Shown: piece by piece, positions 1-64,000 of the stretch | Layout: each line of letters begins with the position of its first letter | How positions within the stretch are numbered: position 1 is the first letter of the stretch | Source of the DNA: a virus | IMG/VR virus record: IMGVR_UViG_3300036800_000311 | Coordinates: 41,538 to 105,537 of that record | DNA: 64,000 nucleotides | Strand: one strand, 5' to 3' | Made by a program: the position numbers and the translations under genes | Notes under the pieces: model-generated | What the model was told of the DNA's origin: nothing | Seen by the model: the letters and a program-made list of their open reading frames with translations, nothing else | Databases searched by the model: none

Positions 1-234
1 ACCACCTGGGCCTGGATCGACCTCGGGGAGCTGCTCACCACCTCTCTCCTCGAGGGGTTCGCGCTCTGGGCCTGGCGATCATCCCCAGGGACCGGCGCGG
101 TGTACGTTGATCGCGTGGAGCTGTTCCTGCTCGAGGATCGGACCTCCACCACCAAGCGGTACGGCGGCATGCGGGACCTCGGGCAGTCCGTCCTCTACGA
201 CAGCAGGCAGACCGGGGCGGTCGTCGCGCGATGA
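1..234 (+). CDS. C-terminal end of a tail-region protein (cut by window edge)
   Basis: The frame is open from base 1 and stops at TGA 232-234, leaving 77 C-terminal residues and no start in view. The segment is mixed in composition with no motif I recognise. Its stop overlaps the ATG of the following large tail protein (ATGA), the tight coupling used throughout this genome. By position just upstream of a large tail/host-contact protein it is probably a distal-tail or minor tail protein; this rests on context only. Confidence 0.7.
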   Translation, partial: TTWAWIDLGELLTTSLLEGFALWAWRSSPGTGAVYVDRVELFLLEDRTSTTKRYGGMRDLGQSVLYDSRQTGAVVAR

Positions 235-2990
235 GCCCGATCTTCGAGCCGACCGTCCAGGAGTTCCGGCGGACCACGTTCCGTCTCGTCGGCCCTCGCG
301 CCCTCGTCTTCCCGACCGCGCTGGAGGCCAACGTCGCCGTCCTCGCCCGCACGGACATGGTTGCCCGGCCGCTCCCCGTCGCGGACCTGCCTCACTCCCC
401 CGACTTCGCGTCGGGATCCTGGACGGGACGCCTCGGCGACGCCGCCGACGGGACGCTTACCTGGCCGAACAAGGAGGCGACGGACGGCACGCCCTGGCGC
501 TACCGCTTCTCCCCGACGGGGAAGCTGATGTGGCTGGAGGTCTACCTCGACGGGTACCTCGACGCGACGCTCTGCATCACGAAGGTCACGACCGCCCGCG
601 ACCGCGTCGACGTCTACGCGACGGACGGCTTCTTCCAGTGCAAGTCCGCGTACGAGCGCGACTGGATCGTCGTCAAGGCCCCGAGGGACGTCATCGAGTG
701 CGGGACCCAGGTGTGGGTCCCGGCGACCGCGGACGGCTTCCCCCCGGGGGCGCTCAACGCGCAGTGGACTACGACGGTGTTCGGAGGCGCGACGGTCACC
801 ATCGGCGCCTCCGGGGGCGCCGTCTTCACAGTTCCCGGAAGCCAGAGCGCCGCGATCTCCTCGAGCGCCTCCGTGGCTAGCACGGCGGCATGGAGTGCGA
901 CGTGCACCGTCCAGAACTTCGGCGGAGCGGGCCTCGGAAGCAACGCGGTGTCGCTGAGGATCACGGAGTCGTCGGGGGACGTGTACTTCATTCAGGCTGG
1001 GAGTGGCGTCGTACTCTTCCAGGGCGGTGGTTCTGGATTCGGCCAGACGCAACTCGCGACCGCGCCGTCGTACGCACTCAGCATCGAGTCAGACGGCGAA
1101 TGGATCTGGGGGTTCGTCAACGGCCAGCTTGTCGGCTGCGGGCGACGAAACCACGCGACCACCACGTCGCTGGCGACGCAGATCAAGATGAACGCGACGA
1201 GCGGCTCCGCGGCGGCGATGACGGTCACTGGGGTCCTCGTTGAGTACCAGGCGCCGTTCCTGATGCGCGGCTCCGACAAGGGCGACTACGTGCTCCCCGG
1301 GGGCGCGACGACGTATCCCGTCGGCGGCGTCCACGCCCGGTACTACAACGACCTCGACCTCCAGGCGACATCCAACCGACTCTCACTGATCATGGCGCCG
1401 ACGCGCGGCCAGGCGTACGGCGGATCCTCCGGGACGCCGGAGTATCAGAACCAGCAAGACGCCCAGATCAACGGGCAGAGCAACCCGCTCCCAGGCGCCG
1501 CGACATCGAACTGGTCGTGCCGATGGTTCGGGGCGATCTGGCTGCCGCTCGGATCTGGGGACTTCGGGATGCAGATCGACCTGCCCGCCGCGTCGGGATG
1601 CGCCGTTCGGGTCTGGATCGGGAAGACCCTGTTCGGTACCCAGTTAGCAGACGGCTGGACGTTCGGCGCGAACCCCGGCGCGTACGGCTGGACGGTCTCC
1701 GCGTCCGCGCTCGCCGGAACGCTCCCCTACGGAGTCGGGACGGCGTCCCGGACCGGCTGGTACCCGATCGTCGTCGAGTACGCCGTCGACGCGACCGCCC
1801 ACGGCGCCCCGATCCTGAGGATCAACAACAGCCCGGCGACCTACACGGACCCCGGCGGGTCGGTGATCGCGTCCGGCGCGCAGACGACGCCCGTCCCGAC
1901 GACGAGCCTCTCCCCGCTCGGATGCGTCGACAACCGCTACCAGGGGACGTCGCACTACGACCTCGTCCAGAAGACCGCCGCCGCCTTCGGCTACCAGGTC
2001 GCCGTCGAGCCGCAGTCGCTGGAGTCCGGCCTCTTCCCCGGCGTCCTCGCACCACGGCTCCGGGAGGGCCACGACACCGACGTCACGCTCGAGCCGGACG
2101 ACACGAAGCGGGCGGAGAGCATGATCAACTACACGTCCGCCCTCGACGCGACGGACTTCGCCTCCTCGATCCAGGGGAACGGCGCCGGGTTCCAGTCCGG
2201 GAACACTGGGCAGCTCCAGGCGAAGGTCTACGACGCGCCGACGCTCTCCGCCTCCCTGTTCGACTCCCAGGGCTGGCAGGACTCCGCGGACGCGTCGTAC
2301 GTGTCGCTGCTCCAGGCGACGCTGAACTCCGAGCTCGGGCTGAGGCTCGGCCCGTGGCAGATGGTCGCCGGGGACCCCGCGGGCCGCCATCGCCTCGCGT
2401 ACTCCTGGCCGCTCCCGAGCGCGCTGTCCCAGATGCGCTGGCGTCCCGGCGACGGCGTCCTGATCCGAGCGAGGGACATCAACGTCTACGACGTCACCCC
2501 CCGTCAGATGCTCCTTATCACCCGGCAGATCCAGGAGGACGGGACCGTCGGCACCCAGGCCGGGTTCGCCGCACGCCCGAAGACCCCCGTCCAGGCGATG
2601 CGCAAGGTCGTCGCGTCCTCGCTCCGCCCGCAGCGGAACTACCAGCCGCAGATGGTCACGCTGACCGGGACCTACGTCACCAGCACCGTCGCCGCCAACT
2701 CGACCGACACCGCGTTCTCCGCCATCGCACTGCTCCCCGGCGATCAGGTCATGAGCGCCACCGTCCGAATCGTCCTGAACTCTACGCCCGCGGTCGTCAA
2801 TCTCTTCGTCAACGGAGCCGACCAGACGACCGTGCTAGGCGGACCATGGGGAGGGGCGGTACCGCTCGTGATCCCCATCAAGGCGGTCGCCGCGGTCTCG
2901 GGCGGAGGCGTCCTCTACGCGCAGGTTCACAACGGCAGCGGCGCGGCCTCGACCTTCCAGTACCAGCTCCTCGTCGACGTCAAGCGCTAG
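231..2990 (+). CDS. Large minor tail / host-contact protein with PA14-like domain
   Basis: 919 residues, rich in Gly, Ser, Thr and Ala with alternating beta-strand patterns, typical of tail-tip or fibre proteins. Residues about 190-335 look like a jelly-roll (LamG-like) sandwich. Residues about 366-540 resemble a PA14 carbohydrate-binding domain (HARYYNDLDL near 366, WYPIVVEY near 509). Residues about 573-790 recall tail-hub proteins of actinophages (region from HYDLVQKTAA on). The last 120 residues form a further beta domain. The ATG overlaps the previous stop. Its end overlaps the convergent gene at 2987 by 4 bases. Likely role: attachment to surface glycans or tail-tip structure. Domain names are from pattern recognition, not a search. 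Confidence 0.8.
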   Translation: MSPIFEPTVQEFRRTTFRLVGPRALVFPTALEANVAVLARTDMVARPLPVADLPHSPDFASGSWTGRLGDAADGTLTWPNKEATDGTPWRYRFSPTGKLMWLEVYLDGYLDATLCITKVTTARDRVDVYATDGFFQCKSAYERDWIVVKAPRDVIECGTQVWVPATADGFPPGALNAQWTTTVFGGATVTIGASGGAVFTVPGSQSAAISSSASVASTAAWSATCTVQNFGGAGLGSNAVSLRITESSGDVYFIQAGSGVVLFQGGGSGFGQTQLATAPSYALSIESDGEWIWGFVNGQLVGCGRRNHATTTSLATQIKMNATSGSAAAMTVTGVLVEYQAPFLMRGSDKGDYVLPGGATTYPVGGVHARYYNDLDLQATSNRLSLIMAPTRGQAYGGSSGTPEYQNQQDAQINGQSNPLPGAATSNWSCRWFGAIWLPLGSGDFGMQIDLPAASGCAVRVWIGKTLFGTQLADGWTFGANPGAYGWTVSASALAGTLPYGVGTASRTGWYPIVVEYAVDATAHGAPILRINNSPATYTDPGGSVIASGAQTTPVPTTSLSPLGCVDNRYQGTSHYDLVQKTAAAFGYQVAVEPQSLESGLFPGVLAPRLREGHDTDVTLEPDDTKRAESMINYTSALDATDFASSIQGNGAGFQSGNTGQLQAKVYDAPTLSASLFDSQGWQDSADASYVSLLQATLNSELGLRLGPWQMVAGDPAGRHRLAYSWPLPSALSQMRWRPGDGVLIRARDINVYDVTPRQMLLITRQIQEDGTVGTQAGFAARPKTPVQAMRKVVASSLRPQRNYQPQMVTLTGTYVTSTVAANSTDTAFSAIALLPGDQVMSATVRIVLNSTPAVVNLFVNGADQTTVLGGPWGGAVPLVIPIKAVAAVSGGGVLYAQVHNGSGAASTFQYQLLVDVKR

Positions 2991-3274
2991 CTCGTCGCGC
3001 TGCGCACCACGTAGATCGCCGCCGCCGCCGCGAGCACGAGCAGGACGATCAGTACGATCCCAGAGTGCGTGGCGGCCCCCAGTAGCGCCGCGAAGAGGGA
3101 GAGAAGACCCCAGGTCAGCCAGCCGTACCAGACGCGCTTCGGCAGGGATGCCTTCGGGGCGTCCGGAGTGGGCCACGAGCCGGTCTTGAGCGCGTGCTCC
3201 TCGGCCGGACTCAGGGAGTATCCGAGGGCCGCGGAGCGACGCAAGACGTTGATCTCGGCTTCGGTAAGCAGCAT
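2987..3274 (-). CDS. Small membrane protein
   Basis: 95 residues. The N-terminal 45 residues are soluble (begins MLLTEAEINVLRR), followed by two hydrophobic segments at about 50-68 and 70-90, with a short hairpin between them. The topology fits a small inner-membrane or holin-like protein. AAAGGAAC lies upstream of the ATG. It is leftward, converging on the tail gene and following the secreted Ig-like protein gene, probably in the same transcript from the 4291 promoter element. Confidence 0.65.
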   Translation of the reverse strand: MLLTEAEINVLRRSAALGYSLSPAEEHALKTGSWPTPDAPKASLPKRVWYGWLTWGLLSLFAALLGAATHSGIVLIVLLVLAAAAAIYVVRSATS

Positions 3275-3296
3275 TTCAGGTTCCTTTCTCGTGTCT

Positions 3297-4253
3297 CTAG
3301 GGCGTCACGACTACGGTGCCCGTCGAGGACGCCCAGCCGGGAACGCCGCCCCAGGCGGCCGTGACGGACCAGGCCGTCACCTGGCCGGGCGAGGAGGCCT
3401 GGAGGTAGGCCATGTCCGTCATGCAGTCAGGCGAGAAGACCTCAGACGTCGGCCCGGCGGAGTAGTTCTGCGGGTCGTAGGCGACCTCCAGCGTGCAGGT
3501 CTTACCCAGCGGGACGGTCCCCGCCGACTGCCCCGAGAAGGAGATCGCGACCGACCCCGTCAGCGCGACCCCGTTCTGATCGACGCCCCCGGTCGTCATC
3601 ACGTAGCAGGTCTCCGTCTCGTCGAGGTTCGGCTGGAGGTTCGGGGGCGCGTGCTCGCAGGCGACCGGCGTCGCGGAGACGGACGTCGTCGTCCCGAACG
3701 GTACGATCGTCTCCGTGTCCGTCTCGGTCACGGCCGAGGCGGCGTTCGGGATGTACTCCGTCGTGACCTGGTAGGTCCCCGTCTCCGTGTAGGTGATCGG
3801 ACAGGACGCCGCGCTGATCGCCCCGCCGACGTTCGTCGAGCAGTAGAGGCTCCGAGGTCCGCCGGGCGTCACGGACGAGTAGAAGTTCAGGATCCCCGAC
3901 GGCAGCTGGTCCGTCGCGGCCAGGTTCGTCGCGGCACCCCCGACCGTCGCGGTCGCCGTCGCCGAGTAGGCGTAGGTCACGGCCAGCGGGTTCGTCGGCG
4001 ACTGCGTGAAGGTCGGGTCGACGCCCGCCCGGTAGGAGACGGTCGGCTTGGGCCTCACGGCCTTCTTCCGCACGCAGCGAGCGACGCGGACCCGGACGAC
4101 GTGGCCGTGGCGGCGCTCGCGGACGCGGACGAGCTTCCGTACGTATCCCCTCGGGCAGTGGCGGACCTTCGCGCGCGCGGACGATGCCCCCAGCGCGGAC
4201 CCAGCGTAGGAGCCGACGGAGCAGAGTAGGACGATGAAGATCTTGCGAATCAT
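3297..4253 (-). CDS. Secreted beta-rich protein with basic Cys-containing linker
   Basis: 318 residues from the ATG at 4253, chosen over the in-frame ATG at 4280 because AAGGGGG lies 6 bases before it. An N-terminal signal peptide (about 1-24, MIRKIFIVLLCSVGSYAGSA) is followed by an Arg/Lys-rich stretch bounded by two Cys, then two or three Ser/Thr-rich Ig-like beta domains with paired cysteines. Such basic Cys-bounded linkers are common in secreted proteins of Thermoleophilia. Transcription probably starts at the bidirectional AGTATACT site near 4291. Predicted export suggests surface modification of the infected or lysogenic cell; role unknown. Confidence 0.7.
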   Translation of the reverse strand: MIRKIFIVLLCSVGSYAGSALGASSARAKVRHCPRGYVRKLVRVRERRHGHVVRVRVARCVRKKAVRPKPTVSYRAGVDPTFTQSPTNPLAVTYAYSATATATVGGAATNLAATDQLPSGILNFYSSVTPGGPRSLYCSTNVGGAISAASCPITYTETGTYQVTTEYIPNAASAVTETDTETIVPFGTTTSVSATPVACEHAPPNLQPNLDETETCYVMTTGGVDQNGVALTGSVAISFSGQSAGTVPLGKTCTLEVAYDPQNYSAGPTSEVFSPDCMTDMAYLQASSPGQVTAWSVTAAWGGVPGWASSTGTVVVTP

Positions 4254-4290
4254 GTGGTGCCCCCTTGGGTTTCGAATCATGTGGGCGCTC

Positions 4291-4300
4291 AGTATACTAC
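4291..4300. promoter_or_regulatory. Bidirectional TATACT promoter-like element 1
   Basis: AGTATACTAC lies between divergent genes 4253(-) and 4313(+). AGTATACT is its own reverse complement, so a TATACT -10 box is readable on both strands. On the minus strand a start about 7 bases downstream gives a leader of about 30 bases holding the Shine-Dalgarno. On the plus strand the start would fall in the Shine-Dalgarno of 4313, so the plus side may be weak or the site may be an operator. It is one of eight copies. Confidence 0.6.
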
Positions 4301-4312
4301 GAGGAGGAAGGC

Positions 4313-5389
4313 ATGTCGAAAAGATTTCTGCGCTCCGCTACGGCCGAGAGGCCGAGGGCGAGCGTATCCCCCGACCGGCGCGTCGGAGGACCGTACGCGA
4401 GCGCTCACGCTCCCCTGGGCCTATTCCTGGCCGTCGCCCTGACGGCGCTCGCGCTCGTCGGCTGCGGCGGGTCGAGTCACCCCGCGCACGGCTTCCGAAC
4501 GGCGGTCGGAGTCCAGGCCCACAGCCCGACGTTCGGTCTACCCCCGAAGGGCGTAGCGCCGCCGCAGCGATCCGTCACCGCGACCGCGGAGATGTACGAC
4601 TCCGTGACCATCTCGACGATCCCCGCCGCCGCTCGCGCCGTCGCGGGATACCTGCTCCCGTCGTCCTGGCCGACGTACGGGAACGGGTCGCTCGCTCGCG
4701 CGTTCCCCCACGCCGTCCGAGTTCCGATCGCCGTCCAGTCCTACGTGATCATCCGCGGGGTGACGCTCGGCTGCCTCGACGTCGAGCCGGGGGACGCGGT
4801 CCCGTCGCAGGCTCCTGGCTGGGTCCGCGCGGAGCTCGCCGCCCACGTCAAGCCGTGCGTCTACTCGAACCTCTCGGAGTGGGCTCAGGTCCGCTCCTAC
4901 CTCGCCTCCGCGGGGATCACCCGGAGCTCCTACTACGCCTGGCTGGCGTACTGGACGTACCACCCCGGGCTCGTCGGCGGATACGACCTCGTCCAGTGGA
5001 CGAACCACGCCCTCGGGCGCAACCTCGACGAGAACACAGTCTCCCTCGCGGTCCTCGGAGCCACCCCGAGGCCGCGGACGGTCTGCTTCGGCAAGAACGC
5101 CCAGGGCAGCGCGGCCTGTCGGAGGATCCACGCCGAGGTCGCCGGGTGGGCTCGGGGTCGCGACGCGAGCGCTCGGGCGTTCGCCGCTCGCGGCTGCCCG
5201 AAGCTCGACCAGCGGGACACCTGGTTCGCGCAGATGCTCAAGAGGCACCCGCGGACGAAGACCGCGTACCGACGCGGCGCCCTCGCCGCCAGCCGCCGGG
5301 CGTACCGCCAGCGTGACTGCGCCACGTTCCTCGGGCGGCAGGAGAGCCTCGGGCGGCTCGTCGAAGAGACGACGAGACGATACTCGTGA
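4313..5389 (+). CDS. Lipoprotein with GH25-like (DUF1906-like) glycoside hydrolase domain, probable lysin
   Basis: 358 residues from ATG 4313, preceded by GAGGAGG. A long signal region ends in lipobox LVGC (Cys near residue 51), so a membrane-anchored lipoprotein is predicted. Residues about 90-250 follow the GH25/DUF1906-like pattern: MYDSVTISTIP at the start of the barrel, LDVEPGDA with acidic residues, VYSN, then QWTNHALGRNLD. Similar barrels occur in actinobacterial secreted muralytic proteins and phage lysins. A Cys-containing helical tail follows. It leads the rightward cassette 4313-7751. Peptidoglycan cleavage at lysis is the likely role; a lipid anchor on a lysin is unusual. Confidence 0.7.
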   Translation: MSKRFLRSATAERPRASVSPDRRVGGPYASAHAPLGLFLAVALTALALVGCGGSSHPAHGFRTAVGVQAHSPTFGLPPKGVAPPQRSVTATAEMYDSVTISTIPAAARAVAGYLLPSSWPTYGNGSLARAFPHAVRVPIAVQSYVIIRGVTLGCLDVEPGDAVPSQAPGWVRAELAAHVKPCVYSNLSEWAQVRSYLASAGITRSSYYAWLAYWTYHPGLVGGYDLVQWTNHALGRNLDENTVSLAVLGATPRPRTVCFGKNAQGSAACRRIHAEVAGWARGRDASARAFAARGCPKLDQRDTWFAQMLKRHPRTKTAYRRGALAASRRAYRQRDCATFLGRQESLGRLVEETTRRYS

Positions 5390-5967
5390 GCGCGAAAGAC
5401 GCGGGGGCGAGCGGCGGCTCGCTCCCGCTCTGGCAGAAGATCGTCGCGGCCGCCTACGTCGTCCTCGTCGTCGTCCTCGTCGTCGCGTTCTCCGGCCGGA
5501 TCGGCCCGGACTTCTGGCCGCTGGACAGCTCGCGGGTCGGACCGAACATCGTCGCGGCGGTCGTCACCGTCCTGGTGATGACTCCCCTCGGCGTCCTCGT
5601 CTACCCGCCGACGCGGCGCTGGCTGGAGCTCCGCGTCGACCGCGTCGTCGCCCCGATCCACGAGCACCTCAGGCGAGCGCACGCGCACGCCGAGTGGCAG
5701 GCGCGAGCGACGGCGACGATGGTCCAGAGCCTGACCGGTGCCGCCGTCGCGCCGCACCCGCACTTCGACGTCTCGCCCGCCGCGCGACGCGAGATCCCGA
5801 TGGACGTCGTCGGCGCCGCACTCGCGGACCCGCTGACGGCCCGCCTCGGAGCCGGACCGGCCGCGCAGTTCCTCGCGACCGTCGGGGTCTTCGTCGGAGA
5901 TCTATCCGCCGCGGCGCTCGTCCTGACGCTGACCAGCACCCCACCCCCGAAGGAGGAGAAGCAATGA
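5386..5967 (+). CDS. Membrane protein with two transmembrane segments (holin-region)
   Basis: 193 residues from GTG 5386, overlapping the previous stop (GTGA). Hydrophobic segments lie at about 18-37 (Val/Leu-rich) and 51-70. A His/Arg-rich amphipathic stretch, a soluble region and a hydrophobic C-terminal patch follow. Position between the GH25-like lipoprotein and a cysteine peptidase suggests a role in lysis, such as a second holin or a spanin-like factor. No family recognised. Confidence 0.65.
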   Translation: MSAKDAGASGGSLPLWQKIVAAAYVVLVVVLVVAFSGRIGPDFWPLDSSRVGPNIVAAVVTVLVMTPLGVLVYPPTRRWLELRVDRVVAPIHEHLRRAHAHAEWQARATATMVQSLTGAAVAPHPHFDVSPAARREIPMDVVGAALADPLTARLGAGPAAQFLATVGVFVGDLSAAALVLTLTSTPPPKEEKQ

Positions 5968-6704
5968 GCCTGATCCACATCCCCGAGGAGGTCGTCGACG
6001 GCAAGCGCCTCGGACGGCACATGGACGCCCGCACGGCGACCAAGCGCGACGCTGGAGGGCCGCCGCCGATGGCGAGGACGATCGTCTCCGTCGCGCACAA
6101 GGCGTTCGGGCTTCCGCTGAACCAGGGGAACGTCGGGAAGTGCACCGCGGAGATGATCGCCGGGGCCTGCAACACCCGGCCGCACTACATGAGCAACCTC
6201 TCGCCGCTCCCGAGGACGCTCGGCGATCACGACACCGACAAGGTCTACACCCGGGAGACGGCGAACGAGGGGCAGCCCTGGCCCGCGAACGACCCCGGCG
6301 GAACCGGGATCTACGCCGCGGAGGCCGCGATCGAGCTCGGGATCTGCTCGGACTACCAGGTCGCGACGGACCTCGACGAGATGCTCCGCGCGCTCGTCTT
6401 GCGTCCCGTCGGGACCGGCATCAACTGGTACGACAGCTTCGACTCGCCAGACTCGAGCGGCGTCGTGACCATCACCCCCGGCGCTCAGGTCCGCGGCGGA
6501 CACGAGATCGTCGCCGTCGCGATCGACGCCGTCGCCAAGCGGATCGGCCTCCCGAACTCCTGGGGCACGGAGTTCGGCGTCGCGATCCCCTCCTGCGGCG
6601 TCCCCGGCGGCTGCTTCTGGGTCCCGTTCGACGTCATGGACAGGCTCCTCGGGGAGGGCGGCGACGTCGTCGTTCCCCGCACCGCCCGCGGCTGGCACGC
6701 CTAA
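5964..6704 (+). CDS. Papain-like (C1) cysteine peptidase
   Basis: 246 residues from ATG 5964 (ATGA overlap, AGGAGGAG upstream). Q54 and C60 sit in NQGNVGKCTAE, matching the oxyanion Gln and catalytic Cys of papain-like enzymes. H180 (GGHEIVAVAID) and N198 (LPNSWGTEFG) complete the expected triad. No signal peptide is visible. It lies between two membrane proteins in the lysis/envelope cassette. It could cleave peptide cross-links or surface proteins during release, or act on virion proteins; the substrate cannot be read from sequence. Confidence 0.85.
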   Translation: MSLIHIPEEVVDGKRLGRHMDARTATKRDAGGPPPMARTIVSVAHKAFGLPLNQGNVGKCTAEMIAGACNTRPHYMSNLSPLPRTLGDHDTDKVYTRETANEGQPWPANDPGGTGIYAAEAAIELGICSDYQVATDLDEMLRALVLRPVGTGINWYDSFDSPDSSGVVTITPGAQVRGGHEIVAVAIDAVAKRIGLPNSWGTEFGVAIPSCGVPGGCFWVPFDVMDRLLGEGGDVVVPRTARGWHA

Positions 6705-6736
6705 CCCTCAACCCCTCGAAGGAGAACCAACTCCCC

Positions 6737-7117
6737 ATGCTCAAGTTCACCATCCCGACGTGGCTCACCGTCATCCTCGGGCTCGTCGGAGGGATCCTGG
6801 AATACCTCAACCAGGCGAGCTTCCACCTAGCCTCGCCGTGGGGCCAGGTGATCACGTTCGGCCTCTACGCCGTCGGCGTCTTCGGGGTCTCCCCGCTGAT
6901 CCACAACGCCTTCCGGAACGCGCTGCACATCTCCCCGCAGCTCGCTACGGTCATCACCATCCTCCTGACGCTCCTCGCGGCGGCGATCACGACGTTCTCG
7001 ATCAGCGCCGACGTCAAGGGCGTCCTGGAGGGCATCGTCGCCTTCGCGGCGTTCGTCGGGTTCGGCCCGGCGCTCGGCGTCCTTCCTGGTCCAGCCGCCG
7101 CTCCTCCGGCGGTCTGA
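6737..7117 (+). CDS. Holin-like membrane protein
   Basis: 126 residues from ATG 6737 with AAGGAGA upstream. Three or four hydrophobic segments (about 8-24, 36-54, 68-90, 95-115) make up most of the protein, and the short tail is Ala/Pro-rich. Size and topology match small phage holins, and it lies next to peptidoglycan- and peptide-cleaving genes. Holin function is inferred from position and topology. Confidence 0.65.
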   Translation: MLKFTIPTWLTVILGLVGGILEYLNQASFHLASPWGQVITFGLYAVGVFGVSPLIHNAFRNALHISPQLATVITILLTLLAAAITTFSISADVKGVLEGIVAFAAFVGFGPALGVLPGPAAAPPAV

Positions 7118-7118
7118 G

Positions 7119-7751
7119 GTGGGGAACGCACTGAACACGTTCTCCCTCGGGGACCTCGCGGAGTACACGACTGAGGGCTCGTTTGGCCCGGACGACAGTC
7201 CGGACGGTCGCCTGTTCCTCGTCGGCCGCGACGATATCCACGGGGTCCTGACCCATCTGTACTCTCGCGTCTCGCTCTCGATCGAGGCGACGATGTTTGG
7301 GTTCGACGACGACGAGCTGAACCAGATCATCTGGTCGAAGGTTGAGGATCCGACGATCGTCGTCGAGCAGGTCCTTGACAGCTCGCAGGCGGGCGGGGTC
7401 CACGAGAAGAAGATCCTCGCGTCCGACGCCGCCGCCGACCCGGAGAGGTACGCGGCGGACTTCGTGATCATGCGGTCCGACTCGGGGCAGATCGTCCACA
7501 CCAAGGGCGGCGTCCTCGACGGGGTGGTCGGGTACGAGGGGTCGACGAACTGGTCGGCCTCCGGCGAGGGCACTGGCATCGGCCTCCACGGGGCGGCAAA
7601 CGCGCTGGGGTTCAAGGCGCAGGAGAACACGCTCTTCGTCTTTACGAACCGCGTCCTGATCGCCAAGCTCAGCGCCCGAATCCGCTACACGGCGATCCAG
7701 GGACGAGCGCGAGCCGCCGCTAAGGCCGCCGCTACCCCTTCGGCTCCGTAG
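7119..7751 (+). CDS. Phospholipase D-family enzyme (single HKD motif)
   Basis: 210 residues from GTG 7119, one base after the previous stop. H127, K129 and D134 form an HxKxxxxD motif (HTKGGVLD), followed by GSTNWSASGE, the usual sequence after the PLD catalytic motif. One copy is present, so a dimer would be needed, as in Nuc-type nucleases and bacterial PLD hydrolases. Substrate could be nucleic acid or phospholipid. It is the last gene of the rightward left-end cassette. Confidence 0.8.
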   Translation: MGNALNTFSLGDLAEYTTEGSFGPDDSPDGRLFLVGRDDIHGVLTHLYSRVSLSIEATMFGFDDDELNQIIWSKVEDPTIVVEQVLDSSQAGGVHEKKILASDAAADPERYAADFVIMRSDSGQIVHTKGGVLDGVVGYEGSTNWSASGEGTGIGLHGAANALGFKAQENTLFVFTNRVLIAKLSARIRYTAIQGRARAAAKAAATPSAP

Positions 7752-7921
7752 TCCCGGAGCCCTCAGAGCCTGGGGGGCGTGACACCCCTCCGGGATGGGC
7801 AATGGTCGACCTCGTTGTCGGCCAGCCTCTCCTCCCTCGGCCATCGGGCCGTCGGGTTCCTCGGAACTCGGCGGCCCTTTGGTCGTTCTAGGGGCGATAC
7901 GCGCGACGGCTAGCTAGTAGC

Positions 7922-7942
7922 CCCGGCGGAGCCGGGCTTCCT
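7922..7942. terminator. Candidate terminator between convergent operons
   Basis: The gap 7752-7940 separates converging gene clusters. It contains the hairpin CCCGGC-GGA-GCCGGG at 7922-7936 followed by CTTCCT, and a larger inverted repeat CCCGGAG (about 7754) with CTCCGGG (about 7789). There is no long T run, so Rho-independent function is uncertain, but the position fits a two-way terminator. No gene is seen in the gap. Confidence 0.4.
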
Positions 7943-8312
7943 ACTCGCTCCCCTGGTGATCGCTATGGTCGCGTGCACCCTCGCGGACGCCAGCGGCTGG
8001 CGTCTGCTCGCGTAGGTCTGTGAGGATCGGCCTGGTCACCCGGCGGACGGGCGGGTGGCGCCAGAGCGTCCGTAGTCCCCAGGCCGAGCCGTACGCGATC
8101 GCCGCGACGCCCACGAGCGCGAACGGGCCGAGCCAGATCGGTAGCACCCAGTGCAGGGGCGAGTGAACCCAGGCGGCGCCCGTGTCGGTTCCGTGTCGAT
8201 TATGCGTTCGCCAGACCAACCCGACGATGAAGGTGGCCAGGAGGCCGCCCACGAACCAGACCGCCGCGAGGTTCGCGAAGAAGGCCCTGTTGACCTCCCA
8301 GCCGCGCCTCAT
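7941..8312 (-). CDS. Membrane protein, two transmembrane segments
   Basis: 123 residues from ATG 8312, overlapping the upstream stop by ATGA. Hydrophobic segments at about 12-32 and 52-76 are followed by a charged C-terminal tail. It is the last gene of the leftward operon. No family recognised. Confidence 0.65.
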   Translation of the reverse strand: MRRGWEVNRAFFANLAAVWFVGGLLATFIVGLVWRTHNRHGTDTGAAWVHSPLHWVLPIWLGPFALVGVAAIAYGSAWGLRTLWRHPPVRRVTRPILTDLREQTPAAGVREGARDHSDHQGSE

Positions 8313-8713
8313 GCGGTGTACGGCTGGCTGTAGACGTAGATCGCCCGCCAGCCTCCGTAGTAGACCTCGCCGGGGGACGCGGCGATCCGGTACGTGTGCC
8401 CGGAGTACATCGCGAACAGCGGGACGGCCGTCGTCGGGTTCGCGGTGCTCACGCCGGAGGACTGGCACGAGCCGGAGATCGTGTACCAGTTCCCGTTCGC
8501 GTTGTAGACCTGACCGCAGGCCGTGACGGCCTTGTAGAGGTTGTACTGGGAGCCTCCGCAGCTCACCCCGGCGTAGTTGCTGGCGCCGATCTCGGCGGTC
8601 GCGGAGCAGTTGAGGCCGCTGAACTGGGTCGTGGTCGCGGACGCGGTGGACGCCAGGGCGAGCGCGGCGACGAGCGCCAGGGCGAGGATGGTGATGCGGC
8701 GTGCGTGGGGCAT
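8309..8713 (-). CDS. Small secreted protein
   Basis: 134 residues from ATG 8713, preceded by GAAGGGAAA. A clear signal peptide (about 1-26, ending TASA) precedes a small Ser/Gly/Tyr-rich domain with four or more Cys, suggesting a disulphide-stabilised exported protein. Its stop overlaps the start of the membrane protein 7941-8312, so the two may work together in the envelope. A TATGTT box upstream could be a separate promoter. Confidence 0.65.
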   Translation of the reverse strand: MPHARRITILALALVAALALASTASATTTQFSGLNCSATAEIGASNYAGVSCGGSQYNLYKAVTACGQVYNANGNWYTISGSCQSSGVSTANPTTAVPLFAMYSGHTYRIAASPGEVYYGGWRAIYVYSQPYTA

Positions 8714-8787
8714 GGGTCGTTTCCCTTCTAGTTGGGTTGGCGGGGAGGAAGGTCCGACAGGGAACCGCAACATACGAGCCTGAGAAG

Positions 8788-9213
8788 TCACGACAGCCAC
8801 TCTCCGACGAGCCTTGATTCAATCGTCGGGCCCTCCATGAGCGCGGGCACCTTCGCAGTCTCTTCCCCCCACACATCGGCGTTCGTGATACCGCCGCAGC
8901 CGCACTCATAGCCTGGACAGCAGGCGTAGTCGTCAGGATCATCGCCGGTGGGTTCCTGGATCCGGCCTTGGAGGATGAGCGCCCAGCGCTCGGCGCCCTG
9001 GCGCGTCTGGTAGATCTTCGCCTTGCGGCGCTGGCCTTCGCGCCGCCAGACCACCCGGAACTCCCGACCGCTGACGGGCATGACCTTGACTCGCTCCACG
9101 CTACCTCCGAGCACCGGCTCCTGGGGCTCGTCGTGCGCGTTCCACTGGCCGACCGCCGCGCTGCCGATGTGCACTCGCCAAAGCGTCCATCCCTCTTGCG
9201 CGCGGTTCGTCAC
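8788..9213 (-). CDS. Hypothetical protein with C-terminal Cys cluster
   Basis: 141 residues from GTG 9213, chosen because GGAGG lies 5 bases upstream. The middle is basic (WRREGQRRKAKIYQ) and the C-terminal part has CCPGYECGCGG, a possible metal site. This suggests nucleic-acid binding, but no family is recognised. Confidence 0.55.
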   Translation of the reverse strand: MTNRAQEGWTLWRVHIGSAAVGQWNAHDEPQEPVLGGSVERVKVMPVSGREFRVVWRREGQRRKAKIYQTRQGAERWALILQGRIQEPTGDDPDDYACCPGYECGCGGITNADVWGEETAKVPALMEGPTIESRLVGEWLS

Positions 9214-9247
9214 GGGGTCCTCCGGTCCGGCGGAGAAAGAAGCGCGC

Positions 9248-9544
9248 TCACCATTCCAACCCCATCGCCGTCGCCTCCGGCCGCCACTTCTCAACGAGAC
9301 GATCCAGCGCTTCGGGATCCGTGTCGCGTAACGCTTCGATCGTCACTTGTAACAGGCCTCTGATACCTTCGCGGCCCGCCCTCTGGACCCGCTCCCGATC
9401 GTCGATCAGCATCAGTCTCATCGCCTCCCAGGTAGCCAAGAGCGCCAGCTCGTCGGAGGACGGTGAGAGCCGAGCACTGGCTAGAACGGCCCAGGCGTGG
9501 GCGACGCTGCTCGGATCACGGTCTGCTCCCGGCCGCGGCGTCAT
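9248..9544 (-). CDS. Hypothetical helical protein
   Basis: 98 residues from ATG 9544, which overlaps the upstream small gene's stop (ATGA). Mostly predicted helical with alternating charged residues. No recognised domain. Part of the leftward operon. Confidence 0.55.
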   Translation of the reverse strand: MTPRPGADRDPSSVAHAWAVLASARLSPSSDELALLATWEAMRLMLIDDRERVQRAGREGIRGLLQVTIEALRDTDPEALDRLVEKWRPEATAMGLEW

Positions 9545-9618
9545 CGCGGCACCGCCGCAGTCCACCCGGCCGCCTCGGCCCGCTCACGCCGCAGCCTCAC
9601 CGCAGCCGCAGCCTTCAC
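9541..9618 (-). CDS. Very small basic protein (25 aa)
   Basis: GTG 9618 to TGA 9541-9543: Ala/Arg-rich, beginning VKAAAAVRLRRERAEAAGW. It overlaps both neighbours by exactly 4 bases (GTGA upstream, ATGA downstream). That chaining supports a real coupled gene or a translation bridge. Function unknown. Confidence 0.4.
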   Translation of the reverse strand: MKAAAAVRLRRERAEAAGWTAAVPR

Positions 9619-9794
9619 AACGTACCCCTCACTCCACGTACGCGCCACTCCCGCTCCTGCGGGGTCGGAGACCCTGGGGTCTCCTTGCTCGCCGCGCGGA
9701 CGCCCTGCCCGAACGGCCGGAGGTTCTCGACGGCGTCGCGCTCGGACAACTCTGGGAGGAGCCGGGGGCGGAGGATGCCCGCGAGCAGCCTCAC
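9615..9794 (-). CDS. Small hypothetical protein (59 aa)
   Basis: GTG 9794 overlaps the stop of the winged-helix gene (GTGA), and its stop overlaps the next GTG. Charged, Arg/Glu/Pro-rich with no recognised motif. Supported mainly by the unbroken chain of 4-base overlaps. Confidence 0.45.
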   Translation of the reverse strand: MRLLAGILRPRLLPELSERDAVENLRPFGQGVRAASKETPGSPTPQEREWRVRGVRGTL

Positions 9795-9979
9795 GGCCGG
9801 GTTACCGTCATCGAGTTGCTGTGGAGGTAGGCGTCTATCCGCGCCGCGGCTCGCTGGCCGTCGACGGTCAGGGAGAGGCGACGGTCCTCCCAGGGCCGCT
9901 CGCGGTCCTCCGCGACGACGCGGACGTACCCGGCACGCTCCAGTCGCGTGATCACCCGGCGGACGCGCCGCTCCGTCAT
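9791..9979 (-). CDS. Small winged-helix DNA-binding protein (MarR/PadR-like)
   Basis: 62 residues from ATG 9979 (ATGA overlap). The pattern RRVITRLERAGYVRVV followed by an Arg/Asp-rich wing and LSLTVDGQRAAARID matches the recognition helix and wing of MarR-type domains, without the usual dimerisation helices. Probably a small regulator of this operon or of host genes. Confidence 0.6.
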   Translation of the reverse strand: MTERRVRRVITRLERAGYVRVVAEDRERPWEDRRLSLTVDGQRAAARIDAYLHSNSMTVTRP

Positions 9980-10224
9980 CGCGCCCCCCGGCCCGCGCGG
10001 AGGAGGTCGACGGGGCAGTGGTGGCACCTCGCGCCGCGGAGCTCCGGGTGGCGGACGTTGTCGCCGTCGCGGCAGCCGGAGCATCCCACCCGCCGGGTGG
10101 CGGGCGTCAGGGCGAGACGAACGCCGTGAGCATCGACGTAGGCGCGGGTGGCCGCGTCGCGCTCTGGTCCGATGGGGAACCGCGAGATGTACTCGTCGTA
10201 GCGCTCCGAGGTTTGGGTGCTCAT
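9976..10224 (-). CDS. Small zinc-finger-like protein
   Basis: 82 residues from ATG 10224. The C-terminal half contains CSGC and CHHC separated by about 17 residues, a plausible zinc site. The N-terminal half is helical and acidic. Overlaps both neighbours by ATGA. Function unknown. Confidence 0.6.
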   Translation of the reverse strand: MSTQTSERYDEYISRFPIGPERDAATRAYVDAHGVRLALTPATRRVGCSGCRDGDNVRHPELRGARCHHCPVDLLRAGRGAR

Positions 10225-10478
10225 CGCCGGTCTCCGTAGCGGTAGTAGACGAACCCCCAGCAGATCGCCGCGAAGCCCTCGGCGGCGGCGAGCCACTCCC
10301 ACCACGGGGTGGTTCCGACGAGCCGCCAGGTCTCGAGGCCGCGCGTGGACCCGATCACCCACCAGACGAGGATCAGGGTCATCCAGGCCCCCGCGAGGAC
10401 GGGCAGCGGCATTCCGTCGAGGAGCCAGGTCGTCGCGCACCAGCTCACGAAGAATCCCAGGAGGAGGAGCGCGGTCAT
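10221..10478 (-). CDS. Membrane protein with two or three transmembrane segments
   Basis: 85 residues from ATG 10478 with GGAGGCGG upstream. Hydrophobic segments lie at about 2-18, 25-45 and 60-78, the last rich in aromatics, and the C-terminus is basic. It is one of three adjacent small membrane proteins (10221-10851). Unknown function. Confidence 0.6.
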   Translation of the reverse strand: MTALLLLGFFVSWCATTWLLDGMPLPVLAGAWMTLILVWWVIGSTRGLETWRLVGTTPWWEWLAAAEGFAAICWGFVYYRYGDRR

Positions 10479-10606
10479 CGCTCCGCCTCCTGGTCGTACG
10501 GGCCGGGACGGTCCTCCGTCCGCCAGCCGCGAGCGGCCTCCCAGGCCATCCAGGCGAGCCCGAGGAGCGGGACGGAGAGGAGCGCCGAGGTGACCAGAGC
10601 GGTCAC
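10475..10606 (-). CDS. Tiny single-pass membrane protein (43 aa)
   Basis: GTG 10606 overlaps the upstream stop and its stop overlaps the downstream ATG. One hydrophobic helix (about 4-22) precedes a charged C-terminal tail. Likely an inner-membrane peptide. Confidence 0.5.
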   Translation of the reverse strand: MTALVTSALLSVPLLGLAWMAWEAARGWRTEDRPGPYDQEAER

Positions 10607-10851
10607 GACTCGTCCCGCCTGCGGGACCGCTGGAAGTGCCGCCACGAGAAGTACCCGTAGGCTCCGCTCGAGAACGATACAAATGCCAAGGTGACGACGA
10701 TGACTACCGAGGGAATAGACATCGCGCAGACCAGGTCGCTCACCGCCGCCGTCCAACCGGCAACCGAAGCCGCTAGGTATGCCCGCGTCTCCGGACCCCA
10801 CGGCTTGCGGCGCCAGGTGCGAATGCGCGGGAGGGTGACGAAGCGGGTCAT
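10603..10851 (-). CDS. Small membrane protein (82 aa)
   Basis: ATG 10851 shares one base with the preceding stop (TGATG). A basic N-terminus is followed by two hydrophobic segments at about 26-43 and 46-66 and a strongly basic tail (HFQRSRRRDES). No family recognised. Confidence 0.6.
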   Translation of the reverse strand: MTRFVTLPRIRTWRRKPWGPETRAYLAASVAGWTAAVSDLVCAMSIPSVVIVVTLAFVSFSSGAYGYFSWRHFQRSRRRDES

Positions 10852-11117
10852 CAGTTCGTCGGCCAGAGCACGACGGCCCTGGCCCCATCGGGTTCGTCGT
10901 AGACTTCCTCGCCGGAGAAGCCCCGGGCGCGAAGCTCGTCCGTCAGGTGGTGCAGGTGAACCTCACCGCTCCACGTTGTCTCGGGGACGTAGACGTTGTT
11001 CTCGCCCGCGGCCTCGCTGAGGGGCGAGAAGTCATTGCCCTCGCCGTCCTTGGACATCACGACGGGATAGTCCGGGTCGCACTCGCCGAGTGCGGTGATG
11101 AGCTCGCGGACGGTCAT
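10851..11117 (-). CDS. Conserved-type phage hypothetical protein (MTVRELI family)
   Basis: 88 residues. The opening MTVRELITALGECDPDYPVV with EGNDFSPLSE later matches a widespread small phage protein of unknown role. No catalytic motif. ATGA overlap with the upstream gene. Confidence 0.65.
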   Translation of the reverse strand: MTVRELITALGECDPDYPVVMSKDGEGNDFSPLSEAAGENNVYVPETTWSGEVHLHHLTDELRARGFSGEEVYDEPDGARAVVLWPTN

Positions 11118-11509
11118 CGCTTCGCGCCGATCCGCGTCGGGGAGGACGGCTCAGGCCAGAACGCGCAGGCGCAGGAGATCGCGTCAGGCTCGTCCGAGTA
11201 GAGCGCCTTGAACAGGGCCAGCGCGCGAGTCTTCGCCGTGTCGCCGTTGACGCCGCGGACGTAGGACCCGTCGCCGTTCTCCGCCCAGAGGACGACGCGA
11301 TCATCGACGCGCCGCTCGTGAAGGACCCAGCCCCCGTCTCCGAGGACGACGAGTAGGCCCAGCCAGCCCTCGTCCCCCGTCTCCTCGAGGTCGGCCGGGG
11401 TGCAGGGAAACGGCGAGTGAGGCGGGTTCCGCTCCTCCCGCTGGCGCTGAACGGCCCAGCGGTAGCGGCGATCCACGGGTGGGCCGAGGATGTCGTCGTA
11501 GTCGCTCAT
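11114..11509 (-). CDS. Hypothetical protein
   Basis: 131 residues from ATG 11509 (ATGA overlap). Acidic N-terminus, then a Trp/Gly-rich section and a Cys-containing end (ISCACAFWPEP). No recognised domain. Confidence 0.55.
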   Translation of the reverse strand: MSDYDDILGPPVDRRYRWAVQRQREERNPPHSPFPCTPADLEETGDEGWLGLLVVLGDGGWVLHERRVDDRVVLWAENGDGSYVRGVNGDTAKTRALALFKALYSDEPDAISCACAFWPEPSSPTRIGAKR

Positions 11510-11970
11510 CGCGCCTCCCCCGGGCCGATCGGGAGGTCGCAGATCGCCCGGAGGAGCGCCGTCAGGGCCGCTCCGTCCGCGATGTTCGTCCTCGTGTGCT
11601 CCATGACGTAGTCGCAGGAGTGGATGCTCCCAGGGCGGAGGTCGAAGGGGTAGGAGAAGTCGCTCGTGGCTCCGTTGACCTTGGAGACGAGGACCTGGCC
11701 CCGATGCGGGTTTCCGTGCCGGTCGTACGACCCCGAGGGCACGTACCAGTGTCCGTGGGGTGGGTTGACGCTCGAGCTGAGCTGGACCATCCAGAGCGAC
11801 GGCACGAACACGAGGGCGTAGGCCGTCCCGTTGTCGGGCTGGTAGGAGAGGCCGCACGGAGGCCCTGCGCAGCCCTCCCCCAGGTGGTCCGCGATCATCC
11901 TTCCGGCCTGGCGGACGTAGTCAAGGTCCAGCCTCTCGACCTGGCCCTCGTAGGTGTCCAGGGCGCTCAT
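11506..11970 (-). CDS. Hypothetical protein
   Basis: 154 residues from ATG 11970 (ATGA overlap). Soluble and mixed alpha/beta, with a His/Tyr/Pro-rich middle (PPHGHWYVPSGSYDRHG) and scattered Cys. No family recognised. Confidence 0.55.
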   Translation of the reverse strand: MSALDTYEGQVERLDLDYVRQAGRMIADHLGEGCAGPPCGLSYQPDNGTAYALVFVPSLWMVQLSSSVNPPHGHWYVPSGSYDRHGNPHRGQVLVSKVNGATSDFSYPFDLRPGSIHSCDYVMEHTRTNIADGAALTALLRAICDLPIGPGEAR

Positions 11971-12443
11971 CCCTCGGCCCTCCGGATCTCCGTCTCGCCG
12001 GAGCGGAGCTCCCAGACGCCGAGGTCGGCGACCAGGCGGCGGAGGTCGGCCGTGCGGACCGCCCGCGTCTCGCCGGAGACGTGCCACTCCGGGAGCATCG
12101 GACCGTCGTACGGGGGAATCATCGTCCACACGCCCAGGGACTGGTCCAGGAAGAGGACGTCCGTCGTCGGGTCGTAGCCGCGGTCCGCGCGCCTCCCCTC
12201 GATGATCGTCAGCGACGGAGCCTTCCCGGCGCGCTCGACCGTCGCCTTCGTCCCGGCGGGACGAAGGCGAGCGGAGTCCGCAACGACCTCCCCGTCGTGG
12301 CCGAGGACGACCATCCGGCCGTCGGGGCAGGAGACCGTCATCCGGTCCTCCTGCGGTCCGACGTTCGGCGTGATCCGGACCTGCTCGTCGTACGCGCTGG
12401 CGATTCGGTCCGCCTCCGCGCGCTGCTCGTCAGTGGCTGGCAT
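11967..12443 (-). CDS. Hypothetical protein
   Basis: 158 residues from ATG 12443, with GAGGAGAGAG upstream. It overlaps the preceding gene by 14 bases and the following one by 4. Beta-rich centre (MVVLGHDGEVV) between charged helices. Function unknown. Confidence 0.55.
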   Translation of the reverse strand: MPATDEQRAEADRIASAYDEQVRITPNVGPQEDRMTVSCPDGRMVVLGHDGEVVADSARLRPAGTKATVERAGKAPSLTIIEGRRADRGYDPTTDVLFLDQSLGVWTMIPPYDGPMLPEWHVSGETRAVRTADLRRLVADLGVWELRSGETEIRRAEG

Positions 12444-12795
12444 CTCTCTCCTCGGTAGTGATCTTCTCGATGTCCTCGAACTCGTACGGGGCGTCCTCGT
12501 CCCACGGACCCGTCGCGAGCCAGCGGCCGGTGTAGCGGCCCTCGACGCCGTCGTCGAAGCGGACCGTGACCCGCGGCGGGATATCGACGGGTTGGCCCTT
12601 GTCTCCGTCGTCTACGTTCGGGTCGCTGATCGAGAGGATCGTCCCGCACGCCTCCGCCTCGGAGAGCGGCTTGCCCGCGAGCGTGAAGACGGGATGTTCG
12701 TCGAGGTTCGCGTCGCTCCACGGCCAGCCCGCCATCGCGACGCGATCCCCCTCCGAGATCTCGGTGCCCTTGGCGTCCACGTAGGTCTCGGTCAT
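12430..12795 (-). CDS. Hypothetical small beta-rich protein
   Basis: 121 residues. Acidic, with short strands (TEISEGDRVAMAG, RVTVRFDDGVEGRYTGRW) recalling SH3- or KOW-like barrels, but the match is weak. ATGA overlap with 12792. Confidence 0.55.
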   Translation of the reverse strand: MTETYVDAKGTEISEGDRVAMAGWPWSDANLDEHPVFTLAGKPLSEAEACGTILSISDPNVDDGDKGQPVDIPPRVTVRFDDGVEGRYTGRWLATGPWDEDAPYEFEDIEKITTEERDASH

Positions 12796-13106
12796 GGGGT
12801 CACCGTCGCCCGCTGGGCCTGATTCAGCGCGTAGGCCGCGCCGAGGCCCTCGTGATGGAGCGGATCGTCAACCCAGACGAGTTCGTAGCCGTCGGGGTAG
12901 TGCTCCGCGAAGCGTCGTCGCTTCTCCTGACCCGGCCCGCTCACCGGACCGAGAGGTTCGACGTAGCCGATGTCCATTCGGGCGAAGCCGTCGGAGCTGG
13001 AGCAGTGCTGACCGAGGCAAGCGCCGTCCTCCGCGAGGGCGACAGACATCACCCACTCGGTCCCCGCGCCGGAGTTGATCCAGCAGTAGATCCTCGGGGC
13101 GGTCAT
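12792..13106 (-). CDS. Hypothetical protein
   Basis: 104 residues, ATGA overlap with the upstream gene. Beta-rich start (MTAPRIYCWINSGAGTEWV) and an aromatic, acidic second half. No recognised family. Confidence 0.55.
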   Translation of the reverse strand: MTAPRIYCWINSGAGTEWVMSVALAEDGACLGQHCSSSDGFARMDIGYVEPLGPVSGPGQEKRRRFAEHYPDGYELVWVDDPLHHEGLGAAYALNQAQRATVTP

Positions 13107-13453
13107 CGCAACACCTCCACGGTCCCGTCGGCGAAGACCTCCCAGGTCATCACCGAGTGGTCGCTGCCGCTGCGGACGGAAGAGTCCTCGCGGTCCTGGA
13201 TCGGCTCGGTGACGCGCAGGTCCACGAACGCGCGGGTGTCAACGACGAGGGTACTGCCGTCCTGGTGGTAGCGCCTGGGGTGGGCGCCCAGTCCGGCGCG
13301 CTGACCCGGATAGCGGCTCTGGGCGATGGTCGAGCGGGCGTGGTCGACGGCCTCCTGCCAGGTTCCGAAGCGCTCCCCGATCGTGTAGTGGGTCGGGACC
13401 GTGAAGTAGACCGCCTCGACGAGGGTAGCCGGGTGGGTGATCGCGGTGGACAT
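13103..13453 (-). CDS. Hypothetical protein, partly similar to its upstream neighbour
   Basis: 116 residues from ATG 13453, sharing one base with the preceding stop (TGATG). The pattern of a strand pair, then WQEAVDHARSTIAQSRYPG and RRYHQDG, resembles the layout of the upstream gene (YGQALEMARRWRADCPPG, VLYRDGCRRIA). The two may be diverged duplicates. Function unknown. Confidence 0.55.
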   Translation of the reverse strand: MSTAITHPATLVEAVYFTVPTHYTIGERFGTWQEAVDHARSTIAQSRYPGQRAGLGAHPRRYHQDGSTLVVDTRAFVDLRVTEPIQDREDSSVRSGSDHSVMTWEVFADGTVEVLR

Positions 13454-13750
13454 CACGCGATCCTCCGGCACCCGTCGCGGTACAGGACGTCGACCCGGGC
13501 GTACTCACCCGGCGGGCAGTCCGCGCGCCAGCGCCTGGCCATCTCCAGCGCCTGGCCGTACGCGGCGTAGTAGGGCCGCGAGGCGGACCCGACGCTCGGC
13601 ACCTTCTCGCGTCTGGAAGTCGATACCGATCTCGACCCAGTGGTATCCGTTCGTCGTGACGGATACGCGGTAGACGAGATCGTGATCGTCGCTGTCCAGA
13701 TCAAGGTAGTGACGTTGCTCGTTGATCCTGGTTTCAATGGTGGCGGTCAT
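13453..13750 (-). pseudogene. First gene of leftward operon, apparently frameshifted
   Basis: ATG 13750, with GAGGAG upstream and the 13789 promoter element 40 bases before it, starts MTATIETRINEQRHYLDLDS and reads well to about 13612. After that, convincing coding sequence (SRPYYAAYGQALEMARRW to CRRIA and stop 13453) lies one frame away. Joining the halves needs a +1 shift. Without it, frame 1 ends at 13505 with Arg/Ala-rich nonsense. Alternative: two overlapping genes, the second from the GTG near 13605. Sequencing indel, real mutation and recoding remain possible. Confidence 0.5.
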
Positions 13751-13788
13751 GCTGGGCTCCTCGTGGTAGGTGGAGGGGAACTAGCGGC

Positions 13789-13798
13789 AGTATACTAC
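13789..13798 (-). promoter_or_regulatory. TATACT promoter-like element 2, drives leftward operon
   Basis: Read leftward it is AGGTAGTATACTGCCG. The -10-like TATACT is about 41 bases before the ATG at 13750, leaving room for a leader with a Shine-Dalgarno. All leftward genes down to 7941 follow without a strong terminator, so this is the probable promoter for the whole operon. The palindromic core could also serve the rightward side. Confidence 0.6.
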
Positions 13799-13841
13799 CT
13801 ATCCGGGCGGCGAGGGTTTTTCTTTTCGACCGCCGCGCGGT

Positions 13842-13847
13842 ACGCTT
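13842..13847 (+). promoter_or_regulatory. TACGCT -10-like box before 13855
   Basis: TACGCT (TANNNT class) ends 7 bases before ATG 13855, so transcription would begin at or next to the start codon, giving a leaderless message. No clear -35 is visible. Weak evidence alone, but the spacing repeats at 40531/40545. Confidence 0.35.
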
Positions 13848-13854
13848 CTCCCCG

Positions 13855-13962
13855 ATGCTCCGCTACGCCTCAGCCCCGAAGGTCGGCCACGCGAGGGAGA
13901 ACCTCGCGGGACTCGGGCTGGGCTACTCGCGGACAAGCGACCAGATCACGCCCGAGACCTAG
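13855..13962 (+). CDS. Small hypothetical protein (35 aa)
   Basis: ATG 13855 to TAG 13960. Short, mixed composition (starts MLRYASAPKVGHAREN). There is no Shine-Dalgarno, but a -10-like TACGCT sits at leaderless spacing. It precedes the coiled-coil gene by 14 bases. Could be a leader peptide. Confidence 0.4.
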   Translation: MLRYASAPKVGHARENLAGLGLGYSRTSDQITPET

Positions 13963-13976
13963 TCCGGAGAGTCCCG

Positions 13977-15062
13977 ATGACCGCTCTCCGCGCCAAGGCG
14001 GACGAGCGGAAGGCAGGCGCTCGAACCCGCGAAGACATCACCGACGCCCTCCGGGAGTACGGTCGCCGGTACGGGCCGCACTTCACGCAGGCGAGTTTCA
14101 ACCCGTCGACGGCCCGCTGGCAGGACCGCGAGGACCTCGTCCCGATCTACTACGCGGGGCGCCTCGACGGATCTCCGTGGCCGTCGCTGAACGGCATCAA
14201 GGGCGTCTTCGGGTCGTTCAGCGCCGCGCGGGTCGCCGCGGGATTCGAGCCGAACCGGCCGGGACCGTCCGCGCGTCGCCCCGCGGGGGAGCATCGCCCC
14301 GTCCGCAACGTCCGGGTCGAGCGCGTCTACGTCCAGACCGACGCCCGGAGGGACGCCGACTCCGCGGTCCGCCGGGCGCAGGAGCGCGCCCTCGCGGCCG
14401 AGCGCCGAGCGGAGGTCGCCGTCGAGCGGATGCGCCGCGCCGAGGTCGCCCCCGTCGTCCGAGAGAAGATCGTCAAGGTCGCGGACGGCCGCCCGGAGGC
14501 TCGCCTCCAGGCGCGACTCGACGCGGAGAAGACCAAGCGTCGGGAGACGGAGAAGGCCCTGCGCGCGCTGACCCGCGAGCGGGACCGGCCCGTACCGGCG
14601 CCAGAGGTCCCCAGGGACGCCCTCGCGGCCCAGGACGCCCTGCGCGCCGAGCGGGAGACCCGTAGGCTCGCCGGGCGACTGGAGACGGCAGAGGAGCGCG
14701 TGGCGTCCCTGACCCGAGAGGTCGAGGGGCTCCGCTCCCGGCTGGCGATCCTCGCGGAGGGCGCGATGGAGGCCGACCTCGTTCGTCGGGCCGAGGCGCG
14801 AGCCGAGGCCGCGGATGCGCGAGCGGACGCCGCGGAGCGTGAGATGACGACGATGGGCGCCGTGGTGACCGGCCAAGCTCGGAGGCTGACCGCCGCGGAG
14901 ATGGAGTCCCTCCGGCGCTCAGGCCCAGCCGGTGAGGTCGTACTCGCCCGCGCTCTCCGGCGACTCGCCCGCGCTCGAGCGGAGGGCAACGGCGGGCTGG
15001 ACCTCGCGCTGATGGAGATCGCCTCCGCGGCGGTGAGCTGGCGTGATCGCCTCCGGCCGTGA
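13977..15062 (+). CDS. Coiled-coil protein with HNH-associated repeat domain
   Basis: 361 residues, GGAGAG upstream of ATG. Residues about 18-95 match the homing-endonuclease-associated DNA-binding repeat: [13 protein letters not shown] near the start and [19 protein letters not shown] at the end. Residues about 120-300 are an almost continuous Arg/Glu/Ala coiled coil. Similar proteins lie next to HNH genes in actinophages, and here the next gene is an HNH nuclease. It probably positions DNA or forms a scaffold; exact role unknown. Confidence 0.65.
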
Positions 15063-15435
15063 CGACTTCGAGAAGCACGGCCTGAGGCGCTGGCTCTCGG
15101 ATCACCCGGGGCACCCCCTCGGCCCTGGGTATCCGATGGGGAGGACCCTCCGCGAGGAGGTCTTCCACGAGCCGACGCAGGCCTGGCGCGGAGAGTCGCA
15201 CCTGATGGCCTGGGAGCGGATCATCCGGGCGGATCCGTGCTCGTACTGCGGCGCGGAGGCGGGCACGATCGACCACGTCGAGCCGCGATCTCGTCCCGTC
15301 CGCGGACTCGGGGGAGCTCACTCCTGGGCGAACGTCGTCGCCGCGTGCGAGTCGTGCAACGGCAGGAAGGCCACGCGGTCGCTGCTGACGTTCCTCCGGA
15401 TCCGCGTCGTCTCCGCGCCCCGGACGACTACGTGA
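15043..15435 (+). CDS. HNH endonuclease
   Basis: 130 residues from GTG 15043, overlapping the previous gene by 20 bases. [20 protein letters not shown] supplies CxxC and the catalytic [17 protein letters not shown] supplies the Asn and second CxxC of an HNH/McrA-like zinc nuclease. May be a free-standing homing nuclease or a DNA-processing enzyme. The 3' end overlaps the convergent FkbM gene by 8 bases. Confidence 0.85.
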
Positions 15436-16144
15436 GGACGAGGTTGCAGTCCCAGTCGTGCTTGATCGCGTACCGCTCGTCATGGTCCCCGACCACGGCG
15501 ACCTCGTACCCGAGCGAGCGGACATCGTCCAGCACCCTCTCGGGATCGTCGCCTAGTTGCCTGATGTGGTACGGCGAGAACTCAAGCACGATCCTGGGCC
15601 GGTGCTCCTTGATGATGCGACCCATACCCATCAGGGCGCGGTGGTCGGATCCCTGAGCGTCGATCTTCACCACGTCCGCCCTGTCTACCAACTCGTCCAG
15701 GGGAAGACCCATCGTCGAGAGTCCCCTGACCGGTGCGTCGTCCTCGTGATCCCACACTCGGTGGTCGCCGGAGTTGTGAACGGAGAGGGTGAGATCGAGT
15801 CGCTGAATCGAGTCGAACGCCGCGCAGTTGAATAGGGTCGCCGGGTGCGCTCGGAGGTTCCAGGCGAGGAGCCTGAAGTTCGTCGGCGAGGGCTCGATCG
15901 CCGCTACTCGCATCCCGCTCTGGGCGGCGAGCAGTGAGAACCAGCCGACGTGCGCCCCGACATCAACAAAGACGCCTCCCGGCTTGAACCATTCGCGGAG
16001 TAGGGCGTTCTCGGCCGAGCGATACTCGCCCGCCTCACGAACCCCTGGCGTGACCCCGACCTCTTCGCGATGGCCGGGCCATCTCATCTCGCCGAGCGAC
16101 GTCGATAGGGTCTCGTAGGCGAAGAGATCGGGGTCGATTATCAC
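15428..16144 (-). CDS. FkbM-family SAM-dependent methyltransferase
   Basis: 238 residues from GTG 16144. [16 protein letters not shown] is the SAM-binding motif [16 protein letters not shown] and [14 protein letters not shown] follow the FkbM pattern. These enzymes usually methylate sugar hydroxyls on glycans or natural products. With the adjacent second methyltransferase and the transglycosylase it suggests modification of cell-surface glycan or of a phage glycoconjugate. Confidence 0.85.
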
Positions 16145-16521
16145 TACGGCGCGTCGCCCGTGCCGACGATCGTAAAGTCCTGGTGGCCGGTCGTGCTGGT
16201 GACTCTCATAATCGCCGTATACGTCCCTACACTGGGCGGCCGGAACGAGGCAAGGATGTTCAGGGTGGCGTCGGCGGGAAGGTCGTAAGGGAGGTAGTCG
16301 ATACAGATCGCGACCGTAAACGGGGCCAGTTTAGTCCCGTCCTGAACGATCTCGACCCCAGTGATAGTTACCGCCCCGCTGGCGGTGAGGACACCCGTCT
16401 GCTGCCCAGCCTGGGATCCTACGCTGTTACCTCCCTGACTGGCGAAGTCGAAGTGGTCTTCACTGAGTTCCGTCTCTAGCGATAGATACGCCTCGGAGGC
16501 GTTGTACTGAATATCGGTCAT
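16144..16521 (-). CDS. Beta-sandwich protein, Ig/ASH-like
   Basis: 125 residues, AAAGGAGGAAG upstream of ATG 16521 (one of the best Shine-Dalgarno sequences in the window). Thr/Val/Gly-rich strands, ending TSTTGHQDFTIVGTG as in ASH/HYDIN-type Ig domains. No signal peptide, so possibly a virion decoration or structural protein. Shares one base with the FkbM start. Confidence 0.6.
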   Translation of the reverse strand: MTDIQYNASEAYLSLETELSEDHFDFASQGGNSVGSQAGQQTGVLTASGAVTITGVEIVQDGTKLAPFTVAICIDYLPYDLPADATLNILASFRPPSVGTYTAIMRVTSTTGHQDFTIVGTGDAP

Positions 16522-16668
16522 ACGTCTTCCTCCTTTGTTGAGTTAGAACTGAGCGCCCCGCGGGCGCGGCCGGTGATCGCGATCAGCCCTTAGTCGCTCC
16601 GCTCTCAAGTGCGGACCTGCCCGGGGCTCCGACGCGACTCCCGCGGGGCGTCGGGGGGGAAGGCTACC
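16522..16668. other. Structured intergenic segment
   Basis: No gene is convincing here. It contains GCGCCC-CGC-GGGCGC (about 16553-16567), the perfect 12-base palindrome TGATCGCGATCA at 16574-16585, and a CGACGC/GCGTCG inverted repeat near 16630-16650 that could terminate the leftward transcript from 17799. The palindrome may be a protein-binding site. Confidence 0.4.
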
Positions 16669-17244
16669 TCACGGCAGGAGGACCCCGATCCCGCCCCAGT
16701 GCCCCTCCACGGACGGATCGTAGATCTGGAAGTGGCAATAGCGCTGACGGACCTCCTCCCAGAGCGGGATCACGTTGTGGGCCTCCGTGTTCTCGTGGGG
16801 CATGGCGGTGTCGTGGATCGCGATGACGCCGCCCTTCCGCACGAGCGGCTCGTAGAGCTCGAAGTCCCGCCGGACGCCCTCGTAGGAGTGATCCCCGTCG
16901 ATGAACAGGAGCCCGAGGGACTCTCCGCCGAGGACCCCCACGACGCGGTCGCGGGTCTCCGCGAGGTGCGAGTTGGCGTTGATGAGGGTGTAGTCGACGT
17001 CCGAGACGCGCTCCATCCTTCCCTCCAGGACGAAGAAGTCGACGCAGACCAGGTGGCCGGTGGCCAACTGAGACCAGACCCACATCGTCCCTCCCCGGAA
17101 GCCGCCGATCTCCAGGACGTTGCGGATCTCCCGGCCGCGGAGGAAGTCGATCAGCGTCGCCAGCTCGCGCGACTTCTGCATCGCCTTCCGCCTGCGGATG
17201 GCCCGATGGGCCATCCGCTGCGAGGCGGAGTTACGGACCGGCAT
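16669..17244 (-). CDS. Class I SAM-dependent methyltransferase
   Basis: 191 residues. VLEIGGFRGGTMWVWSQLA is motif I; LLFIDGDHSYEGVRRDFELY and GGVIAIHDTAMPH match the Methyltransf_24/cephalosporin-hydroxylase-like group, where Asp/His residues bind metal. These often act on sugars. The start follows the stop of the transglycosylase gene directly. Confidence 0.8.
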   Translation of the reverse strand: MPVRNSASQRMAHRAIRRRKAMQKSRELATLIDFLRGREIRNVLEIGGFRGGTMWVWSQLATGHLVCVDFFVLEGRMERVSDVDYTLINANSHLAETRDRVVGVLGGESLGLLFIDGDHSYEGVRRDFELYEPLVRKGGVIAIHDTAMPHENTEAHNVIPLWEEVRQRYCHFQIYDPSVEGHWGGIGVLLP

Positions 17245-17799
17245 CTACGCCTTGCAGACCCACTGGCCCGCGCCGGACCCACCGGCCCAGATCCGAGCGG
17301 CGACCGCGTCCTGCTCGGACTTCGGGGCGAGGTACGCGCCCGAGCCAGAGCCGCCGTAGGACGCCCAGGTCGAAGGGATGATCTGGTAGTAGCCGGACGC
17401 GCCCGCCCCGTTCGGAGGGAGGTTCTCCCCGTGCGACTCGCACATCACGATCGCCAGGGGTATCGCCCAGTCGCCATAGGGGAGCGGCGGTCGCCTACGT
17501 GCCCTCCAGGCCGCGTGCAGCGTCCGCCAGAGCCTTCCGGCGGACCTCGGGGTACTAGGGGGTCGCTGGCAGCGCGCCATCCGGTGGAGCGCCGCGTAGC
17601 TGCCCCGCCGTGGGAGACGAGCGCCGCGGTAGACGATCCGCGCGGCTCGTCGGAACTGCCCGAGGGTGAAGGTGCGCTCGCAGGAGTGGCGCGAGACCAC
17701 CCCGACCTGCCGTGCCGACGCGAGCCCCGCGTCGAGGGTCGTCGGAGCGAGTCCGACTGAGATGAGGGCGACGGCCGACGCCCGCCTGAGAGACTGCAT
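17245..17799 (-). CDS. Secreted Rpf/transglycosylase-like muralytic enzyme
   Basis: 184 residues. A signal peptide (about 1-29) is followed by a basic linker and a lysozyme-fold domain at about 110-184. IVMCESHGENLPPNGAGASG contains the catalytic Glu, followed by GYYQIIPSTW and ending GSGAGQWVCK, the resuscitation-promoting-factor pattern of Actinobacteria. Peptidoglycan cleavage outside the cell is expected, for entry, exclusion or host growth effects. Distant from the lysis cassette and transcribed leftward. Confidence 0.8.
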   Translation of the reverse strand: MQSLRRASAVALISVGLAPTTLDAGLASARQVGVVSRHSCERTFTLGQFRRAARIVYRGARLPRRGSYAALHRMARCQRPPSTPRSAGRLWRTLHAAWRARRRPPLPYGDWAIPLAIVMCESHGENLPPNGAGASGYYQIIPSTWASYGGSGSGAYLAPKSEQDAVAARIWAGGSGAGQWVCKA

Positions 17800-17925
17800 G
17801 AGTTCGCTCTCGTCCTGCGACCGTTACCGTCGCGGCGTGACTACCGCTAGCTCCCCCTCTCACCGGGAGCCGGACGCAGACCGGGGGCTCGCCTCCTTTG
17901 CGTGGGGGACCAGAAGGCGCGAAGG

Positions 17926-18600
17926 CTAGCGCGGTGGGCGGCTGGCGGAACGCGCGGCGGCCTCCGCGAGGCAGAACCCGCAGCGCCCCGACTCGGACGG
18001 CTCGATCATCGGGGCGGCGCACTCAACGCAGAGGACGCGCTCCCTCCGAGCGGTCCGGGGGCGCGTCCGCTGGGCGGCCTGCGGCGATGCTCCGCTTCGG
18101 CGCAGCAGGGCGCGGACGGCGTTCGACGTGACCCCGCACGCCTCGCCGATCTCCAGTGGGGACTCTCCGTCCGCAAAGCGTCGGAGCACCTCGTCTCGCG
18201 ACAGCGCGGATCGCTGCTCCCTGGTCGCGCGAGAGCAGGGCTTGCACAACGTCGGAGCCTGGGAGGCGCCATTGGAGCCGTCGGTCGGCCTCCCGCAGAC
18301 GCGACACGTACCGCGGTATCGGAGCCTCAAGGCCTGATGCTTCGCTCCGTCTGGATCGGTCAGCCACATCCCGGCGGTCGAGCGCGCGACGCCCATCTCG
18401 GCGGCGATCTCGCGGGCGGTCATCCCCTCCGCCCGGAGTCCCTGGGCGATCCTCACGCTCTCGCGACGACAGAGTCCGCCAGACGACGGCGGACTCTGAG
18501 CGTAGCCTGGCTCTAACTGCTGCGGATGGCTCGCATCGGAGCGCTGCCGCGGATCACGCGCTTGATCATCACCCACCTCCTTCCCCTGCGTCGAGTGCAT
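17926..18600 (-). CDS. Zinc-finger / helix-turn-helix protein
   Basis: 224 residues if started at ATG 18600; GTG 18456 (176 aa) is an alternative because the first 48 residues look non-conserved. Two HTH segments (MTAREIAAEMGVARSTAGMW; EIGEACGVTSNAVRALLRR) surround a zinc site (CRVCG...CKPC), and the C-terminus has CVEC...CGFC. Probably a DNA-binding regulator or nuclease accessory protein. An 11-bp hairpin lies within the 5' part. Confidence 0.6.
   Translation of the reverse strand: MHSTQGKEVGDDQARDPRQRSDASHPQQLEPGYAQSPPSSGGLCRRESVRIAQGLRAEGMTAREIAAEMGVARSTAGMWLTDPDGAKHQALRLRYRGTCRVCGRPTDGSNGASQAPTLCKPCSRATREQRSALSRDEVLRRFADGESPLEIGEACGVTSNAVRALLRRSGASPQAAQRTRPRTARRERVLCVECAAPMIEPSESGRCGFCLAEAAARSASRPPR
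18470..18498 (-). promoter_or_regulatory. Perfect 11-bp stem-loop in the 5' region of 17926-18600
   Basis: CAGAGTCCGCC, 7-base loop, GGCGGACTCTG. It lies after an 18-codon reading frame (starts MIKRVIRGS) that has the best ribosome site nearby (AAGGAGG), and just before the GTG at 18456. This layout resembles a leader peptide with an attenuator, or a binding site for the encoded HTH protein. Confidence 0.4.
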
Positions 18601-18610
18601 AGGGCCAAGG

Positions 18611-18709
18611 CTAGCGCCTGGTGCGCCACGGCCTCGCCACTCGCGAGACTCGCTGGGGATGCGCCGAGCGGCGAGGCCGAGCGCGGGTCGGAGGGTACCC
18701 ACTAGGCAT
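18611..18709 (-). CDS. Possible small Arg-rich peptide (32 aa)
   Basis: ATG 18709 follows TAGGAGGA at good spacing and the frame ends at TAG 18611. Composition is very basic (starts MPSGYPPTRARPRRS). Supported only by the ribosome site; may be non-functional. Confidence 0.3.
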   Translation of the reverse strand: MPSGYPPTRARPRRSAHPQRVSRVARPWRTRR

Positions 18710-19161
18710 TCCTCCTACGCGCCCGTATAGTTCTCCGCAAGCCATCCGGTCGCCGAGCCCTCTCTCCCGGCGATCAGGGGCCAGAGGGAGGGACGCTTCG
18801 GCGTCCGTTGTCCGCGGAATGCCGAAGCGTTCCCCCGCGCCCTAAAGGCATCCTCGCGGGCGGCCGATACCCGGGGTCATGAGAACCTCAGACCATCAGC
18901 CACCACGGATCACCACCCCGATGCACGTCCTCGCCTGGCAGGTCCTTCACGGACCCGCGGATCAGGTCGGCGCGTTCGCCGACGCGCTCGCGCAGCTCGT
19001 CCTAGAGGCCGGAGAGGCGGCGGGATAGCCTCACGAGGTAACCCCTTGGCGTACGTACTTCTATCCCGAAAGGGCGGTAGCGGCCTCCCGAGTCATCGTC
19101 CCTCGGGCTTCTGTAACCGAATCCCTACTACGGACGCGAAGTTCCTACCTCGTTACGCTTG
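18710..19161. other. Gene-poor segment
   Basis: Between the zinc/HTH gene and the HNH genes no well-supported gene is found. One weak rightward reading frame (18879-19028) is listed separately. A small inverted repeat CCCGAG/CTCGGG lies near 19094-19114. Composition from 19040 to 19160 is less GC-rich than elsewhere and stop-dense in all frames. Confidence 0.4.
18879..19028 (+). CDS. Possible small hypothetical protein (49 aa)
   Basis: ATG 18879 to TAG 19026. Third codon positions are GC-rich and the helical sequence (VLAWQVLHGPADQVGAFADA) looks coding, but there is no good ribosome site. Isolated, rightward among leftward genes. Confidence 0.35.
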   Translation: MRTSDHQPPRITTPMHVLAWQVLHGPADQVGAFADALAQLVLEAGEAAG

Positions 19162-19326
19162 CTACCCCAGGTCGAGTGATCGGTCCGCGCGCCAGTGTTG
19201 CCGCTCGTCCGGCCCGAGCTCGATCCAGTCGCGTGCTGATATCCGCCGTAAGTGACTGCCTGTAGCCGCGCTGACGGTCCGCTGGGTCTGTTCGGAAAGT
19301 GGTCCCCCGGCCGTTCCTAGCGCCAC
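19162..19326 (-). CDS. Possible small protein downstream of HNH (54 aa)
   Basis: GTG 19326 lies in the last codons of the HNH gene and reads to TAG 19162. The second half (RISARDWIELGPDERQHWRA) looks protein-like. The GAGGAGG is too close to the GTG to be ideal. Uncertain. Confidence 0.35.
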   Translation of the reverse strand: MALGTAGGPLSEQTQRTVSAATGSHLRRISARDWIELGPDERQHWRADRSLDLG

Positions 19327-19766
19327 CTCCTCTTCTGGACGCGCTGGTTATTCTGACGTGAACTTCTCGTCTTCTGGAGGCGACTAGTCATTGCTACCGC
19401 CTGCGACTTCGTCATGCGGTCGTGCGGCACTCCGCCGAGTTTGATGATGTACGTGATCTGCTTCGGAGTGGCTAGTCCCTTGGGCGAGGCGACCTTCGGG
19501 GCGTTCTCGCGCCTGCTAGGACCGCGTTCACGATGGAAGAGTTCGTGGCAGTGGCGACAAAGGACCGTCAGGTCGGCTGGTCGCTCGTTTCCTAACCGTT
19601 CGTAGGTCCGATGATGGACGTCGAGCTTGCGGTTCGAGTTGCAGACCTGGCAACGATTCTCGGCGCGTAGCAGCGCCTGGGCACGGACCCCTCGCCAGTG
19701 GTCCGAGGTGAGGTATTCACTCCGGTACCTTCGCTGCGCTTCCGTAGGGTCGACGGAAGCGCTCAT
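19317..19766 (-). CDS. HNH endonuclease
   Basis: 149 residues. Residues about 20-80 hold the HNH fold: HWRGVRAQALLRAENRCQVC, LDVHHRTYERLGNE, then LTVLCRHCHELFH (two CxxC pairs, catalytic His). A basic C-terminal tail follows. Preceded by TATAAT at 19800-19805 (minus) at 34 bases. Probably a free-standing homing-type nuclease. Confidence 0.85.
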   Translation of the reverse strand: MSASVDPTEAQRRYRSEYLTSDHWRGVRAQALLRAENRCQVCNSNRKLDVHHRTYERLGNERPADLTVLCRHCHELFHRERGPSRRENAPKVASPKGLATPKQITYIIKLGGVPHDRMTKSQAVAMTSRLQKTRSSRQNNQRVQKRRWR

Positions 19767-19799
19767 ACGGTATGCTTGGGGGGCGTCCTCACAACGCGA

Positions 19800-19837
19800 A
19801 TTATACGCCCCGGGTGGCCCAGAGTCCCCGGGGCGTA
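19800..19837 (-). promoter_or_regulatory. TATAAT promoter overlapped by 11-bp inverted repeat
   Basis: On the minus strand TATAAT (19805-19800) heads the HNH gene. Overlapping its upstream side is a perfect inverted repeat TACGCCCCGGG / CCCGGGGCGTA (19804-19814 and 19827-19837, 12-base loop), covering the -35 region. Placement suggests an operator blocking polymerase, or a hairpin. A second GC-rich hairpin follows at about 19843-19866. Confidence 0.45.
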
Positions 19838-19906
19838 CTTATTCCCCGGCTCCCGAGCCTGGCGGGGCGCTTTGCTTTGGGTGACCGGGTGCTCGCCGCT
19901 CCGGAC

Positions 19907-19916
19907 GGTATACTAC
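19907..19916 (+). promoter_or_regulatory. TATACT promoter-like element 3, start of early rightward genes
   Basis: GGTATACTAC. TATACT (19909-19914) predicts a start near 19921, giving a leader of about 25 bases with AGGAGG before ATG 19947. It heads the rightward region leading to the methyltransferase. Confidence 0.6.
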
Positions 19917-19946
19917 GCCGCGATATGAGCGACCCCAGGAGGCAGC

Positions 19947-20093
19947 ATGGGACTAGATGGACCCAGCCGCAGAATCGTGTACGAGCCGGTAGAGGAGCCG
20001 AGCACCGAGCCGCGAGGGCCATCGACGCCGGAGTCCGAGCCCGAGCGCACTCCTACGTCCCCGTCCCGAGAGCGCGACCCCGTCTCGGCGTAG
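19947..20093 (+). CDS. Small Pro/Glu-rich phage protein (48 aa)
   Basis: AGGAGG lies 5 bases before ATG 19947. The sequence MGLDGPSRRIVYEPVEEPS and its Pro/Glu/Ser tail resemble a short protein often found just before the next family in actinophages. A different frame from ATG 19925 runs into the next gene, but the ribosome site favours this one. Function unknown. Confidence 0.6.
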   Translation: MGLDGPSRRIVYEPVEEPSTEPRGPSTPESEPERTPTSPSRERDPVSA

Positions 20094-20107
20094 GCCTGTT
20101 CCGGGAG

Positions 20108-20946
20108 ATGGCGAAGGTCTCCGAGGCGGTGTTGCAGATGACGTTGACGTTCTCCGTCAGCACCCGCGAGATGTCCGAGGTGATGGCCGCCCTGTCGGCG
20201 ACCATCTACGGCTCGGGCGGTGCGATCCCCGTCCGGCGGGAGGTCGAGGTCGTCGGCACCGTGGAGTTCGAGGACCCGCCGCCAGTTCGTCGCGCGGGGA
20301 AGGCGATCGGCTACCGCTGGTGGACGCTGGACGGGTACCGGCTGATGTCGGCGAACGCCGTGATGAGGAAGTACTGGGAGATCGGCCCGAACGAGGCGGT
20401 CTGTCACTTCTCGGAGTACGCGGCCCTCGGGACGCTCCGGGTCACGGCTCGCGGCGGCGCTCCCCCCGGCCACGAGGCCCCGCACCCGGACTGCGAGTGC
20501 GGTCTCTACGCCTGGTACGACGTCCCGAGCCACCCGGAGCGGGCGGTCACGGCGCTGAGCTCGGTCATCTACGGAGCACCGCCAGCCGACGCCTCGCTCC
20601 GCGTCTACGGGGCGGTCACACGGCGTGGGGTCCGATCGACGCCCACCCGACGGGCTTCCGCTCGCGGTTCGCGGAGGCGGTCGTCCTCGCGTACGACCCG
20701 GATCAGCCCTATCGGCACGTCGTCCGCGTCCAGGCCATCGCGTCGGAGATGGGCGTCCCCTGCGTCGAGCTCGAGGATCTCCGGGCGGCCGCGGCGGACC
20801 ACGGCGAGGAGATCCCGGTCGACCTGCGCCCCTTGGAAAGTCATATCGTTGCGGATCTTCGAGCGTACGCTCAGACGTACGCCCAGGCGACCAACCCACA
20901 CATGGCCCGTTCGGCCCATGGCAACCCGCTCTGGCAGATGCCTTGA
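20108..20946 (+). pseudogene. Conserved actinophage protein, frameshifted near 20620
   Basis: ATG 20108 opens MAKVSEAVLQMTLTFSVSTR. The middle holds APHPDCECGLYAWYDVPSHP, and near 20606 the reading reaches LRVYGAVT. The expected continuation (AWGPIDAHPTGFRSRFAEAV, ending at TGA 20944) is in the -1 frame. CxCGxYAW followed by a YGxV-xWG-xxxHxxGFR motif is a recognisable actinophage family of unknown function. Without a shift the first frame runs on in nonsense to 21112. No classic slippery heptamer is seen at the junction. Confidence 0.6.
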
Positions 20947-21034
20947 GCGGAGCGCGCCGCTCTCCCCGCTACGCTTCGCCTCTCGGGGCCGACGCCTGCC
21001 AAGACACCTCGGCCCCGACCGCCCTCGACCCGCC

Positions 21035-21058
21035 GCCCCCGGGTCGGGGGCTTTTTTT
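21035..21058 (+). terminator. Rho-independent terminator
   Basis: GCCCCC-GGGTC-GGGGGC stem followed by TTTTTTT. It lies after the gene ending at 20946 and before the promoter element at 21077, separating the two transcripts. This is the clearest intrinsic terminator in the window. Confidence 0.8.
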
Positions 21059-21076
21059 GTTCCGGCCGCGACGGCT

Positions 21077-21084
21077 AGTATACT
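21077..21084 (+). promoter_or_regulatory. TATACT promoter-like element 4, before cytosine methyltransferase
   Basis: AGTATACT just after the terminator. A possible TTGTTC -35 lies 16 bases upstream but overlaps the T run. The predicted start falls near 21091, about 11 bases before ATG 21102, so the leader is very short. Confidence 0.6.
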
Positions 21085-21101
21085 GCTGGGTATGGACGCT
21101 G

Positions 21102-22688
21102 ATGGTCGATGAGCTCGTCTTCGGATCCTGCTTCTCGGGCGTCGGGGGCATCGACCTCGGACTCGAGCGAGCGGGGATGCGAGTCGCCTGGCAGTGCGAG
21201 TCCGATCCCTGGAGACGAGGGATCCTCGCCCGGCACTGGTCCGGAGTCCCCTGCTACGAAGATATCCGCGTGCTCGCTCGCGATTCGGGGGCGCGAGGGC
21301 GGAGCGCAGGCCGAGGTAGCGGACCTGCCGAGCCTGCGAGCGTCGGCTGGGGGTTCCAGTCGGGCGATGGTCTTCAATCCGCGAGTAGAAGGGAGCAAAC
21401 CACGAATGGGGATCTCCGGGGAAGTAGTGAGCACGCTTCATGTCGGTCAGATCCCGGGTTCGTTGACCTCCTCGCAGGCGGCGTCCCATGCCAGGACTGG
21501 AGCGTCGCGGGTCGACGGAGGGGCCTCGCTGGGGGACGATCCGGCCTCTTCTTCGAGTTCGCCCGAGTCGCAGATGAGCTTGTTCGGCCCGCTGGATTCG
21601 TTCTCTTCGAGAACGTCCCGGGTCTCCTCTCCGCCTGCTCCTGTCAGGGATGCCGAGACCTGGGCGAGCTTCTACGAGTCCATCAGCGCGGACGGGGGGG
21701 GGCTGTCGTCGATGCCGGACGAGATCCTGGTCCTGGCCTCTTTGAGGATTCCCTGGGCGATGGTCCCGTCGATCCGCGCGGCTGTCCGTGTCGCCGCTGC
21801 GACGAGGCCCGGCGCCTCCGCTCCGAGCACGCGGGGACGGACTTCTGGGTGGTCCTGTCCACGCTTGGGAACCTCGGGTTTCACGACCTCGCCTGGCGAG
21901 TGCTGGACAGTCGGCACTTCGGAGTTCCCCAGCGGAGGAGGCGAGTCTTCGTCCTTGCCCGACGTGCTCGTGGGCGATCCTGCTGCGAGATTCTCCTTGA
22001 GTCCGAGGGCGGCGCGGGGGATCCTGCGCCGCGCGGAGAAGAGGGGCCGCGAGTTGCCGCGAGCCTTGCGAGCGGCTCTCACGGACCTGGCGTGAGCGCG
22101 CCGGGGCGACGGCAGGAGGATGACGTGAACATCGTCGCGAGTTCGATTCAGCGCTCTGGCCCCCCAGGTTCGCGCCGAGAGGACGAGTCGTCGCTCGTCT
22201 TCGGCGTGGATGTGTCGGCCACCCTCAAGGGCCATCGCGGGAAGGGCGGCGGGGGACTTGGCCCGGAGGAGACGCTGGTCTCCCATACGCTGACCTCGGG
22301 CGGATTCGACGCGAGTGAGGACGGTAGCGGCCGCGGCACTCCGCTAGTCGCCTCGGTCTCGGAGAACCAGCGGGGCGAGGTCCTGGAGACCGACTACGCC
22401 CACCAACTCACGACCGGCGGCGGGAAGCCTGGTCAGGGATTCTCGGCGGCTCGGATCGGATCGGCGGTTCGTCGCCTCACCCCGACGGAGTGCGAGCGCC
22501 TCCAGGGCTTCCCGGACGGCTGGACGATCCCCGAGGGTCCGTCGCTCGTCGGCGAGTCGTCGTTCCCCTACCGCGCCGACGAGAGGTGCCCGCTTCCGGA
22601 CGGTCCTCGCTATGCGGCGATGGGTGACGCGGTCACGGTGCCGGTCATCGAGTGGATCGGTCGGCGAATCGTCGCCTTCCGCGGATAA
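21102..22688 (+). CDS. DNA (cytosine-5) methyltransferase
   Basis: 528 residues from ATG 21102. Motif I FGSCFSGVGGIDLGLERAG, motif IV GVPCQDWSVAG with the catalytic Cys, motif VI FENVPG, motif VIII QRRRRVFVLA, and motif X GDAVTVPVIEWIG are all present. A target-recognition region spans about 330-460. A Cys-rich insertion (CSCQGC and CPCRRC) sits between motifs VI and VIII. Likely protects phage DNA from host restriction. No partner nuclease is adjacent. It also contains a long second reading frame. Confidence 0.9.
   Translation: MVDELVFGSCFSGVGGIDLGLERAGMRVAWQCESDPWRRGILARHWSGVPCYEDIRVLARDSGARGRSAGRGSGPAEPASVGWGFQSGDGLQSASRREQTTNGDLRGSSEHASCRSDPGFVDLLAGGVPCQDWSVAGRRRGLAGGRSGLFFEFARVADELVRPAGFVLFENVPGLLSACSCQGCRDLGELLRVHQRGRGGAVVDAGRDPGPGLFEDSLGDGPVDPRGCPCRRCDEARRLRSEHAGTDFWVVLSTLGNLGFHDLAWRVLDSRHFGVPQRRRRVFVLARRARGRSCCEILLESEGGAGDPAPRGEEGPRVAASLASGSHGPGVSAPGRRQEDDVNIVASSIQRSGPPGSRREDESSLVFGVDVSATLKGHRGKGGGGLGPEETLVSHTLTSGGFDASEDGSGRGTPLVASVSENQRGEVLETDYAHQLTTGGGKPGQGFSAARIGSAVRRLTPTECERLQGFPDGWTIPEGPSLVGESSFPYRADERCPLPDGPRYAAMGDAVTVPVIEWIGRRIVAFRG
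21109..22095 (+). other. Long overlapping reading frame inside the methyltransferase gene
   Basis: The frame is open for 328 codons. Its last third (TSGFTTSPGECWTVGTSEFP, SSSLPDVLVGD, RFSLSPRAARGILRRAEKRG) matches a recurrent family I know as a hypothetical protein near phage cytosine methyltransferases (pattern YxLSxxACxGILRRAxKRGKxLP). The same bases in the main frame encode conserved motif VIII and its neighbourhood. Dual coding is possible, or the family may be an annotation artefact of the conserved main frame. Confidence 0.35.
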
Positions 22689-22715
22689 AGATTTCCCCGC
22701 CCCGCCGACCGAGGT

Positions 22716-22723
22716 AGTATACT
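22716..22723 (+). promoter_or_regulatory. TATACT promoter-like element 5, start of small-gene and recombination operon
   Basis: GAGGTAGTATACTAAGCG, 41 bases before ATG 22764. AAGGAG lies between. The flanks closely match element 8 at 51224 (CGAGGTAGTATACTGAGCG). Genes 22764 to about 33954 follow in tight overlap. Confidence 0.65.
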
Positions 22724-22763
22724 AAGCGGCAGGTACCGAACTCCACCTACCAAGGAGAACCAG

Positions 22764-22952
22764 ATGCCCCGCTACGTAGTCGTATCCCCGCAGGAGTCCC
22801 AGGGCCGCGAGATCGTCGGCTCCTACGCCGAGCAGTACGGCTGGAAGGTCCGCGATACCCAGGCCGATCCCGCTACGGGCCAGGTCTTCTGGTCCGGCGG
22901 TAAGCGCGAGATGCGCGCCACGGCTCGGGACCTGAATCGGCTGGCGTCGTGA
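22764..22952 (+). CDS. Small hypothetical protein (62 aa)
   Basis: AAGGAG upstream; starts MPRYVVVSPQESQGREIV. Mixed alpha/beta with a Lys/Arg-rich end. First gene after the promoter element. Unknown function. Confidence 0.65.
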   Translation: MPRYVVVSPQESQGREIVGSYAEQYGWKVRDTQADPATGQVFWSGGKREMRATARDLNRLAS

Positions 22953-23167
22953 GCGCCCCTAGCCCCTACCGCGTCGAGGCCATCGTCCACGAGGAGTGCA
23001 CCTGCACCCTCGGATACCTTGACGAAGGCCCGGAGACGATCGTCGACGGTGACGAGAACTGCGTCATTCACGGATGCTCGCCCTACGCCCTCCGCTCCGA
23101 GCGGTCCCGCGAGGTCGCGGATCTGCTGGCCGAGGCGGATCGGATTGACCGAGGGGTAGCGTCGTGA
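22949..23167 (+). CDS. Small Cys-containing protein (72 aa)
   Basis: GTG start overlapping the previous stop (GTGA). CTCTLG and a later CVIHGC suggest a compact metal site; the C-terminal half is a helix. Resembles small phage zinc proteins; family not identified. Confidence 0.6.
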   Translation: MSAPSPYRVEAIVHEECTCTLGYLDEGPETIVDGDENCVIHGCSPYALRSERSREVADLLAEADRIDRGVAS

Positions 23168-23529
23168 GCGCCGCGACGGAGTCCAAGGCGGCTCGGCTCC
23201 TCTCGGAGGGCCGCGTCGATCCGGACCCGACCCCGGCGCGGATCTTCCGCGTCGACGGGGACTCGGGCCGGTACGTGGTCTTCGTCTCCGCGCATCATCG
23301 CTCCTGTACCTGCCCGCACGGAGAGCACGGCGGGGAGGGGGACTGCAGCCACGTCTCGGCGGCGGTCGAGTGGGTCCTCTCGGAGGGCGCGCTGATGGAC
23401 GAGACGAGGCAGGAGCGGCCGCTCTCCGCCCGCGCGCTCCGCTTCCCGGACTACCTCCAGGCCCTTGCGGATCGCAAGGCTCGGGACTCGGAACTCGCCG
23501 ACGAGGCGTTCCGGAGGCTGGGCGCATGA
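23164..23529 (+). CDS. SWIM zinc-finger protein
   Basis: 121 residues from GTG 23164. VFVSAHHRSCTCPHGEHGG followed by CSHVSAAVEW gives the CxC...CxH spacing of SWIM zinc fingers, which bind DNA or protein. Helical C-terminal half. Lies in the operon leading to the recombination genes. Confidence 0.7.
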   Translation: MSAATESKAARLLSEGRVDPDPTPARIFRVDGDSGRYVVFVSAHHRSCTCPHGEHGGEGDCSHVSAAVEWVLSEGALMDETRQERPLSARALRFPDYLQALADRKARDSELADEAFRRLGA

Positions 23530-23834
23530 ACTGGCTCGGCGATCACCTGAGTGGCCGGTGGGACGAGTCGGACCGCGCGGAGCGGGAGACGGCGGCAAAG
23601 GTCGACGCGGTCTTCGCGGAGGCCGCGGACCGCGGCTACCTTCGGCGTATGTCGGCCGCTGCGCTGGAGGTCCGCGACCAGGTCCGCGACCAGGCGGAGG
23701 CCCGCGAGGGGCTCTACGGGCCTGGGATAGCGGACGAGGACCCCGTCTGCCCTGACTGCGGCGGCGAGGGCGTACGCGCCTCCCTCGGATGGCCGGAGAC
23801 GTGCTCTGGCTGCGGAGGGTACGGGACACTATGA
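23526..23834 (+). CDS. Small protein with DnaJ-type zinc motif
   Basis: 102 residues from ATG 23526 (ATGA overlap). The N-terminal two thirds are helical and acidic. The C-terminus has CPDCGGEGVR and CSGCGGYG, a paired CxxCxGxG motif. Function unknown. Confidence 0.65.
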   Translation: MNWLGDHLSGRWDESDRAERETAAKVDAVFAEAADRGYLRRMSAAALEVRDQVRDQAEAREGLYGPGIADEDPVCPDCGGEGVRASLGWPETCSGCGGYGTL

Positions 23835-24172
23835 CCCCGATCGATCGAGGGCCGTCGCGGCCCCGCGTGATGAGCGGCTCGGTGGAGGTCCAGCCGCCGC
23901 TCCACCCGGAGCACGCCTACATCGACTCGGACGGATTCCGGAATGCCGACATGGAGGCGTCGGTCTACGAGGACAAGGACGGGTCGATCATCTACAGCGA
24001 TATCGCGGACCGTCGGCAGCCCACGGCGGTCGTCATCGCCCTGACGGCCGAGGGTGTCGAGTGGCTCCTCGAAGAGCTCGACCAGCATCGCGACGACCGC
24101 TTCGTTCGCGGACTGACCTACGCGCGTGACCTCGCCAAGGTCATCGCGTGGGATCGCGCGGCGGGACGATGA
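23831..24172 (+). CDS. Hypothetical protein (113 aa)
   Basis: ATG 23831, ATGA overlap. Beta-rich first half, helical second half (ALTAEGVEWLLEELDQHR). No family recognised. Confidence 0.6.
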   Translation: MTPIDRGPSRPRVMSGSVEVQPPLHPEHAYIDSDGFRNADMEASVYEDKDGSIIYSDIADRRQPTAVVIALTAEGVEWLLEELDQHRDDRFVRGLTYARDLAKVIAWDRAAGR

Positions 24173-24354
24173 CGACAGAGCAGGCCATACTTCGCTTCGA
24201 GCGGAAGGCCGCGGACCTACGATCCCGGGACCTCTTCGAGGCCGCCCAAGACTGGCAGCGTCGGGCCTCGGAGATGGCTTCGCTGGCGCGGATGGCCGAG
24301 GGCCTACCGGCCGCCAAGCGCCCACTTCGCGGGCTCGGCAGGGAGGCATTCTGA
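24169..24354 (+). CDS. Small helical protein (61 aa)
   Basis: ATG 24169, ATGA overlap. Nearly all helix, starting MTTEQAILRFERKAADLRS. Function unknown. Confidence 0.6.
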   Translation: MTTEQAILRFERKAADLRSRDLFEAAQDWQRRASEMASLARMAEGLPAAKRPLRGLGREAF

Positions 24355-24608
24355 TGGCGCGCAGCTACCACGACGACGGATGGACGCCGGTCGACGACGA
24401 GCCGTTCCGGGAGGAGTACATCGGGGGCCGGTACGTCTCCGACGACGAGCGGGAGGACGCCCGCCGGGAGCGCTACGACGACGAGCACCCGCCGAACCTC
24501 AGCTGCGAGGAGTGCGGATTCGAGTGGTACTCCCCGATCATCCGATCGCGGCACGAGCCGCCGGAGCCGCGCTACCCGGACTGCCCGCGCTGCGAGGGGA
24601 CGGCCTGA
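24354..24608 (+). CDS. Small zinc-ribbon protein (84 aa)
   Basis: ATG 24354 shares one base with the previous stop. Very acidic and Tyr/Arg-rich, with CEECGFEWY and CPRCEG near the end forming a zinc ribbon. Confidence 0.65.
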   Translation: MARSYHDDGWTPVDDEPFREEYIGGRYVSDDEREDARRERYDDEHPPNLSCEECGFEWYSPIIRSRHEPPEPRYPDCPRCEGTA

Positions 24609-24847
24609 TGTCTGAGCGCTACGCCAGGGAGTACGTCTGCCCCGACCCCGCGGAACACGGCGAGATAGCCTACGTTCCCGGTCTCCTGCGTGGAGACTGG
24701 CGCACCGGGCGGCAAGCGTGGACTCCGGTGGCCAAGATCCCCTCCTGTCCGATCTGCGGGGCCACCATGATCCACGATGTTGACCCCCCCAGCCTCGGCG
24801 TACGGATCGTACTGATCCACCGAGACGAGTTGCGGGCGAGCGCCTGA
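24608..24847 (+). CDS. Small Cys-containing protein (79 aa)
   Basis: ATG 24608 shares one base with the previous stop. One Cys near residue 11 and CPIC in the middle could bind metal. No recognised family. Confidence 0.6.
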   Translation: MSERYAREYVCPDPAEHGEIAYVPGLLRGDWRTGRQAWTPVAKIPSCPICGATMIHDVDPPSLGVRIVLIHRDELRASA

Positions 24848-25161
24848 TGGACCGTACGCCGCTCCGGGAGGCGTTCTTCGCGGAGGCGAAGACCGACCCG
24901 TACCTTCACCTGATCCAGCACATGCTCGCTGACGCCTGGGCGCGCGGGTACCGGCGGGCGCTGACCGACGCGACGGCGGCGGTCGCCGGGGATCCGCACG
25001 CGGGGACGGGATGGCAGTCGTTCTCGGACCTGCGCCGCAGGGCGCTGGGGGAGTTGACGGAGGACGCGGACGAGGCTAGCCGCGTCGTCGCGCTCGCCAA
25101 ACTCGGAGGGCGGCTGAACGTCGACACCTCCCTACGGACTCCCCCCGATGCCTGGGCCTGA
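24847..25161 (+). CDS. Hypothetical helical protein (104 aa)
   Basis: ATG 24847 shares one base with the previous stop. Helical, Ala/Arg-rich, no Cys cluster. Overlaps the next gene by 14 bases. Confidence 0.6.
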   Translation: MDRTPLREAFFAEAKTDPYLHLIQHMLADAWARGYRRALTDATAAVAGDPHAGTGWQSFSDLRRRALGELTEDADEASRVVALAKLGGRLNVDTSLRTPPDAWA

Positions 25162-25576
25162 GATCTCCCTCTCCGCGGACGAGATCCGCGTCGCCCAGCG
25201 CGAGGCCCTACGCCTCGGGTGGGGCGAGGGGGAGCTCCGGCGGCTCGTGCCGCACGAGCCGCCCGGCCCGATCCCGTCGCTGGACATGGAGAAGATTCTC
25301 CGCGCGGCGTACGAGCAGCGCTGGCACGACCAGGGCGGAGACGGGATCCTCTCGGAGATCGCCTCCGTCATGGCGGAGCGTGCCTGCCAGATAACCCAAC
25401 GCGACACGCTTCGGAAGGAGTTGGACGATCTCCACGAGGAGCTTTCCGTGGCGCACGACCTGGAGGAGATCCGCGAGCACGTCCGCTTCTTGCTGGAGAA
25501 CCTGGAGGGCGCCCGCTGGCTGAAGATGGCGCGATCCTACGAGGCGCTCGGGCGGCTGGTGAATCGTGAGGGTTAG
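25148..25576 (+). CDS. Helical / coiled-coil protein (142 aa)
   Basis: Charged helices throughout, with a probable coiled coil at about 85-125 (LRKELDDLHEELSVAHDLEE). No enzymatic motif. Confidence 0.6.
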   Translation: MPGPEISLSADEIRVAQREALRLGWGEGELRRLVPHEPPGPIPSLDMEKILRAAYEQRWHDQGGDGILSEIASVMAERACQITQRDTLRKELDDLHEELSVAHDLEEIREHVRFLLENLEGARWLKMARSYEALGRLVNREG

Positions 25577-25856
25577 CTCCGCCTACGACCCAGCGCGCGC
25601 CCGGATCGACGTCTACGTCCGCGTCGATCCCGAATCGGCGCTCGTCTACGAGGACGGACTGGACCGCGTCGTGCGGATCGCCGCGGGATACGAGTGCCCG
25701 ATCTACCTCTCCGTTCCGTCTGATATGGCGGGCCTGCTGATCTCCGCGCTCCAGGAATCGGGCGCGGCGGAGCCAGCTACCCAGGCACACCTTCGGGACG
25801 CGGTCGTCGTCCGTGATCGCCTCCTCGCGATGGTCGAGTCGAGGTGGAACAGATGA
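25566..25856 (+). CDS. Hypothetical protein (96 aa)
   Basis: GTG 25566 overlaps the previous gene by 11 bases. Beta strands (IDVYVRVDPESALVY) then a helix. Not recognised. Confidence 0.55.
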   Translation: MRVSSAYDPARARIDVYVRVDPESALVYEDGLDRVVRIAAGYECPIYLSVPSDMAGLLISALQESGAAEPATQAHLRDAVVVRDRLLAMVESRWNR

Positions 25857-26161
25857 GCGTTCGGATCCTCTATAGCGGCACCCAGGATCGAGCCTGCTTC
25901 TATGACGCTACGACCGGCGAGGCGTTCGGCCCGATATTTGAGGACGCCCTGGAGACGGACGAGCGGTACGTTTCGGGCGACACGGCGGAGTCCCTGGCGA
26001 AGGCGTTCCTGCGGCACCTGACCGAGGATCTCGGCGTCGCGGACCCGCGTAGCCTTGACCCTCGGACCTTGATGAACACATACGCGCGCTGGCGGGCGAC
26101 CGTCGCGTGGCCGCAGAGTGAGGAGAGAGAGAATGAGTCGGATCGTCCTGACCCGCTATGA
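25853..26161 (+). CDS. Hypothetical protein (102 aa)
   Basis: ATG 25853, ATGA overlap. Mixed alpha/beta with a polar C-terminal tail. Overlaps the next gene by 29 bases. Confidence 0.55.
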   Translation: MSVRILYSGTQDRACFYDATTGEAFGPIFEDALETDERYVSGDTAESLAKAFLRHLTEDLGVADPRSLDPRTLMNTYARWRATVAWPQSEERENESDRPDPL

Positions 26162-26483
26162 GAGCAACCAGGAGCGAGTCGTCGTCGGCTGGGATCATCC
26201 CTGCGGAGGCGCGTTCTGGCAGGAGTTTGCGGAGGACCCCGCGGACGGGAGCTTCCCAGATGACTTCGAGGAGGTCATCCGCGAGGGCGGCCTCCTGCCG
26301 GGCCTGCCGCTCCCGCTCGGCCCGCAGGTGCCCGAGGATCTCCGCCCGCTCGTCACGCCCGAGGTCGAGGCGCTGCTGGCGAGGCACGCGGAGGACCCCG
26401 ACTCGGACTACCGCACCAACCCGATAGACCTGAGCGCCGCGGAGCGGCCGATCATGCGGAACCTCGCGGAGGATCTTCGATGA
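26133..26483 (+). CDS. Hypothetical acidic protein (116 aa)
   Basis: ATG 26133, chosen because GAGGAGAGAGAGA lies directly upstream. Acidic and Pro-rich, with no motif. Followed by RecT with ATGA overlap. Confidence 0.55.
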   Translation: MSRIVLTRYESNQERVVVGWDHPCGGAFWQEFAEDPADGSFPDDFEEVIREGGLLPGLPLPLGPQVPEDLRPLVTPEVEALLARHAEDPDSDYRTNPIDLSAAERPIMRNLAEDLR

Positions 26484-27775
26484 GCCGCCGGACTCGTACC
26501 TCCCCGTGGCTATGGATCCGCCTGACGTTCTTCTCGATGTTGTTCCTGCTGGCGTCGGCGACCAAGTCGCCAGGGGTCGAGGTTGATCCGTGGCAGCAGG
26601 CCCACGATCAACTCGCCCCGGCGGCGCGCGAGCGCTGGGAGGTCGGCGAGGTCCGAACGATCTACCAGGCCGTCATGCCGGGCCTGGACCCCGCCGAGTT
26701 CCAGATGGTGATGGCGATGGCCGCGCGATACGACCTCGATCCCCTCGCCCACGAGATATGGGGCGCGAAGGGCAAGACGCGGGACGGTCGTCCCGGGCGC
26801 GTCCTGATCCTGGTCGGCCGCGACGGACTACTGAAGGTCGCCCGTCGGGACGCTACCTACGCGGGGTTCGACTCGGACGTGGTCCACGAGAAGGACACGT
26901 TCCGCGTCAAGCGCTCCGGCGCGGGCCGAGAGATCATCCACGAGTACGAGGGCGGGACCAAGGACCGCGGGCCGATCATCGGGGCGTGGGCTCAGGTCTA
27001 CCAGAAGGGGTATCACGACACGTACTTCTTCGCGCCCTGGGAGGAGTACTTTCCGAACCGCGCGGACGACAAGAGTCCCTGGACGAAGCAGCCGAGCGTG
27101 ATGATCCAGAAGTGCGCACTATCACTGTGCCTGCGGCTGGCGTTCAACCTCTCGGGCGTCGTCTCCGAGGAGGAGGGCGCGCGGGCCTTCGAGGATGACG
27201 TCGCCTCGGCGGCGGAGTCCGAGGACTCCCTCTCGGCGGCCGTGGCCGAGATCTCGCCGGACCTCCGCGACCGCCTCTACGCTGCGTACGGAGAGGCGGC
27301 CCACCTCCGGCCGGGGCAGATGACCCCGGCGTCGGTCGAGATGTCGGTCAAGGGGCAGTCCCGGGAGCGGATCGTCGCCTACCTCGACGAGGCGGAGGAG
27401 GCGAACGCCGCGGTCCGGAGCCGGGCGGAGGCGCGCTCCGCGGACGACGCTATCTCGGACGCGGAGGTCGTCGAGCCGGACGTCCCCGCGGACGCCTCGG
27501 ACCTACCAGACTTGAGCGGCGAGGAGCCGACGGCCTCCGTCTCTTCCCCTACGCCGGACGGAGGGTCCGCGCCCATCGCCCCGGGCATGGCCCTCGCCGC
27601 TCAGGAGCACCTGGACGTCCTTCATCGTCGCCTCTCGGACCTGACGGACCGCCAGGCGGACCTGGACCCCGAGTCGGCGGACGCGGAGCTCGTGACGGAG
27701 GAGGTCGCCACGATCGAGGCCGAGATCCGCGAGGTCGGCGGAACGCTCCCCGGGCAGGAGTCCTTCGATGTCTGA
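26480..27775 (+). CDS. RecT-family single-strand annealing protein with unusual hydrophobic N-terminus
   Basis: 431 residues. Residues about 55-240 follow the RecT/Bet pattern: VRTIYQAVMPGLDPAEFQ, RYDLDPLAHEIWGAKGK, LILVGRDGLLKVARR, then SPWTKQPSVMIQKCALSLC. Promotes strand annealing in phage recombination, paired with the RecB-like nuclease at 29050. The long acidic tail includes a coiled coil. The first 35 residues (RTSPWLWIRLTFFSMLFLLA) read as a membrane or signal segment, which RecT normally lacks. No better in-frame start is seen before the core. Confidence 0.85.
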   Translation: MSRRTRTSPWLWIRLTFFSMLFLLASATKSPGVEVDPWQQAHDQLAPAARERWEVGEVRTIYQAVMPGLDPAEFQMVMAMAARYDLDPLAHEIWGAKGKTRDGRPGRVLILVGRDGLLKVARRDATYAGFDSDVVHEKDTFRVKRSGAGREIIHEYEGGTKDRGPIIGAWAQVYQKGYHDTYFFAPWEEYFPNRADDKSPWTKQPSVMIQKCALSLCLRLAFNLSGVVSEEEGARAFEDDVASAAESEDSLSAAVAEISPDLRDRLYAAYGEAAHLRPGQMTPASVEMSVKGQSRERIVAYLDEAEEANAAVRSRAEARSADDAISDAEVVEPDVPADASDLPDLSGEEPTASVSSPTPDGGSAPIAPGMALAAQEHLDVLHRRLSDLTDRQADLDPESADAELVTEEVATIEAEIREVGGTLPGQESFDV

Positions 27776-28331
27776 GAAGCGCACCCCGCTCGAGGCGAGG
27801 AAGCACGACTGGCGCTGGCCCTGGGTTCGCGGGTACGAGTACATCTCGCAGGAGGGAACCTCGTTCTGGCGGCGACTCCGAGAGGCGCACGGCCTATCCA
27901 GGGAGGACGTCTATGAGCTGAGCGAATACTCCCTGACCCCGGCCCGCCAGGCGGATATCGAGGGCGACTACGCCGCGGGGGCCGTGTGGGAGATGGACGA
28001 CCTGCTGACGCTCGCGACGATCTACGGTCGCGCTCCGGGGGAGCTGCTCGACGCCTCCCTCGACGAGAAGGGGTCCGAGTTGTTGGCGGGTGACATGCAG
28101 GACCTCGCCCCGTTGCCGCCCCTCGACGAGGTGCCCCCGCTGGTGTCGGTCTACTACCGCAACTATCGTGGCGAGTCGGCGAGTCGGCGGGTGACCCCGC
28201 TCCGCGTTCGCTTCGGGACGACCGAGCACCACAAGGAGCCCCAGTTCCTCCTGGAGGTCTTCGACCACGACAAGCGCGCGGCGCGGACCTTCGCGCTCGC
28301 GGAGTGCGACTTTGACTCGGAGCGCTGGTGA
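27768..28331 (+). CDS. XRE-like HTH plus WYL-like domain protein
   Basis: 187 residues. Residues about 35-90 form an XRE-type HTH (FWRRLREAHGLSREDVYELS). Residues about 123-180 resemble phage WYL-type ligand domains (VYYRNYRGESASRRVTPL, then FALAECDF). Together this suggests a transcriptional regulator sensing a nucleic acid or nucleotide ligand. Lies between RecT and the ATP-grasp gene. Confidence 0.65.
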   Translation: MSEKRTPLEARKHDWRWPWVRGYEYISQEGTSFWRRLREAHGLSREDVYELSEYSLTPARQADIEGDYAAGAVWEMDDLLTLATIYGRAPGELLDASLDEKGSELLAGDMQDLAPLPPLDEVPPLVSVYYRNYRGESASRRVTPLRVRFGTTEHHKEPQFLLEVFDHDKRAARTFALAECDFDSERW

Positions 28332-29053
28332 GCACCCTAGATCGCAACGATCTCGCGTTCTGGTTTCCCCCGATCCGCGACGCGGGCCTGCCAGTACCGC
28401 GGACGGAGATCGTCTCGACCGACGTTGAGTTAGACCACCTCCTCGACGGCGTGGAGCCCCGAGGATTCGACGAGTTCCTCCACTCCCTCCAGACGGCGGT
28501 CCAGGCGATCGGCGGAGGCGATCCCGTCTTCCTGCGCACCGGCCACGGCTCGGGGAAGCACTCCTGGGCGCGGACCTGCTTCCTGGAGGACCCCGAGGCG
28601 CTGGCGGAGCACGTGGGCGCGCTCGTGGAGTGGTCGGCGATGGCGGGGATCTTCGGCCTGCCGACGAGCACCTGGGCCGTCCGCGAGCTGATCCCGACCG
28701 CCCCGATCTGCCGCTGCGAGGCGTACGGCGGGATGCCGGTCGTCCGGGAGTTCCGCTACTTCGTTCGCGTCCTCCCGTCGCTACGGACGAGCATCGAGCA
28801 CGCCCAACCGTACTGGCCCCCGGCCGCTGTCGAGGAGGGGCATCCTGACGTCGAGGACTGGCGCGAGCGCCTGGCGGGCATCTCCCGTATTGGCTTAGAC
28901 TGGAGGGCGCTCGCGGATCTGGCGCACGAGGCGGCGAGGGCCGTCGGCGGAGGCTTCTGGTCGGTCGACTTCCTCCAGGGCGCGGACGGGAAGTGGCGGC
29001 TCACGGACATGGCCGACGGCGACGACAGTTTCCGTTACGAGGTCGGCACGTGA
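28328..29053 (+). CDS. ATP-grasp-like phage protein
   Basis: 241 residues from GTG 28328. FLRTGHGSGKHSW, VEWSAMAGIFGLPTSTWAVR, VVREFRYFVR, HAQPYWPPAAV and WSVDFLQGADGKWRLTDMAD match a phage ATP-grasp family (R2K-like), with acidic metal ligands near the end. Enzymes of this fold ligate carboxyl and amino groups; the phage substrate is unknown. Confidence 0.65.
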   Translation: MSTLDRNDLAFWFPPIRDAGLPVPRTEIVSTDVELDHLLDGVEPRGFDEFLHSLQTAVQAIGGGDPVFLRTGHGSGKHSWARTCFLEDPEALAEHVGALVEWSAMAGIFGLPTSTWAVRELIPTAPICRCEAYGGMPVVREFRYFVRVLPSLRTSIEHAQPYWPPAAVEEGHPDVEDWRERLAGISRIGLDWRALADLAHEAARAVGGGFWSVDFLQGADGKWRLTDMADGDDSFRYEVGT

Positions 29054-30249
29054 GCGGCCTCGTCGCCTTCGACGCGCCCCTCGCCTGGAGGCAGAGCGAC
29101 ATCGCCACCTTCGACGCCTGCCCGCTCTCCCTCGGACTGAGGAAGTCGATCAACCTCCGCCAGTTGCCGGGGCAGATCGGGAACCTCGGCGCGCGCGGCG
29201 TCCTATTTCACCGCTTCGCCGCCGCGGCGATCGAGCACATGAGGGAGCACCAGGAGCGCTCGATCGACGTCGCGATGGCGATGGAGCTGCTGGCGGAGGT
29301 CATCGCTCAGCGTGACGTCGCCGACGAGGACGTCGTCCACCTTCCCCTCGCGGACATGCGCTGGCTGCGGGTTCTCGTGACGCGCTGGTCCTATCAGCAC
29401 GAGTTCACGATCGAGCGGGTGGTCGCCGTCGAGCGTCGCCTCTACGGGGAGATCGAGGTGCGAGGCCCCGACGGTACGACGTACACGCGGGCGGTGACGG
29501 GGATGCCCGACGTCCTGCTCGCGGGTCCCGGGCCGGAGGAGGCGACGATCATCGACTGGAAGACGGGGTTCGCGCCGCCCGCTCGGAAGCGGGAGCCGAC
29601 GGAGGAGGACCCCGAGCCCTCGGACAAGCTCAGCGACATGGGCTACGTGCAGCAGGTCGTCTACGGCTGGCTCGTGATGAAGAACTACCCGTCGATCCAG
29701 CGCGTGACCGAGCGCGAGTGGTACGTGATGGCGAAGGAGGATCCCGTCCGGGAGGCGTCGGTCGAGCGTTGGGAGATGGAGCGGATCGAGGACGTCCTCG
29801 CGGGCGTCATCTCGCAGATGGACGGGGCGATCGCCTCGCTCCCGGATCTCCTCAGGGCGCAGGCTAAGGCGCGGAGGGCGAAGAAGCCGGTCCCGACGGG
29901 GAGGTTCTTCCCGATCCCCGGCTCGCACTGCGGGGTCTGCGTCGGCCGTCGCCACTGCCCGGTTCGCAAGAACTTCGGCATCCCCGACACGCTCGTGGAG
30001 GCCCAGCGGCTCGCGCGAGAGTGGCACGTCGCGGGGGAGATCCGGACGGAGCGCATACCGTACCTAAAGGGCTGGGTGGCGGACAACGGTCCGATCCCGG
30101 TCCCGCACGCCAAGGGTCGCCGGGTCGTCGGGTTCAGGAACGGCTCGCGGTCGCTCTCCCTCTTCGAGCCCGAGTCCGCGCCGGACTCCCCCTTCGATCC
30201 CCTCCTGGAGGAGGCGGCGCGGAAGGCGGGGGTGCTGTCCGATGCCTGA
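29050..30249 (+). CDS. RecB/Cas4-like PD-(D/E)XK exonuclease
   Basis: 399 residues from GTG 29050. FDACPLSLGL carries the first Cys. GMPDVLL then ATIIDWKTG supplies the D...DxK active site, QQVVYGWLVM is motif QxxxY, and HCGVCVGRRHCPVRKNF supplies three further Cys for an iron-sulphur cluster. With RecT it forms a two-component recombination system: end resection plus annealing. Confidence 0.85.
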   Translation: MSGLVAFDAPLAWRQSDIATFDACPLSLGLRKSINLRQLPGQIGNLGARGVLFHRFAAAAIEHMREHQERSIDVAMAMELLAEVIAQRDVADEDVVHLPLADMRWLRVLVTRWSYQHEFTIERVVAVERRLYGEIEVRGPDGTTYTRAVTGMPDVLLAGPGPEEATIIDWKTGFAPPARKREPTEEDPEPSDKLSDMGYVQQVVYGWLVMKNYPSIQRVTEREWYVMAKEDPVREASVERWEMERIEDVLAGVISQMDGAIASLPDLLRAQAKARRAKKPVPTGRFFPIPGSHCGVCVGRRHCPVRKNFGIPDTLVEAQRLAREWHVAGEIRTERIPYLKGWVADNGPIPVPHAKGRRVVGFRNGSRSLSLFEPESAPDSPFDPLLEEAARKAGVLSDA

Positions 30250-31057
30250 CTGGACGGACGCACGCCTCCTCGGGTTCGACCTGGAGACGACCTCCGTTGA
30301 TCCCGAAGCGGCGCGCGTCGTATCGGTCGCCTGCGTCGCGGTCGGCGGAGGACTGGAGACGGACGGCTGGCACGAGATCGTCGACCCGGGGGTGGAGATC
30401 CCGGAGGAGGCGACGGGGGTCCACGGGATCACGACGGAGCGCGCCCGCGCGGAGGGCCTACCCCTCGTCGTCGTCCTTCCCCGGATCCTCGCCTCGTTCC
30501 GGGAGGCGCAGGCGGGCGGCTGGCCGGTCGTGATGCACAACGCCCGCTACGACCTCACGGTCCTCGATCGTGAACTCCGGCGGGGCGGGATGGCCGAGCA
30601 GGCCGCGATCGTCGAGGAGGTCCTCGTCGTAGACCCGATCATCATCGATCGACACCTGGATCGTTACCGGCCGAAGCGCGTGGCGTCTCACTCCCTGGAG
30701 GACGCCTGCCGGGTCTGGAACGCTCCGCTCGACGGCGTCCACGACGCGACGTTCGACGCTCTCGCTGCGTGCCGCCTGGCGTGGCGGCTCTGCCGGAGCG
30801 GCCGAGTAATCCGTCGAGCGCGGAACTCCGCGGAGCGCTACGAGCTGGAGGGCCTGGAGGCGGACTGGGATCGCGTCCGCGGGGATCTCGTCGCCCTCTA
30901 CGCTTGGCAGCGGGAGGTCGCGGCGGCGGACGCGGAGCGGCTGGAGGCTTACTTCCGGGCGGGCGATCCGCGGAAGGACGTTCCTGCGCAGCCTGATCGG
31001 GTCGTTCTGCGTGAGTGGCCCGTCGTACCGTTTCGTGACGAGGTGCCGAGCGCATGA
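30242..31057 (+). CDS. DnaQ-like 3'-5' exonuclease
   Basis: 271 residues. Exo I FDLETTSVD, Exo II VMHNARYDL, Exo III HDATFDALAA with the preceding His match the DEDDh proofreading family; GVHGIT is also typical. The extra C-terminal 90 residues are helical. May act in replication or repair; no polymerase is seen in this window. Confidence 0.85.
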   Translation: MPDWTDARLLGFDLETTSVDPEAARVVSVACVAVGGGLETDGWHEIVDPGVEIPEEATGVHGITTERARAEGLPLVVVLPRILASFREAQAGGWPVVMHNARYDLTVLDRELRRGGMAEQAAIVEEVLVVDPIIIDRHLDRYRPKRVASHSLEDACRVWNAPLDGVHDATFDALAACRLAWRLCRSGRVIRRARNSAERYELEGLEADWDRVRGDLVALYAWQREVAAADAERLEAYFRAGDPRKDVPAQPDRVVLREWPVVPFRDEVPSA

Positions 31058-31131
31058 ATCCCTGGCGTCGCCTCGACCTCATATCCCGCCTGGAGCTTCT
31101 CCGCGCGGAGATCTGGACGGCCCCGGGGTGA
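31054..31131 (+). CDS. Very small protein (25 aa), possibly 5' part of next gene
   Basis: ATG 31054 overlaps the exonuclease stop (ATGA) and ends at TGA 31129. Sequence is helical (starts MNPWRRLDLISRLELL). The same frame stays open past the TGA directly into gene 31162, so this may be the N-terminus of that protein split by a stop. Confidence 0.4.
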   Translation: MNPWRRLDLISRLELLRAEIWTAPG

Positions 31132-31161
31132 GCGGTCCTCCGCGCACTCGCCGGTCTGGGC

Positions 31162-31428
31162 GTGGTACACGAACCCGACGTGACGCAGGAGATGCTGGAC
31201 GTGCTCCACTCGGAGGGCGCCGACTTCGACACGTTCTCGCAGCTCTCGCGTCCGGGCGCGGTCGAGGCGCTGGATCGCCACGGTCCGGCGCTGACCCTCG
31301 GGATGATGTCTGCGGAGGCGCACGCGACGATCTCGCCGGAGGAGATGCACGCCGTGATGAACATGGACCGTCCGAAGCGGCAGGAGTTGATGGAGCGGAT
31401 CCTGGCTGTCCGGGGCGCGGCGCTGTGA
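31162..31428 (+). CDS. Hypothetical protein (88 aa)
   Basis: GTG 31162. Helical, acidic, Met-rich in its second half (LGMMSAEAHATISPEEMHAV). No good ribosome site; in frame with 31054-31131. Function unknown. Confidence 0.5.
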   Translation: MVHEPDVTQEMLDVLHSEGADFDTFSQLSRPGAVEALDRHGPALTLGMMSAEAHATISPEEMHAVMNMDRPKRQELMERILAVRGAAL

Positions 31429-31712
31429 GCGGACGTCGTAAGACTCGGACGGAGCGCTGGCGAGATCGTCTGCTCGCCTGGCGATGGACGCATTACCGAT
31501 GGAGCATCATCTGGTGGTCGCGCTGCTGGCGCTGGTCATTGGTCAAGCGCGGCGTGTTGCCGCTGCCGAGGCCGGAGGCGGGGTCACCCCCGTTGCGCCT
31601 GGGCGACATACGGCTACTTCGCCGTCGAGACACGAGCGAGTGGGACGATCGCCTCCTCCTCGAGGACGTTTGGTTTAGTGTCTGGTTGGAGCGAGGCGGG
31701 CGCGTAGGATGA
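31425..31712 (+). CDS. Trp-rich basic protein (95 aa)
   Basis: GTG 31425 overlaps the previous stop. Residues about 10-40 hold nine Trp among Arg residues (LLAWRWTHYRWSIIWWSRCW). Could insert into membranes or bind nucleic acid by stacking. No family recognised. Confidence 0.5.
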   Translation: MSGRRKTRTERWRDRLLAWRWTHYRWSIIWWSRCWRWSLVKRGVLPLPRPEAGSPPLRLGDIRLLRRRDTSEWDDRLLLEDVWFSVWLERGGRVG

Positions 31713-32213
31713 GTTTCCACCTGGGCGCCGTCGAAGGCCATCGTCCCGCCCGCGGAGCGGGACCTCCGCGAGGAGTACGCACACTGCTGCGCGGGAGCGG
31801 CGATGTTCGGTCGCGCCCACTGCACGTGCTGGGAGCCGATCTACGACCTAGAGCAGGCTCCGCTCGCGGACGGCGGCGTTCCGCCCGAGGAGATCCCGAC
31901 GCGAACGAAGTGCTGCGCGGACTGCGCCTATCGCATCGGATCCCCCGAGCGGGCGGACGAGCACGAGGAGGACGACCTCCTCTCGAAGGCTTGGGACCTG
32001 CGCTCGGAGTTCTGGTGCCATCAGGGCGTCCGCCGAGTGGTCGCGTTCCGTCACCCCGATGGCCGAGAGTTACCAGCCGGTGACGGCGACTATCGCCCGC
32101 CCGTCGGTCCCGAGGGTCGACCGGTCGTATGGAGGGCAGACGGAACCGTTGGTGAGCGCTGCGCGGGTTGGGCGGCGCTGAGGGGCGCGGCGATGGTTGA
32201 GGTGGACCCGTGA
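31709..32213 (+). pseudogene. Conserved Cys-rich phage protein, frameshift near its start
   Basis: From 31803 the frame reads MFGRAHCTCWEPIYDLEQAP, CCADCAYRIGSPERA, FWCHQGVRRV and ends CAGWAALRG, a recognisable actinophage family with many Cys/His, probably metal-binding. The same frame extends upstream as plausible coding (PPAERDLREEYAHCCAGAA) to just after ATG 31709, but that ATG is one frame off. Removing one T from TTT at 31712-31714 would join them. If intact, translation must start at ATG 31803 (136 aa). Confidence 0.55.
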
Positions 32214-32356
32214 TCCTCGCGACCTTCCCGTCGAAGTGCCCGGACTGCGGCGAGGAGATCCGCGAGGGCGAGGAGGTCGGCCTGGTCGACGACGAGTGGG
32301 TCTGCGCTGCGTGCGTCGCCGACGCGGGCGGCGAGGACGACGAGTTCGATGACTGA
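32210..32356 (+). CDS. Small zinc-ribbon protein (48 aa)
   Basis: GTG 32210 overlaps the previous stop. CPDCGEEI and CAAC, about 20 residues apart, form a compact zinc ribbon; the tail is strongly acidic. Confidence 0.65.
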   Translation: MILATFPSKCPDCGEEIREGEEVGLVDDEWVCAACVADAGGEDDEFDD

Positions 32357-32376
32357 CCGCGCGCTAGCCTACGGCG

Positions 32377-32610
32377 ATGACTGACGTGTCGGGCCTCCGC
32401 AGGCGCATCCACGAAGTCGTCACGGTAGAGGCGTTCGAGCCTCGCCCATCTTCGCCCCACCCGGACGACCCCGAGCGTCCCACCTGGGTCTGCCCGCTCT
32501 GTGCGGCCCTGACCGAGGAACGCGAGATGCACGTCCGCTGGCACGACTCCGTTGCTGTGTCGATGGAGAGGGCCGACGATGTCTACTGGTGGAGCCTGTC
32601 GCGCGGATGA
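32377..32610 (+). CDS. Small zinc-finger-like protein (77 aa)
   Basis: ATG 32377. CPLCAAL followed by HVRWHDS gives a C2H2-like arrangement. No Shine-Dalgarno; a TAGCCT box just upstream would fit a leaderless message. ATGA overlap with the HNH gene. Confidence 0.55.
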   Translation: MTDVSGLRRRIHEVVTVEAFEPRPSSPHPDDPERPTWVCPLCAALTEEREMHVRWHDSVAVSMERADDVYWWSLSRG

Positions 32611-33329
32611 AGCGCGGCGAGCCCCTTCGGTCCTCGGACCGCAAGCGTCCGCTCCTCGGGAAGGCGATCCCGGCGGACGGACGACCGAAGGCCCGCCGGA
32701 TCGTCGTCCTCGCGCCCGCGGACACCGATCCCCGCGTTCGCGCCCGGAAGCCGCTCCTCGGCAAGGCCATCCCGATCGAGGGTCGCTCTGGGGCCTCCCT
32801 AGCGTCCGCTACGTCCCGGCGGGGCCTCGGGGCGGGTAAACCCCCGCGTCAGGTCCGCGCGGACGCCACGTTCCGCGAGGTGGTCTCCCAGGGTCCCTGC
32901 GCGATCTGCGGCACGACCCGGCGTCGGAGGGAGGCGCACCACCTTCTCGCGCAGGAGCACATACGGACCTGGGTCGCGTCGCTGCGCATGGGCGACGAGA
33001 GGGCGGAGCGGAACCTCCTCCGCCGACTACTCTCCGACCCCCGGAACGGCATCGCGGCCTGTCCTACCTGCCACCAGCGGGTCGAGGGCCGCTCCGTCCC
33101 GCTGGCCCGCTCGAAGGTTCCGCCGACGGCGTTCGCGTTCGCGGCGGAGCTCGGAGAGTGGGCAGTCGTGAGACTGGAGCGCGAGTACCCAGATATCCCC
33201 CAGAGAGGGGCGGAAGCAATGACGACCACCGAAGACCCCCCAGGCCCGAGGATGAGTCGAGAGGCGCCGGGAAGACCCGCCGTGAGCGGGACGCTGGCGA
33301 GCTCGGCCGGGCGGCCGGAGCCCCGATGA
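32607..33329 (+). CDS. HNH-type zinc nuclease
   Basis: 240 residues from ATG 32607. CAICGTTRRRREAHHLLAQE gives CxxC and the catalytic HH; DPRNGIAACPTCHQRVEG gives the Asn and second CxxC. The N-terminal third is basic and contains two copies of PLLGKAIP. The Pro-rich tail is probably disordered. Likely a replication or repair nuclease, or a mobile nuclease. Confidence 0.75.
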   Translation: MKRGEPLRSSDRKRPLLGKAIPADGRPKARRIVVLAPADTDPRVRARKPLLGKAIPIEGRSGASLASATSRRGLGAGKPPRQVRADATFREVVSQGPCAICGTTRRRREAHHLLAQEHIRTWVASLRMGDERAERNLLRRLLSDPRNGIAACPTCHQRVEGRSVPLARSKVPPTAFAFAAELGEWAVVRLEREYPDIPQRGAEAMTTTEDPPGPRMSREAPGRPAVSGTLASSAGRPEPR

Positions 33330-33457
33330 CCGGCCAGCGCCGAAGGGATCCTCGACGTGGACCGAGCGGACGCTCCGTTACGCGAGTAGCACCTCCGCGT
33401 CGCTCACGGCGGCGCGGGGTCCTGAACCCAACCAGCGGAGGAGAAGCATGTCGGTAA
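33326..33457 (+). CDS. Possible small Arg-rich protein (43 aa)
   Basis: ATG 33326 overlaps the HNH stop (ATGA). The sequence is very Arg-rich (starts MTGQRRRDPRRGPSGR) and overlaps the next gene by 10 bases. Could be spurious. Confidence 0.3.
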   Translation: MTGQRRRDPRRGPSGRSVTRVAPPRRSRRRGVLNPTSGGEACR

Positions 33458-33954
33458 CGCAAGAGGATGAGCTGGCCGCGGCGCGCGCTCGCGCGGACTG
33501 GCCGGAGGACGAGTCGGCGGAGTCCGTCGCGGATCGCGCGGCGAACGACGACGGAGAGCCGACCCAGGAGGAGATGTTCCCGAAGGGCGTCCTGGAGGGC
33601 GACAACAAGGTCACCCTCGCGAAGTTGATCCGCGCGAACGAGTCCGTCGAGGTGACGGCCTCGCTGATGTCGGCGGAGGTCCCGCTCCGCGGCGGCCTCG
33701 TCGACCCGCGGAGGGAGGGGAAGGTCGTCGTCTCCTACGAGGCGGCCCGGTACATCCCCGTCCCGCAGCGGGAGGGCGAGCCGGGCGACAAGAAGGTCAA
33801 GGGCTGGAAGGTCCGCTGCCAGCTCCGGCCGACGTACGTCGAGCCCGCGGACGCCTACTACTCCGAGGAGGACGTACTGATGATCCTCGAGCGGGCGGGT
33901 ATTCCGCGGACGGCGGACGTCATCCCGGAGCTGCTCGGGAAGAAGGCGGCGTAG
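33448..33954 (+). CDS. Hypothetical protein (168 aa)
   Basis: GGAGGAGAAG upstream of ATG 33448. An acidic N-terminus is followed by a beta-rich, Val/Arg-rich middle (VKGWKVRCQLRP) and a helical end. Last gene of this tight group, placed just before the replication genes. Not recognised. Confidence 0.6.
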   Translation: MSVTQEDELAAARARADWPEDESAESVADRAANDDGEPTQEEMFPKGVLEGDNKVTLAKLIRANESVEVTASLMSAEVPLRGGLVDPRREGKVVVSYEAARYIPVPQREGEPGDKKVKGWKVRCQLRPTYVEPADAYYSEEDVLMILERAGIPRTADVIPELLGKKAA

Positions 33955-33967
33955 GATGACCGCGCGA

Positions 33968-34003
33968 CCCCGAGTCGCCGGTGCTCAAGGGGGCGACTCG
34001 GGG
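33968..34003. repeat. Perfect 12-bp inverted repeat before replication genes
   Basis: CCCCGAGTCGCC, 12-base loop, GGCGACTCGGGG. No T run follows, so it is not a standard terminator. It lies in the 264-base gap upstream of the HTH protein and DnaB. It could be an operator, a replication-origin element or an RNA hairpin. A GGTAGTAGGGT -10-like box lies near 34096. Confidence 0.55.
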
Positions 34004-34218
34004 GCGGCGATCAGCGCGAGAGGAGAGAGATTCTCGCGTCTGTAATCGTAGCGTCAGGCGCGGCGCGCGGGCCGCCTAGCGCGTTCGCCCGGAAGGTAGT
34101 AGGGTTAGCCCCACGGACTGGTCACGGACGCAGGGACGTGGGGGGTTCGGAGAGAGACATAGTCATTCGATCCCTCGGCCCACCGGGGGGGCCGTAGGAC
34201 GACCGTTAGGAGAGAGAC

Positions 34219-34305
34219 ATGAGGATGGGGATTCGTTGGGGTCGTAGCTCGCTGTCGCCGTTACCCAGGTGTCTGGGGGTAGGCTCGGCCTCACCCGGGG
34301 CGTGA
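34219..34305 (+). CDS. Small leader peptide (28 aa)
   Basis: AGGAGAGAGAC directly precedes ATG 34219, and the stop overlaps the GT­G at 34302 (GTGA). A copy of the same GGAGAGAGACAT string occurs at about 34150 without an ATG. The peptide (starts MRMGIRWGRSSL) may exist mainly to couple translation to the next gene. Confidence 0.5.
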   Translation: MRMGIRWGRSSLSPLPRCLGVGSASPGA

Positions 34306-35012
34306 GCGCCCCCAAGCTGGCGATCCACGACGGACGGCAACTGGCCGACGTCCAGGTCGCCAGGTCCGCGCTCTCGGTCATCGGCGAGCGCATACCGAGG
34401 GGTCGCGTCTCGGCGACCCGCTCCGTCTTCCTGGCGCTGCTGGAGGCCGCGGGGGAGGCGACGCCCTGGACCCGGAGGGCGATCGCGGATCGCGCCGGGG
34501 TCGGGACGGGCCTGGTCAAGGACGCAGTCGAGGCCCTGGAGGTACTCGGGCTCCTGCGCGTCCTCGTCGATGGGTCCTGGCAGTTGGTGACCCCGTCCGC
34601 CGAGGCCCCGCCGCTGCCGGAGGTGGAGCTCAAGGGTGGCCCGCTGGACGGCGTCGACCCGGAGCTGCGGGCGCGGGCGGAGAAGTTCTACGTCGTCCAC
34701 GTCGGCCGGGTCGAGCAGATCCGCGGCGGCCGTCCCGCGAGGACGGACCTCGTTCTCGCGGCCGCGGTCAGGATCCTCCGGAAGGAGCCGAACCCCCACG
34801 AGATCCTCGCTCGCCTGGACTGGGCTCTGGGTCAGCGCTTCTACGCGGACAAGGTCCTCTCCCTTGGGGACTTCGAGCGCTGGTACGGACGGATCAGCGC
34901 GGCGTACCTCGCGGACAAGGCCACGGAGAAGAGGGCTCCGAGGGAGCGCGAGGTCGTCCCGTTTCGGCCTCACGGCTCTTACGAGTCCGAGCGGCTGGAG
35001 GTCCGCGCATGA
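34302..35012 (+). CDS. HTH replication-region protein (helicase loader or initiator-like)
   Basis: 236 residues from GTG 34302, coupled to the leader peptide; GTG 34269 is an alternative. Residues about 30-95 look like a winged helix (WTRRAIADRAGVGTGLVKDA, LEVLGLLRVL). The remainder is helical and basic. Its stop overlaps the DnaB start. Phage genes in this position often encode origin-binding or helicase-loading proteins; inferred from context. Confidence 0.6.
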   Translation: MSAPKLAIHDGRQLADVQVARSALSVIGERIPRGRVSATRSVFLALLEAAGEATPWTRRAIADRAGVGTGLVKDAVEALEVLGLLRVLVDGSWQLVTPSAEAPPLPEVELKGGPLDGVDPELRARAEKFYVVHVGRVEQIRGGRPARTDLVLAAAVRILRKEPNPHEILARLDWALGQRFYADKVLSLGDFERWYGRISAAYLADKATEKRAPREREVVPFRPHGSYESERLEVRA

Positions 35013-37513
35013 CGGAGACGATCGCCGTGGACGGGGACGCCGAGAGGGCCGTCCTGGGGGCGCTCATGATCATGGGCGACGCGCGGTACGTCGCGGGACT
35101 CGCGACGCGCGGCCTTCGCGCGGAGGATTTCTACTACCAGCAGCACGGGGTGGTGTTCACGGGGATGGTCTCCCTCTCCGACCGGCAGGCCGCGATCGAC
35201 ACGATCACGGTCGCGGGGGAGCTAGATCGCCTGGGTCTCCGAGGGATCGTCACCCGCGGGCAGATAGACGAGCTGACGGGCTACGTTCCGGCGGCCGGGA
35301 ACTATCGAGACTACGCCGACCGCGTGATGGATCTGGCCCGCTGGCGTGGTCGCAAGCGGGCCGCGCAGGCCATGTCCGAAGCGATCGAGCGCCGTGACTC
35401 GACGGCCTGGCTTCGGGCTCGGTCCGACCTCGACTCCGCGACGGCGGGGACGAGAACGGAGTCGCTCTCCCCGGAGCAGTGGGGCGCGACCCTGTTCGAC
35501 TTCTTCTCCGCCAGCGAGGAGGAGGCGAACGCCTACGCGATACCACTTCCCTTCGCGCGGCTGAGCGACGCCCTCGGCGGGGGCCTCTGGCCGGGGGAGG
35601 TGTTCGCCCTCTCCGGACCCACGAGCCACGGGAAGGCTCTCGCCCTTACGACCCCGATCCTCACACCCGTCGGCTGGTCAACGATGGGCGATCTGAGGGT
35701 AGGCGACGAGGTCTTTGGGGCCGACGGTCGTCCTACTCGGGTCGCTATTACCCACCCCGTCCTACTCGGATCCGACTGCTACGAGGTAAGGTTCTCAGAC
35801 GGCGCGACTCTCGTCGCCGACGCGGACCACCTCTGGCGGTACGAGGTAGGCGAGCGGGTTCACGTCGACTATCGCCGTGAGGGTGGCGTCCGCGTTAGGG
35901 ATCGGATCCAGCACCACGTCGAGGTCATCGACTCGACGGTCGCGTTGGGGGCGGCGATCGAGGCCACGTCGCGATCTCCTCGCGTTCGACTCGGCGCTCC
36001 CCTCGAACGGCCGACGGCTACGGACCTGCCGATCGACCCTTACGTCTTAGGGGTTTGGCTCGGGGATGGCGCTTCGCGTACGGGGAATGTTACGAGTCAC
36101 GTCGACGACGTGGAAGAGATCGCGTCGTATCTTCGAGCGGTCGGAGAGGCCCCGATCGTTAGTTGCTACCCAGGGCGCGCCGCGGGGATTCGCCTACCTG
36201 CCCCTCGTCCCGACCTCTGCGCACGAGGCCACGTACGACGAGGACGCTGGAATCGTTGCGACGAATGTCGCCGAGCGCGCTATCGCGGAGAGGAGGAGTC
36301 GGACGCCTGGAACGTGCCACTCGTTACGCGCCTAACTCGTATGGATCTCGCGTATCCCAACCCGAAGCGGATCCCCGAGGAATACCTATCAGCCTCCAGG
36401 GACCAGCGTCTCGCGCTCCTCCAGGGCCTGGTCGATACGGACGGTTCGGTCGACCGATACGGCGGCGTAGAGTTCTGCTCGATCTCTCGACGCTTGACCG
36501 AGCAGGTTATCGACCTCATCCTATCCCTCGGCGCGTCGCCCCGGCTATACGAGAAGTCGCTCGTCGCGGGGAAGCGCGGGACCGATCGGGCGTGGCGGGT
36601 GTTCTTCCGCATGGAGTTACCAGCGGCGCGTCTCGCTCGGAAGCGCGAGAGGTTTCGAGCGCTGAACGACCGAAAGCGCTATCGCTACGTCAAGTCGGTG
36701 ACGCTCGTCGAGTCGATTCCTGTCCGCTGTATTACAGTCAAGGCCGAGGACGGTATGTTCCTCGCTGGACGGTCGCTCGTCCCGACGCATAACTCCATCG
36801 TCGCCGACATGTGGCTCGATCACGCTGCGGATCGCGGCAAGGCGTGCCACCTGTACATGACGGAGATGACGGCGATCTCCCGCGGTCTTCGCTACCTCGC
36901 CCGGCGGACAGGCGTGCCGTTCATGCGGCAGCGTCGACGAGCGTTGACGGATCAGGACCGCTCGAAGATCCTCGCGGAACTCGGGCGGATGCCGTACGGC
37001 TGTACGGTCGCGGCGGACTGGTCCATCGACGACGTCGTCCGCGACGCGCTCCGGGCGCGCTACGACTTCGTCGTCGTTGACCTGCTCCACGGCTTCCACT
37101 ACGAGGACGAGCGTGGCCTGGACAAGTTGTCCAAGGCGATGCAGCGCCTCGCCCACGTCTCGACGACGATCGACGGACACAACGGGACCGCCGTCCTGGC
37201 GCTGACTCACCTCAAGGAGGAGGGACTCGTCAAGGGGAAGGTCCCGAAGCCGACGATCACGTCGATCAAGGGCGGGTCGTCGATCAAGCAGGACGCGGAG
37301 TTCGTCGGGTTCGTCTGGCAGGATCAGGACGACAGTGGCGCGCTGACCGGCGAGGCGGAGGTGTGGATCCCGAAGGGGCGCACGGGCCAGCTGGAGCGCC
37401 TGGAGGTCCGCCTGAACCCCTCGCGCTTCCGATTCGACTTGCGACAGGACGAGCTGGGACCCGAGGGGTCTCCAGCCGCGGAGAAATCGACCGGTACGGA
37501 CATACCGTTCTAG
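35009..37513 (+). CDS. DnaB-like replicative helicase, interrupted by an intein
   Basis: 834 codons; 448 remain after removing the 386-residue intein (210-595). N-terminal domain AERAVLGALMIMGDARYVAG; Walker A GPTSHGK (203-209) continues with S596 after the intein; Walker B VVVDLLHG; GGSSIKQDAEFVGFVWQD is motif H4-like. A hexameric helicase that unwinds DNA at the fork. Activity needs protein splicing because the intein splits the P-loop. Short spacing from the initiator-like gene suggests one operon. Confidence 0.9.
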   Translation: MTETIAVDGDAERAVLGALMIMGDARYVAGLATRGLRAEDFYYQQHGVVFTGMVSLSDRQAAIDTITVAGELDRLGLRGIVTRGQIDELTGYVPAAGNYRDYADRVMDLARWRGRKRAAQAMSEAIERRDSTAWLRARSDLDSATAGTRTESLSPEQWGATLFDFFSASEEEANAYAIPLPFARLSDALGGGLWPGEVFALSGPTSHGKALALTTPILTPVGWSTMGDLRVGDEVFGADGRPTRVAITHPVLLGSDCYEVRFSDGATLVADADHLWRYEVGERVHVDYRREGGVRVRDRIQHHVEVIDSTVALGAAIEATSRSPRVRLGAPLERPTATDLPIDPYVLGVWLGDGASRTGNVTSHVDDVEEIASYLRAVGEAPIVSCYPGRAAGIRLPAPRPDLCARGHVRRGRWNRCDECRRARYRGEEESDAWNVPLVTRLTRMDLAYPNPKRIPEEYLSASRDQRLALLQGLVDTDGSVDRYGGVEFCSISRRLTEQVIDLILSLGASPRLYEKSLVAGKRGTDRAWRVFFRMELPAARLARKRERFRALNDRKRYRYVKSVTLVESIPVRCITVKAEDGMFLAGRSLVPTHNSIVADMWLDHAADRGKACHLYMTEMTAISRGLRYLARRTGVPFMRQRRRALTDQDRSKILAELGRMPYGCTVAADWSIDDVVRDALRARYDFVVVDLLHGFHYEDERGLDKLSKAMQRLAHVSTTIDGHNGTAVLALTHLKEEGLVKGKVPKPTITSIKGGSSIKQDAEFVGFVWQDQDDSGALTGEAEVWIPKGRTGQLERLEVRLNPSRFRFDLRQDELGPEGSPAAEKSTGTDIPF
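35636..36793 (+). other. Intein in DnaB P-loop, class-3-like, with LAGLIDADG nuclease
   Basis: 386 residues, from Ala1 (ALALTTPILTPVGWSTMGDL) to VPTHN, followed by Ser+1. Ala replaces the usual Cys1, but the W (DHLWRY, block B), C (VRCITV, block F) and T (VPTHN, block G) that mark class 3 inteins are present. LGVWLGDG and LLQGLVDTDGSVD are the LAGLIDADG helices. A zinc-finger-like CARGH...RCDECRR lies between them. Codon use is less GC-biased than the host gene, consistent with transfer. Confidence 0.85.
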
Positions 37514-37526
37514 GAGGAGAGAGACG

Positions 37527-38576
37527 ATGGTCGTGTTGTTGCCACTAGACGGGGAGCGCCTGAGGGCTTGCACGCGCTGCCCGACCGTAGGGCTTTGCTC
37601 CCCGACGCCGGAGCGCTCGTCGTTCTATCCGCGCCGGACGGGGGGCGCCCTGTACGACTCGCAGTGCAAGACGTGCTCGAAGGCGATCGCGACGGCGTAC
37701 CAGCGCGAGACGGGCGCCCCGGCCGTCTACGCTCGCCGTCGGCGGGCGGCGCTCCTGGGGGACTCGGAGGCGCGGGAGGCGTTCCTGGCTCGGCAGCGCG
37801 TCTACGCCGCTCGCTCTCGTGAGCGGAACCGCGAGGAGATCCGGAGGCGCGACGCGGTGCGGCGCCGGGAGAACTCCGAGGCCATCCGCGTCGATCGTCG
37901 TCTCGCTCGGGAGAGGAAGGGCGCTCCGCTGGTCGTCCCCGCGGTCCCGAAGAACACGACGGCGGCGATCGCCTACCCGGCCGGTCCGTTCCGCGACTGG
38001 CTGCGGGGGATGATCGCGGCGGAGACGCGGAGCGGGATCCCGAACGCCCAGGCCATCGTCGGCGAGCGCTGCGGGATCTCGGACAAGAACCTCCGGGCGT
38101 GGATCAAGGACGGCGCGTACGTCGACGCGAGCTCCGTCTGGAAGAGCTGGTGCTGGGAGCGCCGCGGGGACTACCTAGACGAGATGACGATCGACCGCGC
38201 GGTCTCTGCGGAGGGGTCGCTGATGCTCTCGGACCTCTACCCGGCGGGCGCGCTCGTCGTCCGCCGGTACGCTCCGTCGAGGGATCTTCCGGTCGCGCCG
38301 ACGGAGGCGTGCTCGACCCCGGGCTGCGGCGCGGCCCGGGCGGCCGGGCGCTTCTGCGGTCCCTGCTCCGCGAGGCTGGCGGCGCTCCGCGAAGAGTTCG
38401 CCTCGGAGTCTCGGGCGATGTCCGCGGCGGGCGGCGCGACGCGGAGGCAGTCGAAGGCGAAGCGCTCGAGGACCCCGACGTGCTGTCAGAGTAACTGTTG
38501 GAACACTAGGGAGGCGGGTCAGAGGTTCTGCCCGGAGTGCATCGACGACGGCTGGACAGAGGATGTGTTCGAGTGA
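37527..38576 (+). CDS. Zinc-finger plus HTH protein, paralogue A
   Basis: 349 residues, AGGAGGAGAGAGACG before ATG. N-terminal CTRCP...FYPRRTGG...CKTCSKAIA resembles endonuclease-VII-type zinc modules. Residues about 150-250 are an HTH block (FRDWLRGMI, IVGERCGISDKNLRAWIK, ending LYPAG). Two more Cys clusters follow (CSTPGC...CGPC; CCQSNCW...CPEC). The HTH block matches that in 39581-40519, so the genes are paralogues. DNA binding is likely, nuclease activity uncertain. Confidence 0.65.
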   Translation: MVVLLPLDGERLRACTRCPTVGLCSPTPERSSFYPRRTGGALYDSQCKTCSKAIATAYQRETGAPAVYARRRRAALLGDSEAREAFLARQRVYAARSRERNREEIRRRDAVRRRENSEAIRVDRRLARERKGAPLVVPAVPKNTTAAIAYPAGPFRDWLRGMIAAETRSGIPNAQAIVGERCGISDKNLRAWIKDGAYVDASSVWKSWCWERRGDYLDEMTIDRAVSAEGSLMLSDLYPAGALVVRRYAPSRDLPVAPTEACSTPGCGAARAAGRFCGPCSARLAALREEFASESRAMSAAGGATRRQSKAKRSRTPTCCQSNCWNTREAGQRFCPECIDDGWTEDVFE

Positions 38577-38893
38577 GCGCTACCGGTGATCCGTACCTGG
38601 CCCAGCGCCTGGCCGCGCTGGAGCTCGCGAACCGAGCCAAGCGGGAGCGCATCGCGCTTCTGGGGAGGGGCGAGACGAAGCACCCGGCGCCGTACGTCGC
38701 GGGACTGATCGAGGCGCCGCCTGCCTGCCTGCGGACGATGATGGTCGGGAGGATCGTCCGGCGCGTAGTGGGCGTCGGCGACAGCCGCGCCAGTCGTCTC
38801 CTGGTGGGGGCGCACGTCGGCGAGCGCAGGTGCCTCGGGGACTTGACCGCCCGCGAGCGCTCGTCCCTGGCCGAGCGGCTGGTGATCCGATGA
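38573..38893 (+). CDS. mIHF-like (actinobacterial integration host factor-type) protein
   Basis: 106 residues from GTG 38573. ALELANRAKRERIALLGRG, then MMVGRIVRRVVGVGDSRASR and GERRCLGDLTARERSSL, follow the pattern of actinobacterial mIHF: N-terminal helix, then a helix-hairpin-helix DNA-binding part (GVGxxRAxxLL). Probably bends phage DNA in replication or packaging. Confidence 0.7.
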   Translation: MSATGDPYLAQRLAALELANRAKRERIALLGRGETKHPAPYVAGLIEAPPACLRTMMVGRIVRRVVGVGDSRASRLLVGAHVGERRCLGDLTARERSSLAERLVIR

Positions 38894-39066
38894 CGGCCGC
38901 GGAGGCGGGGGCCGTCGCCGTTCGCGTCGGCATGATCGCGGAGTCCGCGACGGTCGAGGCGCTGAAGTCGCAGTCGGCCAGTCACGCCCAGGTCGCGATC
39001 GTCGTCCGTCAGGCCGTCGAGGCGGCGATCCGCGAGAACCTCACGTCGCAGGGGAGGCTGATGTGA
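38890..39066 (+). CDS. Small helical protein (58 aa)
   Basis: ATG 38890, ATGA overlap. Ala/Val-rich helices (AVAVRVGMIAESATVEALKS). Function unknown. Confidence 0.6.
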   Translation: MTAAEAGAVAVRVGMIAESATVEALKSQSASHAQVAIVVRQAVEAAIRENLTSQGRLM

Positions 39067-39584
39067 TCATACGTACGCTGCGGCGTCGATTCCGCGAGGT
39101 GGAGACGCCCGAGACGGTCAAGTCCCAGACGGTTCGGGGTCGCCGCTCGCCGCGCTGGGCCGTGTGGAGCCGGATGCTTATCCCGTGCCGCGATGGCGTC
39201 CCGTACCTGTTTCGGCTGCGGATCGTCCAGACCCCCTGGTTTGGGATCTACCTCCACGACATCTACGAGGACGACGAGGACCGTGACCCCCACAACCACC
39301 CCTGGTCCTTCGCCAGCGTCGTCCTGCGCGGCTACTACGTTGAGCGAGTCTACCCCGAGCCTACCCATTCGAGCGAGTACGTCGTGCTCCGCCATCGCCG
39401 CGGGAGCGTCCATCGCATGGGCACCCGAGAGGCCCATCGGATCGTCGATGCCGCCCCAGGCCTGAAGACCCTCATCTTCGTCGGACCCCGTCAGGGCGGC
39501 TGGGGGTTCTTCTGCGAAGAGGGGTTCGTCGCCTGGGAGCGGTACGAGCATCGTCAGAAGGTCGCGTACGGAGCAAGGCCTTGA
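39063..39584 (+). CDS. Cupin-like protein
   Basis: 173 residues from GTG 39063. FGIYLHDIYEDDEDRDPHNH followed by PWSFASVVLRGYY and later HRRGSVHRM gives the two His-rich motifs of a cupin barrel, with probable metal ligands in PHNHPW. The C-terminus is Trp/Phe-rich. Substrate unknown; seen in several phages beside DNA-metabolism genes. Confidence 0.7.
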   Translation: MIIRTLRRRFREVETPETVKSQTVRGRRSPRWAVWSRMLIPCRDGVPYLFRLRIVQTPWFGIYLHDIYEDDEDRDPHNHPWSFASVVLRGYYVERVYPEPTHSSEYVVLRHRRGSVHRMGTREAHRIVDAAPGLKTLIFVGPRQGGWGFFCEEGFVAWERYEHRQKVAYGARP

Positions 39585-40519
39585 TCCCCGTCGATCGGAT
39601 CAAGGCCTGCTCGAACTCGTCTTGTCGCTTGGTTCTACCGGCGGATCGTGACGATGAGTCCGGGGCGGGCTTCTGGGTCTCCGAGCGCAGGGGCGGCCGC
39701 GTCAGCCGATACGGCTCCTGGTGCAAGGACTGCGTGCGGACGAAGAATCGGGAGGCCGCGAGGAGGCGCCGAGCGCTGCGGACGGAGCATCGCCCGCGCC
39801 GGGCTGTTCGCCTGGTCGAGCACGAGGGCCGGATCGTGCAGTGGCGGACGTGCGACTGCGGAGTCGAGGGGCCGTGCCTGGACTCTCCGGAGTCTCTCTT
39901 TCCCGTTCACGCCCGCGACGCGGACGGACGAGCGACGGGGTGGAGGACGCGCTGCCGGGCCTGCTGGAACGTCTATCAGCGGGAGACGCGAGCGGTCGGC
40001 GGGGAGCGGACGAACACGCGGCGGCGGGAGCGTCACGCCGAGCGGATGGCGTCCGACCCGGCCTACGCGGAGGCCCAGAGGCGAAGGGCGGCGGAGGCCT
40101 ACGCGCGGAGTCCCGCGCGTAGGCGAGCGGTCGAGGAGGCCAGTCGGCGCTGGAGGAGGCTCCATCCGGAGCGGGTGCGCGACCGCGACGCGGCCTACCG
40201 CGCGCTGAGGGCGCTCCGGGAGGGACGTGACTATCGTCCGCGGCGGTACGTCATCGACGGCACGGCCCCTCGCCTGCCGTCCGGTCCCCTCCGCGCCTGG
40301 CTGGTCGCGTATCGGCTCGAGCGCGGGATCGCCGAGGTCGCGGCGCTCGCCGCGGAGCTCGGACTCGTTCGTCGTCGCGTCGCCTCGCTCCTCGCCGGGG
40401 AGCAGGAGTCGGTCACCCTCGACGTCGTCGACGTGGCGCTGAGCAACGCGGAGGCGGTCGTCTTCCTCGACGGCCGCTACGTCCTGACGCTCGACGATCT
40501 CTACCCGCTCGGGGTCTAG
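39581..40519 (+). CDS. Zinc-finger plus HTH protein, paralogue B
   Basis: 312 residues from TTG 39581 (TTGA overlap). N-terminal CSNSSC...CKDC and CDCGVEGPC...CRACWNVYQRE are zinc modules. An Arg-rich helical middle leads to an HTH block (GPLRAWLVAYRL, VAALAAELGLVRRRVASLLAG, DDLYPLG) shared with 37527-38576. Last gene before promoter element 6. Confidence 0.65.
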   Translation: MIPVDRIKACSNSSCRLVLPADRDDESGAGFWVSERRGGRVSRYGSWCKDCVRTKNREAARRRRALRTEHRPRRAVRLVEHEGRIVQWRTCDCGVEGPCLDSPESLFPVHARDADGRATGWRTRCRACWNVYQRETRAVGGERTNTRRRERHAERMASDPAYAEAQRRRAAEAYARSPARRRAVEEASRRWRRLHPERVRDRDAAYRALRALREGRDYRPRRYVIDGTAPRLPSGPLRAWLVAYRLERGIAEVAALAAELGLVRRRVASLLAGEQESVTLDVVDVALSNAEAVVFLDGRYVLTLDDLYPLGV

Positions 40520-40530
40520 CCGCCCTCGGC

Positions 40531-40540
40531 GGTATACTAC
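40531..40540 (+). promoter_or_regulatory. TATACT promoter-like element 6, leaderless spacing
   Basis: GGTATACTAC, with TATACT at 40533-40538 and ATG at 40545. A start 7 bases past the -10 box would be the A of ATG, and no Shine-Dalgarno is present, so this message is probably leaderless, as is common in Actinobacteria. It opens the 40.5-49.3 kb gene block. Confidence 0.65.
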
Positions 40541-40544
40541 GCGC

Positions 40545-41351
40545 ATGGGTCAGGAGAAGCACGGGACGGCCATCGGGTGGACCCAGGCGCCGGGGTTCCG
40601 AGGTGAGACCTGGAACGCGACCACGGGCTGTAGCCACGTCTCCGCCGGGTGCGACATCTGCTACGCGGAGGCGCTAAGTCTCCGTCGTGGCTGGAGCGAG
40701 AAGCCCTGGACCCCGGAGAACGCCGAGGAGAACGTGGTCCTCCATCCCGAGCGCCTGACCGCGCCCTATCGCTGGCGGGAGCCGCGGGCGATCTTCACGA
40801 ACTCGATGTCAGATCTCTTCCACCCGCTGGTCCCGTATCAGTTCATCGCGGACGTCTGGCGAGCGATGCACGACAACCCTCGGCATCGGTTCATGACGCT
40901 GACGAAGCGCCCGAAGCGGATGCGGGACTGGACGCGGACCTTCGCCGCGCGGGCCGGGATCTCCGAGTCTGAGGTCTGGCCGAGTTGGATGTGGATCGGG
41001 ACCTCGGTCGAGGATCGCGACGTCGTAGGCCGCGCGGACCTCCTCCGGGAGACTTCGGCTGCGGTCAGGTTCGTCTCCGCGGAGCCGCTACTCGGCGCGA
41101 TAATCCCGGGCCTTGACCTATCGGGCATCTCTTGGCTGATCGTCGGCGGCGAGTCTGGCTCGGGTCATCGCAAGATGCACCTCCAGTGGCTGGAGGATCT
41201 CGTCGCGGAGGCCGACCGCCTCGGGGTGGCGACGTTCGTGAAGCAGGACTCCGGCCCGCGCCCCGACCAGCAGGGCCGGATCCCGGACGACCTTCTCGTC
41301 CGCGAGTGGCCAGCGCTCTCGGCGAAGGCGCCCGACGGGGCGCTGTTCTAG
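40545..41351 (+). CDS. DUF5131 (phage Gp37/Gp68) family protein
   Basis: 268 residues. TWNATTGCSHVSAGCDICYA carries the three-Cys signature (Cx6CxxC) at the N-terminus, followed by NSMSDLFHPLVP, FMTLTKRPKRM, WIGTSVED, RFVSAEPLLG, VGGESGSGHRKM and FVKQDSGP, all typical of this family. It is related to radical-SAM folds and is suspected to act on nucleic acid; no reaction is established to my knowledge. Leaderless start inferred. Confidence 0.9.
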   Translation: MGQEKHGTAIGWTQAPGFRGETWNATTGCSHVSAGCDICYAEALSLRRGWSEKPWTPENAEENVVLHPERLTAPYRWREPRAIFTNSMSDLFHPLVPYQFIADVWRAMHDNPRHRFMTLTKRPKRMRDWTRTFAARAGISESEVWPSWMWIGTSVEDRDVVGRADLLRETSAAVRFVSAEPLLGAIIPGLDLSGISWLIVGGESGSGHRKMHLQWLEDLVAEADRLGVATFVKQDSGPRPDQQGRIPDDLLVREWPALSAKAPDGALF

Positions 41352-42779
41352 ATGGCCTCCCCGCTGGCGAAGACGAGCGAGGTTACCGATCGGATGCCCT
41401 ACGAGGCGTTCATCGATCTCAAGACGCAGAGCGACGGGGATCAAGGGTTCGAGCCAGTCGTCCTTCCGGATTTCCTCTTCGATTTTCAGCGCGCGATCGT
41501 GGAGTGGGCGGTCCGCAAGGGCAAGGCGGCGATCTTCGCTGACTGTGGTCTCGGGAAGGCGCCGATGTCCCTAGCCTGGGCCGAGAATGTGATCCTCCAC
41601 GCTAAGCGTCCCGTCCTGATCCTTGCGCCACTGGCCGTCTCCGCTCAACTCGTGGCGGAGGGGGAGAAGTTCGGCGTGGAGTGCGCTATCTCGCGGGACG
41701 GGACGGTCAGGCCACGGGTGACCGTCACGAACTACGAGCGGCTCCATCACTTTCGGCCCGAGGACTTCGCTGGGGTGGTATGCGACGAGTCGAGTTGCAT
41801 CAAGTCTTTCGATGGGGTTCGCCGCAGGCTCGTGACGGACTTCATGCGGAAGATGCCCTATCGGTTGCTGTGCACCGCGACGGCCGCGCCGAACGACTAC
41901 GTGGAGCTCGGCACGTCCAGCGAGGCGCTCGGCTACCTGGGCCATATGGACATGCTCTCTCGGTTCTTTACGAATAAGGATAAGACCTCGAAGGCGAGGG
42001 TGGGACGCTGGCGGGCCGAGTCCCCCGAGACCCGAGCGGAATGGCGCTTCAAGGGGCACGCCGAGGATCCGTTCTGGCGCTGGGTAGCGTCCTGGGCGCG
42101 GGCGATCCGTAGGCCGTCGGATCTCGGCTTTGAAGACGGTCTCTTCCTACTGCCGTCGCTAGACGTCCGCGAGCATGTGATCGCGGCGAGGACGCAGCGC
42201 GAGGACACGCTCTTTGACCTTCCCGCACAGGGCCTTCGCGAGGAGCGCGACGAGTCGCGCCGGACGATTACGGAGCGCTGCGAGGCGGCGGCGGAGTTGC
42301 TCGCCGACGCCGACTCGGCCGTGGCGTGGTGCCAGTTGAACGCGGAGGGGGATCTCCTGACGAAGATAATCGACGGGGCGGTTCAGGTCAGCGGTGCGGA
42401 TAGCCTAGAGGCGAAGGAGGAGGCGCTTACGGCCTTCTCGCGGGGAGAGGTTCGCGTCCTGGTGACCAAGCCGAGGATCGCCTCCTGGGGTTTGAACTGG
42501 CAGCACTGCCATCGGACAACGTTCTTTCCTAGTCACTCCTTCGAGGAGGCCTATCAGGCTATTCGGCGTTTCTGGCGGTTCGGCCAACGCGAGCGAGTCG
42601 TCGTAGACATGGTGACGACCGAGGGTGGGATCAACGCCCTGAAGAGTCAGGCTCGGAAGGCGGAGCAGGCGGAGCGGATGTTCGCCGCCCTGGTCGGCCA
42701 CATGAACGAGGCGCTGTCGATTCGCCGAGCGGAACCGTACGATGAGGAAGTAGGCGTGCCGGAATGGCTGATGTGGTGA
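41352..42779 (+). CDS. SNF2/DEAD-type phage helicase
   Basis: 475 residues, ATG directly after the previous stop. IFADCGLGKAPMSLAWAEN is Walker A (GLGKA, with Ala for the usual Thr/Ser after Lys), CDESSCIK is the DEAD-like motif II, LCTATAAPND is motif III, and SWGLNWQHC...QAIRRFWRFGQ gives motifs V and VI. Phages often carry this helicase next to an SPPF methyltransferase, as here. DNA translocation is likely, partner unknown. Confidence 0.85.
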   Translation: MASPLAKTSEVTDRMPYEAFIDLKTQSDGDQGFEPVVLPDFLFDFQRAIVEWAVRKGKAAIFADCGLGKAPMSLAWAENVILHAKRPVLILAPLAVSAQLVAEGEKFGVECAISRDGTVRPRVTVTNYERLHHFRPEDFAGVVCDESSCIKSFDGVRRRLVTDFMRKMPYRLLCTATAAPNDYVELGTSSEALGYLGHMDMLSRFFTNKDKTSKARVGRWRAESPETRAEWRFKGHAEDPFWRWVASWARAIRRPSDLGFEDGLFLLPSLDVREHVIAARTQREDTLFDLPAQGLREERDESRRTITERCEAAAELLADADSAVAWCQLNAEGDLLTKIIDGAVQVSGADSLEAKEEALTAFSRGEVRVLVTKPRIASWGLNWQHCHRTTFFPSHSFEEAYQAIRRFWRFGQRERVVVDMVTTEGGINALKSQARKAEQAERMFAALVGHMNEALSIRRAEPYDEEVGVPEWLMW

Positions 42780-42804
42780 CGATGAACGGAGAAGGGAGCG
42801 CTAC

Positions 42805-43788
42805 GTGCCGATAGCTGAGCAGGAGATAGCCGAGCGATACGCGCTCTACTGCGGGGACGCGATGGAGGTCCTACCGACCCTCCCGGCCGAGTCGATGGGA
42901 CTGTCGATCTACTCGCCTCCGTTTGTCACCGAGAGGGGCGGCGCGCTGTACACGTATACGTCTTCGCCTCGGGATCTCTCGAACTCGCGGACCTACGTAG
43001 AGTTCATGGAGCACTACGGTTTCATCGTCCGCGAGATCGAGCGGGTGACGATGCCGGGCCGTATGAGCGCGGTTCACTGCGCAGACATCCCAACGGGCAA
43101 CTCTGGTCGAGACGCCCTCTCGGACTTCCCCGGGGATATCATTCGGCTTCATCGCGAGATCGGCTTCGACTACGTTGCTCGATACCACGTCTGGAAGGAG
43201 CCGCTGACCGTTCGGAACCGGACGATGAAGAAGGACCTGGCGCATCGGACGCTGACCGAGGACTCGACGCGCTGCTCCGTCGCCTCGGCGGACTACCTTC
43301 TGATCTTCCGCAAGCACGGAGAGAACCCGGTTCCAGTGGCCCATCCCGATGGCCTGATGGAGTACGCGGGTGAGCGGCCGATCCCTGCGGAGTTGATGTC
43401 CTACCGCGGTTGGACGGGGAACCAGCGGGAGAACCGCTACTCGCACTGGATCTGGCGCCAGTACGCCTCGGCGTTCTGGGATGACGTTCGACTTGATCGG
43501 GTACTCCCATACCGGGAGGCTCGCGACGATGAGGACGAGCGCCACGTCCATCCCCTCCAACTAGACGTCATAGATCGCTGTCTCGTCCTCTGGTCGAACC
43601 CAGGGGAGACGGTCCTGACGCCGTTCATGGGTGTCGGCTCGGAGGTCTACGGTGCGGTCCGTCAGGGGCGACGTGGGATCGGGGTGGAGTTGAAGCCGAG
43701 TTACTTTCGGCAGGCGGTCAAGAACGTCAAGGCGGCGGAGACGGACGCTCGCGGGCAGGACGTCCTGATGCTCGGGGACGCGGTATGA
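42805..43788 (+). CDS. DNA methyltransferase (N4/N6 amino type, SPPF)
   Basis: 327 residues from GTG 42805 (GGAGAAGGGAG upstream). GDAMEVLPTLP leads to IYSPPF (motif IV). TPFMGVGSEVYGAVRQGRRG is motif I, giving a motif IV-before-I order (beta class). HPLQLDVIDRCLVLWSNPG is also typical. The pairing with the adjacent helicase is a recurrent phage module. Likely modifies phage DNA against restriction. Confidence 0.85.
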   Translation: MPIAEQEIAERYALYCGDAMEVLPTLPAESMGLSIYSPPFVTERGGALYTYTSSPRDLSNSRTYVEFMEHYGFIVREIERVTMPGRMSAVHCADIPTGNSGRDALSDFPGDIIRLHREIGFDYVARYHVWKEPLTVRNRTMKKDLAHRTLTEDSTRCSVASADYLLIFRKHGENPVPVAHPDGLMEYAGERPIPAELMSYRGWTGNQRENRYSHWIWRQYASAFWDDVRLDRVLPYREARDDEDERHVHPLQLDVIDRCLVLWSNPGETVLTPFMGVGSEVYGAVRQGRRGIGVELKPSYFRQAVKNVKAAETDARGQDVLMLGDAV

Positions 43789-44291
43789 CCGGCCAGGAGG
43801 GGCGCGCGACGCCCGCGCCCCGGAGCAAGTCCCCCGACACGGTCCTCCCGGGCGACGTCGTCATACCCAGCTCCGGCCCGTACGCCAAGATCCAGTGTCG
43901 CGTCGTCGACGTCCTCCGACCGCGGCCGTCTCAGTACGACCTCAAGATCGTCCCGACGATGCCGCTGGCGAAGGTCTGGTCGGTCCGGAGCTCGATGCGC
44001 GTGAGGGTCGTCCCGCCGGATCCGCTGGCCTTCGATCCGGACTGGTGCGTCGCGCCGGGCGAGACCCTCCGGGAGTGGATCGAGGAGAGCGGACTCTCGG
44101 TTCGCTCCACCGCCACGATCTGCGGCCGGATGCCCGTCGAGCGGATGGAGGCGATCATCGCCGGGGATGAGCCGATCACCGACGTCGACGCCGAGGCGCT
44201 GGCCCACGGGACGGGCATCCCTGATCGGCACTGGCTGGCACTGGAGCGGTTCTACCGTCAGGGTCTCGCGGAGGGGAGGAAGCGGCTGTGA
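43785..44291 (+). CDS. XRE/HigA-like HTH protein
   Basis: 168 residues (ATGA overlap). Residues 1-80 are a small beta domain; residues about 85-165 are an XRE/HigA fold (PGETLREWIEESGLSVRSTA, ERMEAIIAGDEPITDVDAEA). No toxin gene is next to it, so a phage regulator is more likely than an antitoxin. Confidence 0.65.
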   Translation: MTGQEGRATPAPRSKSPDTVLPGDVVIPSSGPYAKIQCRVVDVLRPRPSQYDLKIVPTMPLAKVWSVRSSMRVRVVPPDPLAFDPDWCVAPGETLREWIEESGLSVRSTATICGRMPVERMEAIIAGDEPITDVDAEALAHGTGIPDRHWLALERFYRQGLAEGRKRL

Positions 44292-44785
44292 GCGAGCGGA
44301 CCTACAGCATCGCGGTCGACTTCGACGGGGTGATCCACAGTTACACGTCGCCGTGGATCACGGCCGAGGTCATCCCAGACCCACCGGTCCCTGGAGCAAT
44401 CGACTGGCTGAACGAGATCAGCAAGCGCTTCAAGGTCATCATCTTCACGATACGCGGCAAGACCGGCGCAGGGCGGGATGCCGTCAAGGCGTGGCTCTGG
44501 GAGCACGGCTTCGAAGCCGCGGGTGCGGGCAGCGACCTGGTCGTCACTGCAGAGAAACCCCCAGCGCTGATCTATCTCGACGACCGCGCGGTGCGCTTCG
44601 ACGGGACGAACTTCCCGACGTCCGAGGAGATCCGCGATCTGGTCCCCTGGAACAAGAAGACGAAGGGCGATGCCTCCGAAGCCTGCGGCCGCCTGCTCGT
44701 CGGCCAGGGCGGCGACACGTGGGATCCGACCTGCGTGCTGCCCGCGGGGCACAGGGGCGCCTGTCGGCCCGAGACCGGCCGATGA
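44288..44785 (+). CDS. HAD-superfamily hydrolase
   Basis: 165 residues from GTG 44288. Motif I AVDFDGVIHSY (nucleophile Asp), motif II VIIFTIRG, and LIYLDDRAVRFDG (motif IV) match small phage HAD phosphatases. The extra C-terminal 35 residues have two Cys. May act on nucleotides or DNA ends. Confidence 0.8.
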   Translation: MSERTYSIAVDFDGVIHSYTSPWITAEVIPDPPVPGAIDWLNEISKRFKVIIFTIRGKTGAGRDAVKAWLWEHGFEAAGAGSDLVVTAEKPPALIYLDDRAVRFDGTNFPTSEEIRDLVPWNKKTKGDASEACGRLLVGQGGDTWDPTCVLPAGHRGACRPETGR

Positions 44786-45147
44786 GCCCATCGGGTGCCA
44801 CGCTGGATCGGGTGCTCGAGGTCCTGGGCGAGCATCGGTTCGTCTGGGCGTCGGAGCGGGACCTCCAGGCGGGGGTCGCGAGCGCGCTGGAGTTCTGGGG
44901 CCTGACCGTCGAGCGCGAGGTCCGAGTCGACGCGCGCAGCCGCCTCGACCTTCGGGTCGATCGCGTCGGGATCGAGGTCAAGGTCAAGGGGTCCTGGCGG
45001 GACGTCCTCCGCCAACTCGAGCGCTACGCCCTCCTGGACTCCGTCGACGCCCTCGTGCTCGTGACCGCCTGCCCGTCTCACGCCCGGATCGTCGGTCGCC
45101 CGGTCGGCAAGCCGCTCCACCTCCATCGCGTCGGCTCCGGACTGTGA
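44782..45147 (+). CDS. PD-(D/E)XK nuclease-like protein
   Basis: 121 residues (ATGA overlap). VEREVRVDARSRLDLRVDRV followed by GIEVKVKGS gives the D...ExK core, and LRQLERYA is the usual downstream helix. It directly precedes the SNF2 helicase with a 4-base overlap, so the pair may act together on DNA. Confidence 0.75.
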   Translation: MSPSGATLDRVLEVLGEHRFVWASERDLQAGVASALEFWGLTVEREVRVDARSRLDLRVDRVGIEVKVKGSWRDVLRQLERYALLDSVDALVLVTACPSHARIVGRPVGKPLHLHRVGSGL

Positions 45148-47912
45148 GGACGTACGGGACCCTGCGCTTCGGCGAGGACAAGGGTCGCACCTTTGGCGGC
45201 TCGTTCTGGATCATCTCCGCGGAGCCGCACGTCACGATGCGCCTGAAGCGGATCTTCGGACGGGTGGACCCGAGGCGGGACGGAACCCTCGTGATCAGCG
45301 ACACGCCGGAGACCGCCGCGGACCTGGAGTGGGTGCTGGGGCGCTGGCCGCTCGTCCTGGACGAGGCGTCCCGCTCCCGCCTGGAGGTCGCCGCCCGCGG
45401 CTACCGAGAGTCGCAGGAGGCCGTCGACAAGATCTTCGGCGGGGATCGCCTTCCCTTCCGGATGACCCCGGCCCGCGAGCCCCGCGACTACCAACTGGTC
45501 GCCGCGGACGTGACGCTGACCACGGGGCGCCTGCTCCTCACGGACGACATCGGACTCGGGAAGACGTTCACGGGCCTGCTGGTCCTCCGTGACCCCGAGG
45601 CCCGTCCGGCCCTCGTCGTGTGCCCGACCCACCTGACCCGTCAGTGGCTCGCGGAGCTGCACATCAGCTTCCCGACGCTGAGGGGCCACATCGCCCAGCG
45701 GGCCACGCCGTACAACCCGTCCCTCCGGAGGGACATGGGCGGGCACTACCCCGACGTGCTGATCATGTCCTACTCGAAGCTCGCGGGCTGGTCCCAGCAC
45801 CTCGTCGGCTGGGTCCGGACGGTCATCTTCGACGAGATCCAGGACCTCCGCGTGGCGGGATCCCAGAAGTACACCGCGGCGGCGATGATCGCGGACGCGG
45901 CGCGCGTCAAGCTCGGGATGACCGCGAGTCCCGTCTACAACTACGGCGGCGAGATCTACAACGTGATGCGGATCCTCGACGTGGACGCGCTCGGCACCCG
46001 AGCGGAGTTCGTCCAGGAGTGGGGGGCGGAGAGCGGTAAGAAGGTCGCGGTGAGGGACCCGCGCGCCCTGGGATCGTTTCTCCGGGAGGAGAACCTCATG
46101 CTGCGGCGCACCCGCGCGGACGTCGGCCGCGAGCTCGGGGACCTCGTCCGCGTCCCCCACGACGTCGACGCGGACCCGGACGTGATCGAGCGGGAGACGG
46201 CCGACGCGACGAGCCTCGCGACGCTGATCCTGAGCGGCGACGGCAACCGTCAGGAGCGGTTCCAGGCGGCGGGCGACCTCGACTGGCAGATGCGCCGGGC
46301 GACCGGACTGGCGAAGGCGCCGTACGTGGCGGCGTTCGTCCAGCTGCTGCTGGAGTCCGAGGCGAAGGTGGTCCTGTTCGGATGGCATCGGGACGTGTAC
46401 GCCGCCTGGCAGGAGCGCTTCCGCAGGGCCGAGATCGGGTTCGTGATGTACACCGGGAGCGAGTCGCCCGCCGCGAAGCAGCGCGCGAAGGACGCCTTCC
46501 TCGACGACGACGACTGCCGCGTCTTCGTGATGTCCCTGCGGTCGGGGGCGGGCCTCGACGGCCTTCAGCAGGCGTGCAGCGTCGCGGTCTTCGGGGAGCT
46601 CGACTGGTCCCCGGCGATGCACGATCAGTGCCTCTCGGCCGACACGGAGATTTTGACGCCTGGCGGATGGGCTCAGATGGGCGAAGTCGCTACGGGCGAC
46701 GAGGTAGCCGCGTTCGATCGCGAGACGGAGGAGATCTCGTGGCGGCCAGCGCGGCGCGTTATCGAGCGTGGCCTTGCAGGCGGTGAGGAGATCTATGAGA
46801 TGAAGTTGCCGGGCGTAGATCTACGCGTAACCGGCGATCATCGCATCGTCTATCAGCAGTCGTGCGGCGCGGGTCACCGCAAGATGAGTGGATGGAAGGT
46901 AGATACGGCTGCCAAACTAGCCAGTGGTCGTAGTTGGTATCGCATCCCAGTTGCTGGCTACGAAGAGGGCGTAGGCATACCGCTGACCGACTCCGAATTG
47001 TCGTTTCTCGGATGGTGGATCACGGACGGCACCCTGTCGAACCAGCGGACGCGCGCGACGCCCGGACTCGTCATCTGCCAGGCTCAAGCGTCGCCGCATA
47101 ACGGGCATATTCGTCAGACCCTTGACGGTTGCGGGTTCGCCTGGACGGTCGCCGTCCGTGACGTCGGGTCCCAATTTGATCGTCGGTCGCCGATGCTTCA
47201 CTATTCCGTACCTAAGAAGAGGTCGACAACACGCCTCGGGCGCGGATGGGAGGAGTTAGCGCCATACCTCGACAAGGATCTATCGCCCCTGCTCGACGAT
47301 ATGACTTCCAACCAGCTCGCAGTGTTTATGGAGGCGGTCCATTATGGGGACGGGGACAAGCAGGGTAAGGTGGTCCCAGGGAAGGGTGTTCAGCGGAGTT
47401 ACCACGTCGGTACCGCCAGGCGCCTATTCGCCGATCGCCTCCAGTCGCTCCTCATTCGTCGCGGGTGGAGAGCAAACGTCATCGAGAAGAAGACCCCCCT
47501 GGGCCGACCATACTTCAAGATCAATACGAAGCCTGGGGCGATCCGCTCGATAAAGGGTAGCCAGCAGTTCTTACGCGTAGACCCCAGGGAGGGCGAGCGC
47601 GTCTGGTGCGTTGAGAACGACCTCGGTACCCTGGTCGTCCGTCGGCACGGTAAGGCGGCGATCGTCGGAAACTGCCTCGGCCGCCTTCATCGCGACGGCC
47701 AGGACGACCCGGTCGTCGGGTACTTCTTGACGTGCGACTACGGATCGGATCCGACGGTGATGGAGGTGCTCGGCGTCAAGCGCGGGCAGGCGGAGCCGAT
47801 GATGGATCCGACGGTCGAGTTGTTCGAGCGGATGGAACCCCGAGGCGATCGCGTGAGGATGCTCGCACGGTCCGTCCTGGACCGCGGAGTAGGGGCGAGG
47901 GTCCGAGCGTGA
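45144..47912 (+). CDS. SNF2-family helicase, interrupted by an intein
   Basis: 922 codons from GTG 45144; 574 after removal of the 348-residue intein (496-843). LLLTDDIGLGKTFTGLLVLR is Walker A; VVCPTHLTRQWLAEL motif Ia; FDEIQDLRVAG motif II; LGMTASPVYN motif III; FVMSLRSGAGLDGLQQAC motif V. Motif VI (QCLGRLHRDGQ) is rebuilt only after splicing. Probably a DNA translocase in replication or repair. Confidence 0.9.
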   Translation: MRTYGTLRFGEDKGRTFGGSFWIISAEPHVTMRLKRIFGRVDPRRDGTLVISDTPETAADLEWVLGRWPLVLDEASRSRLEVAARGYRESQEAVDKIFGGDRLPFRMTPAREPRDYQLVAADVTLTTGRLLLTDDIGLGKTFTGLLVLRDPEARPALVVCPTHLTRQWLAELHISFPTLRGHIAQRATPYNPSLRRDMGGHYPDVLIMSYSKLAGWSQHLVGWVRTVIFDEIQDLRVAGSQKYTAAAMIADAARVKLGMTASPVYNYGGEIYNVMRILDVDALGTRAEFVQEWGAESGKKVAVRDPRALGSFLREENLMLRRTRADVGRELGDLVRVPHDVDADPDVIERETADATSLATLILSGDGNRQERFQAAGDLDWQMRRATGLAKAPYVAAFVQLLLESEAKVVLFGWHRDVYAAWQERFRRAEIGFVMYTGSESPAAKQRAKDAFLDDDDCRVFVMSLRSGAGLDGLQQACSVAVFGELDWSPAMHDQCLSADTEILTPGGWAQMGEVATGDEVAAFDRETEEISWRPARRVIERGLAGGEEIYEMKLPGVDLRVTGDHRIVYQQSCGAGHRKMSGWKVDTAAKLASGRSWYRIPVAGYEEGVGIPLTDSELSFLGWWITDGTLSNQRTRATPGLVICQAQASPHNGHIRQTLDGCGFAWTVAVRDVGSQFDRRSPMLHYSVPKKRSTTRLGRGWEELAPYLDKDLSPLLDDMTSNQLAVFMEAVHYGDGDKQGKVVPGKGVQRSYHVGTARRLFADRLQSLLIRRGWRANVIEKKTPLGRPYFKINTKPGAIRSIKGSQQFLRVDPREGERVWCVENDLGTLVVRRHGKAAIVGNCLGRLHRDGQDDPVVGYFLTCDYGSDPTVMEVLGVKRGQAEPMMDPTVELFERMEPRGDRVRMLARSVLDRGVGARVRA
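46629..47672 (+). other. Intein in SNF2 motif VI, lacking penultimate His
   Basis: 348 residues, Cys1 (CLSADTEILTPGGWAQMGEV) to IVGN, followed by Cys+1. Block B is VTGDHRIVY. The LAGLIDADG helices are LSFLGWWITDGTL and AVFMEAVHYGDGD. The usual HN ending is replaced by GN, which in some inteins slows or alters C-terminal cleavage. Codon choice is visibly less GC-rich than the flanking helicase, suggesting recent entry. Confidence 0.85.
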
Positions 47913-48061
47913 TGAGTCTCCGCCGACCGGGGCAGATCTACCCCGTCTCTCACCACTGGCTCTACTGGGAGTTGTTCTGGCGCCAGGCGGAGTCTCGCCG
48001 CGACCTGGCCTCCCGGTGGCGCGCGTTCGCGAGGCGCGTCGACGGATGGATTAGTCCGTGA
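47909..48061 (+). CDS. Small Trp/Arg-rich protein (49-50 aa)
   Basis: GTG 47909 or ATG 47912, both overlapping the helicase stop. Sequence begins MSLRRPGQIYPVSHHWLYWE; aromatic and basic. Unknown. Confidence 0.5.
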   Translation: MMSLRRPGQIYPVSHHWLYWELFWRQAESRRDLASRWRAFARRVDGWISP

Positions 48062-48859
48062 GCATCCTTCGACTCTTTCCGGGCATCGATCCCGATGAGT
48101 TGATCGTCGGCGCGAAGCGCGACCATAAGCCCGTTGGGACGGTGTGCCTGTTCTCGGGGGGGAACGACTCGTCTGTGCTCGCGCATCGTTGCCACGAGCA
48201 CTACTCGGCGCTCGCGTTCATCGACACCGGCACGGCGCTGCCGGGCGCTGATCGTCCTTGAGTCCGGCGACGCGTATCGGCGTCTGGTGCTCGGGATCAA
48301 GGAGAACCCGCCGCCGGGGTGGCGTCCGTATGGCTTCCCCGGCCCCGCTGGTCATAACCGGACGTACAACCAGATCAAGGAGCGCCAGCTCCGCCAGCTC
48401 CGAGCACGGCTGCAGGAGGGACACAAGCGGGGGGCGCGTGTGCTATTCCTGACCGGGATTCGTCGTGGGGAGAGTCAGCGCCGGTCGAAGCGGATGCCGA
48501 TCACGAGCCACGGCGCGATCCGGTTCGTGAACCCGCTGATCGACTGGTCCGACGCCGACATGCGCGCCTACCGCTCAGAGCACGAGCTACCGGAGTCCGA
48601 CGTCGCGGCTTTGATCCACCGCTCAGGGGAGTGCAACTGCGGGGCGTTCGCGGCACCGGGCGAGCGGGAGATGCTCGCCTCTCTGTGGCCGGAGTGGTTC
48701 GAGACGACGATCGGAAGTCTTGAGCGCGAGGCCGAGGCGCGCGGGATCGCATCGTGCCGGTGGGGCGAACGATCGGTAGGGCCGATCCCGGATGACGCTG
48801 GCGCGCTCTGCTCGGATTGCCAGATGCGACTCAACGTATCGGCTGACGTGGCGCCGTGA
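48058..48859 (+). pseudogene. PP-loop ATPase (PAPS-reductase-like), frameshifted
   Basis: GTG 48058 opens with the PP-loop CLFSGGNDSSVLAHRC and FIDTGTALPG, then stops at TGA 48259. The remainder (IVLESGDAYRRLVLGIKENP, FPGPAGHNRTYNQIKERQLR, FLTGIRRGESQRRSKRMP, CNCGAF) continues in the +1 frame to 48859. A 10-base duplication (GGCGCTGCCG then GGCGCTG near 48235) explains the shift; removing 10 bases restores one frame, though about 15 residues usual here would still be missing. Intact members resemble phage phosphoadenosine-type proteins near modification genes. Confidence 0.65.
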
Positions 48860-49347
48860 GCGGCCGCCCCGTCCCCGCCTGGCAGTCCCGCCGGTTCGTG
48901 CCGGAGAAGACCGCGGACCCGCTCACCTCTCCCGTCGGCGGCGGGAAGTCTCCATACCGTCTTGGCCGAGACTTCGAGGCGGCGGTCCGCGGACAGCTCG
49001 AGCGCCGCTCCTACTTCGTGATGCGAGCCCACGCGAGCAAGGGCAAGATCGACCTCCTCGCCGTCGGCAGGGTCACGACCGGGATCGGGATCTCGGGCCT
49101 GTTCATCCAGTGCAAGCGCCGGGGCGACATCGGCTCGACCGAGTGGAACGATGTGTGGGGAATCGCGGAGGCCGCGGGGGGCTGGCCCGTCGTCTGCTTC
49201 CGCCCGAGCCCGAGGAAGACTGCCTACTACCGGCTCGACGCGCCTCGCGAGCCGCGCCGCCCGGGGCGCCCCTGGACGCAGTTCGACCCGACGGATTGCT
49301 CTGTTGTCATTGTCCCGCCGACGCTGCCGCTCGGGCGCGCGACGTGA
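48856..49347 (+). CDS. Holliday-junction-resolvase-like PD-(D/E)XK nuclease
   Basis: 163 residues from GTG 48856. GRDFEAAVRGQLERRSYFVM, KGKIDLLAVG and LFIQCKRRG give the E...D...QxK core of Hjc/YraN-like nucleases. Could resolve recombination intermediates produced by the RecT system. Last gene before promoter element 7. Confidence 0.7.
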   Translation: MSGRPVPAWQSRRFVPEKTADPLTSPVGGGKSPYRLGRDFEAAVRGQLERRSYFVMRAHASKGKIDLLAVGRVTTGIGISGLFIQCKRRGDIGSTEWNDVWGIAEAAGGWPVVCFRPSPRKTAYYRLDAPREPRRPGRPWTQFDPTDCSVVIVPPTLPLGRAT

Positions 49348-49352
49348 CCTAC

Positions 49353-49360
49353 GGTATACT
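49353..49360 (+). promoter_or_regulatory. TATACT promoter-like element 7, before HTH-ThyX genes
   Basis: GGTATACT, predicting a start near 49367 and a 30-base leader with AAGGAGGAG before TTG 49397. Confidence 0.55.
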
Positions 49361-49396
49361 GCCAGTACCCGCTTGAATGATCGAAGGAGGAGTAAG

Positions 49397-49678
49397 TTGA
49401 CCGCCGAGGCAACCGAGGAGCAGGACCTAGTTCGAGCGAGTGAGATCGCGGCGATGCTGGGACTAAAACAGCCGAACGTTCACGCCTGGCTGCGTCGCCG
49501 CGGCATCAAGCCCGTCGCGAGGGACGAGGCCCGAGGCTGGAAGCTTTACTCCCGGGCGGAGATCGAGCTGGCCCGCGACGCGTGGGTCTCTACCGGCGGG
49601 ACGGCGACGGGCGGCGCGGACGCGAACGAGAAGCGCCGGGCGGCGGCGCTCGCGCGCTCCGCGGCGAGGGCGTCATGA
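49397..49678 (+). CDS. MerR-like winged-helix DNA-binding protein
   Basis: 93 residues from TTG 49397, chosen for the strong AAGGAGGAG upstream and absence of ATG/GTG. VRASEIAAMLGLKQPNVHAW then RRRGIKPVARDEARGWKLYS is a MerR/excisionase-type fold. Ala/Arg-rich tail. Could regulate thyX, coupled to it by ATGA. Confidence 0.65.
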   Translation: MTAEATEEQDLVRASEIAAMLGLKQPNVHAWLRRRGIKPVARDEARGWKLYSRAEIELARDAWVSTGGTATGGADANEKRRAAALARSAARAS

Positions 49679-50455
49679 TCGAGATCGAGCAGCCCGAGGT
49701 CTTCTTGATCGCGGAGCCGATGCTGAACACGGCCGAGATGATGCGCTACCTCCATGGGGTCGGCGGGGAGGCCTGGGCGGAGCGAGCGCTCGCCTCCCCG
49801 ATCCCCGCGGCCGAGGGGCTGGTCGAGTTCATGGGGCGACTCTGCTACAAGTCCTGGGAGCCAGGCCTGAACAAGAACGTCACGAAGATCCGCGAGGATC
49901 GCGGCGACTACCTCCTGAACGTCCTGAGGTCCGCCCACGGGTCGGTGCTGGAGCACGCCTCCTTCTCCTTCGTCATCCACGACTGCTCGCGGGTTCTCAC
50001 CGCAGAGCTGAATCGTCACCGCGCCGGGGTGGCGATCAGCGAGCAGTCACTCCGGTACGTGCGACTCGACGAGCTGCGCTTCCGACTCCCTCCGATCCTG
50101 CGGCCGGAGACGCGCGACTACATGCGCATCGTGGTCGAGGGCCTGGAGGAGGACATGGCCCACATGATGTCGCTGGAGGGACTCGACGAGCCTGGCCTCG
50201 ACTTCGCCCGGAAGAAGACGATCACCTCCGCCCTCCGCCGGGCCGCGCCGCTCGGGCTCGCGACGGAGGAGGGGTGGACCGCCAACGTTCGCGCGCTGAG
50301 GCACGTGATCGAGATGCGCTCGGCGACGGGCGCGGAGGAGGAGATCCGGGTCTTCGCCGCCCAGGTGGCCCGCATCATGCAGGACCGAGCGTCCCAGGAT
50401 CGCGGACGTGCTCGAGGCTCGCCGCGCCGCCCTGGCGGCCCGCGGTCGACCGTGA
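49675..50455 (+). pseudogene. thyX: Flavin-dependent thymidylate synthase ThyX, frameshifted near its end
   Basis: From ATG 49675: FMGRLCYKSWEPGLNKNVTK, HGSVLEHASFSFVIHDCSR, and the signature NRHRAGVAISEQSLRYVRL (RHR...S...RY, with one more residue between RHR and the last S than in the textbook form), then ALRHVIEMRSATGAEEEIRV. After MQDRA near 50390 the family ending (PRIADVLEARRAALAARG, stop 50453) lies in the +1 frame; one extra base accounts for it. Read straight, the frame runs into the next gene as a fusion ending 50697. The core is intact, so activity may survive. Confidence 0.8.
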
Positions 50456-50697
50456 CCACCTGGGTGATGACGCCCGCGGACATCGCGGCGTCTCGCGATC
50501 GCCTCGCGCGGGCGACGGCCCTGGCCCAGGCGGGCGACGTCGACGGAGCGAGGCGCGTCTGGTGGTTCCCATCGGCCGAGCAGCTCCCGAAGAGGCACTG
50601 GTCGGAGACAGCTCCGCCGTGCAGTTGTCGCGTAGACGGGGAGCCTCGCGGCGACTCGCTGTGTCGCTGGTGCGGCGGCGTGCTACCCGACCCGTAG
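50452..50697 (+). CDS. Small Cys-containing protein (81 aa)
   Basis: GTG 50452 overlaps the ThyX family stop. Helical first half, then CSCRVDG...CRWCGG, a zinc-ribbon-like end. In the sequence as given it is also in frame with the upstream part of thyX. Confidence 0.6.
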   Translation: MTTWVMTPADIAASRDRLARATALAQAGDVDGARRVWWFPSAEQLPKRHWSETAPPCSCRVDGEPRGDSLCRWCGGVLPDP

Positions 50698-50705
50698 GAG
50701 CGTTC

Positions 50706-51215
50706 GTGCTGGGCGATGAACCCTTCCCTCCCTCTGGAAGTACGGCACGACTGTCGGACTGTGGACGCTACCGCTACGAGTTGGGGCGACGCTGGGGCCA
50801 TGGGCCGTGCGTGACCTTCGTGATGTTGAATCCGTCGACGGCGGACGCGACGCTGGATGATCCGACGATTCGCCGCTGTAGGCGATTCGCCCGAGACTGG
50901 GGGATGGGAGCGCTGGTCGTCGTGAACCTCTACGCGCTGCGCTCCGTCGACCCGAGGGCGCTGGAAACTGCGGAGGATCCGGTCGGCCCGGAGAACGACG
51001 ACGTCACCCACGACGCTATCGCCAGGAGCCGCACCGTGATCGTCGCCTGGGGGGCTGATCGCCACGCCCAGGCCCGCAGCGCAAGGATCCTGGAGATCCT
51101 GGCGGAGGTAGGTCGCCGTCCGTACTGCCTCGGGCTGACGAAGGAGAACAAGCCACGGCATCCCTTGTACGTGCGTGCGGACCTTCGGCCGATTCCCTTC
51201 ACTGGCGCGCGCTAG
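50706..51215 (+). CDS. DUF1643 family protein
   Basis: 169 residues from GTG 50706 (GGAG upstream). CVTFVMLNPSTADATLDDPT, RCRRFARDWG, VVVNLYALRSVDP and VIVAWGADRHA are the hallmarks of DUF1643, found in many phages. Function unknown. Confidence 0.85.
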   Translation: MLGDEPFPPSGSTARLSDCGRYRYELGRRWGHGPCVTFVMLNPSTADATLDDPTIRRCRRFARDWGMGALVVVNLYALRSVDPRALETAEDPVGPENDDVTHDAIARSRTVIVAWGADRHAQARSARILEILAEVGRRPYCLGLTKENKPRHPLYVRADLRPIPFTGAR

Positions 51216-51223
51216 GCCGAGGT

Positions 51224-51231
51224 AGTATACT
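51224..51231 (+). promoter_or_regulatory. TATACT promoter-like element 8
   Basis: CGAGGTAGTATACTGAGCG, 38 bases before ATG 51270 with CAGGAGA between. Flanks resemble element 5. It heads the small-gene operon 51270-54564. Confidence 0.65.
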
Positions 51232-51269
51232 GAGCGTAGCGACTCACTCTCCACCCACCAGGAGACACC

Positions 51270-51620
51270 ATGCAGACCCACGAATCACCCATCAAGACCT
51301 ACGGTCGCGAGATCTTGGCCTCGAAGTACGCTCCCCTCCGTAGCGTCGTCGGCGAGGTCACGCGTTCCGCGGGAGGCAACGTCATCCTCCGCGTCGGGCG
51401 CGAGGACTCTCCGGGCGGGACGTGGCATCGGACGGAGCACGTCGTCGTCACCCCCGCCGAGGCGTGCGAGCTGGTCCACGACCTCACGGCGAACGTGATC
51501 TCAGTCTGGGTCGAGCACGGCGACGAGGACAAGGCCCGCCAGGCGTTCGGTGACGAGGCGGTAGACGCCTGGTTCCGCGCCAGTGGCATCGACCCTAACG
51601 CCAGCCGCGAGGGCTGGTAG
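51270..51620 (+). CDS. Hypothetical protein (116 aa)
   Basis: CAGGAGACACC upstream. Beta strands (VVGEVTRSAGGNVILRVG) then acidic helices. First gene after promoter element 8. Not recognised. Confidence 0.6.
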   Translation: MQTHESPIKTYGREILASKYAPLRSVVGEVTRSAGGNVILRVGREDSPGGTWHRTEHVVVTPAEACELVHDLTANVISVWVEHGDEDKARQAFGDEAVDAWFRASGIDPNASREGW

Positions 51621-51624
51621 GCGG

Positions 51625-51873
51625 ATGACCTCCGTCCGGCCCTTTCGCGTCGTGATCGCGGCCCATCCGATCCCTCCGCGCTGGGAGGTCCCCGGCGCGG
51701 AGGTCGAGGTCTTCGCGGAGAGCGAGCGCGAGGCCCGCAGGCAGGCGGTACGGAGCGCCCACCTGGACGCGGGCGTGCCGCCGCTCCGGTCGCTCCTGAG
51801 GCTCTCCTGGGAGCACGTGACCGCGACCGCGGCGCCCTACCAGGCCCATCGGGACGAGAGGCTGCGGACATGA
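51625..51873 (+). CDS. Small hypothetical protein (82 aa)
   Basis: ATG 51625. Starts MTSVRPFRVVIAAHPIPPRW; alpha/beta, with FAESEREARRQAVRSAHLDA like a short repeat found in many phage proteins. Unknown. Confidence 0.6.
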   Translation: MTSVRPFRVVIAAHPIPPRWEVPGAEVEVFAESEREARRQAVRSAHLDAGVPPLRSLLRLSWEHVTATAAPYQAHRDERLRT

Positions 51874-52073
51874 GTCTCGACGGTATTACGGCGGAGGAGA
51901 TCCGCGAGTGGGATCGGACGATCCGGGCTGGCGGCAGCGTCGCCGTTCCGCCAGGCGAGGCTTGCGCGTCGCTGGTCCTCGCCGTGGTCCGCCGCGTACA
52001 TGCCCTCGGCGCCGACCCCACGGACGAGAACGGCGCGGAGGCCATGCGGCGCGTCGAGGAGGCGCTGGCGTGA
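51870..52073 (+). CDS. Small helical protein (67 aa)
   Basis: ATGA overlap. Starts MSLDGITAEEIREWDRTIRA; helical, acidic. Unknown. Confidence 0.6.
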   Translation: MSLDGITAEEIREWDRTIRAGGSVAVPPGEACASLVLAVVRRVHALGADPTDENGAEAMRRVEEALA

Positions 52074-52435
52074 GCGCCACCCCCCGTACCCGCACGGTCA
52101 CGCTGACCCACGAGTCGCCGGTCCGGATCTCCGAGGACGACTGGCTCGTCCTCGCGGAGACCTCCCTCGACGTGTCCGGCGTCCGCGCGACGATGAAGGT
52201 CCGCCGCCACGCCGACGGTCGGGTCCTCGTCTACGGGACGCTCTTCCGAGGGCGAGAGAACCTCGCGCGGGCTGGGTACCTGCTCGTCGCGGACGCCGAC
52301 CCCATGGCCATCGCCGATATCGTCTCCGAGACCGTCGAGGATCTCGTCCCGTTGCGCGAGGTCCTAGAGACCGACCTCGACTGGGATCGTCTGGAGCGGG
52401 ACTGCATCGCGGCGCTCCCGGCGGTGACGATATGA
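52070..52435 (+). CDS. Hypothetical protein (121 aa)
   Basis: GTG 52070 (GTGA overlap). Begins with Thr/Arg-rich strands; the centre is beta-rich (MKVRRHADGRVLVYGTLF), the end acidic helices. Unknown. Confidence 0.6.
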   Translation: MSATPRTRTVTLTHESPVRISEDDWLVLAETSLDVSGVRATMKVRRHADGRVLVYGTLFRGRENLARAGYLLVADADPMAIADIVSETVEDLVPLREVLETDLDWDRLERDCIAALPAVTI

Positions 52436-52713
52436 GCCCGGTCCGGATCCGCATCGTCTCCCTGGCCAGTGGCCCGCCGACCCCGTTCGATGGGGAGTAC
52501 GTCGTCGAGTACGACCCCGGCCACGACGGCGTCGATCGGGAGGGCAGGAGGATGAACTGCCACCTGGTCACGACGCCCATCCTCGAAGACGCCCTCGCGT
52601 TGACCTCGGCGGAGGCGTTCGAGCTTTGGCGGCGCGTCGACCCTCGGCACCCGGCCCGCCTCGACGGACGCCCGAACCGTCCGCTCACGGCGTTTACGGT
52701 CGAGATCGGATGA
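52432..52713 (+). CDS. Hypothetical protein (93 aa)
   Basis: ATG 52432 (ATGA overlap). PFDGEYVVEYDPGHDG and later NCHLVTTPILEDALAL recall a small phage protein of unknown role. No motif. Confidence 0.6.
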   Translation: MSPVRIRIVSLASGPPTPFDGEYVVEYDPGHDGVDREGRRMNCHLVTTPILEDALALTSAEAFELWRRVDPRHPARLDGRPNRPLTAFTVEIG

Positions 52714-52982
52714 GCGCCCGGACGAGCACGGCGGAGGCCTGCCTGGACGCCCTCCGCGCCCTCGAGAGCGGCGAGCGGGAGCCGGGCGAGTGCTTCCCCT
52801 GGAACTCGGACTTCGTCCACGGACACGCCGCGAGGGACGTCGCCAGGGTCGTCGGGATCCGCTGGGCCGAGGCGCTCCTACTCCTGGACGAGCTTGCCGA
52901 GGCGCGCCGGGTGATCCGGGTCGTCCCGCGCCGATCCCGGACTCGCAGGCCCGTTCCGGTCTACAGGACGGTGGGCTCATGA
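52710..52982 (+). CDS. Small HTH-like protein (90 aa)
   Basis: ATG 52710 (ATGA overlap). AARDVARVVGIRWAEALLLL looks like an HTH, followed by a basic tail. Weak call. Confidence 0.5.
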   Translation: MSARTSTAEACLDALRALESGEREPGECFPWNSDFVHGHAARDVARVVGIRWAEALLLLDELAEARRVIRVVPRRSRTRRPVPVYRTVGS

Positions 52983-53260
52983 GGCCACTCACGGAGCGTC
53001 AGGAACTCGTCCTCCGGACGATGAGAGAGTTAGGTCGCGAGCGTACCTACATGACTGCCGAGGATATAGGCGCAGCGGCCAACCTACCGCCCGTCCGGCG
53101 TCGCGGTAGGGGGGCCGTCAAGGGATCCTGGAGCGGACGTATCGCGCCTGGGCTTCAGGTCGCCTCCACGCTACAGTCACTGGAGAAGCGCGGCCTGGTG
53201 GTGTCGGCCGACTCGGGGCGAAGCAGGCGCGTGGCGGTCTATCGACTGGCGGACCGATGA
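52979..53260 (+). CDS. Winged-helix DNA-binding protein (93 aa)
   Basis: ATG 52979 (ATGA overlap). LTERQELVLRTMRELGRERT, then TAEDIGAAANLPP and LQSLEKRGLVVSADSGR form a winged helix with an inserted basic loop. Probable regulator. Confidence 0.6.
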   Translation: MRPLTERQELVLRTMRELGRERTYMTAEDIGAAANLPPVRRRGRGAVKGSWSGRIAPGLQVASTLQSLEKRGLVVSADSGRSRRVAVYRLADR

Positions 53261-53505
53261 CCGTCGAGGAGCATCGGGCGGCGCTCGCGTTCGCCGACGC
53301 GGAGCGCTGGCTTCGCCTGATCCATCGCGACGCCGAGGCGCGCGGCCTGCGGTTCCTGGTGATGGGACCGCGCTGGGCGACATCCCTCCGGGCGGTCATA
53401 CTGGACGAGAGGGGCGTGAAGTTCGATATTCCGCTCCCCCGCCCGTACGGCCCCTCCCTTCGTCGGATCTGGCTGAGGCTCAACCAGGGCGACTACAGCC
53501 GATGA
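53257..53505 (+). CDS. Small hypothetical protein (82 aa)
   Basis: ATGA overlap. Helical start (MTVEEHRAALAFADAERWLR), beta-rich end. Unknown. Confidence 0.55.
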   Translation: MTVEEHRAALAFADAERWLRLIHRDAEARGLRFLVMGPRWATSLRAVILDERGVKFDIPLPRPYGPSLRRIWLRLNQGDYSR

Positions 53506-53699
53506 AACTCCCTCGCCCTCCTCGTCCGCCTCCTCTACTCGCGGCCGGAGTGCTCCTGCGTCATCGGGGGGCGTCCTCCGCGGACGCCGGTACGGAACTG
53601 CCCCGTCCACGGGTTCGGGGAATGACCGCTCCGCTCTTCGCTGCGAGGGTCCGCTGCGGACCGTTCGAGGAGTGGCGGGCGGAGCGGGTGACGTCGTGA
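53502..53699 (+). CDS. Small Pro/Arg-rich protein (65 aa)
   Basis: ATGA overlap at both ends. Starts MKLPRPPRPPPLLAAGVLLR; low complexity, Arg/Pro-rich. The chain of overlaps supports it, the sequence little. Confidence 0.45.
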   Translation: MKLPRPPRPPPLLAAGVLLRHRGASSADAGTELPRPRVRGMTAPLFAARVRCGPFEEWRAERVTS

Positions 53700-54367
53700 G
53701 CATGATCGGCCGCGAGTACTCCTGGCAAGGACGCCGCTGGCGAGTCGTCTGCCGTTGGCGCGCCGCGACGAAAAACGATCCCTACACCTTCGCGGCCCCC
53801 TGCTGCGGGCATCTCCTGACCTCGCCGAACGCGGCGGATTACTGCGGCGACGAGACCCTCGGGGACGAGTCCTACTGCGGCTCCTGCGGGGCGATGTGGA
53901 CGGAGCATAGGCCCGCAGGCCATCACTCGGTCGACGGTTGGCGCCCAGGCGGACGGCCGGTCATCCGCAACGTCCTGATCGAGGACGTTGAGACCGGCGA
54001 GCGCGTCGTCCGGCCGTTTCGCGGACTGCGGAGGGCGAGGGCGACCGTCCTCCCCGAGCGACCCGTCTCCGCCCTCGCCTGGGAGCTCCGCGGACACCTC
54101 GCGGCGTACCGAGAGATCCGCGTGACCCTGACGGATCGCTGCGACGGGGTCCGGACGACGGACGACGGCGCGCGGATCCTCCAGGGTCGGGTGTCCAAGG
54201 TCAGCCCCACGGACGCCTACGCGATCGTCTGCGGCGTCCTCTGCCCGCTGGCGGAGATCACCTCCGTGAAGCGCCCGCACTCCTCCGACGGTCCCGCGAG
54301 CGACCCCAGGGACCCGTTCGAGGAGGAGCTGGTGGACCTGAGAGCCCAGCTAAGGAGTGGACGATGA
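53696..54367 (+). CDS. Zinc-ribbon protein (223 aa)
   Basis: GTG 53696 (GTGA overlap). The N-terminal 80 residues have CCGH...YCGDE...CGSCGAMW, a rubredoxin-like knuckle; the rest is alpha/beta. Unknown function. Confidence 0.6.
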   Translation: MSMIGREYSWQGRRWRVVCRWRAATKNDPYTFAAPCCGHLLTSPNAADYCGDETLGDESYCGSCGAMWTEHRPAGHHSVDGWRPGGRPVIRNVLIEDVETGERVVRPFRGLRRARATVLPERPVSALAWELRGHLAAYREIRVTLTDRCDGVRTTDDGARILQGRVSKVSPTDAYAIVCGVLCPLAEITSVKRPHSSDGPASDPRDPFEEELVDLRAQLRSGR

Positions 54368-54564
54368 CCGATCAAGAGACCGAGCCCGAGGTCCCCCTCG
54401 TCCTCGGAGCCCGACGTCGCCGAGCGTACTTCTGCCCCCACAAGGAGTGCCTTCCGCCCCGGAGGACGTTCCTCTTCCCGTCGGACCCGGACGTGGTCCC
54501 TCGCTGCCAGGAGCACGGCAGGATGGTCGAGCAGCCGAACCGTCCGTATCGGCCGTCTAGGTGA
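54364..54564 (+). CDS. Small zinc-finger-like protein (66 aa)
   Basis: ATG 54364 (ATGA overlap). CPHKEC...CQEHG arrangement in a basic context. A small C2CH-type finger is plausible. Confidence 0.6.
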   Translation: MTDQETEPEVPLVLGARRRRAYFCPHKECLPPRRTFLFPSDPDVVPRCQEHGRMVEQPNRPYRPSR

Positions 54565-54574
54565 GCGGACGGCG

Positions 54575-54982
54575 ATGAGCGTCCCCCAGGATCTGGTCCG
54601 CGACGAGAGCGGCATCGGGGAGTGGTGCATCCTTCACGGCTACCGGGGGTCGATCGCTCACGGAATGTACGAGCCGAACCACGAGCCCGGGTCGATTGAC
54701 GACAAGGACACGATGGCGGTCTGCGTCCCGCCGGTCGAGTACTACTACGGCCTAGCGGAGTTCGGATCGCGCGGGACGCGCGAGATCGTTCGTGACCCCT
54801 GGGACATCGTCGTCTACGAGGCCCGGAAGATGATCCGGCTACTAGCTCAGGGCAACCCGAACGTCTTCGCGCTGCTCTGGCTCCCGGACAACCTCTACAT
54901 AACGCGCCACGCCGGACAGGAGGCGCGTCGAGGAGCTGTGCGTGGAGATCGTCCGGGTCGGGATGCCAGCCTTCACCCATGA
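54575..54982 (+). pseudogene. Nucleotidyltransferase (RlaP-like), internally deleted
   Basis: ATG 54575. LHGYRGSIAHGMYEPN, SIDDKDTMAVCVPP and ARKMIRLLAQGNPNVFALLW match the N-terminal half of a large predicted nucleotidyltransferase family (GS...DxD-like active site). After LYITRHAG the sequence jumps to what looks like the family C-terminus (DRRRVEELCVEIVR) in another frame. About 130 middle residues seem to be lost. As read it ends at 54982 with 135 residues. Confidence 0.6.
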
Positions 54983-55004
54983 GAGCCACAAGGAGAGAGA
55001 ACCG

Positions 55005-55853
55005 ATGAGCGAGCACCGAGGCGCTGCTGATGCACTCCTCGATCTCCAGCCTGCCCCACCACCCCGCCTCACCTATCAAGTCCGCCCGCGCCAAACTGGA
55101 GCGGCCCTAGGACCCTCGCCGCGGTCGCCGCTAGCCTTGGCGGACGTGCCCCTCGCCTTCTCTCCGGACCGATACGCTCACCTCCGAGGACACGCCCGCC
55201 AGGTCCACGCGCACCTCACTCTCCGCTCGGAGGTGTTCGTCATCTCGGATCGCGTCTACTCCGTCTACCGGGAGTTCCTCATCCACGACGAGGACAACCG
55301 CGTGATCGAGCGCCGCCGGGAGGCCGCGCGAGACGGGCAGGAGCGGATAGTCGCGACGGTCAAGCTCGTCGAGCCGGTCGACGTCCTCGCGACGGAGGAC
55401 CAGGAGTGGGGCCGGGCCTTGACCCTGGCGGACGCGACCGACTGCGGATACCGGACCGTCGGAGGACTCCGCGCCGCCTGGAAGTCGAGGCATCGCGAGG
55501 ACTTCGCCCAGATCGTCTACTTCGTCCTCGGGGACTGGCGGGACCGGGACCTGTTCATGCAGTTCGCGGGGCTGGCCGGAGGGGACTACACCCGGAACTG
55601 GCACCGAGCCCTGGACCCGGACGCGCCGATCCTCACCCCGGAGCAGTACTCGCGGTACGGGATGGCGAACCGGCAGAAGGACGCCCGCCGGATGGCCGAC
55701 GCGGCGACGACGCTCGCGGACGAGACGCCCGCTCAGACGATCGCTAGGATCGAGGCTGCGGGACCCGAGGCGGTCCGTAAGGTCTCGTCCGAGATGGCCA
55801 TCATCGGACAGCGGATACATCCCTACGAGAAGCGACTCGCGGCGAAGGATTAG
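55005..55853 (+). CDS. Hypothetical protein (282 aa)
   Basis: ATG 55005 with AAGGAGAG upstream. The first 45 residues are Pro/Arg-rich, the rest alpha/beta with many charged residues and aromatic-rich segments (VISDRVYSVYREFLIHDEDN, IVYFVLGDWRDRDLFMQF). No catalytic motif or family recognised. Ends 120 bases before the next small gene. Confidence 0.65.
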   Translation: MSEHRGAADALLDLQPAPPPRLTYQVRPRQTGAALGPSPRSPLALADVPLAFSPDRYAHLRGHARQVHAHLTLRSEVFVISDRVYSVYREFLIHDEDNRVIERRREAARDGQERIVATVKLVEPVDVLATEDQEWGRALTLADATDCGYRTVGGLRAAWKSRHREDFAQIVYFVLGDWRDRDLFMQFAGLAGGDYTRNWHRALDPDAPILTPEQYSRYGMANRQKDARRMADAATTLADETPAQTIARIEAAGPEAVRKVSSEMAIIGQRIHPYEKRLAAKD

Positions 55854-55980
55854 GTGCGGCGCCGTCCCGCGCGCTACGATTCGCCGCGCTGAGAGTGACG
55901 GCGTGCCGTTGAAGCAGCCGTGTATCGGAGCCGTGCTACGGACAGCGCGCCTCCATCCTATTCCCCCGACGGAGGATCCC

Positions 55981-56148
55981 ATGATCATGAGCGAGCGGAT
56001 CGCCGCGGTTCTCAACGCCCACGAGCGGGGCGAGATAGAGATCAAGCCCAGCGACCTACGAGTGATCTACAGACTTCAGCAGGTGGCCGCAGGCAAGGTC
56101 TTCGGTAGCGATCAGCGCGTCGGCGAGACCCTGGAGCGGGCAGCTTGA
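55981..56148 (+). CDS. Small helical protein before HNH (55 aa)
   Basis: ATG 55981 follows GGAGG. MIMSERIAAVLNAHERGEIE then LRVIYRLQQVAAG. GTG 55903 would add 26 residues without a ribosome site. The 127 bases upstream hold no gene and may carry a promoter (TACGAT near 55878). Confidence 0.55.
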   Translation: MIMSERIAAVLNAHERGEIEIKPSDLRVIYRLQQVAAGKVFGSDQRVGETLERAA

Positions 56149-56600
56149 GTCGCTGGGCCGAACTTATCCGCCTCGGGTTCGACTCCTACGAGGAATACCT
56201 CAACTCGGAGCACTGGCGCGACGTAAGACGCCGCTTCCACGAGAGCGGGCGTATCTTCGTCTGTATCTGCGGGGAGCCAGCGAACCATCTCCACCACGAG
56301 ACCTACGAGCGCATAGGTCGCGAGGAGTTGGACGACCTGGTTCCGCCCGAGCGCATCGCGGGGATGACGCTCGCACAGAGGATACGCTGCGTCGAGGTCG
56401 CGAGATCCCGAGATCCCGAGGTCCGTAAGGCGGTGCGACAGGCGTGGCGAATCATGGAGGCGCGCGTTCTACGCATGGAGGGCGCGGCCCACGAGCCGAC
56501 CGGCAAGGATGACCGCCGCCCAGGAGACGAGGGCCTCGGGGCGCTGCTCTGGGCGATGGTCATCGCGGCCTGCGTCCTTATCGCGGCCTGGGGCGAGTAG
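56145..56600 (+). CDS. HNH-like protein with C-terminal membrane helix
   Basis: 151 residues from TTG 56145 (TTGA overlap). YLNSEHWRDVRRRFHESGRI, CICGEPANHLHHETYERIGR and the DDLVP that follows match an HNH module, though the second Cys pair expected after it is missing. Residues about 130-148 are a transmembrane helix. Phage HNH proteins beside terminase genes assist packaging cleavage; a membrane-tethered one would be unusual. Confidence 0.6.
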   Translation: MSRWAELIRLGFDSYEEYLNSEHWRDVRRRFHESGRIFVCICGEPANHLHHETYERIGREELDDLVPPERIAGMTLAQRIRCVEVARSRDPEVRKAVRQAWRIMEARVLRMEGAAHEPTGKDDRRPGDEGLGALLWAMVIAACVLIAAWGE

Positions 56601-56626
56601 CCCACTTACCGGACCCTTACGGAAAG

Positions 56627-57142
56627 ATGCCAAAAACCCCCACCCGCATGAAGAAGGAACCCGGGGAGACGCTCTGGCCCGCGAGGTTCCTCGACGGACT
56701 CGCGATGGGCTACAGCGTCACCCGCGCGGCCCGCGAGGCTGGGGTCACTCGCCAGGCGCCGTACGAGTTGAAGTGGCGCGACGAGGAGTTCGAGGCCGCC
56801 TGGGTCAACGCCGAGGCGGCGGCGGTCGACGTTATCCGCGACGAGATCTATCGCCGAGGGGTGGAGGGCGTGGAGGAGCCGGTCTTCCACCTCGGCAAGC
56901 AGGTCGCCTCGATCCGGAAGTACGACTCGACGCTCCTGATCTTCGAGGCCAAGCGCCGCGATCCGGCCTACCGCGATCGCCTCCAGGTCGGTGGATCCGT
57001 GGAGGTGGCGGGGACGATCGACCACCACGTCGCGCTCCTCGACGGACGCCAGCCCGTGGAGGTCGAGGGGTCCGCGCGCCGCGCCGCGGCCCGCGCCCTC
57101 CTGGAGGCGGGGTCGGAGAACGGCGACGGCTCGGCGGACTAG
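56627..57142 (+). CDS. terS: Terminase small subunit
   Basis: 171 residues. SVTRAAREAGVTRQAPYELK is the DNA-binding HTH; DEEFEAAWVNAEAAAVDVIR and LLIFEAKRRDPAYRDRL are typical of this family. Recognises the packaging site and passes DNA to the large subunit encoded at 57566. Confidence 0.85.
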   Translation: MPKTPTRMKKEPGETLWPARFLDGLAMGYSVTRAAREAGVTRQAPYELKWRDEEFEAAWVNAEAAAVDVIRDEIYRRGVEGVEEPVFHLGKQVASIRKYDSTLLIFEAKRRDPAYRDRLQVGGSVEVAGTIDHHVALLDGRQPVEVEGSARRAAARALLEAGSENGDGSAD

Positions 57143-57188
57143 CGGTATTACCGTTGCTTGCCGACGCTGAGGTAGTACCTTTGGCGGC

Positions 57189-57569
57189 GTGCCCCGCGGA
57201 GAGCCGAGACGACTCGTGAGCGTGAAGATGCTGTCGGGGCTGGTCGACGCCGCGGACGCGCGAGCGGCGGAGATGGGCCTGACGCGCTCGGCGTGGATCG
57301 AGCGAGCCGTTGGGCAGGCGCTGGGCGACGACACGGCTCCGTCGGTCGTCGCCACCTCGCCGCTCCCCGGGAGGACGCGGGTTCGATCCCCGCCCTCCGG
57401 GCTAGTCCCGGGAGGTCGCCCAGCGGGTAGGGCACCCGGGGACGGCGAGGCGCCTGCCGAGCGGCCCGGCTCGGAGGAGGCTGCCTTCGGATGCCCGTCT
57501 CCTCGCTGTCCGTTCCGGGCGCTCAGCCCGAGGGCGACGTGCCCCTGGCACGGGTACCGCGTCCGATGA
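57189..57569 (+). CDS. Ribbon-helix-helix protein with Cys-rich tail, overlapping a tRNA-like element
   Basis: 126 residues from GTG 57189. Residues about 7-48 (RLVSVKMLSGLVDAADARAA, TRSAWIERAVGQAL) form an RHH (CopG-like) domain. Residues about 50-100 are Pro/Gly/Arg-rich and encoded by the bases of the tRNA-like structure. The end has CPSPRCPFRA and CPWHG. A TACCTT box 7 bases before the GTG suggests a leaderless start. ATGA overlap with the large terminase. Confidence 0.6.
   Translation: MPRGEPRRLVSVKMLSGLVDAADARAAEMGLTRSAWIERAVGQALGDDTAPSVVATSPLPGRTRVRSPPSGLVPGGRPAGRAPGDGEAPAERPGSEEAAFGCPSPRCPFRALSPRATCPWHGYRVR
57355..57450 (+). ncRNA. Circularly permuted tRNA-like structure
   Basis: Order along the RNA: outer helix strand CCTCGCCG (57355-57362), anticodon-stem 3' strand CCGGG (57367-57371), variable loop AGGAC, T arm GCGGG-TTCGATC-CCCGC (57377-57393), acceptor 3' strand CCTCCGG, G73-like G57401, 7-base linker, acceptor 5' strand CGGGAGG (57409-57415), T8, D arm GCCC-AGCGGGTA-GGGC (57418-57433), A26, anticodon-stem 5' strand CCCGG (57435-57439), outer helix CGGCGAGG (57443-57450). 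U8, A14, G15-C48, GG18-19, A21, G53-C61, TTC and A58 positions all fit. The anticodon loop is replaced by pairing GGGGA with TCCCC, leaving one bulged C57363. U33 is absent; the acceptor has one G bulge. Confidence 0.5.
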
Positions 57570-59095
57570 CCGCCCTCGCCCCAGCGTCTCCGCGCGGCCT
57601 GTCCCGCGACGCCGTCGACGCGGCGCTGCTAGACCCGACGATCTTCATCGACCAGCACTGCTGGATCCGCGGGAAGGGTGGCCGGAAGGAGCGCTTCCGG
57701 CTCTGGGACTTCCAGCGGGAGACCGTCGAGGCGATGGACGACGAGGACCGGCTCCTCGTCCTCAAGGCCAGGCAGCTCGGGATCTCCTGGTGCTCGGATG
57801 GCTTCGCGCTCTGGCTCTGTACCGCGAATCGCGGGCAGACGGTCCTGATCCTCTCCCGACGGATGGACGAGGCGCTCGAGGAGATGCGCCGGATCCGCTT
57901 CATGCACTCGAACCTCCCGCCGGAGCTGAGGCGCAGGACCGCGTCCGAGGTCCCGGGATCGTCGGCGCCGGACACGATGAAGCACCTCGAGTTCCCAGAC
58001 ACGGACTCCCGGATCATCTCCCTGCCGACGACGGAGAACGCGGGGACGTCGTACACGGCGACGCTCGTGATCGTCCAGGAGCTCGCGAAGATCAAGAACG
58101 CGACGGAGCTGATGGAGGGCCTGACCCCGACCGTCGGCGACGACGGCCGCCTCTTCCTGATCAGCACGGCCAAGGGATTCGGCGGCGTCTTCGCGGCTCG
58201 CTGGCGCGCGGCGCAGCATCGCTGGCACACCGGCCAGGTCGTCGGTGATCGCGGCGAGCCGGGGGACTTCCGCCCGATCTTCATCCCGTGGCACGCCCGC
58301 CCGGGCCGCACGGCCGCCTGGTACGAGGGGATGCGACGGACGCTCGCCTCCGAGGGCAAGTCGGACCGATCCGTTCGGCAGGAGTACCCGGCGACGCCCC
58401 GCGAGGCGTTCCAGGGAAGCGCAGACGCGGTCTTCGCGGAGGAGTTCGACCGGAACGGTCCGTGCGTCCTCGACGGGACGAGGCCGAGGGGCGGGACCTT
58501 CCCCGTCGTCGTCGGCTACGACCCGGGCGTCAACCACGGCTTCGCGTACCTGATCGAGGTCCAGGGCCGCAGCGTCTTCGTCTTCGACGAGATCTACATC
58601 CAGAACGGCACGGTCTCGGAGATGGGTGAGGAGCTGCTCGCTCGCCTCCGGGTCGAGCACGACCTCGACCCGGCGGAGTGCATGGTCTATGTCGACCCGT
58701 ACGCCGCGGGGCGGAACGGGCAGACGAAGAAGAACGACTGGGAGGTCCTCGCGGAGATGGGCCTCCTCGTCGACTCGGAGAACGATCGGTACGAGCCCGC
58801 CCAGCGCGTCGAGCTGATCAAGGTGGTGCTCAAGGCGGAGCGGGTCTGGGTCTCCCTCGACTGCCCCCGTCTCATCGACGCCCTGGAGCAGGCGCCGTGG
58901 AAGACGATGCGCTCCCAGGCGGGGGAGACGTATCAGGGCGACACGTACGACAAGGACGGGAAGCACGAGCACCCGCTGGACGCCTTCGGCACCGCGCTCG
59001 CGCGGATCTTCCCGCCGATCGCCGTCGCCGCCGCGGACGTGGAGGCCGCCGCGGCCGTCGGCTCGTACGCCTACTCCGCCTCCGAGTACGGCTAG
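57566..59095 (+). CDS. terL: Terminase large subunit
   Basis: 509 residues from ATG 57566 (ATGA overlap). LLVLKARQLGISWCSDGFAL is the Walker A-like motor motif; VIVQELAKIKNATEL lies at the Walker B position. The RNase H-like nuclease has VVGYDPGVNHGFAYL, MVYVDPYAAGRNGQ and HPLDAFGTAL, each with its acidic metal ligand. Motor and nuclease for DNA packaging into proheads. Confidence 0.95.
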   Translation: MTALAPASPRGLSRDAVDAALLDPTIFIDQHCWIRGKGGRKERFRLWDFQRETVEAMDDEDRLLVLKARQLGISWCSDGFALWLCTANRGQTVLILSRRMDEALEEMRRIRFMHSNLPPELRRRTASEVPGSSAPDTMKHLEFPDTDSRIISLPTTENAGTSYTATLVIVQELAKIKNATELMEGLTPTVGDDGRLFLISTAKGFGGVFAARWRAAQHRWHTGQVVGDRGEPGDFRPIFIPWHARPGRTAAWYEGMRRTLASEGKSDRSVRQEYPATPREAFQGSADAVFAEEFDRNGPCVLDGTRPRGGTFPVVVGYDPGVNHGFAYLIEVQGRSVFVFDEIYIQNGTVSEMGEELLARLRVEHDLDPAECMVYVDPYAAGRNGQTKKNDWEVLAEMGLLVDSENDRYEPAQRVELIKVVLKAERVWVSLDCPRLIDALEQAPWKTMRSQAGETYQGDTYDKDGKHEHPLDAFGTALARIFPPIAVAAADVEAAAAVGSYAYSASEYG

Positions 59096-59244
59096 GCCCC
59101 GCAGGCCCCTGAGCGCTCCGTAGCCGATCGCGGCGACGTCCGCCGAGGCGCTACCCGCCACGACGCGGACGTCGGCGCTCGCGTCCTTAGCGGCGATGGC
59201 CGCTCAAACCCGAACCCCGGTAGTCCGGATCGAAGGGAGCCTCG

Positions 59245-59436
59245 ATGAACCCTCGTGAGTACGTCGGCGTCGTATCTGAATGCAAGGCGCCTCCGCGGTG
59301 GCGACGGTGGCACGTGGAGTTCCGCGGTAGCGGCATGGCGCTCGGGAACGTGTCCTACCTCAGGGCGCTTCGCGAGGTCGTCCGGGAGACGCGCCGCGGC
59401 AACGGTCCCTGCCGTATCTACCGCCCCGGACGATGA
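59245..59436 (+). CDS. Small hypothetical protein (63 aa)
   Basis: GAAGGGAG upstream of ATG 59245. Starts MNPREYVGVVSECKAPPRWR; basic. The gap 59096-59244 before it shows no gene. Confidence 0.55.
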   Translation: MNPREYVGVVSECKAPPRWRRWHVEFRGSGMALGNVSYLRALREVVRETRRGNGPCRIYRPGR

Positions 59437-59672
59437 CCACGAGGATCACCTACCGCGAGGTCCAGGTCGCGCCCGACGAGCCCGTCGAGATCGACCACGC
59501 CGACGGAGAGACCGTCCAGATCATCGGCGTGGCGTACACCGGGGGCGGGGCGGCCGGATGGACCCTGAGCGTCATCGTCTCTGGACCAGTTCGTGAGGAG
59601 CCCGCCGGGAGTCCCGGCGAGGCGGAGCCCGAAGGGGCCACGGACGAGCGTCGGGGACGCCGCAGGCGCTAG
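59433..59672 (+). CDS. Small beta-rich protein (79 aa)
   Basis: ATGA overlap. Beta-strand pattern (REVQVAPDEPVEIDHADGET, GWTLSVIVSGPV) then a charged tail of Glu/Arg. Lies just before the portal gene, whose GTG follows the stop directly. Confidence 0.55.
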   Translation: MTTRITYREVQVAPDEPVEIDHADGETVQIIGVAYTGGGAAGWTLSVIVSGPVREEPAGSPGEAEPEGATDERRGRRRR

Positions 59673-61850
59673 GTGTCGGGATCGGTTCTCATCCCGGAGG
59701 AGCGGACCGGCGACGCCCTCGGTCGACGGCTCCGCGAGGAAGCTCAGGCCAGCCGCGACGCCGGGGCGGGCTGGGTCATCGACGGCAACCGCTACGACGA
59801 CGGCTCCGGCTGGGACTTCGACGCGCTGGCGCGGCACGACCACTGCCCCGACAAGACGCCGGAGCGCTTCGCCGTCGACGCGCAGTTCGTCGTCGGACGC
59901 TTCCGGAAGGACGGTCGCCTCCGCGCCTCCGCCGGGCGGCACGACCTCAAGCGACTCCGGGTGACGTCCTACGACGACCTCGTCGCGATGCGCGAGGCGA
60001 CCCGCTGGACAGGCCGGATCAAGGAGTGGGGCTACACCCCGGACCCGTTCGCGTACGGCTCGGAGCAGGCCGTCCCTGGGGCTGGCGGCGGCGTCCTCGG
60101 GCAGTACCTGCCGCTCTGGCCCGGACCGGTGACCCGCCAGCTCTACTGGCAGGACTACTTCGCGATGTCCGCGAAGGCGTTCGAGGCGTACAACCACGAC
60201 CCGGTCTCCTGGCGGTCCGTTCACATGAAGCAGGAGTTCGCCCTCGGCAAGGGCCTCCAGGCGAAGGTGACGTTCTCCGCGGGGAGCGCCGCCGGTCAGC
60301 ATCACGACGCCGCCCAGGCCGTCTGGGACGAGTTCTGGGACCGGAACAAGATGGACGCCCGGATGGACATGTTCGCCCGCGACCTCTCCTGGGGCGGGGA
60401 GCAGTTCATGCGGTACTTCCAGAAGGGCCGGATGCTGACCGTCCGCTCCCTCGATCCGGCGTCGATCTACGACCTCATCACCGACCCGGAGGACATGGAG
60501 ACGGTCTTCGCGTACCACCAGCAGTTCCAGACCGCCTACCAGCTCTACGCGCCGACGGGGCCGACGCCGCCGGGCGGCGTCCAGTCGCCGACGGGTCCGA
60601 CGCAGACCGGCGCGGCGACGCGCTTCATCATCAGGCAGATCCTGCCGCAGGAGATCGACCACTACCGCATCAACACGAGCGCGTACGAGCGCCGCGGCCG
60701 CTCGGACCTCTTCCCGGGCCTGGGGTGGATCAAGCGCCTGCGCGACTACCTGACGTCGCACGTCATCTCCGCGGACCTCGCCTCCCGCATCTGCTGGGAC
60801 CTGACCGTGAAGGGGAACCTGACGGCGGTCTCGGCCGTCCGGAACGCGCTCTTCCCCGGCGGACGCCCCCCGGCCCCGGGATCGGTCTTCGGGCACAACG
60901 AGGCCTCGACGCTGACACCGCTCGTCCCTCAGCGCTCCGCGACCGGCGGCCGCTACGACCCCGTCCTCGACGCGCTCGTCACGATGGTCGCGAACTCGAT
61001 CGGCCTCCCGAAGGACTGGCTGAACTTCGGGATGCAGAACACGCGGGCGGGGGCGCTCGTCGCGACGGAGCCCGCGGCTCGCTCCCTGGAGGAGCTTCAG
61101 GGGACGGTCGAGGGCGTCGTCCACGACTGCTTCGAGCGCGTCATGCGTGCCGCGGGGATCACGGACGCGCAGATCGAGATCACGTTCCCGTCGATCGCGT
61201 CGGAGGATCGGACGCAGCTGCTCCAGGACCTCGCGTTCGCGGAGGCGAACGGCTGGGTCGCGAAGGCGACGGCCGGGGCGATCGCCGCGAAGAACCTCGG
61301 GATCACGTCCTACGACTACGAGCAGGAGCAGGGCCTGATCGCGGATGAGTTCCCAGAGCCGGAGATGGAGGACGTCCCGGACGCGGCGCCCGGGCCGGAC
61401 GGGAAGATCCCGCAGCGCCCGAAGAAGGGCGACGGCGTCCCGCGCCGCTCCGTCATCGTCGCGAAGTACAGGCAGGCCGCGAAGCTCGACATCACGAAGT
61501 CGCCGTCTCAGGAGGACGAGCCGCCGGGGCTGCTCGTCCCGACGGACGGCTCCGCGGTGCCGACGGCTCCCGCGGGCGGGAACGGCGGTCCGCCGCCGAC
61601 GCGGAACGGGATGCCGTCGGACGAGAACCCGCTCAGCGCGGCGGGGGCGAAGAACATCAAGCAGGACAACACGAGGGAGTCCGAGCCGCTGTTTACCTCT
61701 GAGCAGGTGAGGTGGTTGCTGATGCGCGAGCGGGAGCGTCGTCGCAGGCCAGATGATCCGGAGTTCCAGCGCGCCTCTCGGGAGTATCGGGAGGGCTCGG
61801 CGGAGAACCTGGCTCAGCTGGTGCGCGACGCGATACCGAGCGCCAGGTAG
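59673..61850 (+). CDS. Portal protein
   Basis: 725 residues from GTG 59673. RSVHMKQEFALGKGLQAKVT, YERRGRSDLFPGLGWIKRLR, ANSIGLPKDWLNFGMQNTRA and the acidic, Pro-rich C-terminal region are typical of actinophage portals. Forms the dodecameric ring through which terminase pumps DNA. Comparatively long because of a C-terminal extension of about 170 residues, perhaps a scaffold- or ejection-related segment. Confidence 0.9.
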   Translation: MSGSVLIPEERTGDALGRRLREEAQASRDAGAGWVIDGNRYDDGSGWDFDALARHDHCPDKTPERFAVDAQFVVGRFRKDGRLRASAGRHDLKRLRVTSYDDLVAMREATRWTGRIKEWGYTPDPFAYGSEQAVPGAGGGVLGQYLPLWPGPVTRQLYWQDYFAMSAKAFEAYNHDPVSWRSVHMKQEFALGKGLQAKVTFSAGSAAGQHHDAAQAVWDEFWDRNKMDARMDMFARDLSWGGEQFMRYFQKGRMLTVRSLDPASIYDLITDPEDMETVFAYHQQFQTAYQLYAPTGPTPPGGVQSPTGPTQTGAATRFIIRQILPQEIDHYRINTSAYERRGRSDLFPGLGWIKRLRDYLTSHVISADLASRICWDLTVKGNLTAVSAVRNALFPGGRPPAPGSVFGHNEASTLTPLVPQRSATGGRYDPVLDALVTMVANSIGLPKDWLNFGMQNTRAGALVATEPAARSLEELQGTVEGVVHDCFERVMRAAGITDAQIEITFPSIASEDRTQLLQDLAFAEANGWVAKATAGAIAAKNLGITSYDYEQEQGLIADEFPEPEMEDVPDAAPGPDGKIPQRPKKGDGVPRRSVIVAKYRQAAKLDITKSPSQEDEPPGLLVPTDGSAVPTAPAGGNGGPPPTRNGMPSDENPLSAAGAKNIKQDNTRESEPLFTSEQVRWLLMRERERRRRPDDPEFQRASREYREGSAENLAQLVRDAIPSAR

Positions 61851-61889
61851 GAGGACCGTCCAGATGATCCTTGGCCAGACAGGAGGACC

Positions 61890-62258
61890 ATGCCCGCCGA
61901 TCCGGACGCCGCTCGGCTCGCCGCCCAACGTGAACAGGACCTCCGCGCGCAGGGGTATCGCGAGGCGGAGGTAGACGGTCGCATCAAGTCCTTGGAGCGC
62001 CGCGACCGAGAGGTCAACGGTCAGATCAAGGCCCTGAAGGTGGAGGTCCAGGAGGGGAACGTGGCGATCACCAGCGAGATCCGCGAGGTGGCCAGGAAGG
62101 TCGATCGGTTCCTGACATTGAAGGAGCAGCGTGATAGCGACGACGCAGACTTCGGGCAGCAGGCCTTGACGCGACGAGAGAAGATCTTCGGACTGATCGT
62201 CGCGACGAGCGCTGCGGGGACGCTGGCGCTCGCGGTGGCTCAGGCGGTGCATCCGTGA
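61890..62258 (+). CDS. Coiled-coil protein with C-terminal transmembrane helix
   Basis: 122 residues, CAGGAGGACC upstream of ATG. Residues about 10-85 are charged coiled coil (RIKSLERRDREVNGQIKALK). Residues about 98-117 (GLIVATSAAGTLALAVAQAV) are a membrane helix. Its stop overlaps the collagen-like protein gene, so both may form one envelope or virion complex. Confidence 0.65.
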   Translation: MPADPDAARLAAQREQDLRAQGYREAEVDGRIKSLERRDREVNGQIKALKVEVQEGNVAITSEIREVARKVDRFLTLKEQRDSDDADFGQQALTRREKIFGLIVATSAAGTLALAVAQAVHP

Positions 62259-62917
62259 CGAGGATCAAGGCCATCTCGCTCGTCGTGCCTGCGCTCGTGC
62301 TGGCGGTCATGGTGCTGTCGGTCGTGACGGTCGCGAACTTCAGCGCGCTGTCGTCACAGAGCGGGCAGATCCGGGACCTGATCGCCCAGCGGCACCGGTC
62401 GACGCAGCAGCAGCTCGACAAGACCCACAAGCTCGCGACCCACGCGAACCACACCGCGAAGGTCGCCGCTCACCGTACGGTCGTCATCTACCGGACGTTC
62501 GCCGTTCACGGTATCCCGCTCGCGGGGCCGGGCGGCAGGAGTGGCTCGCGGGGCGAGCGCGGCTTCCCGGGCGGCCGCGGTCCGCGCGGTCCCGCCGGGA
62601 CGGGCGCTCGCGGTCCCGCCGGGCCGACGGGCGCCACCGGGGGGGTAGGGCCGACCGGCAAGGACGGCCCCGGGCCGACGGACGCCCAGCTCGACGCCGC
62701 GCTCATGACGTTCTGCGGCGTGGGCTCGTGCCAGGGACCCGCCGGTCCCGCGGGACCTACCGGGCCGACGGGACCCTCAGGGGACGTCGGTCCCGCGGGT
62801 CCGCCGGGGACGAGTCCGACGGTGACCCAGGTCCCCCCCGGCGATCCGAACTGTCCGCTCGGCGGAGCGCTGCTCACGGACGCCTACGGCTCCACCGCGT
62901 ACGTCTGCAGCGCGTAA
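62255..62917 (+). CDS. Membrane-anchored collagen-like protein
   Basis: 220 residues from GTG 62255. An N-terminal hydrophobic segment (about 6-28), a helical stalk, then about 25 Gly-X-Y triplets (GPRGPAGTGARGPAGPTGAT), interrupted by a 25-residue linker, and a short Cys-containing C-terminal part. Phage collagen-like repeats usually form trimeric fibre shafts. A membrane anchor on one after the portal gene is odd. Confidence 0.75.
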   Translation: MTRIKAISLVVPALVLAVMVLSVVTVANFSALSSQSGQIRDLIAQRHRSTQQQLDKTHKLATHANHTAKVAAHRTVVIYRTFAVHGIPLAGPGGRSGSRGERGFPGGRGPRGPAGTGARGPAGPTGATGGVGPTGKDGPGPTDAQLDAALMTFCGVGSCQGPAGPAGPTGPTGPSGDVGPAGPPGTSPTVTQVPPGDPNCPLGGALLTDAYGSTAYVCSA

Positions 62918-62940
62918 CGAACCACCAGGAGGTCCAGGGA

Positions 62941-63165
62941 ATGCTCTTCTCCGACGCGAAGCCCGAGGCGTACGTCACGGACGGCGAGAGCCTGTATCGT
63001 GTCGTTAGGACGCTCGTCGGCGGGTCGGCGCTCGCCCCGAGGGAGACCGTCGTACTGGAGGACGCGCTGACCGGCAAGACGGTCGATCGGAGCGGGGACG
63101 AGATCGGCGGCCTCGGCTGGCGCGTCGTGGTTCCCGCTGATCCCCGCGAGCCGATAGCCGCGTGA
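62941..63165 (+). CDS. Small hypothetical protein (74 aa)
   Basis: AGGAGG upstream of ATG 62941. Beta-rich (YVTDGESLYRVVRTLVGGSA, ETVVLEDALTGKTV). Function unknown. Confidence 0.6.
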   Translation: MLFSDAKPEAYVTDGESLYRVVRTLVGGSALAPRETVVLEDALTGKTVDRSGDEIGGLGWRVVVPADPREPIAA

Positions 63166-63794
63166 GGAGGTTCGTCCTCGCCGGGGTCACCGCGCTGGCG
63201 CTGATCGTCTCCGGCCAGGCTCGAGCGGTCGTCCTCCAGGGCCAGAACGCGGACGTCTCCCAGTATCAGCGCTGGGCGGACGCGTCTGCGATCCCGACGT
63301 ATCCCGGCCTCGTCCGGCTTACGCTCGGCGGTGCGTCGGGGGAGTGTGGCGGCGACCCGCAGGTCATCGGCTGCACGAACGTCGCGTGGGACGGCGTCCC
63401 TCAGGTGTGGATTACCCCGACCTACGCCCTCCAGGACCGTCAGGTGCTGTACCACGAGCTCGGGCAGGTCTTCGACTTTATGGACGGGAACGCCGCGATG
63501 TTCTCGACGTTCGAGGCGATCTGGCAGGTCGCGGAGCCGCCCGGCGGCTGGTGGACTCCGGACCCGAGCCTTCGGGACGGGCCGCTCGGGGAGTGGTTCG
63601 CGGAGGGCTACCGCGAGTGCGCCGACAACGTCCAAGGCCGCATGACCGCCACCACCGAGGGCGCTCGTCTGACGTACGGCACGATCTTCGGCTATCCCGG
63701 CGGCGTCCTGACGACGTCCGCGCGACGTCGCCGCTGGGCGCTCCGGAAGCAGCACATGGTCTGCGACCTGATCCGCGAGTCGTCCGGCGCGTGA
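63162..63794 (+). CDS. Secreted metallopeptidase-like protein with altered HExxH
   Basis: 210 residues from GTG 63162. A signal peptide (about 1-22, ending ARA) precedes a domain with VLYHELGQVFDFM and EWFAEGYRECA. The first matches zinc peptidase HExxH except Gln replaces the second His; the second supplies a candidate third ligand. Related phage proteins have HELGHVFD. Possibly inactive, or binds metal differently. Confidence 0.65.
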   Translation: MRRFVLAGVTALALIVSGQARAVVLQGQNADVSQYQRWADASAIPTYPGLVRLTLGGASGECGGDPQVIGCTNVAWDGVPQVWITPTYALQDRQVLYHELGQVFDFMDGNAAMFSTFEAIWQVAEPPGGWWTPDPSLRDGPLGEWFAEGYRECADNVQGRMTATTEGARLTYGTIFGYPGGVLTTSARRRRWALRKQHMVCDLIRESSGA

Positions 63795-64000
63795 TCAGCC
63801 ACACCGCGGCGCTGAGGTTCGCCGACGCCCAGAAGCGCCTCCTTCGCCAGACGTACGACTCCGCGTGGGGACAGGGGGTGGGTGGGTATCAGCCGGACGC
63901 CGATCCTCAGCAGCAGCCGGACGCGCCGCGGGACGTGGCGGAGGCTGGCCTCACGGGAGCGGCCCTCCTCGCGCTCCGTCGGACCTACTCCTACGTCGCT
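63791..64000 (+). CDS. N-terminal part of a head-region protein (cut by window edge)
   Basis: GTG 63791 overlaps the previous stop and the frame stays open to the window end (70 codons, begins VISHTAALRFADAQKRLLRQ). A helical start and Gln/Pro/Asp-rich middle. Position after the portal suggests a head-morphogenesis protein, but nothing specific is visible. Confidence 0.55.
   Translation, partial: MISHTAALRFADAQKRLLRQTYDSAWGQGVGGYQPDADPQQQPDAPRDVAEAGLTGAALLALRRTYSYVA

Follow-up and report, generated by a model that had tools for sequence, protein, structure and literature searches.

The window analysed here is a 64,000-nucleotide stretch of a viral record of 105.5 kb, and the feature of interest is a tRNA-like RNA at 57355-57450, lying between the terminase small and large subunit genes and inside an open reading frame of the RHH (CopG) type. 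The genes and the parts of the RNA, all on the plus strand, are as follows.

56627-57142, plus strand: terminase small subunit gene, terS (phrog_4044, E 4e-26)
57219-57569, plus strand: RHH (CopG-type) open reading frame overlapped by the RNA (RHH_1, E 0.017, below the cut-off)
57355-57371, plus strand: closing helix, 5' strand (where the anticodon stem would be, and its continuation); all 16 pairs form with 57435-57450, leaving C57363 bulged
57372-57376, plus strand: variable loop AGGAC (tRNA positions 44-48), aligning with the variable loop, of GGUC type, in phage YrlA RNAs
57377-57393, plus strand: T arm GCGGG-TTCGATC-CCCGC (direct reading, folding, covariance-model alignment)
57394-57401, plus strand: acceptor-like stem, 3' strand CCTCCGGG (direct reading, folding)
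57402-57406, plus strand: loop CTAGT, the linker that caps the acceptor-like stem (folding; CTAG at the same place in the Kingsolomon YrlA)
57407-57415, plus strand: acceptor-like stem, 5' strand CCC-G-GGAGG, G57410 bulged (direct reading, folding)
57416-57417, plus strand: U8 and C9, joining the acceptor-like stem to the D arm (direct reading, covariance-model alignment)
57418-57433, plus strand: D arm GCCC-AGCGGGTA-GGGC (direct reading, folding, covariance-model alignment)
57434, plus strand: A26, between the D arm and the 3' strand of the closing helix
57435-57450, plus strand: closing helix, 3' strand, pairing with 57355-57371
57491-59095, plus strand: terminase large subunit gene, terL (phrog_2, E 2e-30)

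Direct reading and folding without constraints agree on this architecture. Every arm that an earlier sequence-only reading had named is present, in the order 3' half then 5' half, and of the invariant bases it had listed, T54 T55 C56 A58, G53-C61, U8, A14, G18 G19 and A21 were found. The acceptor strands pair over the short CTAGT linker as an 8-bp stem from which G57410 is bulged, and the anticodon loop is replaced by a 16-bp helix, 8 + 8 bp around the single bulge C57363, so that the RNA is a closed cloverleaf, as had been proposed. This closed cloverleaf is the minimum-free-energy fold of the unconstrained RNA. A helix of at least 16 bp with at most one bulge and this spacing occurs at 2 of ~127,000 positions in the window, this RNA being one of the two, and the tRNA-like arms are present in addition to it. 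The folding energy was the 6th lowest among ~4,260 sampled segments and gave a z of -1.5 against shuffles; since the DNA is ~79% G+C, the energy alone is unremarkable. U8, which formed no part of our search pattern, is invariant in the alignment of phage YrlA-type RNAs (alignment A1, see below). ARAGORN called no tRNA in the RNA region. The arms at 57355-57450 are real and not a product of chance.

The RHH frame stays open through the RNA. Its third-position G+C bias, however, is confined to approximately 57219-57350 and is flat over 57340-57460, the RNA region, and in the one relative that has the RHH gene the alignment covers the RHH domain and is not convincing over the linker. The sequence-only reading had held that conservation of this linker at protein level, with no compensatory base pairs, would speak against the RNA; the linker is not conserved in that relative, the codon-position signal is gone over the RNA, and compensatory pairs occur in related loci. 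The RHH frame encodes a CX4C...CX2H motif at its C-terminus, and its stop codon overlaps a candidate start of terL (ATGA at 57566). Since terL homology begins near residue 22-37, the gene may begin later than 57491, with the ATG at 57566 as a possible true start. Three further genes in the window deserve mention: an SNF2-type helicase that weakly matches a Hint domain (44670-47909), a possible intein; a DnaB-type helicase split by a LAGLIDADG domain (35009-37510), probably an intein; and a strong DUF5131 protein (40545-41348, E 4e-68), here in a phage. At L127:12605-13720, among head genes, the same residues match both RNA-ligase and head-maturation-protease PHROGs, probably through a shared accessory domain.

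An Rfam scan at gathering thresholds assigned the RNA to no family. In a permissive scan the sole credible family was YrlA (RF02553), a bacterial Y RNA, which aligned in the full permuted order to 57369-57437 (positions 23-85) with 24.3 bits and E 0.0027, below the RF02553 gathering score of 69. The features that define YrlA are nevertheless there, namely a T arm, an acceptor-like hairpin and a D arm in that order, and a basal stem formed by the paired 5' and 3' ends (16 bp, one bulged C). BLASTN against named phages ranked four mycobacteriophages first, Kingsolomon among them, over a 65-nt segment at 75% identity and in the same order, with an E of 0.1 that is weak taken alone; BLASTN against plasmids gave short matches only. 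We therefore scored the RNA, held out from training, with a covariance model (R1) built from 24 other phage YrlA-type RNA cores, which recovered it end to end with 59.6 bits and E 9e-18. A covariance search of this kind had been named beforehand as one check. The R1 score alone is not proof, since adjacent ordinary tRNA genes reach ~65 bits with the same model. Here a tandem-tRNA artefact is excluded because flanking anticodon arms are absent and because the acceptor and closing strands pair.

To place the RNA among its kin, viral contigs were scanned with a pattern, ordinary adjacent tRNA genes were removed and modules that ARAGORN does not call were retained. This yielded at least 27 permuted modules besides the window RNA, including that of phage Kingsolomon. 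Ordinary tRNA genes lying side by side made up most of the 120 listed pattern matches in viral contigs, and L165 was rejected as a tandem-tRNA artefact. Among the matches listed, Pfam detects a TROVE/Ro60 gene in 13 of 27 records, and phage-derived profiles reveal others. The Kingsolomon RNA lies just 3' of gene 54, annotated as a 'Ro-like RNA binding protein', and the Gordonia phages Trax (gp94) and Cashline (gp37) carry YrlA-type RNAs beside genes of the same annotation. The sequence-only reading had known of no accepted phage example, a statement that does not hold for the architecture: phages with YrlA-type RNAs next to Ro60-like genes are not hard to find, and a YrlA match in a mycobacterial prophage was already published (PMC8190616), as were Ro60 homologues in phages (PMC7824862, PMC12363180). 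The permuted arm order itself is thus not new. The 27 listed phage modules scored 23 to 49 bits against RF02553 (best 48.8) and none reached 69, so a low Rfam score such as that of the window RNA is usual among phage members; RNAs of this type are common in phages and escape automatic annotation. In the alignment of the 24 cores (window excluded) 87.5% of cells were paired, and covariation was 0.594, compared with 0.159 for shuffled and at most 0.176 for slid alignments. Double-sided changes were found in the T, acceptor and closing stems, and the compensatory changes that the sequence-only reading had asked after are thus seen both in the phage set and in the related loci described below. Three large records, L054 (279 kb), L071 (277 kb) and L116 (113 kb), carry YrlA-type RNAs and no detectable Ro60 gene, and orphan Y RNAs may be common. 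At L039:5711-5783, L064:2583-2655 and L053:3440-3512 and upstream of these, an anticodon-arm-like hairpin stands just before the variable loop (an example loop being CTGTTAA, Asn GUU), making such phage YrlA RNAs nearly whole permuted tRNAs.

Most other phage YrlA RNAs differ from the window RNA in how the module is closed. In those, the module is joined via an internal loop to a second stem, presumably the Ro60 arm, which often bears one of the recurrent motifs ACAGCAA or GGTTACTTC. In the window RNA the anticodon-position stem continues as one helix of ~16 bp with no internal loop, and neither motif is present. In vertebrates the Ro60 site consists of a bulged C and a 3-nt bulge on the opposite strand, and losing either abolishes binding (PMC4726728); by this vertebrate definition the basal stem of the window RNA holds the bulged C alone, having no internal loop and no opposite 3-nt bulge. 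Nor was a gene found for Ro60, the usual partner of such RNAs. A Pfam TROVE search of the 105.5-kb record gave no Ro60 gene, and since the same search missed the annotated Ro protein of Kingsolomon, it was redone with phage-derived profiles. Neither an iterated phage-Ro60 profile with filters off nor an alignment search that detects Ro60 in other phage records found a Ro60 gene in the 105.5-kb record. The alignment of phage Ro60 proteins (A2) finds the Kingsolomon Ro with E 9e-86, a weak positive control because that protein belongs to A2. The terminase and portal genes stand at one end of the contig, and the opposite end carries those for head, protease and tape measure; this order suggests a circularly permuted, near-complete genome, and the record is probably near-complete. 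Its classification is linear, with no end repeats, and a piece may be missing. As far as could be seen, a closed form without Ro60 is undescribed, no report of one having been found in a literature that was mainly non-subscription.

Searches with the portal protein returned eleven related loci, while terL, terS and RHH as queries gave none or one distant relative. Two of the portal relatives carry the RNA just 3' of terL: L154 (portal 46% identical), at 58.6 bits, and L153 (portal 42% identical), at 47.7 bits. Both are of the closed form, with the outer helix paired at 16 of 17 positions in L154 and 15 of 17 in L153, and the closed subtype is thus common to the window RNA and these two. Comparison of the L153 and L154 outer helices shows four compensatory pairs, with both bases changed, and two with a change at one base; for these two sequences alone the shuffle control was weak (31/500), and in slid versions no pair changed on both sides. 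The L153 and L154 records, which are partial genomes, yielded no Ro60 gene. The other portal relatives, including the closest, have no such RNA near terL or portal, and the RNA therefore comes and goes. The genome contigs gave no portal relative and no match to the L153/L154-type pattern. Since the RNA lies 5' of terL in the window and 3' of it in L153 and L154, the closed forms could be convergent. At L154:1908-2004 and L153:3625-3721, directly upstream of the closed RNA, there is a tRNA-like gene that ARAGORN misses, with a 7-bp acceptor, anticodon TTC (Glu) and a 32-nt D loop containing a UUCG hairpin. A further closed-type permuted module, with a 2-nt bulge, was seen at L067:3858-3935, beside a tRNA and ~0.8 kb from a Ro60-like gene.

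We conclude, at a probability of about 0.7, that the RNA is a YrlA-type (bacterial Y-RNA-like) tRNA mimic in a closed form. Of the three options in the sequence-only reading, the tRNA mimic is the one borne out, by the YrlA arm order and the elbow nucleotides. Against this identity stand the 24.3 bits, although the 27 other listed phage records also fall below 69, and the fact that neither a Ro60 gene nor a recognisable Ro60-binding stem was found, which leaves the RNA without one of the two halves of a canonical Y RNA. That no promoter of its own or terminator-like site was seen, and that the closest portal relatives have no such RNA near terL, also count against it. A rival reading is a canonical Y RNA served by a host Ro60, or by a Ro60 on a missing contig piece, the closing helix then being a divergent Ro60-binding stem. 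Ro60 occurs in ~5% of sequenced bacterial genomes (PMC4726728), the single bulged C is shared with the vertebrate site, the linear record without end repeats could lack a piece, and the similar closed helix in L067, a record that carries Ro60, keeps a Ro60-binding reading alive. We nevertheless regard it as unlikely, since the vertebrate site requires the opposite 3-nt bulge in what is here an otherwise perfect helix, both recurrent motifs are absent, and the genome seems near-complete with no Ro60 found. On a par with it we place a cis-acting structure of the late mRNA around terL, which would insulate, stabilise or guide processing of the transcript and would not be a free RNA. The position inside the terS-RHH-terL transcript 5' of terL, and directly 3' of terL in L153 and L154, fits such an element, as does the fact that no promoter of its own and no terminator-like site was seen at the RNA locus. 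A plain insulator, however, needs neither tRNA elbow nucleotides nor the YrlA arm order, and YrlA itself provides the precedent for a free RNA.

The remaining explanations are far less probable. A packaging RNA, or a DNA-level pac or cruciform element used by the terminase, had been suggested by the terS/terL neighbourhood and would suit the long inverted repeat, but it accounts poorly for the tRNA-specific nucleotides, and the RNA is 5' of terL here, 3' of it in two relatives and absent from the terS-terL region of most portal relatives; we consider this very improbable. A coincidence in G+C-rich coding DNA of the RHH linker, with no RNA function, would suit the energy z of only -1.5 and the frame open across the region, yet the held-out model E of 9e-18, the rarity of the helix, the loss of codon-position bias over the RNA and the homologues with compensatory changes leave chance a very small share. 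A true circularly permuted tRNA, spliced and charged, would match the arm order and the invariant positions. If it were one, then an anticodon loop, CCA and, at the junction, a BHB motif, defined as a 4-bp helix flanked by two 3-nt bulges (PMC3978253), should be present, whereas all of these are missing, the acceptor stem is bulged, the one single-nucleotide bulge is all that stands in place of the BHB motif, and ARAGORN was negative. We give this option almost no credence, and the earlier argument that the missing U33 speaks against a normal translating tRNA stands, there being neither anticodon loop nor U33.

For the YrlA-type mimic we infer a free RNA whose elbow is recognised by host proteins. 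The module would fold into a tRNA elbow that might be accepted by host tRNA-elbow-binding proteins, such as the tRNA-modifying enzymes TruB and Dus, or PNPase as in RYPER. The long helix would stand in for the Ro60-binding arm and protect the RNA ends, and the RNA could for that reason work without a phage Ro60, either by acting on PNPase or tRNA enzymes in the manner of an adaptor or decoy or by using a host Ro60. YrlA offers the analogy: it has a tRNA-like domain, serves DusA and TruB as a substrate and tethers PNPase to Rsr (PMC8394870). In the case of Salmonella YrlA, competition with an anticodon nuclease has been suggested as a role, and the purpose of the mimicry left open (PMC7790460). 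The tRNA-elbow adaptor or decoy step alone is our leading candidate for the mechanism, held tentatively and at somewhat under even odds. A more ambitious proposal, which we regard as possible yet doubtful, is a distinct class of closed permuted cloverleaves without Ro60, derived from Y RNAs, in which a plain helix replaced the Ro60 arm and whose only targets would be the tRNA-binding machinery of the host: such RNAs might modulate PNPase, for instance, or serve as decoys for tRNA-modifying enzymes or for defence nucleases that attack tRNA. In the closed form without Ro60 the two halves of Y-RNA biology come apart. Should this form prove to be expressed and active, the tRNA-like module would have a function that does not depend on Ro60, and the purpose of tRNA mimicry would become testable, be it to recruit PNPase or to act as a decoy for tRNA enzymes or anticodon nucleases.

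Among known systems, the permuted tRNA genes of algae and Thermofilum (PMC3978253) likewise place the 3' half first with a short loop between the acceptor strands, whereas the window RNA has no anticodon, BHB junction or CCA and is not a tRNA gene. The Y RNA of D. radiodurans acts within RYPER (Rsr-Y RNA-PNPase), where its effector module recruits PNPase (PMC8394870, PMC4726728). A similar action is suggested here by analogy, PNPase binding being putative and the Ro60/Rsr half, in contrast to RYPER, not evident in the window system. Compared with YrlA (RF02553; Salmonella YrlA structure PDB 6CU1, cited in PMC8394870), whose known partner is Ro60/Rsr, the window RNA lacks a detectable Ro60 gene, scores 24.3 bits against a threshold of 69 and has an uninterrupted closing helix with one bulged C where the Ro60 stem of YrlA is set off by an internal loop. 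It shares with YrlA the permuted T arm, acceptor-like hairpin and D arm, the elbow nucleotides, a stem at the anticodon-stem position and a similar size range (90-150 nt for YrlA). The Kingsolomon gp54, Trax gp94 and Cashline gp37 loci, also of Caudoviricetes, bear the same tRNA-like module; theirs adjoin a gene annotated as 'Ro-like RNA binding protein', while the window RNA lies in a terminase region without one, and the Kingsolomon and window RNAs both carry the CTAG cap.
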